Origin: an uncultured Verrucomicrobiales bacterium | Lineage (GTDB): Bacteria; Verrucomicrobiota; Verrucomicrobiia; Limisphaerales; JAYPXF01 | Assembly: GCA_937893495.1 (NCBI GenBank) | Contig: CALBIE010000121.1 | Span: 1 to 37,231 of the forward strand | Length of the DNA: 37,231 nucleotides | Direction: 5' to 3' | Made by a program: the position numbers and the translations under genes | Notes under the pieces: model-generated | Database searches by the model: none | Seen by the model: only the letters and a program-made list of their open reading frames with translations | What the model was told of the DNA's origin: nothing | Shown: positions 1 through 37,231 of the stretch, piece after piece | How the letters are laid out: the number at the start of each line of letters is the position of its first letter | Position numbering within the stretch: position 1 is the stretch's first letter

Positions 1-1
1 A

Positions 2-55
2 GTTATTGCCGCTGGACTTGGGGGAGTGATCGGCTTGAGTTTCGAATGTGAGTAA
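2..55 (+). CDS. C-terminal tail of an upstream gene (partial)
   Basis: An open frame enters from the left edge and ends at TAA 53-55. It gives 17 residues, VIAAGLGGVIGLSFECE, rich in small hydrophobic residues and Gly like the end of a membrane segment. It is too short to assign a family. Its only support is the open frame and the membrane-like composition, so it could be chance. Confidence 0.3.
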   Translation, partial: VIAAGLGGVIGLSFECE

Positions 56-229
56 AGTATAAAAAGTCAATGACCGCCCCGTTTACGATGCCTGAATCTA
101 TGCAAACCAACTGGCCGAATGGGTTTCGAAAGTTCGGATCAACAATTTTTATTTAAGCTCCTGCGTGAGACTTGGCGGTTTTGGCCCAATTGTGGTTAAA
201 CTTGGCCTCCGCCTAAGATTGGTCAATTA

Positions 230-535
230 ATGAAAGACCAAGAGTCCAAAGATTCCGTGACAGAAAAAAATAAGGCCTCGCCTCAACAACAGGCGGTGCT
301 CGGCTTTTTCGCTGCCTTGGTTTCGTGTTACATGCTTTACGGATTTACCCAACTTCCCGCTCAAGAATACCTAACTGTAAATGGCCAAGTATTCCGAAAA
401 AGCGATTCTGATTACGGACACGGGTTAATGATGGCGCGCATTATTTGTGGCTGCTTAACCACAATGTTTGGATTCATTTCGGCTGTCATTTTTCACGGTA
501 TTTTGGCGGATTGGCGTACTTCTAAAACCGATTGA
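230..535 (+). CDS. small two-helix membrane protein, unknown function
   Basis: The 101-residue product has a charged, Lys/Glu/Ser-rich N-terminus (residues 1-20), a first hydrophobic helix at about 23-41 (LGFFAALVSCYMLYGF), a polar loop at about 42-66, and a second helix at about 69-91 (ARIICGCLTTMFGFISAVIF). This predicts a small inner-membrane protein with both ends on the same side. I recognise no family. The start is the first ATG of the frame and has no convincing ribosome binding site. The surrounding DNA looks more AT-rich than the rest of the window. Nothing in the context gives a role. It is probably a real gene because of its clean two-helix layout. Confidence 0.55.
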   Translation: MKDQESKDSVTEKNKASPQQQAVLGFFAALVSCYMLYGFTQLPAQEYLTVNGQVFRKSDSDYGHGLMMARIICGCLTTMFGFISAVIFHGILADWRTSKTD

Positions 536-693
536 CCATTCCGCCTCAATGCTCCCGCAAAGGATTCGGTCCGATCACGTGTCAGTCCCGACAACTGACA
601 ATGAAGGGGCATTGGGCCAAGGAAGCGTCACTCGACGCGAATTCCGAAATATGAAACTTTTGCCGCCGAGCGTGGGTGATTGATGCAGCCGCC

Positions 694-1170
694 ATGAACT
701 GTCAATTTTGCCAATCAGAACTTCCAGATGCCGCGCAGGTGTGCGCGGCCTGCGGCGAACGCATCGCCGGCAAACAGTGCGAAGATTGTAAATCGCTTTG
801 TCCGGAGGACGCCAAGAAGTGCCGGTGGTGCGGATTCCGATTCGGCGATTCGGCGCGTCGGATCGGCATCGAGGAATTCGAAATCAGCGCCCGGTTGCTG
901 CCGACTTTCCTGATGAGATTCCGCCTGTTGCCCGAACGGATTCGATTCAACGAGGAGAAACTGGTCGTCTCGACGCCCGGGTTGTTTCACCTCTGGGTGA
1001 ATGAAGCGGAGGTTCCCTGGAATAAGGTGGCCGGATTCGATTACCGGTCAGGAATCTTCTGGGATGCGGTCGAGATCGAAACCCGCGGACAGAAGCCCAC
1101 GATCATCCGTTGCCTGGCGAAGGCCGACGGCGAGAAATTCCGGGCGACGCTGCGTCGACTGGAGGAATAA
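694..1170 (+). CDS. double zinc-ribbon protein with C-terminal PH-like domain
   Basis: The 158-residue protein begins with two four-cysteine zinc ribbons: C3/C6/C17/C20 and C29/C32/C43/C46, with an extra Cys36 between them. Residues about 60-158 form a beta-rich region (FNEEKLVVSTPGLFHLWVNE, then WNKVAGFDYRSGIFWDAVEI) that resembles small bacterial PH-like domains. Such proteins are usually cytoplasmic or membrane-associated adaptors; the exact role is unknown. I chose ATG 694 because it directly precedes the first zinc ligand; a GTG at 676 would add six residues. The 3' two thirds of this gene are duplicated at 5131-5551, where the copy is broken. The gene stands alone in front of the convergent betaine-transport operon. 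Confidence 0.75.
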   Translation: MNCQFCQSELPDAAQVCAACGERIAGKQCEDCKSLCPEDAKKCRWCGFRFGDSARRIGIEEFEISARLLPTFLMRFRLLPERIRFNEEKLVVSTPGLFHLWVNEAEVPWNKVAGFDYRSGIFWDAVEIETRGQKPTIIRCLAKADGEKFRATLRRLEE

Positions 1171-1355
1171 GGGCAAGAAAGCAGTCCAATGAGCCGAACA
1201 ACACCCTTGGCGAAAGGTTCGCGGAATCATTCATTATAGCCACCACTTCCGATGCGGCGACGGATCACTTCCGCTTGAGCACTGCGGTCCGGCTATCGTC
1301 CAGATTTCGACGAATCTCCGACGACTCAAATGTCAGTTTTGCCGGGTGGAAGGAT

Positions 1356-2231
1356 TCAGGGTTTCACGTTTGCGATGGCGGCGAAGAGGGCGAGGAAATC
1401 GGACGGAGCCGAGCCGACGTAAAGATCGGCGTAAAGCGTCCCTTCGCTTTCGAGACCGGCAGGATCAAGACCGCGTCGGCGGATAAGATCGATCGTCTGC
1501 TCCTGCTCCTGTTCGTCAGCAAAGTGGCGCTGGCGAAGACACACGCCGGGCACTTTTTCAAAGCGGTAGCGAAAGCTTTCAAAACAGTTTTGAACCGGGC
1601 GCGGATCAAACATGCGCAAGATGGTGACCACGACGAAGGGCGCGGCGTTTTCCGGATAGGCCTTGCCGAGTTGTTTGAGGATGACCGAAAGGGTTTTCTC
1701 GCCCACGTAACCGATCGCGCCGGTGCTGGTGAGCAGATTGCAGTTGCGCATGATGGAGCGTTCAGTGGAGTCGGGTTCCTCACTTTCTTCAAAATTGCGC
1801 GCGATGGTTGAGCACAACAAGCCGGCATCCTCGGCGAAACTCAGGGCTTCTTCGGAACAGTCCAGTCCGATGCATTCCAGGTCCGGATGAGCGTCACGTG
1901 GTTGCAGCCAATCACGCGTGCTTGCGGCACAGGTTTGATGATTGAGCGGCGCTTCTTCGTGGAAGAACTCGGAGAGTTCGGGGTAGGTGCAGTTGTATTT
2001 CACCAAAGCGGAGCCCACGCCGTAGGAACAGCCCAGATCCAGCAACCGGGGAGGCAACTTGCCCTGGTTGGCCGCTTGCAGGTGTTTGATGGCGGCGAGG
2101 AAATAGGGCTTGGCCTGCTCGCCGATTTCGTATTGATGCCGATCCATCTCGTTGAAATAGGCGTGCGGAGTGGCGGCGTGATACACGTCGTCAAACGTGG
2201 CTTTGGCTTCATTGGCGGATTTGTATTTCAT
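1356..2231 (-). CDS. class I SAM-dependent methyltransferase-like protein
   Basis: The 291-residue protein has a Rossmann-fold motif I at residues 63-73 (LLDLGCSYGVG), which binds S-adenosylmethionine. An acidic motif II follows at about 120-126 (CIGLDCS), with D124 placed to contact the ribose. After that the sequence does not match a well-known methyltransferase subgroup, so the substrate is unknown; a later TILRMFDPRP segment may build the substrate pocket. The gene is the last of a minus-strand cluster and starts only 3 bases after the stop of a 48-codon ORF (2235-2381), which suggests co-transcription with the betaine/choline-type transporter. A link to methylated amines is possible but is inference. 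Confidence 0.7.
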   Translation of the reverse strand: MKYKSANEAKATFDDVYHAATPHAYFNEMDRHQYEIGEQAKPYFLAAIKHLQAANQGKLPPRLLDLGCSYGVGSALVKYNCTYPELSEFFHEEAPLNHQTCAASTRDWLQPRDAHPDLECIGLDCSEEALSFAEDAGLLCSTIARNFEESEEPDSTERSIMRNCNLLTSTGAIGYVGEKTLSVILKQLGKAYPENAAPFVVVTILRMFDPRPVQNCFESFRYRFEKVPGVCLRQRHFADEQEQEQTIDLIRRRGLDPAGLESEGTLYADLYVGSAPSDFLALFAAIANVKP

Positions 2232-2234
2232 AGT

Positions 2235-2381
2235 TCAGTCTTTATCCCAATGCGGTGGGCGGCCGTATTTCTCATCCAGGCGGGTTTCGTGAACGCGGGT
2301 GAGTGCCTTGACGGTCGAGCCCAGCAACTCATCCTCGTCATTGATCGATGCCAAATGCAGGAGATCTCCAGCCTGGCACAA
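2235..2381 (-). CDS. possible 48-residue ORF between transporter and methyltransferase
   Basis: The gap between the transporter and methyltransferase genes holds a short open frame with a TTG start at 2381 and TGA at 2235-2237. A GGGAG sequence lies 8 bases upstream of the TTG, one of the better ribosome binding sites in the window. The product reads LCQAGDLLHLASINDEDELL followed by a basic and aromatic tail ending RPPHWDKD. The stop lies 3 bases before the methyltransferase ATG. I recognise no family. It may be a genuine small protein, a coupling peptide, or a decayed 3' end of a larger gene. Spacing and ribosome binding site favour translation; length and the rare start argue for caution. 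Confidence 0.4.
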   Translation of the reverse strand: MCQAGDLLHLASINDEDELLGSTVKALTRVHETRLDEKYGRPPHWDKD

Positions 2382-2422
2382 AAATCCAACTCCCGCGACA
2401 ATTCATTGAAATTCCCTCCCCG

Positions 2423-3985
2423 TCAGCGTTTGTTGGACAGTTCCTTCGCTAGGAATGTGGCGGCAACTTCGCGGGGCGATTTCTTCTCCAGATCGACCTG
2501 AAGGTTGAGTTTTTGCATGATTGAGTCGGTGAGAACGCCTGAAAAGCGGTCGAGAATGCCTTCGAGAGCGGGGTGGCGGTTGAGAGTGGCTTGGCGGATG
2601 ACCGGGGCAGCATGGTACGGAGGAAAGAACTGTTTGTCATCTTTCAGCGGACGAAGACCATTGGCGGCGATGCGGCCGTCGGTGGCGAAAGCGCAGATGA
2701 CGTCCACCTCGTCCTGCACAAGTGCCTGATACATGAGGGAGGATTCGAGGTCGCGGACTTTGCCGAACTGAAAGCCGTAGCGTTCGCGCAAACCGGGATA
2801 GCCGTCGGGGCGTTCGCTGAATTCGAAGGTCCAACCGGCGCGGAGTTTGTAGGCATCGGAACGGAGATCGGAGATGGTTTGCCAACGGTTCTTCCTGGCG
2901 GCGGTTTCGCGGACGGTGATGGCGTAGGTGTTGTTGAAGCCGAAAGGTTGCAGCCACTTGAGTTGGAACTGTCGTGCGTAGGCGTCGGAAACGAGTTCGT
3001 AAACCTCGTCGGCATCGGAACGGACTTTTTCCTTCAGGATCGCGGTGAGTCCGGTGCCGGTGTATTCGGCGTAGAGATCGATCTCGCCAGCGACAAGCGC
3101 ACCGTGGCAGATCATCGTGCCGCCGAGATCGAAGCGACGTTCGACGTGCAGGTCGGTTTCGCGTTCGATGAGCTGGGCCATGAGTTCGCCCAGGATGAGT
3201 TGTTCAGTGAAGTTCTTGGAGCCGATGTGAATGACTTCGGCGTTGGCGGGCGCGGCGTTTTCGTTCGGTCGTTCAAACGGATTTGGCGCGGTGACGGCGA
3301 TGACGCCGAAGGCGAAGAGAAGCAGCGGGAATGCGAGGGCGATGGTCTTGACCAAGCGGGTGGTGGTGCGATGGCTCACGGCCCAATGCGCGCCGCCGAT
3401 AGCGGCATCGACGAGCAGGGCCAGCAGCGCGGAGGGAACGGCACCGAGCAGGATGAGCTGGTGGTTGGAAAGAGACAGGCCGCGATTGATGAATTGGCCG
3501 AAACCACCCGCACCGATGAAGGCAGACAGGGTGGCGATGCCGACTCCCACCACGGCGGCGGTGCGGATGCCGGTGACGATCACCGGCATTGCGAGCGGGA
3601 GTTCGACCATCCAGAGGCGTTGTTGTCGGGTCATGCCGACGCCATCAGCGGCTTCCTGAATGGCGGCGGGAACGCCGTCGAGTCCGGCCAACGTGTTGCG
3701 CACGATTGGCAGCAGGGCGTAAAGCGTGAGCGCGATGACGGCGGGTGTGGAACCGATCTTGTTCAGCATCGCCAGAAGAAAGGCGAGCATCGCGAGACTG
3801 GGAATGGTCTGCAGAATGCCGACACCGCCGGTGATGATACCCCGCAGTGTTTTGGTGCGGGCGGCAAGGATTCCGAGCGGCACGCCGATTCCGATGGCGA
3901 TCGCGGTGGCCGTTCCGGTGAGCACGATGTGCTCACCGGTGCGCAGCCAGAGTTCCGGAAGCCGTTGTTGGACGAATTCAAACAT
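2423..3985 (-). CDS. glycine betaine/choline-type ABC transporter, fused permease and substrate-binding protein
   Basis: The 520-residue protein fuses a membrane permease to its own solute-binding domain. Residues about 1-215 carry several hydrophobic helices and an EAA-type cytoplasmic loop (EAADGVGMTRQQRLWMVELP) that docks on the ATPase. A further helix follows at about 205-235. Residues about 245-520 match the OpuAC/OpuCC binding-protein family, opening with IGSKNFTEQLILGEL and containing LYAEYTGTGL, a typical ligand-site segment. Such fusions import betaine, choline, carnitine or related quaternary amines; which one cannot be read here. I chose ATG 3985 (MFEFVQQ), which is usual for the family, over a TTG eight codons upstream. 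It follows the ATPase gene by 57 bases in the same direction. Confidence 0.9.
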   Translation of the reverse strand: MFEFVQQRLPELWLRTGEHIVLTGTATAIAIGIGVPLGILAARTKTLRGIITGGVGILQTIPSLAMLAFLLAMLNKIGSTPAVIALTLYALLPIVRNTLAGLDGVPAAIQEAADGVGMTRQQRLWMVELPLAMPVIVTGIRTAAVVGVGIATLSAFIGAGGFGQFINRGLSLSNHQLILLGAVPSALLALLVDAAIGGAHWAVSHRTTTRLVKTIALAFPLLLFAFGVIAVTAPNPFERPNENAAPANAEVIHIGSKNFTEQLILGELMAQLIERETDLHVERRFDLGGTMICHGALVAGEIDLYAEYTGTGLTAILKEKVRSDADEVYELVSDAYARQFQLKWLQPFGFNNTYAITVRETAARKNRWQTISDLRSDAYKLRAGWTFEFSERPDGYPGLRERYGFQFGKVRDLESSLMYQALVQDEVDVICAFATDGRIAANGLRPLKDDKQFFPPYHAAPVIRQATLNRHPALEGILDRFSGVLTDSIMQKLNLQVDLEKKSPREVAATFLAKELSNKR

Positions 3986-4042
3986 GCCTGACAGGGGGGG
4001 CGGAGACAACGGACTGGCGGGTTGTCGGATGGGAAAGTTCGA

Positions 4043-4840
4043 TCATGCCTTCTTGGTCGCCCCTCTCCCCTCCTGTTCAAAACCCAGGAGCGTGCCGCAA
4101 GCCGCGAGTTGGCGCGCGGGTTTGGCGAAGAGTTCGCGGACGAATTCGGTGGCAGGTTTGGCCAGAATTTCTTCCTTGGTGCCAATCTGTTCGAGTTTGC
4201 CCGCATGCATCACGGCGATGCGGTCGCCGAGGGCGAGGGCTTCGAAGATGTCGTGCGTGACAAAGATGATGGTTTTCTTGAGTTGGGCTTTCAGGCGGAG
4301 GAGTTCCTGTTGCAGGGCATCGCGGCTGATGGCGTCGAGGGCGCCGAAGGGTTCGTCCATCAGGAGATACTTCGGATCGGCTGCCAGGGCGCGGGCAACC
4401 CCGACGCGTTGTTGTTGCCCGCCCGAGAGCTCGTCCGGAAAACGTCCGGCGTATTCATCCGGCGACAGGCCGACGAGTTCCAGAAGTTCGTCGGCGCGGT
4501 GATTACGAGTGGAAGGCGTGTCGCCCATCAAGCGCGGGACGATGCCGACGTTGTCCCGCACGGAGTAGTGCGGGAAGAGTCCGATGCCCTGAAAAACGTA
4601 ACCGATTTTGCGCCGCAGATCGACGGGGTCGCCCCCGGTGATGTCTTCGCCATCGAGGGCGATGCGGCCCGAAGTGGGTTCAAGCAGGCGGTTGGTCATC
4701 TTGAGCAGCGTGGACTTGCCGCTGCCGGATGAACCAAGGAGCACCAGCGTTTCACCTTCGGCCACGTCAAAACTGACGGAATCAACCGCTGGTGGTGCGT
4801 CCGCGCTGAAGCGTTTGGAAATGTCCCGATAGGAAATCAT
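4043..4840 (-). CDS. glycine betaine/choline-type ABC transporter ATPase
   Basis: The 265-residue ATPase shows Walker A (GSSGSGKST, residues 36-44), Q-loop Q84, the ABC signature LSGGQ (138-142), Walker B LLMDEP with E163, a D-loop, and H-loop H196 (VTHD). It is shorter than ProV/OpuAA-type subunits and lacks C-terminal CBS domains, so the ionic-strength sensor of those proteins is absent. The frame is open upstream, but ATG 4840 (MISYRDISKRF) is the normal family start. That ATG overlaps the stop of a 51-residue ORF (4837-4992) as ATGA, implying translational coupling. It powers the fused permease/binding protein encoded just downstream. Confidence 0.92.
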   Translation of the reverse strand: MISYRDISKRFSADAPPAVDSVSFDVAEGETLVLLGSSGSGKSTLLKMTNRLLEPTSGRIALDGEDITGGDPVDLRRKIGYVFQGIGLFPHYSVRDNVGIVPRLMGDTPSTRNHRADELLELVGLSPDEYAGRFPDELSGGQQQRVGVARALAADPKYLLMDEPFGALDAISRDALQQELLRLKAQLKKTIIFVTHDIFEALALGDRIAVMHAGKLEQIGTKEEILAKPATEFVRELFAKPARQLAACGTLLGFEQEGRGATKKA

Positions 4841-4992
4841 TTGGCGCGATTGCGGGGACCCGTTTCGAGAGCAGGTTCGAGCGCCGGCATCGGGTCTTGT
4901 TGGGGTTCGTTCATCATGTGGCAAGTGTCGGGATGGTGCAGCATGCGGCAATCCGCGTCTTTCTCGAACAAAATAGTTCCGGCTGAACTCAT
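4837..4992 (-). CDS. small Cys/His-containing ORF coupled to the transporter ATPase
   Basis: A 51-residue frame starts at ATG 4992 and stops at TGA 4837-4839, which overlaps the ATPase start codon as ATGA. The product has a compact Cys/His cluster at residues 15-25 (CRMLHHPDTCH) that could hold a metal, followed by a Pro/Glu-rich tail (PMPALEPALETGPRNRAK). No family is recognised and the ribosome binding site is weak. The four-base overlap is typical of genes translated together. A chance ORF or an unusual N-terminal region of the ATPase in another frame cannot be excluded. Confidence 0.45.
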   Translation of the reverse strand: MSSAGTILFEKDADCRMLHHPDTCHMMNEPQQDPMPALEPALETGPRNRAK

Positions 4993-5130
4993 TTGGGTTC
5001 AAACGATTGTCATTGGAACCACTTGGATTCGCACAGATGGTTGCTCACAGCAGGACAATTCTTGCACCCCTTCAGAGTGCGTTACGTCCGAACGCACCCG
5101 TGCCATCCGTGTAATCCGCAGTCAAACGAT

Positions 5131-5551
5131 TGCGGCGAACGCATCGCCGGCAAACAGTGCGAAGATCGTAAATCCCTTTGTCCGGAGGACGCCAAGAAGT
5201 GCCGCTGGTGCGGATTCCGGTTCGGGGGAGGGTTCCCGCCGCATCGGTATCCAAGAATCCGAAATCAGAGCCCGGTTGCTGCCGACTTTCCTGATGAGAT
5301 TTCGCCTGTTGCCCGAAAGGATTCGGTTCAACGAGGAGAAACTGGTCGTCTCGACACCAGGACTGTTTCACCGATGGACCAACGAGGCCGAAGTGCCATG
5401 GAACAAGGTGGCCGGTTTTGATTATCGATCGGGAATCTTCTGGGATGCGGTTGAGATCGAAACGCGCGGACAGAAGCCCACGATCTTCCGTTGCCTGGCG
5501 AAGGCGGATGGCGAGAAGTTCCGGGAGACGCTGCGGCGATTGGAGGAGTGA
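5131..5551 (+). pseudogene. truncated and frameshifted copy of the zinc-ribbon/PH-like gene
   Basis: This stretch is a close copy of 751-1170. The alignment offset is 4380 bases until about position 5222-5260 and 4381 afterwards, so one extra base shifts the frame between the zinc-ribbon half and the PH-like half. The first zinc ribbon is missing: homology begins at the TGCGGCGAACGC corresponding to Cys20 of the intact protein. The Cys equivalent to C32 is replaced by Arg (CEDRKS), destroying the second ribbon. The 3' half remains open and closely similar up to its stop at 5551. A longer open frame from 4841 runs into it but begins in unrelated sequence antisense to the transporter operon. 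Confidence 0.85.
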
Positions 5552-5697
5552 CGAGAGGTCGCTGCCACGGAGTGTAAAGACTCCCTCGCCGCCAGAATGA
5601 TGGAGGAGAGGAATGGGGCGAGATTTTGCCGACGAATTCGCGCTTTGAATCCCAGAACCGGAGGTTCGGCAGATTCAGGGGAAGCTGTCGCTAATCT

Positions 5698-5725
5698 CGA
5701 ATTGTTGGAAATTTCCCACAATTCG
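5698..5725. repeat. 28-base near-perfect palindrome
   Basis: CGAATTGT and ACAATTCG flank GGAAATTTCC; 13 of the 14 base pairs match and there is no loop. A loopless palindrome fits a dimeric protein-binding site better than a terminator. No start codon lies close by, so a regulatory role is unproven. Confidence 0.6.
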
Positions 5726-5821
5726 AAACGGTTCATGTCTGCCATGCGCGAATCGTAAATCGTTGAAACTCTCCATAAACCTCGCGATACGAGGGGCGCC
5801 CGTTAACAAACCGTTAAAAAT

Positions 5822-6362
5822 GTAGCAGCCGACGTGAGGAGAATCCGAGCACGAGAATCGTGCGGCATGAAACCCACGCACTCGTGTCCTCAGGTGGCGG
5901 AGCTTTGCGGTGTGGGGCAGGTCTCCGACCTGCCGGTCCCGGCCTCTCTGAGGGCGGAACAATGCAGTTGAAGCGGCGGGAGCGCGGAATTTATTCCGCA
6001 GAAGTGTCCACCTTCCACCAACGTTCACGCGCTTTCCCATTTGGTCGGAACTCAACACCGTTCTGTGTTTCAGAACCACTCATCGAAATCCACGACAACC
6101 GATTGGCAAATCCACGTGTCTGCGGAATGAATTCCGCGCTCCATCTGCATCGTTCCGGCTGAGGGTGCGAGTCCCGGAAACGAATGTGAGTCTGGATTCG
6201 TCCGGGGAACCAGAGGTTCCCGGAACCGGCGGGCCGGAGACCCACCCCACATTTGCCGGCCCGTTCGTTGGCAGGCTCTGATCTCATCAGTTTTTTCCGG
6301 AGGAGATTGAGCCTCCCGCCTTCGTAGTACTACGGCGCGGCTCGCGTCACCTCGGCTGCTAC
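5822..6362. repeat. composite nested inverted repeat
   Basis: The outer arms (5822-5841, GTAGCAGCCGACGTGAGGAG, and 6346-6362, GTCACCTCGGCTGCTAC) are the two halves of the dispersed hairpin family seen intact at 14453-14522 and 27088-27152. Instead of the usual loop of about 20 bases, about 500 bases lie between them. That interval contains two further inverted pairs, 5911-5949/6211-6251 (GTGGGG...GGTCTCCG) and 5957-6003/6119-6156 (GAGCGCGGAAT...ATTCCGC). The simplest reading is successive insertion of one repeat family into another. Confidence 0.7.
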
Positions 6363-6389
6363 CGAAGATTGAGTTTTTGAAGAGGCTGA

Positions 6390-6438
6390 TGAGGGCACCG
6401 AGCCTACAAATTGTAGGCCGGGTCCCCTGACCCGGCGC
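6390..6438. repeat. 49-base dispersed palindromic repeat, copy 1
   Basis: The 49 bases match 24534-24582 at 46 positions. The core GCCTACAAATTGTAGGC is a perfect palindrome, followed by a second small hairpin around GGGTCCCCTGACCC. Both copies lie in gene-free DNA. Confidence 0.75.
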
Positions 6439-6485
6439 ACCAGATTCAAAAGTTCAAGGCGCGCAAAATACGGGACGAGCTGCTT

Positions 6486-6686
6486 TCACAAATTCTGCGG
6501 TTCATCGGCCGGCAGGAAGAAGATTCTGCCGACTACGTTCACCATCGGCCCCAACAGGCGTTTCGTGAAAAACTCGTTCATGGCGGGAGTTGTTTCCCGC
6601 CCTTTCCGGCTCATCACGTCGTGTGTCCCGTCGTCATGCCGCAGATACGTGATATCGGCTCCGGTCGCCTTGAAGGAAACCCTCAC
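6486..6686 (-). pseudogene. C-terminal remnant of an alpha/beta-hydrolase gene
   Basis: This 66-codon frame contains ITYLRHDDGTHDV and AMNEFFTKRLLG, which resemble the C-terminal part of prolyl-oligopeptidase or dienelactone-hydrolase type enzymes. There the His of a DGTH-like loop completes the catalytic triad and a final helix closes the fold. The part carrying the nucleophile is absent. The frame starts at a GTG 10 bases after the stop of the tandem DUF1080 gene and ends in repeat-rich DNA. It is best read as the last surviving piece of a hydrolase once downstream in the same operon. The assignment rests on short motifs only. Confidence 0.45.
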
Positions 6687-6696
6687 CTCCCTTACA

Positions 6697-8136
6697 TCAA
6701 TAAGGCAGTTCGCGGATGTACATGTTCTTGAAGAACAGTTCACTGCCGTGATGTTGCAGCTCGATCTGGTCGGCGCGGGCCAATGGCGTCTTGCGTTCCT
6801 TGTCCCAGTAGTTCTCCAACTGCGTCCGGTCCACGATCAGTTTTCCGTTCAACCAGATTGTCACCTTGTCACCCACCATGCGGATGAAGAATGTGTTCCA
6901 TTCGCCCGGCTTCTTGTCGGCAATGGTCAACGGCGTGTTTTTAGCGCGCCGGTTGTTCCACAAACTGCCGGAGCCGAGGTTGCGGCCGTTCCGATATGCC
7001 GCCACCCATTCCTCGGAATTCGCCGGATCGGGTTTGCCTTTCGTCCGAGGATCCCAAGGATCCCAAATCTGAACCTGCGGTGTGCCGCGAAGATAAATGC
7101 CGCTGTCAGCACCCGGCGGAATCTTCCAGTCGATATACATCTCGAAATCGCCGTAATCTTTCGCCGTGCAGAGACTCTGGCCCTTGCCGGTGTAGGTCAA
7201 CACGCCGTCGGTGACCGACCAGTTCTCGCGCATGATCTCATTCGCCTTGGCCTGCGCGGCCTGCAACTCCGCACCCTTCAGGGCGCGACGGGAGACGGCA
7301 TTGCGATGGGCCAGTCCTTTCCATCCCGTCAGGTCCTTGCCATTGAAGAAGACCGTAAAACCGGGAGGCGGCGTGTTGTCGGATTTGGACGCCGGGGTGG
7401 TCGGACTCGGGGAGAAATCCACGAGTTTAAGATTCCGGAACTCTGCGTAGTCATTGTGTCCGGCCAGCAACAGGTGGCCCTTGCGATTCAGGATTCCGGG
7501 CCGTTCCGAACCATCGAGCGAGCTGTGCTTGTCGAGAAAGGTGTCCACGATTACCGCACCGTTGAGAATCACCATGATATGATCCTCGATCGCCACAATC
7601 GTCTCTGTGTTCCACTCGCCGACCGGTTTCAGATAGCCGGTCCTGGCCGGACAGACGCCGTAGATCGAGCCGTGATACTGCCACGGCTTGAGCCAACTCA
7701 CCTTGCGCTTCTTCCCATCGATTTCCGCCTCGGTCTGGTAGGCCTTGCCGTTGTGATCCAGGATCTGGATTTCCATTCCGTCGCGGGAAGGATATCCACC
7801 CTCCGGCACCCGGATGCCAACGCCATTGTTGCCACTCTCTTCGAGCTTGAACTCAAACGTGAACGCGAAATCGCTGTACTCCTTTTCCGTCACCAGCAGC
7901 TTGCCCCCCTTCCGGCAGATCAGGATACCGTCCTCGGCGACATAGTTCGTGGTGTCTCCTTTCCAGCCCTTGAGATTTTTTCCATTAAAAAGATCAGTCC
8001 AGTTCGCGGCTTTCAACAACGCCAGCGGACGCTTGGCGGCTTCCCGGTTGAGATCCGGCTTGGCGGCGTGACTGGGCGAAATACCGACGGTGGCAAGAAC
8101 GCCTACAATGGAGGCTAAGAGGGCGATTCGATTCAT
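6697..8136 (-). CDS. secreted tandem DUF1080 (3-keto-disaccharide hydrolase-like) protein
   Basis: The 479-residue protein starts with a signal peptide (residues 1-24, cleavage near SHA-A). Two DUF1080 domains follow. The first, about 46-242, opens with WTDLFNGKNLKGW; the second, about 258-479, opens with FTVFFNGKDLTGW. Both end in typical strands (GHNDYAEFRNLKLVDF and QIELQHHGSELFFKNMYIREL). A Pro/Thr/Ser linker at about 243-257 joins them. The fold is a concanavalin-like jelly roll; characterised relatives act on 3-keto glycosides, and many are simply called DUF1080. The substrate here is unknown. It lies in a minus-strand run of secreted hydrolytic genes, consistent with periplasmic carbohydrate breakdown. 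Confidence 0.88.
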   Translation of the reverse strand: MNRIALLASIVGVLATVGISPSHAAKPDLNREAAKRPLALLKAANWTDLFNGKNLKGWKGDTTNYVAEDGILICRKGGKLLVTEKEYSDFAFTFEFKLEESGNNGVGIRVPEGGYPSRDGMEIQILDHNGKAYQTEAEIDGKKRKVSWLKPWQYHGSIYGVCPARTGYLKPVGEWNTETIVAIEDHIMVILNGAVIVDTFLDKHSSLDGSERPGILNRKGHLLLAGHNDYAEFRNLKLVDFSPSPTTPASKSDNTPPPGFTVFFNGKDLTGWKGLAHRNAVSRRALKGAELQAAQAKANEIMRENWSVTDGVLTYTGKGQSLCTAKDYGDFEMYIDWKIPPGADSGIYLRGTPQVQIWDPWDPRTKGKPDPANSEEWVAAYRNGRNLGSGSLWNNRRAKNTPLTIADKKPGEWNTFFIRMVGDKVTIWLNGKLIVDRTQLENYWDKERKTPLARADQIELQHHGSELFFKNMYIRELPY

Positions 8137-8297
8137 TCGTAATACTGGACCATGTCAGGAAGCCCAAGGAAAGCGCCTTTTTCGCAGCGGAGCTTGATTC
8201 GGGACCGGAAAGCGTCACGTCGGAGGCGGCGTAGGTCATTCCTGAGACCCATGTGATTTCCTGCAGATCCGTTATTGGCGGCAGCGCGAGAACGGCC

Positions 8298-10598
8298 TTA
8301 CTTCAGCTGTTCACTGAAGAATTTCATAGCAGACGGCAGGTCAAACTCGTGACCGCCGGGAGAAACGGTGATTCGCGGCAGCGCCCCGCCGGCCTGAAGA
8401 TAGATGGGGGCAATCAGTTTCACACACCGCGCCGCTTCGGCGGGACTGAAGCCATCCCTGACACCATTGGACACGTGCATGGCACGTGGAGCCACGAGCA
8501 GCGCGATTTCGGGCAGATCGAATCCCGGCAGAAGCCCGGGAATCGCGCCGCATGAACAATGGCGGTGACGATCGCGGATAAAACTGACGCGCATGCTGCC
8601 AAAGATTCCCTGCACGCTCGTCGCGGCAATTCGCGGTTCAATGGCCGCCGCTGTCAATGCGAGCAGGCCTCCGGTGGAGACTCCCGCCACTCCGACCCGC
8701 TTGGGATCAACGGCCGAATCATCAAAGACGCGATCGAGAAGGATTCGCTGATGGGCAAACAGGAGGCTGTACCAGCCGCGACCCTCAAGGCGTAATGCGC
8801 GGTCCAGGTCGTGATGGGTGTCCGCACCGGGTTCCATGCCGACGTTTTCCATCGCAAAGGTCAGGTAGCCGGCCCTGGCAAATTCGGCCGCACAGGCATG
8901 TTGATAGCTGGCAGATTCGCTCAGAATCTGCGAAACCTTCCCGTGTCCCATGAAGCAGACAATTGTCCGTTGTCGGCCTGCAACTTTCGCGCGAGACGGC
9001 GCAAGTCGGAAGTATCGAAACAGTCGCGCGCCATTGAGGGTTACCAGGTATTCCTGTTGCTCGAACTCCGGGAACTTCTCCGTTTTGCCCGGTGCGATCT
9101 CAATTTGTCCCCGGTACGGATAGAGCATCTTTTCCACGAACCGTTTTCGGTAATCGATTTGCCAGTTCCGAATCGACTGCGCTGAATCGAATGTCGGGAC
9201 ATTCAGTGGTCGAATTGCGGCGGCTGCATCCGCATGCGAAAAAATCCGGACAATCGGAGGGGATGCCGTGACTAATCCTTCCTTGAAGCCGTTGATGTTG
9301 CGGGCGGAATCGACAGATACAATTCCCAAACACAGCCACCACCTGGGAAGACTGTGCAATTCCTGACCCGCCTCATATTCGCGAAACCAGATGGAGGCCT
9401 CGTTTGGCTTTCCGTTACGGACGGGATTGCTCGAACCGTGATAGGCATTTGTGCGCCACAAATGCCAGCCGTGTTCGGTGGGTGACCGATTGTCACCGAA
9501 AGACCACGCGCCGGTTTCATTGTAATTGAACACGGCAAACACCACCGCCGGGGCGCGGAACCTGATCTTCAACGAGCCCCCCTGGCCTCCGTCGAAGACA
9601 CAACGGGGCATCCCCTTCAATTCATCCGGCAATGCGAGCATCTTGTAGTCGCGATTCAGAAACGTCCGTTCACCAGGACCAGAAATGCCGATCTCGTGCC
9701 CGGTGCCATCCATCTGCTCAATCAACCCGCTCAATTTCCCGGTGGGCGATTTCCCCTCCGCCAGACTCTTGAGGCTGGCCTTCTGTCGTTTCGGATTGTC
9801 GGAGGAAAGCGAGTCCGGCCGGTGAGCCAGCAACTCAATCGTTTCCTCCACCCTGCCGGTCGTGCCGTTCAGGTGTAGGAGAACATTGCTCGCGCGAACC
9901 CGCTGAACGGGTGCATCTCCCTGTTCCAACCAGCGCGGCCAGAGGCGCACCATCTCGACTCTCGCCTTCGCGAACGCCTCGATGTCCTCGACCCGCGGAA
10001 TCAACCCAAGCTGCCGGGCCTGCGGGAGCAGCTTTCGAAATCGAACGGCCTGCGGCACGCTGCGCACACCAACAATCGTCCCAGCCGGATCGCCATGCTT
10101 CCGAATCACCGCAGCGACATTTTGATCGTATTCATCACCCTGCTCCTTGAGATCCAACAGCAGGTCAATTTTTCCGCGACAGACCTGCGCAGCTTCAATC
10201 AACGACGGGATTCGTTCCCCCTTGAACGCCGCGTCGAAATGGGACCCCACATCGAGACGTTGAAGTTGCGCGAGTGTGAGCGCATTGGCAGGCCCCTTTC
10301 CTTCGGTGGTGCGATCCAGCGTTGCGTCGTGTAGCAGAAACAATTGCCCGTCTTTGCTCGTGCGCACATCCACTTCAGTTGCGGTTGCCCCGACTTCAAT
10401 GGCCCGGCGAATGGAGGCCAGCGTGCATTCGGGACGCTCCTCACTGGCCCCACGGTGGGCAATGATTTGTTTTACCTGACGAGCCGCACCAGCCAGTTCA
10501 TCGGGCGCCCCAACGGCAAAACTCGCCTGTGCGAGCAATGTCAGCGAGACGATAATCCTCCCGACTGATCTACGGATTCTCATTTTGAACGAGTTCAT
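8298..10598 (-). CDS. secreted fusion of glycerophosphodiester phosphodiesterase-like and alpha/beta-hydrolase domains
   Basis: The 766-residue protein has a signal peptide (about 1-30). Residues about 44-225 match GDPD enzymes: HRG at 48-50, PECTL (normally PENTL), E75/D77 in TEVDVRT, and HD at 90-91. These supply the acid-base His residues and metal-binding acidic residues. A middle region (about 300-430, RCVFDGGQGGSLKIRFRAP...FNYNETGAWSF) looks like a beta-rich accessory domain. Residues about 480-766 form an alpha/beta hydrolase with nucleophile S641 (GVSTGG), probable acid D715 and H750 (GGHEF). Proteins with either half are common; the combination suggests stepwise removal of two kinds of ester from one substrate. 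The 160 bases between it and the DUF1080 gene show nothing. Confidence 0.85.
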   Translation of the reverse strand: MNSFKMRIRRSVGRIIVSLTLLAQASFAVGAPDELAGAARQVKQIIAHRGASEERPECTLASIRRAIEVGATATEVDVRTSKDGQLFLLHDATLDRTTEGKGPANALTLAQLQRLDVGSHFDAAFKGERIPSLIEAAQVCRGKIDLLLDLKEQGDEYDQNVAAVIRKHGDPAGTIVGVRSVPQAVRFRKLLPQARQLGLIPRVEDIEAFAKARVEMVRLWPRWLEQGDAPVQRVRASNVLLHLNGTTGRVEETIELLAHRPDSLSSDNPKRQKASLKSLAEGKSPTGKLSGLIEQMDGTGHEIGISGPGERTFLNRDYKMLALPDELKGMPRCVFDGGQGGSLKIRFRAPAVVFAVFNYNETGAWSFGDNRSPTEHGWHLWRTNAYHGSSNPVRNGKPNEASIWFREYEAGQELHSLPRWWLCLGIVSVDSARNINGFKEGLVTASPPIVRIFSHADAAAAIRPLNVPTFDSAQSIRNWQIDYRKRFVEKMLYPYRGQIEIAPGKTEKFPEFEQQEYLVTLNGARLFRYFRLAPSRAKVAGRQRTIVCFMGHGKVSQILSESASYQHACAAEFARAGYLTFAMENVGMEPGADTHHDLDRALRLEGRGWYSLLFAHQRILLDRVFDDSAVDPKRVGVAGVSTGGLLALTAAAIEPRIAATSVQGIFGSMRVSFIRDRHRHCSCGAIPGLLPGFDLPEIALLVAPRAMHVSNGVRDGFSPAEAARCVKLIAPIYLQAGGALPRITVSPGGHEFDLPSAMKFFSEQLK

Positions 10599-10700
10599 GT
10601 TTGACTGTCAGTTGCCGGGTAACGACCCAATATAGCGAGCCAGCCCACGAGGGCTTCGGATTGAAACCGCGACGCGATGGCCGGATTCGCTGCAGCTTCG

Positions 10701-11129
10701 TTACGCCACGGTGTCATGTATCCTCTCTGGCTGACCACGAATATCGCGCCAATACTCGGCGCGAATATCCTCATCAATCTCAATAGGCAGAACCGAGCCA
10801 TACATCCGGTCTCCGCCTCTCCGTTTCGGGCCTGAAATCCAATAATTGTCGCCTGTCTCCACGGCGTAGTAGTTGGACTTGAAACCTGCGCCCTTGAGAC
10901 TCTGGAACGTCAGACCACCGTAGTAGAGTGTGCGCCCGGTCTTGGACAACGTCACGCGACCAATCCGTGACGTGCCAGTCAGGCTGCCCGCTTTGCACTC
11001 GATATACATGATGCGTCCAACCTGTGCTTTCGGCTTCTGTGCCGCGCCCTCGCCGACGCCGCTGCTCCGAGATGCATATGCAATCGCATCCTCCAAGTCT
11101 GCCGTCTTTCTGCTCGGTGATTTTGGCAT
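10701..11129 (-). CDS. small conserved hypothetical protein (KAGSLTG/GRTLYY family)
   Basis: The 142-residue product contains a widely distributed but functionally unknown segment: YIECKAGSLTGTSRIGRVTL, SKTGRTLYYGGLTFQSLKG, NYYAVETGDNYWISGPKR and EIDEDIRAEYWRDIR. Relatives occur across many phyla and are sometimes mislabelled as a metabolic enzyme. The conserved part starts at about residue 38; the first 37 residues form a basic, low-complexity extension (MPKSPSRKTADLEDA). There is no signal peptide, so it is probably cytoplasmic. It lies between two secreted hydrolases on the same strand, yet its content gives no functional tie to them. Confidence 0.7.
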   Translation of the reverse strand: MPKSPSRKTADLEDAIAYASRSSGVGEGAAQKPKAQVGRIMYIECKAGSLTGTSRIGRVTLSKTGRTLYYGGLTFQSLKGAGFKSNYYAVETGDNYWISGPKRRGGDRMYGSVLPIEIDEDIRAEYWRDIRGQPERIHDTVA

Positions 11130-11166
11130 GGCGTAGTGAGTGGCTTAACAGGTGGGAATGGCCGAC

Positions 11167-12600
11167 CTATTTCGATGAGGCGTTGAACCTTATTGACGGC
11201 ACTCCGTCGGCGTAGTCGATTTCGTAAACGCCACCGGTCACCGGATAGCGGAAAACCTGTTTTGATTCGATATCGGTCGGACCTTTCACCTGAAGCGGCA
11301 GGCGGCCGGTTTCCATCAGGTATTCGTCGGCAAACTTCTGTATGATGTGCATTCGGCTGCCGATGGAGTGGCCGGAGTTTTGAATGGTCGTGCCTTCCTT
11401 GTGCCACTCGGTGAGGAAATGTCCATCGGGCCGGAATCCCGTTTCAATCATGTTTCGATAGATGGCAATCTTGTCGATTGCCCGGCAGGAGGTGTCGTCG
11501 AGCCCGTGGACGATGATGACTTTGTTCTTCGGATTGGCGGCGTGCTGGAGTTTGAGGTGGGCCGGATGACCGGGGTTGCGAATCTCCTGCATGGCCGGGG
11601 ACAGAAAGACCGGTGAGGCGGGATCGCGCGAATAACCGGCATTCAATCCACGCAGACCGTAGGCGATTTCATCGGTCAGGCCCGGCATGCCGCAGATGTC
11701 GATGACGCAGGCGAAGGTGTGCGGCGCGAGTTTGTTGACCATCAACGAGACATTGCCGCCGCCGCTGCCGCCGGCCGCGTAACAACGCCGGGCATTGAAC
11801 GGCACGTCTGCGTCCGCGAGTTGTTTCTGAACGTGATACAACGCGCGGATGCAGTCCATCGCCTGAAGATAGCCGTGGTCGTAGGGAATACCCGCGGTCA
11901 ATCTCGGCTCGCCGCTCTGCAGATAATCCACGCTGATGGCGACGACGTTGTAGCGGGTGGATAGCGTGTCGCACCAGGAGATGGTCTGTTTGTAGGTGCC
12001 GCCCCAGTTGTGCAGCAGCAGCATGAATCCCGTGTTCGGATTGATGCCCGCGTCCGGTTCGCGAACATACAGTTTGACTTTGCGCGGACCAGGTTTGAAC
12101 GGCCATTCCTGACAATCCACCTCCTGTTCGCGCGCCAAAAGTTTTCGGCCCGGCAACGGCACGGAATCCGTGATGTCCGGCACTGCATCATCGAGGGCGA
12201 GCAAGGCGATGCCGGAACCCGCGTCCTTGAAGAACAGCCTCTCCGGCGGATTCTCAAACACGAGGATGTCATACGTGAGGCTGCGCTGACCGGTCGCGGT
12301 CTTGAGGTGCAACGTCGTGCCGGCTGGCTTCAATCCCAGTGCGCGTTGATATTGGAAGGAGCTGCCCTCCCAGATGCCAATCAACGCCTTGCGAGTTCCC
12401 TGTGGGACTTCCAATGTGCGCCCGTTGAATCGCTGCTTCGGAACAGTTGCGTCGCTGAGCAATTTCGCGGCGATTCCGTTGAGCGTGAACTCGCGGTCCA
12501 GCCACGGATTGACGCCGTTGGTGATGACGCAGGTTTCGACGGCCGCGAATGCGGTGACCGAAACGGTCGCAAATAGTGAGAACAGGAGTGTCAGTTTCAT
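11167..12600 (-). CDS. secreted alpha/beta hydrolase, DUF2920-like
   Basis: The 477-residue protein begins with a signal peptide (about 1-19, ending FAA). After a beta-rich N-terminal region the hydrolase fold shows the oxyanion-side segment LLLHNWGGTYKQ, the nucleophile elbow GGSGGG with S279, an acid D368 or D369 in HGLDDTSC, and H411 in NSGHS. The central part (YLQAMDCIRALYHVQ, CYAAGGSGGGNVSLMV) fits the DUF2920 group of uncharacterised hydrolases; that label is from memory of motifs and is moderately sure. The likely role is ester or peptide hydrolysis outside the cytoplasm. It sits next to the sulfatase gene on the same strand, but 258 bases of repeat-bearing DNA separate them. Confidence 0.75.
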   Translation of the reverse strand: MKLTLLFSLFATVSVTAFAAVETCVITNGVNPWLDREFTLNGIAAKLLSDATVPKQRFNGRTLEVPQGTRKALIGIWEGSSFQYQRALGLKPAGTTLHLKTATGQRSLTYDILVFENPPERLFFKDAGSGIALLALDDAVPDITDSVPLPGRKLLAREQEVDCQEWPFKPGPRKVKLYVREPDAGINPNTGFMLLLHNWGGTYKQTISWCDTLSTRYNVVAISVDYLQSGEPRLTAGIPYDHGYLQAMDCIRALYHVQKQLADADVPFNARRCYAAGGSGGGNVSLMVNKLAPHTFACVIDICGMPGLTDEIAYGLRGLNAGYSRDPASPVFLSPAMQEIRNPGHPAHLKLQHAANPKNKVIIVHGLDDTSCRAIDKIAIYRNMIETGFRPDGHFLTEWHKEGTTIQNSGHSIGSRMHIIQKFADEYLMETGRLPLQVKGPTDIESKQVFRYPVTGGVYEIDYADGVPSIRFNASSK

Positions 12601-12633
12601 CCGGCAAGTATTCGATTCGTTTTCACTTCAATT

Positions 12634-12811
12634 GGAGCGCGGAATTCATTCCGCAGAAACGTAGATTCAAAATTCAGCTCGCGCGATGTTGAATCAGGTA
12701 TTCTGACACACATGCTGGTGTCCGGTTCCAGCAACCGGGAAACGTCCGCTGCCGCCGGATTGTTACAGGCGCTTCTGCGGCATGAATGCCGCGCTCCGGT
12801 CGTTTCAACTG
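12634..12811. repeat. inverted-repeat element with palindromic arms, second copy
   Basis: The left arm at 12634-12658 (GGAGCGCGGAATTCATTCCG then CAGAA) and the right arm at 12773-12811 (TTCTGCGGCATGAATGCCGC then GCTCC...CAACTG) are inverted relative to each other. Each arm is also internally palindromic (GCGGAATTCATTCCGC). The outward extension of the right arm, read in reverse as CAGTTGAAACGACCGGAGCG, matches 5966-5984. The spacer of about 114 bases has no gene. Confidence 0.7.
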
Positions 12812-12858
12812 ACTGATTCAGGTTCAGAGCGGTATAGCCTTTCCCGGTTTTTCCCGTG

Positions 12859-14232
12859 TCACTTCTTTGGAATCGCCTTTTTTTTCGCCGGACCTTTTGG
12901 GCGTTGGAGACCGATTCGATGCTCAAACGTTTTTTCCGGCATCTGGAATGATTTCGCCAGTGCCGTCAATTCCTTCACCACGGCGGGATTGGTTTTCGCG
13001 ACATTCTGCTTTTCACCGATGTCAGTCGTGACGTGATACAATTCGACTTCATTCGAACCGCAATCATCGACGTAGCCGTAGAATTTTGTGCGGTTCGGAA
13101 GAATCAATTTCCACGGGCCTTTGCGGACGCCGTGCATTTCTCCCTGGCAGAAGTAGAAATAATTGTTGCGCGCGCCTGTTTCGCTTTTGCCGAGCAGGAG
13201 ATTGGTTTGGTCCACGCCATCAATGATGCGATCCTTTGGCACGGTGAAACCTGCCAGCGTCGCGAACGTCGGCAGGAAATCGATCGTCGCGAAGATGGCG
13301 TCACTCACGCGCCCGGCCGGCACTTTGCCAGGCCAGCGAACGAGGCAGGGAACGCGCAGTCCGCCCTCGTAGGTCGAGCCTTTCGCCTCGCGTAATGCTC
13401 CCGATGAGCCCCACGCAATTTCGCCCTTGTGACGTGGCCGCAGAATGTCTGCCATGTTGCTCCAGGGTCCGTTGTCCGTTGTGAAGATGAAGAGTGTGTT
13501 GTCCCGGAGGCCCAGGTCATCAATGGCATCCAGAATTCGGCCGGTTTCGTAATCAAGTTCCTCCATGGTGTCGCCGTAAAGGCCACCTTTGGATCTGCCG
13601 CGAAACTTTGGGGACGCGTCGATAATGGAATGCACCATCGTGTGCGCCACGTAGAGCAGGAACGGTTTGTCCTTGTTCTGCTTCAGGAATCCAATCGCCT
13701 TGTCGGTGTAAAGCCGAGTGAGGCTGGCCATGTCCCGGGATTCGCCGGCACGTTCGTTGTTTTCATGAAACACCACCTTGCCGCCGTCATTCGCGCCCAG
13801 CGTTCCCCAGTAGTAATCGAACCCCTTGGCATTGGGCATGCGCTCCTTGATTGCCGCGCGATTGGACACGTCCCATTTGCCGATGCAACCAGTCTTGTAC
13901 CCGGCCTTCTGCATCAGTTCAGCCAGTGTGATTTCACTCGCCGGCATCGACCAGCCACCGCTGCGCACCGGATAACGCCCGGTCAGCAGCGCCGACCGCG
14001 ATGGGCCACAAACAATCTGCGCATAGAAGCTGGTGAACTTCGTTCCCTCCTCGGCCAACTTGTCGATGCGTGGCGTGCGAAATGTTTTTGCCCCATAACA
14101 ACCCAGGTCGCCGTAACCCTGATCGTCGGTGAAAACGATGACGATGTTGGGCATGGGGGCCGCGCCCGTGTTTGCGGTGGTGATTGCCAACAGGAGAATA
14201 GTTCCGAAAAGTAAACGAGTCGTGATTGTCAT
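12859..14232 (-). CDS. secreted sulfatase with variant GKWD motif
   Basis: The 457-residue protein has a signal peptide (about 1-25). The sulfatase signature VCGPSRSALLTGR includes C75, the residue that must be oxidised to formylglycine by a maturation enzyme (none is encoded in the window). Metal ligands appear as D36/D37 (TDDQGYGD) and D253/N254 (TTDNGP), and H197 lies in HTMVHS. The usual GKWHLG motif, which supplies a Lys and a His near the sulfate, reads GKWDVS here: K119 is kept, the His is Asp121. The C-terminus ends in a basic tail (KGPAKKKAIPKK). It cleaves sulfate esters, probably from a glycan; the substrate class cannot be told. Divergent to the giant cytochrome gene. Confidence 0.9.
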   Translation of the reverse strand: MTITTRLLFGTILLLAITTANTGAAPMPNIVIVFTDDQGYGDLGCYGAKTFRTPRIDKLAEEGTKFTSFYAQIVCGPSRSALLTGRYPVRSGGWSMPASEITLAELMQKAGYKTGCIGKWDVSNRAAIKERMPNAKGFDYYWGTLGANDGGKVVFHENNERAGESRDMASLTRLYTDKAIGFLKQNKDKPFLLYVAHTMVHSIIDASPKFRGRSKGGLYGDTMEELDYETGRILDAIDDLGLRDNTLFIFTTDNGPWSNMADILRPRHKGEIAWGSSGALREAKGSTYEGGLRVPCLVRWPGKVPAGRVSDAIFATIDFLPTFATLAGFTVPKDRIIDGVDQTNLLLGKSETGARNNYFYFCQGEMHGVRKGPWKLILPNRTKFYGYVDDCGSNEVELYHVTTDIGEKQNVAKTNPAVVKELTALAKSFQMPEKTFEHRIGLQRPKGPAKKKAIPKK

Positions 14233-14796
14233 AAGTGGCGAAGTGTTGTGTTAACGCTTTGGCAGCGATTGCCAACCTCAAAATCCTGAATCCAACCACA
14301 AAGACACGAAAAACTCGAAGGTGAGCACACTTGGCTCGACCGTGTCTTCCGGCGGCTGGCCGGAAGATTACTGGCACGCGAATGATACTGGTCGATGTGG
14401 GCAGGAAGAGAATTTGCCGAAAAGAAGTTTCGCCCTTTGAACTGCTAAACTGTAGCAGCCGACGTCAGGAGGCTCATGCAACATTGGGAAAAACGATTAG
14501 AGCCTCCTGACGTCGGCTGCTATCAGGTTCTTGGGGAGAATGATGTCCGCCGAAAACAGCACGCCAACCGCGTCCGCTCACTGTCTTGGCACGGTGGCCC
14601 ACTTCCCCCAATCTTCATGCTCTTTGTGTCTTCGTGGTTTTTTCTCAACCAGGGGCCGGATTTGACTAAACTTTGTCGGATCTTTACCACGAAGATTCAC
14701 TGGCAAATACGTCTGATGGTTGAGATTTTTGCATCACTCGAAAAGATTCGTGATTGAAAGTCTGACAACATTGAAGACTATCCCTTTCCCTGCTTT
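14233..14796. other. divergent intergenic region with a perfect hairpin repeat
   Basis: No gene was found between the oppositely oriented sulfatase and giant fusion genes, so the promoters of both should lie here. It contains the perfect hairpin 14453-14522. It also contains the phrases AACCACAAAGACACGAAAAA (from 14297) and, inverted, CTTTGTGTCTTCGTGG (from 14622), which belong to a very common class of intergenic repeat. No clear -35/-10 pair or ribosome binding site stands out. Confidence 0.6.
14453..14522. repeat. dispersed hairpin family, perfect copy (type A)
   Basis: Two 23-base arms (14453-14475 and 14500-14522) are exact reverse complements, with a 24-base loop. The arm begins TAGCAGCCGACGTCAGGAGG. 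It lies in a divergent intergenic region, where a transcription terminator would not be expected. Confidence 0.85.
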
Positions 14797-17700
14797 ATGA
14801 AACGAACGAAACTATTCGCAGCATTTATCGCGTCCGTTGCCACCGGTATTCTTTTCAGTGCCCCGAGCGCCGAAGCCCAATTGCTTTTCAAAGGTAAAAA
14901 CGGCCCGGGCAAAGGCCGCCATATCGTACTGATTGCCGGAGATGAAGAATATCGCACCGAGGAATCCTGTCCGATGCTCGCCAAGATTCTGAGCGAACGT
15001 CATGGGTTCGACTGCTCGGTGGTGTTCTCCATGGATGCCTCCGGCAATTACATCGACCCGAACAACTCGCGAAATCTCACCGGCATTGGTGCTTTGGCCA
15101 AGGCGGACCTGATGATCATCGGGACGCGATTTCGGCAGTTGAACGACGCGGGCTACCAGTCAATCGCCGATTTTCTCAACGCCGGCAAACCGGTGATCGG
15201 CTTCCGCACCGCGACCCATGCCTTCAACGGGCCTGGCAAAACCGGTGATTTCAAATGGTCGGAGTTTGGCCTCAAGATTCTTGGTGAACGTTGGATCAGT
15301 CATCATGGCGGACACAAACGGGAGGGAACGCGTGGTCTGATCGAAACGGGCAACAAGGACAATCCGGTGCTCAACAGCGTGGTGGATGTTTTCGGCCCAT
15401 CCGACGTTTATGGAACCCCGCATGTCACTCCTGAGAACGCGACGATTCTGCTGCGCGGAGCCGTGACCGAGACGCTGAACCCGAAATCCAAGCCCATCGC
15501 CGGCCCGAAAAACAATCCGATGATGCCGCTCGCGTGGTTGCGCGAATACACAGCGCCGAATGGCAAGACGAAGGGCCGATCATTCTGCACCACGATGGGC
15601 GCCTCAGTCGATTTCGTGAACGAAGACCTGCGTCGTCTCATCGTCAACGTCACCTACGATCTACTGGGCCTGAAGGTGCCGGCCAAAGCGAATGTGGAGT
15701 TCGTCGATAAGTTCGAACCGACTTTTTATGGGTTCATCAAGGAAAAGGATTACTTCAAGAATCGCAATCTTCGCCCAAGGGATTTGGAACTCGGCAAAAG
15801 TGCCAGCACCGGGCTGCCGGGACAGCCGAAACCAGATGCGCAACCGAAAAAGAAGGCGGCAAAGAAATCCGCGAAGGCCACGCCCAAGAAGAAAGCCAAG
15901 TGGCCGGATAACAGCGGCGGTGTACCGCATCCACACGCACCGGACGTGGAACCACCGGCGGCCAAATCCGCGCGCTCACAAGCGGTCGCCTCACCGGCCA
16001 GGGCCGAACGAATCGTTTTTATCGGCAACGGACTGGCCGAGCGCGATGTGTATTTCAGCCGGTTGGAAACGGAATTGCATCTGCGTTATCCGAAACACGA
16101 GTTATTCGTTCGCAACATGGGTCGCCCCGGTGACACGCCCGGATTCCGTCCGCATCCGGCTCGGGCAACTCAATGGGCGTTTCCTGGAGCAGAGAAATTT
16201 CATCCGGAGCTCAACACGCATTACGGCAAGGGTTTCTTCCCCACACCGGACCAGTGGTTGCATTTCCTGAAGGCTGACACCGTGGTCGCCTTCTTCGGAT
16301 ATAATGAGTCGTTCGACGGTCCGGCCGGCGTCAAAAACTTCGAGGCCGAGCTCGACGCCTTTGTCCGCCATTCCCTCAGCAAAGCCTACAACGGCAAGCA
16401 GGCACCGCGACTCGTTCTCGTCTCCCCCATCGCATTTGAAAACCTTTCCACCACCCGTGACCTGCCCGACGGCGAGAAAGAGAATGCGAACCTCGGCCTT
16501 TACACGCTGGCCATGGGGCGCGTTGCGAAGAAGCACCAACTGACGTTCATCAATCTTTTTCAGCCAACCTTGCGGCATTACTCAGTGAGTCCCGAGCCAC
16601 TCACCATCAACGGGTTCGCGCCGACCGACGCAGGCTATACCCAGCTCGCCAAAGTGCTGACCGACTATCTGTTCGGGGCGCAGAAGCGGCAATCGCCGGC
16701 TGCCGAGAAACTGGTTCACGCCGCCGTGAAGGACAAGGACTGGTATTGGAACAACGATTACAATCTTGTCAACGGCGTGCATACCCACGGCCAGCGATAT
16801 AATCCGTATGGCCCGCAGAACTATCCCGCTGAAATTCAGAAGACGCGCGAAATGGCCCTGCTGCGTGACGGGCTGATTCACACCGTGGCGCAGGGAAAGA
16901 AAAAAAACCTCTCGGTGGATGACTCGAAGACGCTCGCGCTGCCGGCAGTACCCACCAACTTCAAACCGAATGACGTGAAGATGGGCAGCGCCAGTTATCT
17001 TGACGGAAACAGAGCCATTGAAAAACTCACGATGGCGCCGGGATTCAAGGTGGAGTTGTTCGCCTCGGAGAAGGAATTCCCGGACATGAAGAATCCGGTG
17101 CAGATGTCCTTCGACAACAAGGGCCGGCTCTGGGTGGCAGTGATGCCGACTTATCCGCACTGGAAGCCCGGCGATCCCCGTCCAAACGACAAGTTGATCA
17201 TTCTCGAAGACACCGATGGTGACGGTCGTGCCGACAAACAGACGACGTTCGCCGACGGTCTGCACCTTCCGATCGGTTTCGAGATTGCGCCGGAGGGTGT
17301 TTACCTCTCGCAGGAACCGAACCTTTGTCTGCTGATCGATGACAACAAAGATGACCATGCCGATCGCATGGAAATTCTCATGCACGGCTTCGACACCCAC
17401 GACACCCACCACGCCATCTCGGCGTATTGCGCGGATGCGTCGGGCGCATTTTACATGGGTGAAGGCCGCTTCCTTCATTCGCAGGTTGAAACCCCGTATG
17501 GCCCGCGCCGATGCAACGATGGCGGTGTCTGGCGTTTTGATCCCAAGAGCTTCCGGCTCGAACGCTATAGCCAGGCAGATTACTCGAATCCCTGGGCCAT
17601 CGCCTTCAACTATTGGGAGCAGAACCATATTGGCGACGGTTCGCCGGGACAAACCTGGTGGGGACTTCCGGTCTCAGCCAGGATGCCTTACGGAATCGAG

Positions 17701-19203
17701 ATCCCGAAGGTCACCACCTTCGTGCCCAAGCGCGCCCGCCCGACGTCCGGTGCGGAGTTCGTGTCCTCCCGTCATTTCCCCGATGAGTACCAGGGCAATT
17801 TCATGATTTGTAACAGCATCGGATTCCTCGGCATTAATTTCTCGAAGGTCAATCCGGATGGATCCGGCTTTCTCGGTGAATTGAACGGCGATTTGATTTC
17901 CTCCAGCGATCCAAATTTCCGCCCCGTCGATCTGGAATTCGCGCCCGACGGTTCGCTGTACCTCGTGGACTGGCACAATGCCCTCATCGGCCACATGCAG
18001 CACAACGCCCGCGACCCGAATCGCGACCACGACCACGGCCGCATCTATCGCATCACCTATCCCGGTCGCCCGCTCGTGCAGCCTGCCAGAGTTGCCGGCG
18101 CGAGCATTCCTCAACTGCTGGAGAATCTGAAACTGCCGGAATACCGCACGCGCTATCGCACCCGCCGCGAATTACGCGGTCGTGCCGCAGCAGAGGTGAT
18201 TCCAAGCGTCAAGAAATGGGCTGGCTCACTGGACAAGAAAGATCCGAGTTACGAACATCACCTGTGCGAAGCGCTGTGGGCGACCTGGGCGCAAAACAAG
18301 GTTGACGAAGCTCTCCTGCAACAATGCCTGAACGCCCGTTCGCATGAGGCGCGGGCGGCGGCGGTGAGCGTTCTTCGTTTCGCCCATCACAAAATTCCAA
18401 ACAGCACGCGCTTGTTCGTGCAAGCCGCGCATGATGCGCATCCGCAGGTCCGGTTGGAGGCCATCGTGGCCGCATCGTGGTTGGACAATCAGGCGGGCGC
18501 TCGCATTGTGCTCGAGGCCATGCGTTATCCGTTCGATAAGTGGATGGGCCCGGTTACCGAAGCGATTATGAAATATACGCTGGCCGACGACGTGAAAGCC
18601 CTGTTGGCGCGGAAAAAATACGACCTCGCCAGCAATGAACGGGCGAGCCAGTTCCTTGCCGGGAAACTAAAACTTTCCAATTATGTTTCCGATGAGAACA
18701 AACGCTACGGCCCGACGACCAGGTTGAGCAAAGCGGACACGGAAATCTACGAACTCGGCCGCGAAGTGTTTCGTCGCGACGCCCATTGCTCCACCTGTCA
18801 TCAACCAAACGGTCAGGGCGTGCCGAACATCTACCCGCCACTGGTGATGAAGGACAACCCCTGGTTGACCGACAGTGACGAGCGCCTCCTTAAATTCGTC
18901 CTCAAAGGTCTTTGGGGACCGATGGAACTGAAGGGACAACACTTCGATCCGAGCAAAGGCGTTCCGCCCATGCCGGGATTCGCTCCCCTGCTCACCGACA
19001 AGGAAATCGCGGCAGTCATCAACTACGTCCGGAATTCCTTCGGGAACGCAGCGTTGTTCCTCAAGCCGGACGCAGTGGCCAAGGTCCGCCAACAAGTCGC
19101 CGCGCGAACTGACTTCTACCTCATTCCGGACATCATGAAGGAACATCCGATCGCCGGTTGGGAGAAATGGAAATCCACCGCGCCAGCGGTGTCGTTCGAG
19201 TAA
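14797..19203 (+). CDS. giant secreted ThuA / SGNH-like / propeller / HEAT / cytochrome c fusion
   Basis: The 1468-residue protein has a signal peptide (1-27, SAEA-Q). Residues 40-290 form a ThuA-like domain (HIVLIAGDEEYRTEESCP; FRTATHAF). A Lys/Ala/Pro-rich linker spans about 345-400. Residues 403-628 resemble SGNH/GDSL hydrolases, but the catalytic Ser is lost (G410-N411-G412) and the usual C-terminal His is Tyr614; N503 of GYNES remains. Residues 742-1090 are the propeller typical of Planctomycetes/Verrucomicrobia membrane-bound dehydrogenase-like proteins, with DTDGDGRAD at 805-813. HEAT-like helices cover about 1101-1288. A class I cytochrome c ends the protein: CSTCH at 1331-1335 and probable axial M1392. 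It should be periplasmic and redox-active; the donor is unknown. Confidence 0.9.
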   Translation: MKRTKLFAAFIASVATGILFSAPSAEAQLLFKGKNGPGKGRHIVLIAGDEEYRTEESCPMLAKILSERHGFDCSVVFSMDASGNYIDPNNSRNLTGIGALAKADLMIIGTRFRQLNDAGYQSIADFLNAGKPVIGFRTATHAFNGPGKTGDFKWSEFGLKILGERWISHHGGHKREGTRGLIETGNKDNPVLNSVVDVFGPSDVYGTPHVTPENATILLRGAVTETLNPKSKPIAGPKNNPMMPLAWLREYTAPNGKTKGRSFCTTMGASVDFVNEDLRRLIVNVTYDLLGLKVPAKANVEFVDKFEPTFYGFIKEKDYFKNRNLRPRDLELGKSASTGLPGQPKPDAQPKKKAAKKSAKATPKKKAKWPDNSGGVPHPHAPDVEPPAAKSARSQAVASPARAERIVFIGNGLAERDVYFSRLETELHLRYPKHELFVRNMGRPGDTPGFRPHPARATQWAFPGAEKFHPELNTHYGKGFFPTPDQWLHFLKADTVVAFFGYNESFDGPAGVKNFEAELDAFVRHSLSKAYNGKQAPRLVLVSPIAFENLSTTRDLPDGEKENANLGLYTLAMGRVAKKHQLTFINLFQPTLRHYSVSPEPLTINGFAPTDAGYTQLAKVLTDYLFGAQKRQSPAAEKLVHAAVKDKDWYWNNDYNLVNGVHTHGQRYNPYGPQNYPAEIQKTREMALLRDGLIHTVAQGKKKNLSVDDSKTLALPAVPTNFKPNDVKMGSASYLDGNRAIEKLTMAPGFKVELFASEKEFPDMKNPVQMSFDNKGRLWVAVMPTYPHWKPGDPRPNDKLIILEDTDGDGRADKQTTFADGLHLPIGFEIAPEGVYLSQEPNLCLLIDDNKDDHADRMEILMHGFDTHDTHHAISAYCADASGAFYMGEGRFLHSQVETPYGPRRCNDGGVWRFDPKSFRLERYSQADYSNPWAIAFNYWEQNHIGDGSPGQTWWGLPVSARMPYGIEIPKVTTFVPKRARPTSGAEFVSSRHFPDEYQGNFMICNSIGFLGINFSKVNPDGSGFLGELNGDLISSSDPNFRPVDLEFAPDGSLYLVDWHNALIGHMQHNARDPNRDHDHGRIYRITYPGRPLVQPARVAGASIPQLLENLKLPEYRTRYRTRRELRGRAAAEVIPSVKKWAGSLDKKDPSYEHHLCEALWATWAQNKVDEALLQQCLNARSHEARAAAVSVLRFAHHKIPNSTRLFVQAAHDAHPQVRLEAIVAASWLDNQAGARIVLEAMRYPFDKWMGPVTEAIMKYTLADDVKALLARKKYDLASNERASQFLAGKLKLSNYVSDENKRYGPTTRLSKADTEIYELGREVFRRDAHCSTCHQPNGQGVPNIYPPLVMKDNPWLTDSDERLLKFVLKGLWGPMELKGQHFDPSKGVPPMPGFAPLLTDKEIAAVINYVRNSFGNAALFLKPDAVAKVRQQVAARTDFYLIPDIMKEHPIAGWEKWKSTAPAVSFE

Positions 19204-19700
19204 TTCGAACCACCGATTCAATCCGGCCCAACAGGAGTCTCGCTCGCAAAAACTTCACCGCAGGAAATTCGGGCACCGATAGCATCGATGCTACCAGCCC
19301 GTACAAAAACGCAGCATCACATCGTAGCCGCCGAGGTCAGGAGGCGGAATCTTCCAGGAATCGAAAGGTCCTGTCCGCCTCCTTATCTCGGCGGCTACCA
19401 TTTGAACGGACTGCCATTCCGAGTTAAGCAAGCCCGGTGGTCGTCATGCTCGGCTTTTTTGTGGCTTGCCATCCATTCGGACTGGACTGATGTTTGAATC
19501 CAGTTGGAAGGCTGGTTTTGTTCATATCGGCAGGTATCCAAAATGATGTATTTACCCTGTTTAACAGGATGGCGGCAGTTGGTCGATTGAGACACATAAC
19601 CTCCAGAAAACAGGGGCCAGAATGGACCTCGAACATGGGAAATCCGATTTAGATCTGCATTCCAAATTTCATGACACTAACTTGGTAGCTCCTTGACCAT
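19204..19700. other. gene-free region containing a type B hairpin
   Basis: No supported gene was seen. The main feature is the hairpin repeat at 19324-19398. Short frames at 19395-19636 have no recognisable content. Confidence 0.55.
19324..19398. repeat. dispersed hairpin family, type B copy
   Basis: The arms at 19324-19348 and 19374-19398 pair at 23 of 25 positions. The arm begins GTAGCCGCCGAGGTCAGGAG, so it differs from type A by a GCCGCC rather than GCAGCC start and by GGCGGA rather than GGCTC at the inner end. Confidence 0.85.
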
Positions 19701-20078
19701 ATGGACGTTTCAGATTGGCTCAGAGACAGAGGCTTGCCTGATGCCGCCATCGAGGAGTTGATTCCTCTGCTTCCCGATGCAATTCCAGAGTATTCGGTGA
19801 GTTGGTTCTACACTGCGGAGTACATTATGGATCCGGACAGATGGTTTCATTGCCCAGGTCAGTCTCGGTTCGTTTTTGTTGGTCAGTGCCCGGACGGCAG
19901 CGCGATTGCCATCGATTCGCAGATTACGCCCGGTGCGGTGTTTTACGTTTCTACGAACGCGATTGAGTCTGATCCCGCATCGGGTGAGTTCACTGTTCGG
20001 GTTGCTGATTCACCCGCCGACTTCGCAGCGCGTAGCCAGCAGGATGATTTCCCGATGGATTACTATGATGCCATTTGA
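19701..20078 (+). CDS. hypothetical protein, possibly SUKH/SMI1-like
   Basis: The 125-residue acidic protein begins with a helical segment (VSDWLRDRGLPDAAIEELIP). It then has strands FVFVGQCPDGSAIAIDSQ and GAVFYVSTNAIES, a pattern recalling SMI1/KNR4 (SUKH) proteins, some of which are immunity proteins against polymorphic toxins. That resemblance is weak and no toxin gene is adjacent. No signal peptide or membrane segment is present. The stop at 20078 lies 16 bases before the repeat element at 20095, which suggests the element inserted just after the gene. It is probably real; the function is open. Confidence 0.5.
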   Translation: MDVSDWLRDRGLPDAAIEELIPLLPDAIPEYSVSWFYTAEYIMDPDRWFHCPGQSRFVFVGQCPDGSAIAIDSQITPGAVFYVSTNAIESDPASGEFTVRVADSPADFAARSQQDDFPMDYYDAI

Positions 20079-20259
20079 TCGCGCCCGATGAGCCTAATCG
20101 GGTCACCGGGAGTGATTAACTCCCGGTTCCCACACCACCCGGCATGCGGGTCCGCACCGGGCGGTTCCGATTAGACTCCCTGTTGGTCAGGGTAGTGAAG
20201 ACTGATCCATTGCGCCTTCATGTCCGGAACCCCTTGCTCCTGCATTCACTTGTTGGTCA

Positions 20260-20484
20260 GCGCCAACGGCGCGTTTTCATATCAGCCTGGGGCGACGCCC
20301 CAGGACCGGGTGGCAATCCGACAAGGGCTGACGGCCCGAATCATCGAATCGGCCCGCGGCCAATGCGGCATCCGATCTTGAAAACCACTGAATGCACGAT
20401 GAATTGCGCCGATGGCGCTTACCGGTTTTGGGGCCGGTGTTATGGGGCGTTGCCCCATGCTGACATGAAACGGGCCGTTGGCCC
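20260..20484. repeat. array of eight small GC-rich hairpins
   Basis: Stem-loops with mostly 3-base loops occur at 20260-20272 (GCGCCAACGGCGC), 20286-20304 (CCTGGGGCGACGCCCCAGG), 20325-20337, 20351-20361, 20406-20418 (GCGCCGATGGCGC), 20421-20438, 20443-20457 (TGGGGCGTTGCCCCA) and 20472-20484 (GGGCCGTTGGCCC). Stems differ in sequence but share one architecture. More hairpins of this kind continue in the 196-base repeat, such as CTGGCGGGCCGCCAG at 20641. Confidence 0.75.
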
Positions 20485-20535
20485 TCATCGCTGGTACCCC
20501 TTGCTCCTGCAACCAGCGGCGGGTGTCGGCTGATG

Positions 20536-20731
20536 GCCAGTCCGGCTCCGGACTTTGGCGGCCCGTCAAAATGATCGGGACGCTCGTCTGTCGATCGGCG
20601 ATGGGAACCGGTTTTCCACAACCGCGCGCTTCACCGGTCTCTGGCGGGCCGCCAGACACAACAGGCCGGCGGCCTGTGCTCCCCTTCCCATCTCTGCGAT
20701 TCTCCGCGCCTCGGCGTCCTCTGCGTTGAAG
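20536..20731. repeat. 196-base direct repeat, copy 1
   Basis: Matches 21362-21557 at a constant offset of 826 bases with three mismatches, all near the right end (TCTCTGCGAT versus TCGCTGTGGT). It includes the hairpins AGTCCGGCTCCGGACT and ACAGGCCGGCGGCCTGT. Confidence 0.9.
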
Positions 20732-20868
20732 AGTTCCGATTCCAACCACGATGAATACAAGGTTCCGCCAAAGTGCTCTCCCGTGCCGTCCTGAGTTTTG
20801 ACGTCGGCTTCTTTCCCGTGAAACCTCACGATTTCACAGTTGCCCCGGTCTGCTTCTTTGACTTTCAT
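20732..20868 (-). pseudogene. possible gene start truncated by the repeat element
   Basis: On the minus strand an ATG at 20868 opens about 45 codons of complex sequence (MKVKEADRGNCEIVRFHGKE, later GEHFGGTLYSSWLESEL). The frame then runs into the 196-base repeat, where it reads only repeat-derived text (NAEDAEARR). It may be the 5' end of a gene cut by the insertion. No family is recognised, there is no clear ribosome binding site, and a chance frame is possible. Confidence 0.25.
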
Positions 20869-21134
20869 CTGAGTTCATGAACAGGGGACTTCCTGCCGTG
20901 CCGAAACTCAGTGAAGGCGGGTCACCCCATGACAACACCCCAATGCCGGGCACACACAAATCGGTGGAGGACAACCTTCAACTGCCGGCGCAGTCTTCTC
21001 CGATGCCCCATAGGTCTGTTCACTTTTTTGATTGCAGGAGGTGCTCATTCGGTGCCTCATTTTGGCGGTAGCCTTTGGTAAATTGCACATCGTCTGACGT
21101 TGCGTCGGCTTCAGATTCAGTTAATAATTCAGTT

Positions 21135-21335
21135 ATGAGCACATGGGACATCAGGCGGACCACTAAGTCATCGACCGATGCCTGGGTGGGAGGTGTGTGC
21201 GGCGGATTCGGATCTACCACTCCGATTCCATCGTGGTTATGGCGAACCGCGTTCCTCTTTACCGCATTCGCATGGGGAATTGGTCTGCTCCTCTACATCG
21301 CCCTATGGGTCTGTATGCCTAAAGGCGACGGTTGA
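21135..21335 (+). CDS. small PspC-domain membrane protein
   Basis: The 66-residue product matches the PspC domain: a polar N-terminus, DAWVGGVCGGFGSTTPIPSW, then a transmembrane helix (WRTAFLFTAFAWGIGLLLYIALWVCM written in parts: TAFLFTAFAWGIG, LLLYIALW) and a short end MPKGDG. PspC domains are found in phage-shock regulators and in small membrane proteins of stress response; a full Psp system is not encoded here. I chose ATG 21135 because residues before it (from 21075) do not fit the family. The gene is bracketed by the two copies of the repeat element, and its stop lies three bases before the second copy. Confidence 0.8.
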   Translation: MSTWDIRRTTKSSTDAWVGGVCGGFGSTTPIPSWLWRTAFLFTAFAWGIGLLLYIALWVCMPKGDG

Positions 21336-21338
21336 GGC

Positions 21339-21557
21339 TAATAGGGTCACCGGGAGTGAACGCCAGTCCGGCTCCGGACTTTGGCGGCCCGTCAAAATGA
21401 TCGGGACGCTCGTCTGTCGATCGGCGATGGGAACCGGTTTTCCACAACCGCGCGCTTCACCGGTCTCTGGCGGGCCGCCAGACACAACAGGCCGGCGGCC
21501 TGTGCTCCCCTTCCCATCGCTGTGGTTCTCCGCGCCTCGGCGTCCTCTGCGTTGAAG
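21339..21557. mobile_element. internally deleted copy of the repeat element
   Basis: The 21-base tip (21339-21359) differs from 20095-20115 at one position, and two bases later the 196-base segment (21362-21557) begins. The middle of the long copy (20116-20535) is absent. Its left end lies three bases after the PspC-domain stop codon and its right end abuts a sulfatase fragment. Confidence 0.65.
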
Positions 21558-21794
21558 GAAAACGGCGGCAGGCACGAGCTTTACAACCTGCAAAACGATC
21601 TCGGTGAAAAAGAAGATGTATCCGTCACCAATCCCGCTATCATCCAGCGACTCGAAGGTTTGATGCGGAGCTACATTGATCCCGGTCGCAGCACTCCGGG
21701 AACCGTGCAAAAGAACGAATTTACTTACTCACTCGACGGAGGCATGGGCAAAGGCAAAAAGAAGAACACGAAAGCGAATACGGCAAATCAGTGA
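21558..21794 (+). pseudogene. 3' remnant of a second sulfatase gene
   Basis: Directly after the repeat element the frame reads ENGGRHELYNLQNDLGEKED, then VSVTNPAIIQRLEGLMRSYI and DPGRSTPGTVQKNEF, ending in a Lys-rich tail at TGA 21794. HELYNLQNDLGEKEDV and GRSTPG are hallmarks of the C-terminal region of secreted sulfatases. The whole catalytic part, including the Cys signature and metal ligands, is missing, and no start codon suits it. The element at 21339-21557 sits exactly at the break. It probably was a full sulfatase upstream of the EF-hand gene. The intact sulfatase at 12859-14232 has a different C-terminus, so this is not a copy of it. Confidence 0.75.
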
Positions 21795-21843
21795 AATATC
21801 AATCGGCAGTCGGCCAAGCGAAAACTATCCCCCATTATTCGAA

Positions 21844-23274
21844 ATGAAAATTCCCCTTCTCCTTATTGCTGCGTTTTTTGCCGGCACCGCGTTAGCGACT
21901 GTTGTCACGGCTCAGGATCAGGTCCAAAAGGACAAGCCCGCACCGCCCGCCAAACCCGCGACCCGTGAATCACCTCGACCTGCGCCCGGAAGTCGGGCCA
22001 GTGGTGACCGGTTCATCCAGGTTTTCATCTCGCGCAATGATCGGAATGGCGACGGCATCGTGGAGAAATCCGAGTTTCAAGGATCGGCGGCCCGGTTCGA
22101 TGAAATGGATACCAATCGGAACGGACGGTTGGATTCGGCGGAGTTGCTGCCGTTGTTTCGCAGCCGCCTGAACGACCCCAGGAGCATGCAGGAGCGGTTG
22201 CGGGATCAGTCGGGTGCCACGCCGACGAAGCCGCAGGCGGATGGATTTACCACTACGCCGGACGGTCGGAAGGTATCTGGCGAGTTCATCTTCAAACGAC
22301 TGGACGTGGATGGTGACGAGAAACTTACCGTCGCGGAGTTCAGCAAAAGTCCCGGCATCGAGAGCCTGGAAAAGGCCGGAGAAATCGTCGCGCGCATTGA
22401 CCAGAACAAGGACGGCCAGCTCGCGCGAGCAGAGTTCGGCCGGGTCTTCCAGATGCGTCATGGCCCGGGTGAAAACGCGACTGGCGGATTTACCCATCCT
22501 TTCCTGATCGCGATGGGTGCCAAGGGCCGGGCCGGCTGTACACCGGAGCAACTCGCCACTTACGAGCGCGTCTTCGCGCACCTGGATGCCGACGACGACG
22601 GAAGCCTGACGGCCAAAGAGTACGTCGAAGACGGCACTTACCTCACCCAGGAGGCTCGCGCAGGAATATTTCGCGCCTCGGATTCAAACGGGGACGGAAC
22701 AGTCACCCGTGCGGAATACGTGGAGAACCGGATAATCACCGACGAGGCCAAGGCCGTCGTGGAACGTGCCGACGTCGATTCCGATGAGAACATCACAAAG
22801 GCCGAGTTCTTCAAACATCCCGCATTGACGAATGAAATCACTGCTGCCGAAATCTTTGGGCAACTCGATACCAACGGTGACGGCAAAATCACAACCCCCG
22901 AGTATCTTCGGGTCTGGGGCCAATGGGCCCGGGAATCTGTTTCGAAGGTGGCGACGACGGCAATCGCGCCCGGTGCCGCGGATGGCGGGACAGCAAGTCG
23001 TCCCCCAGCGCAACGTCCTGGTGGTTTTCCGGGCGGACGTCCGGGATTCGGAAGACCGCCCGCGGGTGGGTCTCGGAACAGCGGTCCACCGGATCCAGAC
23101 GTGCTCTTTGAACGGTTCGACCGGAATAAGGACGGACGACTGACGAAAGATGAGGTTCCCGAAGGTCTTTGGAACCGGCTTTCCGCCGTGGACACAAACA
23201 AGGATGCTGCGGTCACCAAAGTTGAGATGAATTCCCGGCGACAACCCCCGGAACAGAATCGCAACAAAAAGTAG
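21844..23274 (+). CDS. secreted protein with ten EF-hand calcium-binding loops
   Basis: The 476-residue protein has a signal peptide (about 1-24, VVTAQ) and a Pro/Lys/Ala-rich segment to about residue 55. Ten EF-hand-type loops follow between residues 66 and 461, including DRNGDGIVEKSE, DTNRNGRLDSAE, DVDGDEKLTVAE, DQNKDGQLARAE, DADDDGSLTAKE, DSNGDGTVTRAE, DVDSDENITKAE, DTNGDGKITTPE, DRNKDGRLTKDE and DTNKDAAVTKVE. A Gly/Pro/Arg-rich linker (about 380-415) separates the last two. Most loops keep Asp at position 1, Gly at 6 and Glu at 12, so calcium binding is likely; the last loop has Ala at position 6. Such proteins are frequent next to sulfatases in this phylum; the role is unproven. I chose ATG 21844, which starts the signal peptide. 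Confidence 0.9.
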   Translation: MKIPLLLIAAFFAGTALATVVTAQDQVQKDKPAPPAKPATRESPRPAPGSRASGDRFIQVFISRNDRNGDGIVEKSEFQGSAARFDEMDTNRNGRLDSAELLPLFRSRLNDPRSMQERLRDQSGATPTKPQADGFTTTPDGRKVSGEFIFKRLDVDGDEKLTVAEFSKSPGIESLEKAGEIVARIDQNKDGQLARAEFGRVFQMRHGPGENATGGFTHPFLIAMGAKGRAGCTPEQLATYERVFAHLDADDDGSLTAKEYVEDGTYLTQEARAGIFRASDSNGDGTVTRAEYVENRIITDEAKAVVERADVDSDENITKAEFFKHPALTNEITAAEIFGQLDTNGDGKITTPEYLRVWGQWARESVSKVATTAIAPGAADGGTASRPPAQRPGGFPGGRPGFGRPPAGGSRNSGPPDPDVLFERFDRNKDGRLTKDEVPEGLWNRLSAVDTNKDAAVTKVEMNSRRQPPEQNRNKK

Positions 23275-23291
23275 CCCTCAATTCTTTTGTC

Positions 23292-24035
23292 ATGATTTCC
23301 AGGACTTCAGCCCTATTCATCATCGTTCTCAGCAGCCTGAGTTTGATCTCACCTTCATCAGCCCAGGAATGCGCCCGTGATTCAACCGCTCCCGCACAGC
23401 GTTTCGATCCGGTGGTTCGCGATCTTGAAGGATGGAAGATCCACATCGAGCCCTCGCTCGTTGATGGCGAGCAACGCGAGGAGGGAACCCGGGCGCTCAC
23501 GATGCTGGCGAATCATTTGCAGCGCATCAAAATCCTGATTCCCGCCGAGCCGCTCAAGAAGATGCAGGCGATTGGAATCTGGATTGAGCACGATCATCCC
23601 CGACTCAAGGCGATGCAGTATCATCCGAGCAAAGGCTGGCTGGTTGCGAACCGGCACGATCCGCGATTGACGCGCAAGGTTCACATCACGCGAGCGAGCG
23701 CGTTGCTGTCCCGAGGGCAACTGCTCAAGCACCCGGCGGTGATTTTGCACGAACTCGCGCATGGGTATCACGATCAGTTCCTCAGCTTCGACAATCCGGA
23801 AATCATCGCCGCTTACAACAAGGCGAAAGCCGCCGGCACGTACGAAAAAGTTCTCCTCTATACCGGCAAACAGGTGAAACATTACGGCCTGACCAATCAC
23901 AAGGAATACTTTGCCGAGGGGACGGAGGCCTACTTCTACCGCAACGATTTTTATCCGTTCGTGCGGGCGGAGTTGAAGGAACACGACCCGGCGCTGCACG
24001 CGGTGCTGGAGAACATCTGGGGACCGGCGAATTGA
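23292..24035 (+). CDS. secreted HExxH metallopeptidase-like protein
   Basis: The 247-residue protein starts with a signal peptide (about 1-24, SSAQ). Its zinc-site motif is H153-E-L-A-H157 (ILHELAHGYHDQ). A candidate third ligand is E205 or E209 in NHKEYFAEGTEAYF, about 50 residues downstream, the gluzincin-like arrangement. The conserved tail segment FYPFVRAELKEHDP follows. The family is known from Planctomycetes and Verrucomicrobia as uncharacterised peptidase-like proteins. It starts 17 bases after the EF-hand gene in the same direction, so the two are probably co-transcribed; calcium binding and proteolysis in one operon is suggestive only. Substrate unknown. Confidence 0.75.
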   Translation: MISRTSALFIIVLSSLSLISPSSAQECARDSTAPAQRFDPVVRDLEGWKIHIEPSLVDGEQREEGTRALTMLANHLQRIKILIPAEPLKKMQAIGIWIEHDHPRLKAMQYHPSKGWLVANRHDPRLTRKVHITRASALLSRGQLLKHPAVILHELAHGYHDQFLSFDNPEIIAAYNKAKAAGTYEKVLLYTGKQVKHYGLTNHKEYFAEGTEAYFYRNDFYPFVRAELKEHDPALHAVLENIWGPAN

Positions 24036-24332
24036 ATTGCGCCTGACACTGCCTGCCAATGGGTCAAGTATCAGTCAAGTGGCACACCTTCATTCCAATC
24101 TCATGAATCGGTGCCCCGGACATCGCTCGGCCTGAATCACAGGGCGGTAAACCCGACAAAGAAAAGCCTGGGGGTGGCGTTCGCAAACTCCTTCGCGCCC
24201 GCAAGCCTGGCCTTAATGCGTCGTAGCTTCGGCGGCTTCCTTTCGAAGATTCACAACCGGATCATATCAGTGCTTAGCCTCGGCATTCATCAGCCGATTA
24301 GGATCTTTTCGACCCATCACCCTTACCCTTCC

Positions 24333-24471
24333 CATGAACCGAATGCCGGAGCGCCGGCTTGCAGCCGGCTTAAACCGTTGTTTGTCAACGGGACGACTCC
24401 GGTCGGAATCAAATCGTGCGGGACTCCGGCAACGAATAAGCCGGCAACATGCCGGCGCTCCGGTTCATGGC
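24333..24471. repeat. inverted-repeat element with GC-rich arms
   Basis: The left arm 24333-24373 (CCATGAACCGAATGCCGGAG then CGCCGGCTTGCAGCCGGCTTA) and right arm 24438-24471 (TAAGCCGGCAACATGCCGGC then GCTCCGGTTCATGG) are inverted copies. Both end outward in CCATGAACCG. Each arm also contains its own small hairpin (GCCGGC...GCCGGC). The 64-base centre shows no gene. Confidence 0.7.
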
Positions 24472-24533
24472 CCCGATTCGCGTCCAGTCGTTGGAGGTTC
24501 CCCCATGAACCTCCCGGAACGAGGGACTCCCGG

Positions 24534-24582
24534 TGAGGGCACCGGGCCTACAAGTTGTAGGCCGGGTCCCCTGCCCCGGCGC
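24534..24582. repeat. 49-base dispersed palindromic repeat, copy 2
   Basis: Three differences from 6390-6438. The core is GGCCTACAAGTTGTAGGCC; two of the three changes keep or improve pairing, which suggests the fold matters. Confidence 0.75.
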
Positions 24583-24742
24583 TTTGGGTTCGTGGGTACC
24601 CGGCGCGAACATATTCGGCTAAATTTCTTCCCATTCAAGGCTGAGCGGGAGAAAATTTTGCGCCCTCCAGGTTCTTTCGCCGCTCCGTATCCGCGTGCAT
24701 CCGTGGTTTCCTTGCCGGTCCGGTTGTGTTTCCCTTGTCCCG

Positions 24743-26971
24743 ATGAAACCTGCGTTGCGCCGAGCATGGGTCTGCGGACTGTTGGCTCCGCTCATGGCGG
24801 CAGCGGCAGCCCGCCCCCTCGTTGGTGGACTTGAGAATCACGCGAAAATTTCGCCGGCACTCGCCGGCACGATCCTTGTCAGTGAGCTCGGTTGCACTGC
24901 TTGTCATGCGACCAGCCGGACAACATTGCTGCCCAAGAGTGGTCCCGATTTGTCCACGGCGGGAGCGCGCATTCGATCTGAGTTTCTCCACCGTTTCATC
25001 GCGAATCCCTCCGCCTCCAAACCGGGCACGACGATGCCTGACATGCTTTCGCATCTACCGAAGGTGGAACGCGACGAGACGGCGAGCGCGCTGGCGCAAT
25101 ACGTCGCGTCGCTCGGGACGAAGCCAATGGTCTTTGCGAAACCAACTCCAGATGCCATCAAGCGCGGGAAGGCGCTGTATCACTCGGTCGGTTGCGTGGC
25201 GTGTCATTCGCCGGAACAGGCCGTGGCCGGCTCGGTTCCGCTCGGGCCATTGGCGGAGAAGTATTCGCTCGCGAGCCTGACGCAGTTCCTCGAAGACCCG
25301 CTGGCGGTACGACCAGGCGGGCGGATGCCGGATATGCGCCTGGACCATTTCGAGGCGGTGGATATCGCGAGTTATCTCCTGCGCGAACAATCCCTAACGA
25401 CGACGTTTGTGCCCGATGCCAAACTGATTGAACGCGGCAAAGCGTTGTTCACTCAGCACAATTGCCACGCCTGCCATCGGGTTGCTGGCGAGGAAATGGC
25501 GACGCAGCAAATCCGATCACTGGACCGAGCGCGGCTTGATCGGGGTTGTCTCTCCGAGTCGCGCGGTGCCTGGCCGCACTTTCCATTTGCAGCGAAACAA
25601 CGCGTCGCCATCCAGTCGGCATTGACGTCCGATGCGGCAGCCTCGCCGGAGCAGCGAATTGAAATTGAGCTGACGCGATTCAACTGCATCGCGTGTCATC
25701 GGCGCGGAGATTACGGCGGCGTGGCGGTTGGGCGAGATTCATTCTTCACCGGCGTGGACGAAAATCTGGGCGAACAGGGTCGCATTCCCCCACCCCTGAC
25801 GGGCGTGGGTGCAAAGTTGAAGCGGGACTGGCTGCGGGACGTGGTCGTCAATGGAGCAACCGCTCGACCGTACCTGCACACGCGGATGCCGAAGTTTGGC
25901 GCGGCCAACACCGAGTTGCTCGTGGCTCTTCTCAAGAAAAGCGACCCATTGCCGGCGGCGAAAATTCCGCACGTGCGCGATGCCAGGCTGGCGCGTCAGA
26001 CCGGCCGCGAACTCGCCGGCAGCAAGGGATTCAACTGCGTCGCCTGCCACACTTTTCGCGAGAAGAGTTCCGCGCCCATCCGTGCACTCGACCTCGCGAC
26101 GATGTCTAATCGACTGGAGGAAAACTGGTTTCATCGTTACATGACGGAACCGCAGCGGTTCTCGCCGTTGACCATCATGCCGGGCTTCTGGCCGGATGGT
26201 AAATCGCCGCTGCCGGACGTGCTGAGTGGCGACGCTGGACTACAGCGCGATGCGTTGTGGCGTTATTTGTCTGAGGGCCCGGAGGCCGGCGAACCGCGCG
26301 GATTGGTGCTCGAACCATTGGTCATTGCGGTGGCTGACGAGGCGGTGATGCTACGCCGCAATTATCCGGGCATTGGCAAGCGCGGCATCGGTGTCGGTTA
26401 TCCGTCCGGCATCAGCCTGTCGTTCGACGCGGGGCAGATGCGGCTGGCGTCGATGTGGAGCGGCGGATTCATCGAGGCCTCGGGTGTGTGGCGCGGGCAA
26501 GGCTCCGGCCAGGCGCGCGTACTCGGTCGGGACACGATCACATTTCCGGAGGGTCCGGCCTTTGCCGTCCTCGAATCTGCGACGACTCCCTGGCCGACCA
26601 ACACCGCAAGACAGGCGGAGGGCTTTCAGTTCAAGGGCTACACACTCGAAGCCCGGCAGCGTCCGACGTTTCGGTATCAGTTCGGTGCACTCAACATTGA
26701 CGACCGGTTTCTCGACGTGAAGGACGCGAGCGGCAACGCGCACTTCGAGCGGACCGTTTCGTTTTCATCAGGATCTCTACCCGAAGGACTCCACTTGCGG
26801 TTGGCAGCGGATAGGTCAATCGTGGCTCGTAGCGCGCGTGATTTCAACGTCGGCAAAACGATGCGCCTTCGTCTTTCGTCGCCGGGCATAATCCGCGAAA
26901 CAGCCGATGGCCACGAACTCTTGTTTCCAGTGACGCAGGCAGTACCCATCACGATCGAATATCGCTGGTGA
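24743..26971 (+). CDS. secreted pentaheme cytochrome c
   Basis: The 742-residue protein has a signal peptide (about 1-23, MAAAAA). It has five CxxCH heme-attachment motifs: CTACH at residue 51, CVACH at 151, CHACH at 241, CIACH at 315 and CVACH at 432. Met residues in TTMPDM, GGRMPDM, TRMPKF and TIMPGFW are plausible axial ligands. Residues about 520-742 have no heme and form a beta-rich C-terminal region (VIAVADEAVMLRRNYPG; FQFKGYTLEARQRPTFRYQF). Similar multi-heme proteins in this phylum are encoded beside propeller dehydrogenase-like proteins, as here. It probably relays electrons in the periplasm. I chose ATG 24743, which gives a clean signal peptide, over an in-frame ATG at 24695. Confidence 0.9.
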   Translation: MKPALRRAWVCGLLAPLMAAAAARPLVGGLENHAKISPALAGTILVSELGCTACHATSRTTLLPKSGPDLSTAGARIRSEFLHRFIANPSASKPGTTMPDMLSHLPKVERDETASALAQYVASLGTKPMVFAKPTPDAIKRGKALYHSVGCVACHSPEQAVAGSVPLGPLAEKYSLASLTQFLEDPLAVRPGGRMPDMRLDHFEAVDIASYLLREQSLTTTFVPDAKLIERGKALFTQHNCHACHRVAGEEMATQQIRSLDRARLDRGCLSESRGAWPHFPFAAKQRVAIQSALTSDAAASPEQRIEIELTRFNCIACHRRGDYGGVAVGRDSFFTGVDENLGEQGRIPPPLTGVGAKLKRDWLRDVVVNGATARPYLHTRMPKFGAANTELLVALLKKSDPLPAAKIPHVRDARLARQTGRELAGSKGFNCVACHTFREKSSAPIRALDLATMSNRLEENWFHRYMTEPQRFSPLTIMPGFWPDGKSPLPDVLSGDAGLQRDALWRYLSEGPEAGEPRGLVLEPLVIAVADEAVMLRRNYPGIGKRGIGVGYPSGISLSFDAGQMRLASMWSGGFIEASGVWRGQGSGQARVLGRDTITFPEGPAFAVLESATTPWPTNTARQAEGFQFKGYTLEARQRPTFRYQFGALNIDDRFLDVKDASGNAHFERTVSFSSGSLPEGLHLRLAADRSIVARSARDFNVGKTMRLRLSSPGIIRETADGHELLFPVTQAVPITIEYRW

Positions 26972-27351
26972 AGCAGCGCGAAATGAAAAAGCAATTTATG
27001 AATCTGGCAAACCGTAGCAGTTCACGTTTCAGCGTGTTGGAGAGAAGCAGGCTAAAGTTTGATTCCCGGAGGCGATTTCAAAACCCCGTAGCAGCCGAGG
27101 TAACGAGGCTCAAATTTCAAGAAGAACGGAGCCTCCTCACGTCGGCTGCTACAGTTTTGCAATGGGCTCCCCAAACCCAAAATAGCAACGGGAACGCGCC
27201 CGCGTCGAAAGTAGATTTCCGCGCGAACCCCGATACTGGTCTCGGTGACGTCGCAGAGAGTCCATACGCGCTCAAAGAATTCGACCGTTCGTGCCAGTAT
27301 CGCCCGCAACGCGCTGGCCGCGAGGCGCGGCCAGCCACACCCGGGGCGGGT
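26972..27351. other. repeat-filled gap between cytochrome and propeller genes
   Basis: The reading frame of the downstream gene stays open through this interval, but the translation is arginine/serine-rich and covers the hairpin at 27088-27152 and GC-rich palindromes (GGCCGCGAGGCGCGGCC near 27317; CACACCCGGGGCGGGTGTG near 27337). I see no gene. Two genes expected to be close neighbours are thus pushed apart by inserted repeats. Confidence 0.6.
27088..27152. repeat. dispersed hairpin family, type A copy
   Basis: The arms 27088-27111 and 27129-27152 pair at 21 of 24 positions, with a 17-base loop. The right arm is closer to the copies at 5822 and 14453 than the left arm is. Confidence 0.8.
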
Positions 27352-28857
27352 GTGCTCCCCAACATCGGAATTCGGGTCGAACTTCAGCAGATCCTCACAC
27401 TCGTGTTGCTCCTGTTGGCATCCTCCGCCATCGCCGCCGAACTCGGCGATACCTGGGGAACGGCGGAACGCGAGGCCGCGTATTATCGCATCGTCAACCT
27501 GCCCATTCCCGAGGACACCAATATTGAAGCGGGCAGTTTTGCAACATTACCCGACGGACGACTCGCCATCGGCACGCGTCGAGGCGATCTGTTTCTCGTC
27601 AGCGGCGCCTTCGAAAAGCATCCGCGCCCGACCTTCAAAAAGTTTGCCAGCGGACTCGATGAAGCGCTCGGGCTCGCCTATCGCGATGGCGCGTTTTACG
27701 TCACGCAACAGACGGAGGTGACGCGCATCACCGACACCGATGGCGACGGGAGAGCCGACAAGTTTGAAACGTTGAGCGATGTCTGGGGTTTCAACAACTA
27801 CCACGAATTCGCCATGGGCTCGAAGTTCGATCAGGAAGGAAATCTCTGGGTCGCGCTCTGTCTCTCGAAGTCCTACACCTCCGACGAAAAGTTCCGCGGC
27901 TGGGCGCTCAAGATTACGCCGGATGGGAAAACCATTCCGATGTGCAGCGGCATCCGCAGTCCGCTTGGCGTGGGAATGAACGAACACGGCGTGATGTTTT
28001 ACGCCGAGAGCCAGGGACCGTGGAACGGTTCGTGTTCGCTCAAGCATCTCAAGCCCGGCGGATTCATGGGGCATCCCGTCAGCTTCAACTGGTATCCGTA
28101 CGCGACGAACATGGGCCCCGTGCCGGTCATGCCCAATACCCGCTCACGATTGGAGATCGAACGCCAACGGGTGAAAGAACTCGTGCCCTATGCGGTCGTG
28201 TTTCCGTTCAAAAAAATGGGGCGCTCCATTTCCGCGTTCGAGGTAAATCGTTCCCGTGGAAAGTTCGGTCCATTCGAGAACCAGATTTTCATCGGTGACT
28301 ATACCTTGAGCATCGTCATGCGGGCGACGACTGAAGAAGTGAACGGCGTGTGGCAAGGCGCGTGTTATCCGTTTCGGGAAGGCCTGGCCACCGGTATTCT
28401 CGCCGTCCATTTCACTCCGAACGGGCAACTCATCGCCGGTGGCACCAATCGCGGCTGGCCGGTGCGCGGCATGAAGAACAGCGTCCTGCAACGGCTCGAC
28501 TGGACGGGCAAGGTTCCATTCGAGATGCGCGAAATCAGCGCGCGATCGGACGGATTCCTGGTCACCTTTACCCGGCCTGTGAATAAGACGCTGGCATCGA
28601 AACCGGAAGCGTTTGAGTTGCAGACCTACACGCATATCTACCAGCAGGGCTATGGTAGTCCGGAGGTGGACCAAACTGTCCCAGTCGTCACGGCGACGGA
28701 GGTCGCGCTCGACGGATTGAGCGTGCGATTGCGAATCAAGGGGCTCGTGCAGGGCCACGTTCACGAGTTCCATGTGCCATCGATGGCGGCGGCAGACGGC
28801 GAGCCATTGCTGCACACGCGCGCCTACTACACGCTCAACGAGATACCGAACAAATGA
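27352..28857 (+). CDS. secreted propeller protein, dehydrogenase-like, partner of the pentaheme cytochrome
   Basis: With a GTG start at 27352 the protein has 501 residues and a signal peptide (about 1-29, LTLVLLLLASSAIAA-E). The body is a beta-propeller like the sorbosone/glucose dehydrogenase-type domain of Planctomycetes/Verrucomicrobia: FATLPDGRLAIGTRRGDLFLV, DTDGDGRADKFETL (from residue 128), GIRSPLGVGMNEHGVMFYAE, FIGDYTLSIVMRA and HFTPNGQLIAGGTNRGW. It carries no CxxCH, unlike the fused giant protein, so electrons would go to the cytochrome encoded upstream. Residues about 390-501 are a C-terminal beta domain. The open frame extends to 26968, but that part is repeat DNA. Cofactor and substrate are unknown. 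Confidence 0.82.
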   Translation: MLPNIGIRVELQQILTLVLLLLASSAIAAELGDTWGTAEREAAYYRIVNLPIPEDTNIEAGSFATLPDGRLAIGTRRGDLFLVSGAFEKHPRPTFKKFASGLDEALGLAYRDGAFYVTQQTEVTRITDTDGDGRADKFETLSDVWGFNNYHEFAMGSKFDQEGNLWVALCLSKSYTSDEKFRGWALKITPDGKTIPMCSGIRSPLGVGMNEHGVMFYAESQGPWNGSCSLKHLKPGGFMGHPVSFNWYPYATNMGPVPVMPNTRSRLEIERQRVKELVPYAVVFPFKKMGRSISAFEVNRSRGKFGPFENQIFIGDYTLSIVMRATTEEVNGVWQGACYPFREGLATGILAVHFTPNGQLIAGGTNRGWPVRGMKNSVLQRLDWTGKVPFEMREISARSDGFLVTFTRPVNKTLASKPEAFELQTYTHIYQQGYGSPEVDQTVPVVTATEVALDGLSVRLRIKGLVQGHVHEFHVPSMAAADGEPLLHTRAYYTLNEIPNK

Positions 28858-28953
28858 ACGTTCATTGTGGCGCGAACGATTCGGCGGTAAAGCAGCGCAT
28901 GACCGGACCCGACCATCTCGGGTGAGCGCACCATTGGCAGCCCGCTCAAAAAC

Positions 28954-29026
28954 TAGCCGCCGAGGTAAGGAGGCGGATTCATCAGGAAATTGAACGATTC
29001 TGTCCGCCTCCTTACCTCGGCGGCTA
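28954..29026. repeat. dispersed hairpin family, perfect type B copy
   Basis: Two 24-base arms, 28954-28977 and 29003-29026, are exact reverse complements (arm begins TAGCCGCCGAGGTAAGGAGG) with a 25-base loop. It lies between convergent genes ending at 28857 and 29087, the one copy where a terminator role is plausible. Confidence 0.88.
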
Positions 29027-29086
29027 CGATGCGATTCCGTGTTTACCAACGGGCTGTCAGCGCGCCGTTGTCTCTCCAACAACGCC

Positions 29087-30040
29087 TCACGCCATCAGAT
29101 AGCCGAACTGTTTCAGCGCCCGCGCCCGCTTATCCTTGTCTTCAACAAACCGCAGTAGTGTGTGAAATCCGTAAAGCGTCTTGATGCGATGCGTCAACCA
29201 CGCTCCCCATTGCCGTGATTCGGTTTTCTTCCAGTAGCCCGCCTTGAGTGGATCTGCATTCGTCGTTTCCAGTTTACCCAGTTCACCTTCCAGATCAGGC
29301 AAAGCGCGATAGAGCAACAGATGATGCCGATGCGCCGACAAACCTTTCCGCGCCAACTCCGCGTAGCCAAATCGTTCCAGTTCAGTCAGCGCCGCCGCAT
29401 GATTCATCAGGTGGAACAACCCGCCGAAACCCTGACGATGTTGTGAGGCGGATTGAATCAGTTCGCTGATGACAGTCTCCGCCATTTCGCGGGCTGACGA
29501 ATAATTCTTGAGGTCGGCACCCTCGGCGACCGGTGCCTGTTTACCATTCTTCCAGCCAATCTTCTTGCCGTAGTAACCCCGGCCGGCGTGGACCGCGTCA
29601 AACATCCCGATGAGTTTTTCAATCCCACCGACCAGCTTCGGTGTGGCAAACTGTTTATGATCCCGCAGCGCGCGAATGGCGACGGAGGCAAAGATGACAT
29701 TGTGTCCGGATTGGCGGGTTTCACCGATATTTCGCGACAATGCTGTTGCAATCTTGTCGGTTAGATCCGTTCGTGCCGGTTCTTTCGGTAACGGCGCAAA
29801 CAATTCCGCGGCGGTGATTCCCGCCTTCTTCGGATCAAACCAGATCGACTCTTCGCCTCCGGTTATCCGGTTCAAATCCCTCTCAATAGCTGAATACACG
29901 CCGGCCTCCAGATCGGGATGGTCTTCGCCAAAAAAATAGCCGGCCATCACTGCCGCACCCAGATGGCCGGCCATCGAACCGGCCCGCGGCGCGTTCGCCA
30001 TTCCACACAGACCCCGATAAAGGAAATCAAACTCGACCAT
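29087..30040 (-). CDS. conserved-looking protein of unknown function
   Basis: The 317-residue protein starts MVEFDFLYRGLCGMANAPRA. It then has HLGAAVMAGYFFGEDHPDLE, which looks like a helical region with conserved His and acidic residues, and later SGHNVIFASVAIRALRDHKQ and HLMNHAAALTELERFGY. Composition is mostly helical with many His (for example SAHRHHLLLYRALPD), suggesting a metal- or cofactor-binding all-alpha enzyme, but no motif settles this. There is no signal peptide. I do not recognise the family. It is convergent with the propeller gene and divergent from the methyltransferase at 30157, and has no visible tie to either. Confidence 0.7.
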   Translation of the reverse strand: MVEFDFLYRGLCGMANAPRAGSMAGHLGAAVMAGYFFGEDHPDLEAGVYSAIERDLNRITGGEESIWFDPKKAGITAAELFAPLPKEPARTDLTDKIATALSRNIGETRQSGHNVIFASVAIRALRDHKQFATPKLVGGIEKLIGMFDAVHAGRGYYGKKIGWKNGKQAPVAEGADLKNYSSAREMAETVISELIQSASQHRQGFGGLFHLMNHAAALTELERFGYAELARKGLSAHRHHLLLYRALPDLEGELGKLETTNADPLKAGYWKKTESRQWGAWLTHRIKTLYGFHTLLRFVEDKDKRARALKQFGYLMA

Positions 30041-30156
30041 GTGTTATCGACGATATCCCGATTACGGGCATTCGCGACGAAATTCGAAATTCCTTCTGAA
30101 CCGAACAAAAAACGCTCGATCACAGCCCAATTTTGACACAACCATCGGGCGACCCC

Positions 30157-30837
30157 ATGGCCGTTGAAGAAATCACACTCAATCTTTCCGGGATCAAAGT
30201 CCCGGCCCATGCGTCTGACCTGATTGCGGAAGTGGATCGGATGATCGACCAATTCGATGCCGCAGACGGGCGCCGACGAAATCCGAATTATGTCCCGGTG
30301 GATGCACTCCTGTTATATTCCGCCATGGCGCATGTCACCGATCTGAATCTACCTATCGGGCGCGTATTCTGCGAACTGGGTAGCGGTCTAGGACTCGGCG
30401 CATGTTTCGCGGCAATGCTGGGCTACGAATCTTATGGCATTGAAATCGACCCGAAACTGGTGACAGCGGCGCGCGAACTGGCAAACCGACGAAACCTTGA
30501 TCCGAGATTCCTCTGCACGAATTATTTTCCTGACGGATACTCATCCTATCCGGGTCAGGGTGGCGACGAACTCATTGCCCCGCCGTTGGTTCGAAATCGT
30601 TACGGTGACGTGATTGAAAAACCCTGTTTTGAAGGCATGGGGCATGACACGGACGAGATCGATCTGTTCTTCGTTTATCCTTGGCCGAAAGAACATGAGA
30701 TGATGCAGGACCTGTTCGATTCCATTGCCGGCGATGGAGCGATCCTCATCGCCTACTACGGGGACGGCGAGATTTGCGCTTATCGGAAAATCGACGATGC
30801 GCACGAACCATCGGAATTCGAACGGGACGACGATTGA
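30157..30837 (+). CDS. SAM-dependent methyltransferase-like protein
   Basis: The 226-residue protein has a class I methyltransferase core. Motif I is VFCELGSGLGLGACFAAMLG, followed by YGIEIDPKLVTAARELA, whose acidic residue should bind the SAM ribose. A later FFVYPWPKEHEMMQDLF replaces the usual motif IV/post-motif region. The Pro/Trp there (YPWP) is unusual, so catalysis on a typical nucleophile is not assured. No signal peptide. ATG 30157 is chosen; a TTG at 30133 would add eight residues. It ends 10 bases from the convergent end of nspC. The substrate is unknown. Confidence 0.72.
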   Translation: MAVEEITLNLSGIKVPAHASDLIAEVDRMIDQFDAADGRRRNPNYVPVDALLLYSAMAHVTDLNLPIGRVFCELGSGLGLGACFAAMLGYESYGIEIDPKLVTAARELANRRNLDPRFLCTNYFPDGYSSYPGQGGDELIAPPLVRNRYGDVIEKPCFEGMGHDTDEIDLFFVYPWPKEHEMMQDLFDSIAGDGAILIAYYGDGEICAYRKIDDAHEPSEFERDDD

Positions 30838-30847
30838 AACGTCCGCT

Positions 30848-31987
30848 TCAGGAGAGCCGGTTGCGATAATCCTCGTAGCCGAACTGACGAATCAGTTGAA
30901 ATCGATTCTCGTCCGCCTTCCAGATGCCGATGGACGGAAGACGAACGCCATTAAACGTCGTGTTCTTGACCATCGTGTAATGGGCCATGTCCTCAAACAC
31001 GAGCTTCCTGCCGGGCTCCAACATTTTGTCAAACGAGTAATCGCCAATCACGTCACCCGCCAGGCAACTCAATCCGCCCAGTCGATACGTATGCGCCTTG
31101 GTCGCTGGTTCACCAGCCCCGGTAATGACCGGACGATACGGCATCTCCAGCACATCCGGCATATGCGCCGTTGCCGAACAATCCAATATGGCGATGGGCA
31201 ACTGGTTCTGCACGATATCCACCACGCTGGTAACGAGCACGCCCGTATTGAGCGCGATCGCTTCCCCTGGTTCCAGATAGACGGGTTTGTCGAATTGCTC
31301 CTGGAATTCCGTGATGATTCGACACAATCGATCCACGTCGTAGTCCTTGCGGGTGATGTGATGCCCGCCACCGAAATTGATCCACTTCATCGAGGGAATC
31401 AGATCGCCAAATTTCTCAATAAAGTGCGGGAGCGTTCGCTCCAGGGTGTCTGAGTTCTGTTCGCACATCGTATGGAAGTGCAGTCCCTCCAAACCTTCCA
31501 GATCCTGCCCTTTCAACTGTTCCGCCGTGATGCCCAATCGAGAGCACGGAGCGCACGGATTGTAAATCGGCACGGCAACTTCGGAGTATTCGGGATTGAC
31601 CCGCAGACCCATGGATATATTTCGGCCGGAATCTCGCACGCGCCCGCGATATTGCTGAAACTGCCGAACCGAGTTGAATACAAGGTGGTCAACGATGGGC
31701 AGGAGTTCATCCATGTCCTGCTCCGTGAACGCCGGTGCATACGCATGAACTTCCCGACCAAACTCCTCCTTGCCCAGCCGCGCTTCATTGACCGAACTGC
31801 AGGTCGTTCCAACCAGATATTCCCGGATCAACGGAAACGTGCTCCACATGGAAAACCCCTTCAGTGCGAGCAGGATTTTGCATCCCGTGCGATCCTGAAC
31901 TGATTTTAAAATTTCCAGATTGCTCCGCAGTTTTCCCTCGTCGATGACGTAGCAAGGCGTCGGTATTTGGTTCAAATCCATATCCAT
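30848..31987 (-). CDS. nspC: carboxynorspermidine/carboxyspermidine decarboxylase
   Basis: The 379-residue enzyme belongs to the fold III PLP-dependent decarboxylases. It removes CO2 from carboxyspermidine or carboxynorspermidine, the last step of the aspartate-semialdehyde route to spermidine. The PLP lysine is K43 (LALKGF). Further family segments are GLHFHTMCEQN, WINFGGGHHITR, YLEPGEA and the active-site Cys in GLSCLAGD. Length fits the family. ATG 31987 is chosen because GGGGAG lies 9 bases upstream, one of the few good ribosome binding sites here; a TTG two codons earlier is less likely. The preceding enzyme, carboxynorspermidine dehydrogenase, is not in the window. A spermidine synthase-like gene diverges from it. 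Confidence 0.92.
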   Translation of the reverse strand: MDMDLNQIPTPCYVIDEGKLRSNLEILKSVQDRTGCKILLALKGFSMWSTFPLIREYLVGTTCSSVNEARLGKEEFGREVHAYAPAFTEQDMDELLPIVDHLVFNSVRQFQQYRGRVRDSGRNISMGLRVNPEYSEVAVPIYNPCAPCSRLGITAEQLKGQDLEGLEGLHFHTMCEQNSDTLERTLPHFIEKFGDLIPSMKWINFGGGHHITRKDYDVDRLCRIITEFQEQFDKPVYLEPGEAIALNTGVLVTSVVDIVQNQLPIAILDCSATAHMPDVLEMPYRPVITGAGEPATKAHTYRLGGLSCLAGDVIGDYSFDKMLEPGRKLVFEDMAHYTMVKNTTFNGVRLPSIGIWKADENRFQLIRQFGYEDYRNRLS

Positions 31988-32136
31988 GTTCAATTACTCC
32001 CCGGTGATTGAGACATATTCGGCGGACGGATTCACGCAACAAATTCGGGTAAATTGCTGAAAAGAAAATCAGTGCTCTTTCATCGTCGATTTGTAAAAAC
32101 ATTCCCGTGCGCGGAATGGCAACCAATTCAACCAAT

Positions 32137-32172
32137 GATCGGCCGGACGTGAAGCATGGCAATCGGCCGATC
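32137..32172. promoter_or_regulatory. inverted repeat in the nspC/spermidine-synthase-like divergent promoter region
   Basis: GATCGGCCG (32137-32145) and CGGCCGATC (32164-32172) form a perfect 9-base inverted repeat with an 18-base spacer. It lies 38 bases before the plus-strand start codon at 32211 and 150 bases before the nspC start. The layout fits an operator shared by two polyamine-related genes. No known regulator motif was matched. Confidence 0.4.
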
Positions 32173-32210
32173 AATCCTTCAGCGAGCCGCCAGTTTGGGC
32201 CTGCTGCGAC

Positions 32211-32906
32211 ATGGCGATAAAACTCGTATTTCTCAAACGCAGCGTTCGTATGGAACAGAATGGTTCCATTCTCAGCGAGGTGTTGCGACAACCCGGCCCC
32301 ACGCACAGCGTTTTCGATTTTCTTGCCGCAGCGGTGAAAATCCTATCGCCAGGAAACCACGTCGGCATGCTCGGCTTCGCGGGCGGTGGAGTGGTCGCCC
32401 CGCTCCGCGCCATGGAAGGTGCCCACGCCGTCCATGCAGTCGATCTCTCAGACGAAGGCTACGGCCTTTTTCGCAATCTATCGAAAAGCTGGTGTGGTCC
32501 GGTCCATTTTAAAAAGGCCGACGCATTGCACTGGTTGACCGGTCATCGGAACGGGTTCGACGCGCTGATTGAGGATTTATCTGTTCCCTTGAATAACGAC
32601 GTGGAAAAGCCGGCCATCTGCTGGCAATCACTCCCGCCGTTGATCCACAAGGCTCTGAAACCAAACGGAATCAGTATCACCAATCTGCTTCCCTCTGGCG
32701 ACCTTACGTGGAAAGCGTTGATTACAAAGATTACTGCCGGGCACGAGCGCGTTCTGATTGTGCATCTGGACGATTTTGAAAACCGCATCATCATCGCCGC
32801 GAGACAATTGCCAGAGGCAGGCACCCTGTCGCACCGATTGCGCGAGCAGCTCACGGCTATCGGATCCCATCAGTCGAACCGCTTTTTTGTCCGGACGTTC
32901 AGGTGA
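32211..32906 (+). CDS. spermidine synthase-like protein
   Basis: The 231-residue protein resembles the Rossmann part of spermidine/spermine synthases: a short N-terminal strand region ending SILSEVLRQPGPTHSVFDFL, the nucleotide-binding loop HVGMLGFAGGGVVAPLRAME, the acidic HAVDLSDEGYGLF, and DALIEDLSVP in the position of the catalytic Asp segment. It is shorter than typical SpeE (about 280-300 residues) and lacks the full N-terminal beta domain, so it may be an aminopropyltransferase or a methyltransferase-type relative. Its divergent pairing with nspC supports a polyamine role. ATG 32211 is the first suitable start. Confidence 0.68.
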   Translation: MAIKLVFLKRSVRMEQNGSILSEVLRQPGPTHSVFDFLAAAVKILSPGNHVGMLGFAGGGVVAPLRAMEGAHAVHAVDLSDEGYGLFRNLSKSWCGPVHFKKADALHWLTGHRNGFDALIEDLSVPLNNDVEKPAICWQSLPPLIHKALKPNGISITNLLPSGDLTWKALITKITAGHERVLIVHLDDFENRIIIAARQLPEAGTLSHRLREQLTAIGSHQSNRFFVRTFR

Positions 32907-33156
32907 TCCGCAGTCCACAGTTCACTCCCCCTCCCGCTGTTCTTCAAACTGGCTTCAAAAAGTATTTTCCCTAATCTCCTAAGAAAGTCCGGTCGATCGT
33001 GTCTGAATTAGCAGCAAGCTGACAGGTATCCGCCACAAACCCGGAGTTTATCGTGGCTAACCCGGTCTAAACAACGGTTGAAATGAAGCACTCACGACGA
33101 ATCGACGGACAGAACAAGGCGTTCTCGCCCGATTGACTCCAATGAACCATTTTTGA

Positions 33157-33717
33157 ATGCCCGTGGTGGAACCAGAGCAAGCTGACTCCAATCGACTCGA
33201 GCCCGAGTCGTTGGAAGAGATATTCAAGGCTCTTGAAGAGCCCCTGCTGCGCTACGCCCTGCGCCTGGTGCGGCAGAACGAAACCGCGCAGGACATCTTT
33301 CAGGAAGCATTTTTGAAACTGCACCGCCTATTTGATTCAGTCCGCCAGCCCCGGCCCTGGCTTTACCGAACGGTGCATAACCTGGCAATGAACCACCTCC
33401 GCGCTGCAAAAAAAGTTGTCTCACTCCACACGAGTGATTCCGAGACTGGCGAAAGCAGGGACGTTGAACTGGTGGACAACGAGGTTTTGCCCGACCAGCA
33501 CATCGAGCGAATGGAAGCCATCGGCCAGGCCCGCCTCTGCCTCAATTCCCTTGATGACCGGAAGCGGGAGCTGATCCGCCTGAAATTTGAAGAGGATCTT
33601 TCCTACCAGCAAATGAGCGAACGGATGGGCATCAGTTCAGGCAACGTCGGCTACCTGCTGCATCACACTCTCAAACAACTGGCGGCCGAACTCGAAAGCG
33701 CAGGCGTCAACCGATGA
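33157..33717 (+). CDS. ECF-type RNA polymerase sigma factor
   Basis: The 186-residue protein has region 2 at about 28-90 (ALRLVRQNETAQDIFQEAFL; RPWLYRTVHNLAMNHLRAAK), which binds core polymerase and the -10 element. Region 4 lies at about 130-182 (LDDRKRELIRLKFEEDLSYQ then QMSERMGISSGNVGYLLHH), the helix-turn-helix for the -35 element. No extra domains. ATG 33157 starts a short acidic leader. Its TGA (33715-33717) overlaps the start of an 86-codon ORF, which in turn overlaps the start of a membrane protein with an anti-sigma-like N-terminus, so the three are likely translated as a coupled unit. ECF factors of this phylum are often controlled by such a membrane partner. Confidence 0.93.
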   Translation: MPVVEPEQADSNRLEPESLEEIFKALEEPLLRYALRLVRQNETAQDIFQEAFLKLHRLFDSVRQPRPWLYRTVHNLAMNHLRAAKKVVSLHTSDSETGESRDVELVDNEVLPDQHIERMEAIGQARLCLNSLDDRKRELIRLKFEEDLSYQQMSERMGISSGNVGYLLHHTLKQLAAELESAGVNR

Positions 33718-33974
33718 AAATGACGACTTGGCGGCAGGAATTTCGTAGCGCGGGCGTCTCGCCTGCATGGCGGCATCGCCTGCCAACCGACGCGAACGGT
33801 TCACCCACGCTAAACGCCCGAAACTCCTTGGCTTCCGATCCGGCTACGGGCTGTTTGGACGCGACGATTGCCAGTCCACGCGCCAACACAGGTTGGAAGC
33901 CTGCGCCACGATGCCGTATTCGCTGCCAATTCCGAAATTCCAACGCGACGGACATCCCCGTAAGGCAAACATGA
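33714..33974 (+). CDS. repeat-derived 86-residue ORF coupling sigma factor and membrane protein
   Basis: The ATG at 33714 overlaps the sigma factor stop (ATGA), and the TGA at 33972-33974 overlaps the next start codon (ATGA at 33971). The protein reads FRSAGVSPAWRHRLPTDANG and later NTGWKPAPRC. These are translations of common GC-rich intergenic repeats (GCGCGGGCGTCTCGCCTGC at about 33749; CAGGTTGGAAGCCTGCGCC at about 33892), not of a known protein fold. It is thus probably an inserted repeat that happens to keep an open, coupled frame. Whether a peptide is made, or only ribosome re-initiation matters, cannot be told. Confidence 0.4.
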   Translation: MKMTTWRQEFRSAGVSPAWRHRLPTDANGSPTLNARNSLASDPATGCLDATIASPRANTGWKPAPRCRIRCQFRNSNATDIPVRQT

Positions 33975-36900
33975 GTGCGCCGTCCGAAAATCAAACTCCC
34001 CGAGAGCAGCTCGAGCAACGCATTGTCGCGTTGCTCATGGGTGAACTTGCGCCCGTTGAAGTGGCCGAGGTGGAGCAACTGATCGCCGACGACGTTGAAC
34101 TGAAAGCCTTCTACCGCGAGATGGAGCGCACCATCGCTCTCGTTCGCGATGCCACGCAAAGCACGGTGGTTGAAGCCAATGTCGGTGAGGAACACCTCAA
34201 ACTATCCAAAGAGCGCCGGGAAGCGCTCCTGGCAAAATTCAGGGAATCCCGTTCGGAAAAGAAAGAGGCGATTCCGTTTCCCGTTCAGCAACGCCGACCG
34301 TATTGGATGATTCCCATGGCCATCGCCGCCAGCCTGATGCTGGCGCTCTGGTTGCAGTTTCCGCCTTCCCGCAAGTTGGGCGAGAAAGCCTACCGCGGAT
34401 TCATGTTTAACATCGCCATGCATGATCGACTTGGTGACGCCGGCAGTGCCCCATCGGCGACTATCGAGGCGGAACGCGATTTGGACTCCGGACTCACCGA
34501 GGGAGAAAGCCGCCTGCCGAGTGTTCGCTTCGCGATTACCCGGAAAGATCAACCTGTTGCCGCGGTTTCACGAAGCTTGGCCGAGTCAACAGAACCATTG
34601 TCACAGCGTGATGCTCGAAAAGAAGTGGATTACTTCAGTGACAATATTTCCGCGCGAAGCACCAAGCGCCCCACTGAAAGTCCCCAACCCGCCACGGATT
34701 CCGTCAATCTCTGGGCGGAAGTTCCGTTGCACGTTCCCGGAACGGACTTGAACGGCCGGGCCAAACGTGATGTCGCCCCGACAGCCACAACGGGCGGCAC
34801 TTACGCCTTCTTCGACCAATCCGGGATCGGCCCCCGTCCATCCACCGCACCCGCCGCCACGCCCGGAGACAAATCCGACGGGTATCGAGGCCGGGATTTC
34901 TCCACTTTTGCTCGCCCGTCCCGGCACGAGAGCAAACCCGAATTTGCCGGTGCCGAATTGTTTGGCACGAAGCCGGCGGAGAACGACGCCCTTGTCTCGT
35001 CATTGACGCGCGCTGGTGGTAATCGAGCGAAATCAGCCGGTGACGTGCTGTCGTATGGTGTGGGAGGCGGCGGAGCCGGTAGCGCGCCGCAATCCGGTTC
35101 CGGGCGCGGGTCGATTGCATCGTTGGAGAAACTCCCGGCAACCGGGACGCTGTTCCGCTCATTTGCCGGCATCAGTGGCAACGATGCCGCGCCTCCGACG
35201 GGCCCGGCCTCGTCTCGTGGAAGTGTCGCGGCTGGATTCGACAAAGCGCAGTTGGCCAGCATCGTTCCCGATATCAGCGCCCCCGCTATTGACGCTGAAT
35301 TGCAAAGCGCACAGCGATTCTCCGGGACTGCCGGAACGACCGCCCCGAACCAGACGCACTGGGCATTTGATTCGGGAGCACGATCTCGGGAGTTGGCGGC
35401 GGCGGCGACTCCGATGATTCCACCGGTCGATGAGTTTCAACGATTGCCCGCGCTCATCAACGGTGGTGCCGGGATGAAGGGCGAATCGAATCGCTACTAT
35501 CGACAGAACTATTCCGTGGATAAAGATTTCGCCGGCGAGGATCGGGAAAAAGGCGCCCAATCCCCTGCCGGAACACGAACAATCGTGATTTCCGATGGCG
35601 TTTCAGAGCCATCAGCCAAACTACCCGCTCCGCAGGTACCGAAATTTGAAGCGGGTGGTTATTTGGCTCAACCGACAACCTGGGGCGCGAATAAATCCGA
35701 AATTTCGCAACCCATGCCCCAGCAGGGTCAGTCGGGAGGTCAGCAACCATCCACCTACTCCGAATTTTCCACGCTGACCGATTCAAGAGCGAAACCATCC
35801 CAACCGAACACCCAGTGGTTTGGCAAATCTGAAGGGCAATCGCGCATGGACCCGACTGCGAATGATGCGAAGGGACTGGGCCGTAGATTTGGCATCCAAA
35901 AGATGGATCAGGAAGTAGATGCCCTGGGTTTTTCAGCCGGTCAGAATCGTCAGGGCAACGAATCCGGTCGCGCCATTGTCTTGACCGATGAATTGGACGT
36001 CGGTGAACCCACAAGGCGCGGTCAAACCTCATCGGGCGTCAACAGGGGACTGGCAAAGAAGCGCGCGGATGTCGAGTTGCTGGTGAAACTTGCCGAGGTG
36101 GATAACACCGTTGTCGTCCCTCAATTTCGAATGATGGAAGCCAAAGAGGAGGCGCTCGGGGAGCAGTTGCGAAAATCAATTGGCAACCCGATCGCAAAAC
36201 CGGAAACGAACCTGCGATTGCTGAACGAGTTGTCGGAGCAGACGGCATCGAATCCGAGTGCGGGCATTCGTACCGCGAATTCTGAATCCGCCAAACAATC
36301 CGCACCTCCGGTCACCTTGAACATGCCGGCAACGGCTGCCACCCCCAAATTTCTTGATGGGCAGGAAACCGCTCGTGCCAACGATCAACGCTGGCGCATT
36401 TCGCGAGACAAGATGTTCGGCGATCAGCGGGCGGGCGAATCCGCGCCGAGGGCGACGGAACAAGCGCGCGCAGTCCAGTCTGCCGATGAAATGCTGAGAT
36501 CCGCCGAAACTCCGGCGTTTGCCAATGCTCTGGGCGCCACGCCTGCGCGCGAATTCGGTTGGGCGGATAAGCGTCCGGTGCCAGCAGGCGAGCCGGCACC
36601 CGCTGACAACTATTTCCTCTCTCCCAATCTGCCGACAGCCAAACAAAAGCGCTCGGAGGATTACATTCTCGACGCGATTACACCGTTGGGCGAAGAACGC
36701 AGTCGAGTACGTCGCAGTGACCGGGTCGAACACGGTGTAAATCTTTTTGAAGATTTTGACGACGATGGCGCCGTATCGATCAATGCCTCATCGCCGGCGA
36801 AGGATAAGTCACGAGCCGTCCACTCGGTCGGAGTAGTCGGTTTGGCCGAGGGACTGGAGCTGAAGCGCAAAAGCGTTCCCGGCAAAGTTGAAGAACTGCA

Positions 36901-37231
36901 GCGACAACCTGCCACTCCTGCCCTCCCGGTGCGCCTATCGGTCCTTTCAGGCCGGGCAGCGCCCCAAAAAGCGGCGGCCGCAAAGGCATCTCAGGACCTG
37001 CGATTGAAAGGCAAGCTTGCGCAGTTGGGAAACACAGCGCCGGAAGAAGAAATGGAATTGCCCAAGCAGAGCGCCAAACCGGCTTCCGGATCGCAACGCG
37101 CGAAAAAAATGGCTCCGCCCATCGCCAATCCCGCACCGAAGTCTGGTGAGAAGAAAGTCCAGAAGCCTGCTGCAAAGCCGGCACCGAAACCTGAGCCGAC
37201 CTCGGTGCTGACGCCCAAGCCGGAGGTGCAG
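33971..37231 (+). CDS. very large membrane protein with anti-sigma-like N-terminus (partial)
   Basis: From ATG 33971 the frame is open for 1087 codons to the window edge without a stop. Residues about 8-60 (EQRIVALLMGELAPVEVAEV then EQLIADDVELKAFYREMERT) resemble the helical N-terminus of anti-sigma factors. A single transmembrane helix at about 111-131 (YWMIPMAIAASLMLALWLQF) follows. The rest is an extended, Gly/Ser/Pro/Gln-rich, low-complexity region, with a possible coiled stretch near 698-760 (VELLVKLAEVDNTVVVPQFR). In this phylum, proteins with this N-terminus next to ECF sigma genes often end in a von Willebrand type A domain; that part would lie beyond the window. Role as sigma regulator is inferred from position and N-terminus. 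Confidence 0.8.
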   Translation, partial: MSAPSENQTPREQLEQRIVALLMGELAPVEVAEVEQLIADDVELKAFYREMERTIALVRDATQSTVVEANVGEEHLKLSKERREALLAKFRESRSEKKEAIPFPVQQRRPYWMIPMAIAASLMLALWLQFPPSRKLGEKAYRGFMFNIAMHDRLGDAGSAPSATIEAERDLDSGLTEGESRLPSVRFAITRKDQPVAAVSRSLAESTEPLSQRDARKEVDYFSDNISARSTKRPTESPQPATDSVNLWAEVPLHVPGTDLNGRAKRDVAPTATTGGTYAFFDQSGIGPRPSTAPAATPGDKSDGYRGRDFSTFARPSRHESKPEFAGAELFGTKPAENDALVSSLTRAGGNRAKSAGDVLSYGVGGGGAGSAPQSGSGRGSIASLEKLPATGTLFRSFAGISGNDAAPPTGPASSRGSVAAGFDKAQLASIVPDISAPAIDAELQSAQRFSGTAGTTAPNQTHWAFDSGARSRELAAAATPMIPPVDEFQRLPALINGGAGMKGESNRYYRQNYSVDKDFAGEDREKGAQSPAGTRTIVISDGVSEPSAKLPAPQVPKFEAGGYLAQPTTWGANKSEISQPMPQQGQSGGQQPSTYSEFSTLTDSRAKPSQPNTQWFGKSEGQSRMDPTANDAKGLGRRFGIQKMDQEVDALGFSAGQNRQGNESGRAIVLTDELDVGEPTRRGQTSSGVNRGLAKKRADVELLVKLAEVDNTVVVPQFRMMEAKEEALGEQLRKSIGNPIAKPETNLRLLNELSEQTASNPSAGIRTANSESAKQSAPPVTLNMPATAATPKFLDGQETARANDQRWRISRDKMFGDQRAGESAPRATEQARAVQSADEMLRSAETPAFANALGATPAREFGWADKRPVPAGEPAPADNYFLSPNLPTAKQKRSEDYILDAITPLGEERSRVRRSDRVEHGVNLFEDFDDDGAVSINASSPAKDKSRAVHSVGVVGLAEGLELKRKSVPGKVEELQRQPATPALPVRLSVLSGRAAPQKAAAAKASQDLRLKGKLAQLGNTAPEEEMELPKQSAKPASGSQRAKKMAPPIANPAPKSGEKKVQKPAAKPAPKPEPTSVLTPKPEVQ

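Follow-up and report, generated by a model that had tools for sequence, protein, structure and literature searches.

The junctions considered here have the architecture of the -4 overlap, in which a stop and a start codon share the sequence ATGA and translation passes on by termination-reinitiation (PMC6728339, PMC10666635). Experiments in E. coli and Haloferax demonstrated that reinitiation drops steeply with distance and is nearly abolished at ~20-40 nt (PMC10666635). It was also found that a gene downstream of an overlap is no longer translated when stop codons precede the overlap (PMC6728339). How far terminated ribosomes can reach towards distant downstream starts is disputed: the strict requirement for an overlap (PMC10666635) is opposed by long-gap scanning in work cited there. 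The mycobacterial interspersed repetitive units (MIRUs), covered by a 2025 review (PMC12548453), are repeats that have start codons as their insertion sites and are coupled to the gene at a -4 spacing. In cases such as senX3-regX3, the repeat is located at the ATGA or start codon of co-directed genes and its ORF is coupled to the downstream gene at -4 (PMC12548453, PMC4213456). The Rickettsia palindromic elements (RPE) are dispersed palindromic repeats that are tolerated if the reading frame stays open (PMC10969869). Finally, short upstream ORFs can deliver ribosomes to a gene, as in E. coli iraD (PMC5574718), where the translation itself is the function and not its product.

The junction studied here is situated in a window of 37,231 nt (the whole stretch of DNA that was analysed) from a Verrucomicrobia assembly of 7.98 Mb and 900 contigs (G000). 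It follows an ECF sigma factor gene (33157-33717, plus strand) that encodes 186 aa and ends with a TGA at 33715-33717. The protein contains the Pfam domains Sigma70_r2 (1.5e-12) and Sigma70_r4_2 (4.6e-12) and scores 98.5 bits against TIGR02937 (sigma70-ECF), well over the cut-off of 42.9. With regions 2 and 4 only, and a length within the ~160-190 aa of the group, it is an ECF (group IV sigma-70) factor. The partner gene (33971-37231, plus strand) runs off the contig. It codes for a cytosolic, anti-sigma-like N-domain, a single transmembrane segment (WMIPMAIAASLMLALWLQF, read by eye) and a long periplasmic region. Complete orthologues of the partner carry C-terminal vWF_A, VWA and YfbK_C domains (VWA and YfbK_C above the Pfam cut-offs), while the N-terminus of the orthologues gives sub-threshold matches to the anti-sigma family NF052375 (3.5e-8) and to PRK13920. 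The synteny of sigma and partner genes is kept in ~104 junctions. From this domain and the synteny, the partner would be an inhibitor of the sigma factor.

Both genes are separated by 253 nt of inserted DNA (33718-33970), which are not present in the ancestral junction. The insert is crossed by a bridging ORF of 86 codons (33714-33974, plus strand) that has no recognisable protein family, as no match was obtained in Pfam or NCBIfam. Its ATG (33714-33716) overlaps the sigma stop codon, forming an ATGA at 33714-33717, and its own stop TGA (33972-33974) overlaps the ATG of the partner (33971-33973), forming a second ATGA at 33971-33974. The initial annotation had described this ORF with an ATGA at both ends and 253 inserted bases, and the coordinates as well as the count proved exact. 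Among the forward frames of the insert, the coupling frame is open and the other two hold 3 and 1 stops. Upstream of its start, the partner's own frame likewise lacks stops as far back as ~33745, and one minus-strand frame is open across the whole insert. An AAGG at 33962-33965 (plus strand) is a weak possible Shine-Dalgarno (SD) motif of the partner gene.

Within the insert lies a dispersed repeat element (33743-33911) with imperfect terminal inverted repeats and a variable middle. Its conserved ends (33743-33768 and 33889-33911) are mutually complementary. The assembly contains dozens of copies of them, many paired at a distance of ~65-100 nt. The earlier proposal that the insert is repeat-derived is borne out by these copies. 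The element starts ~29 nt past the ATG of the ORF and stops ~60 nt short of the next ATG. As it is thus enclosed in the insert, it does not have the MIRU-type borders at the ATGA ends. A structured RNA was considered and rejected: the element folds barely better than shuffled sequences (z -1.3), and Rfam gave no match. A related arrangement is found on contig C294 of the same assembly, where the N-terminus of the partner is 73% identical to that of the window. The tail of the insert (33929-33970, plus strand) is common to C294 at 92%, including the start of the partner gene, and is preceded there by a different repeat. In C294, no stop interrupts the coupling frame over the 48 codons that reach to the end of the contig, and a second frame contains stops. 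The contig may represent either a paralogue or a further strain within the assembly. An identical stretch of 55 bases, located within the partner gene, ends both contigs (37177-37231 in the window).

Other repeats were observed elsewhere in the window. Dispersed palindromic repeats of the TAGCCGCCGAGGTCAGGAGGCGGA type occur in both orientations at 19325-19401, 28954-29030, 14443-14475, 27129-27161 and 5816-5847, and form a family distinct from the element at 33743-33911. A direct repeat of 201 nt (98% identical, 826 nt apart) is present at 20531-20731 and 21357-21557 in a repeat-rich intergenic stretch. The regions 751-1155 and 5131-5536, 4.4 kb apart, share 300 nt (87%) and 95 nt (96%); they correspond to a duplicated small gene of the cysteine-rich (zinc-ribbon-like) type, of which the second copy is altered.

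The comparison of the junction covered 320 genomes from the order of the window (Limisphaerales-type, Verrucomicrobia subdivision 3), mostly MAGs, with the named records labelled Limisphaerales, Pedosphaera or Verrucomicrobia subdivision 3. Orthologous sigma/partner pairs are present in about a third of these genomes, and 107 sigma loci were read. In 71 of ~104 orthologous junctions, the ATG or GTG of the partner directly overlaps the sigma stop at -4. Nearly all remaining junctions overlap too (8-17 nt in family f2; TGATG in L112). Since 71 relatives display the direct -4 start, the ancestral junction is a direct -4 overlap, and the first codon of the window ORF is the ancestral start of the partner gene. 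The double ATGA pointed out in the initial annotation is real; its upstream member needs no special explanation, being the overlap inherited from this ancestral state. Outside the order (Chthoniobacter and MAGs labelled Opitutia), mostly direct overlaps were found, together with a single small bridge (L172). One candidate insert (L140, G118:C35) was rejected, as the partner gene is frameshifted ~38 codons past its start, through either a sequencing error or pseudogene formation.

Besides the 71 direct junctions, the comparison of relatives, which the initial annotation had put forward as a check, revealed inserts of 70-613 nt at 14 junctions, and all 14 are bridged by an ORF. In 11 of them the double overlap is exact, with the start codon on the sigma stop and a TGA that forms part of the ATGA at the partner start as defined by homology (L010, which is the window locus, L019, L027, L028, L034, L077, L078, L082, L085, L092 and L104). 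The shared ATGA is thereby found at the 71 direct junctions and at both ends of the 11 bridges, a count that takes in the TAATG start of L082; the other exact bridges start with ATG or GTG. The frames of these 11 loci comprise 43-204 codons. The three inexact bridges end 3 nt before the partner start (L093) or overlap it by 11 nt (L100) or ~40 nt (L115). At L145 (78 nt) it is instead the partner's own frame that is open from an ATG just past the sigma stop, and L095 has a 9-nt gap at the junction. Small insertions of 5 nt (L036, L046), 11 nt (L120) and 20 nt (L020) show the double ATGA as well.

Two of these loci display further details. In the 613-nt insert of L082 (540-1150), several kinds of dispersed repeats are stacked, and one frame is still open, for 204 codons, with 3 and 6 stops in the other two forward frames. 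The repeats seem to have landed inside an insert that was already bridged. In L027 (1501-2046, minus strand, and downstream), both ATGA sites of the bridge are embedded in near-identical 11-mers, ATGAACCAGGA and ATGAACCCGGA, which suggests that the partner's start was duplicated as the target site when the insert arrived.

The bridged junctions are very probably the outcome of selection for termination-reinitiation coupling between the sigma gene and its anti-sigma-like partner, maintained across the insert by an ORF without product. The sigma factor and the membrane partner would form an obligately coupled pair: ribosomes at the end of the sigma gene would start again at the ATG within the ATGA overlap and go on to translate the partner, thereby keeping both proteins in proportion. 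Dispersed repeats would have been inserted many times just past the ancestral ATG. Given the strict distance dependence of reinitiation (PMC10666635, PMC6728339), an unbridged insert of 70-613 nt should uncouple the partner, and a bridge would restore the hand-over. The survivors would be insertions, in their original or a later state, whose stop-free frame leads from the old ATG to a new ATGA on the partner start, and the ribosome would be handed over twice rather than once. This proposal starts from what was observed (the anatomy, the ancestral junction, the recurrence of inserts and the open frame with its phase) and predicts that the bridging ORF is translated, that reinitiation takes place, that the partner acts as an inhibitor of the sigma factor and that an imbalance of the two is harmful. 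The bridging peptide probably has no function, and the arrangement suggests that the sigma/partner ratio is preserved rather than altered, the latter being a possibility raised in the initial annotation.

For the window alone, the open frame could well be a matter of chance. GC-rich repeat DNA would often be open, with ATGA ends that are coincidental: 18% of dinucleotide shuffles of the window insert stay open in the coupling frame, which after multiplication by 1/3 for the phase amounts to ~6%, and two further frames, that of the partner and one on the minus strand, are open as well. The window locus was accordingly rejected as stand-alone proof. For the whole set, however, this explanation is refuted and deserves hardly any credence. 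Over the 1150 codons of the 14 inserts, the coupling frame contains 1 stop and the other five frames 29, 28, 27, 32 and 23 (1 versus 139; binomial P 2e-10, if all frames are alike). With a single locus per family, chosen least favourably, P is still 1e-4. The coupling frame is the only open forward frame in 11 inserted loci. In 381 kb of G138, 36 of 346 wrong-phase frames that lie between co-directed genes terminate on a downstream DTGA, and against this base rate the exact ends at 11 of the 14 inserts yield a P of 4e-9. The initial annotation had called the arrangement unlikely by chance and suggestive of selection for an open frame; the window by itself (~6%) does not establish this, whereas the relatives, with P 2e-10 over 14 inserts, strongly support it, including selection for the correct phase. 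Its further suggestion of a birth of a gene found no support. A functional peptide, for example in the control of the sigma factor, would fit the frame kept open in the window and in C294 and the similar last residues of the two ORFs (DxPVRQT), but the common tail is simply DNA identity. The bridging peptides of the 14 loci differ, without mutual similarity beyond shared repeats, and a Pfam search with seven of them (the window and six others) gave no match. No conservation of the peptide between species was observed, nor was the same ORF found in relatives as a conserved protein, which would have contradicted the initial annotation. As the peptides are unrelated, the conserved property is translation through the insert and not a protein, and a new gene is about as implausible as chance.

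A frame supplied by the repeats themselves is very unlikely too. In this explanation, the elements target DTGA sites and bring along an ORF that has ATGA at its ends. The same has been proposed for the MIRUs, for which insertion at start codons with -4 coupling has been described (PMC12548453). The present inserts, however, come from many unrelated families, and the element of the window has its borders away from the ATG sites by the distances given above. Inserts of different loci are unrelated except for one repeat common to L028 and L078 and short stretches elsewhere; this shared family is used largely in opposite orientations, with the coupling frame open in both loci. DNA from the inserts of L082 and L078 is found again at dozens of sites in the respective genomes, and 12 of the 20 genomic copies of the L078 repeat are open in the junction frame. 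Only 3 are both open and in register, so the frame is not merely a property of the repeat. On the sigma tree, the presence of inserts requires 12 gains or losses, at least 5 of which are forced by well supported branches, and insert-free sister loci were found in most of the families concerned. The main rival is Rho-dependent polarity, which is unlikely but less so than the explanations above. Here, selection would act on uninterrupted translation itself: the ORF would shield a GC-rich, hairpin-forming insert from Rho-dependent termination and so protect the transcription of the partner, which would initiate by itself. This would account for the ORF covering all 14 inserts, including the three with inexact ends, and for the good SD motifs at some partner starts (strong in L019, L085 and L115, in contrast to the weak AAGG of the window). 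Yet polarity does not require the last stop to lie exactly on ATGA, as it does in 11 of 14, and an SD motif at the partner start was found in 5 of the 14 inserted loci, with no recognisable motif in the other 9. These 9 also dispose of the possibility, raised in the initial annotation, that independent strong ribosome binding sites make coupling irrelevant. At the start of the ORF, an SD motif (embedded in the 3' end of the sigma gene) is present in 10 of the 14 loci.

Several observations were counted against coupling: the ~6% chance level of the window alone, the three inexact ends, L145, L095, the weak SD motif of the window and the strong ones of L019, L085 and L115, the large share of MAGs among the genomes, and a null result at other gene pairs. 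The null result comes from 381 kb of G138, where a crude scan with rough gene starts counted 19 bridges in the coupling phase versus 15 and 21, without an overall excess.

Among the known systems, the insertion of MIRUs at ATGA sites comes closest to this junction. As in the MIRUs, repeat DNA is inserted at a start codon and the ORF is coupled at -4. The MIRUs, however, form a single family of repeats that measure ~50-80 bp and often stand in tandem, whereas the present inserts are heterogeneous, 70-613 nt long, not tandem and, apart from short shared repeats, not built from one homologous unit. They also occur in another phylum, at a single orthologous sigma/anti-sigma junction where the frame has been kept by convergence. 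The bridged junction would thus work like a MIRU without being one, given the unrelated repeats, the lack of a tandem unit and the borders off the ATGA. Ordinary -4 termination-reinitiation has the architecture of both the ancestral and the present junctions, but here the relay runs via an additional product-less ORF of up to 204 codons. The RPE lie within genes and add residues to proteins, while the present repeat forms a separate ORF between two genes. ORFs of the iraD type are regulatory leaders at one locus, in contrast to a within-operon relay that was made many times from unrelated DNA. What appears to be new is the convergent, host-selected bridging at a single conserved sigma/anti-sigma junction.

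It is fairly likely that selection on stoichiometry is strong enough for any stray DNA at this junction to become, or stay, a ribosome-relaying frame. If true, there would be dozens of relay ORFs without product, conserved solely in being translatable in one phase. The junctions would then amount to a natural mutational scan, according to which the ribosomes of these bacteria are unable to scan over a gap once they have terminated. The natural insertions into this one orthologous junction, at least a dozen in number and every one bridged, would provide evolutionary evidence for the strict model of reinitiation, and the natural bridged junctions are ready-made test constructs. The bridging ORFs resemble orphan genes but probably lack a functional product, which is a warning for catalogues of small proteins. 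For the uncultured bacteria themselves, the bridges suggest strong selection on the proportion of sigma factor and partner.
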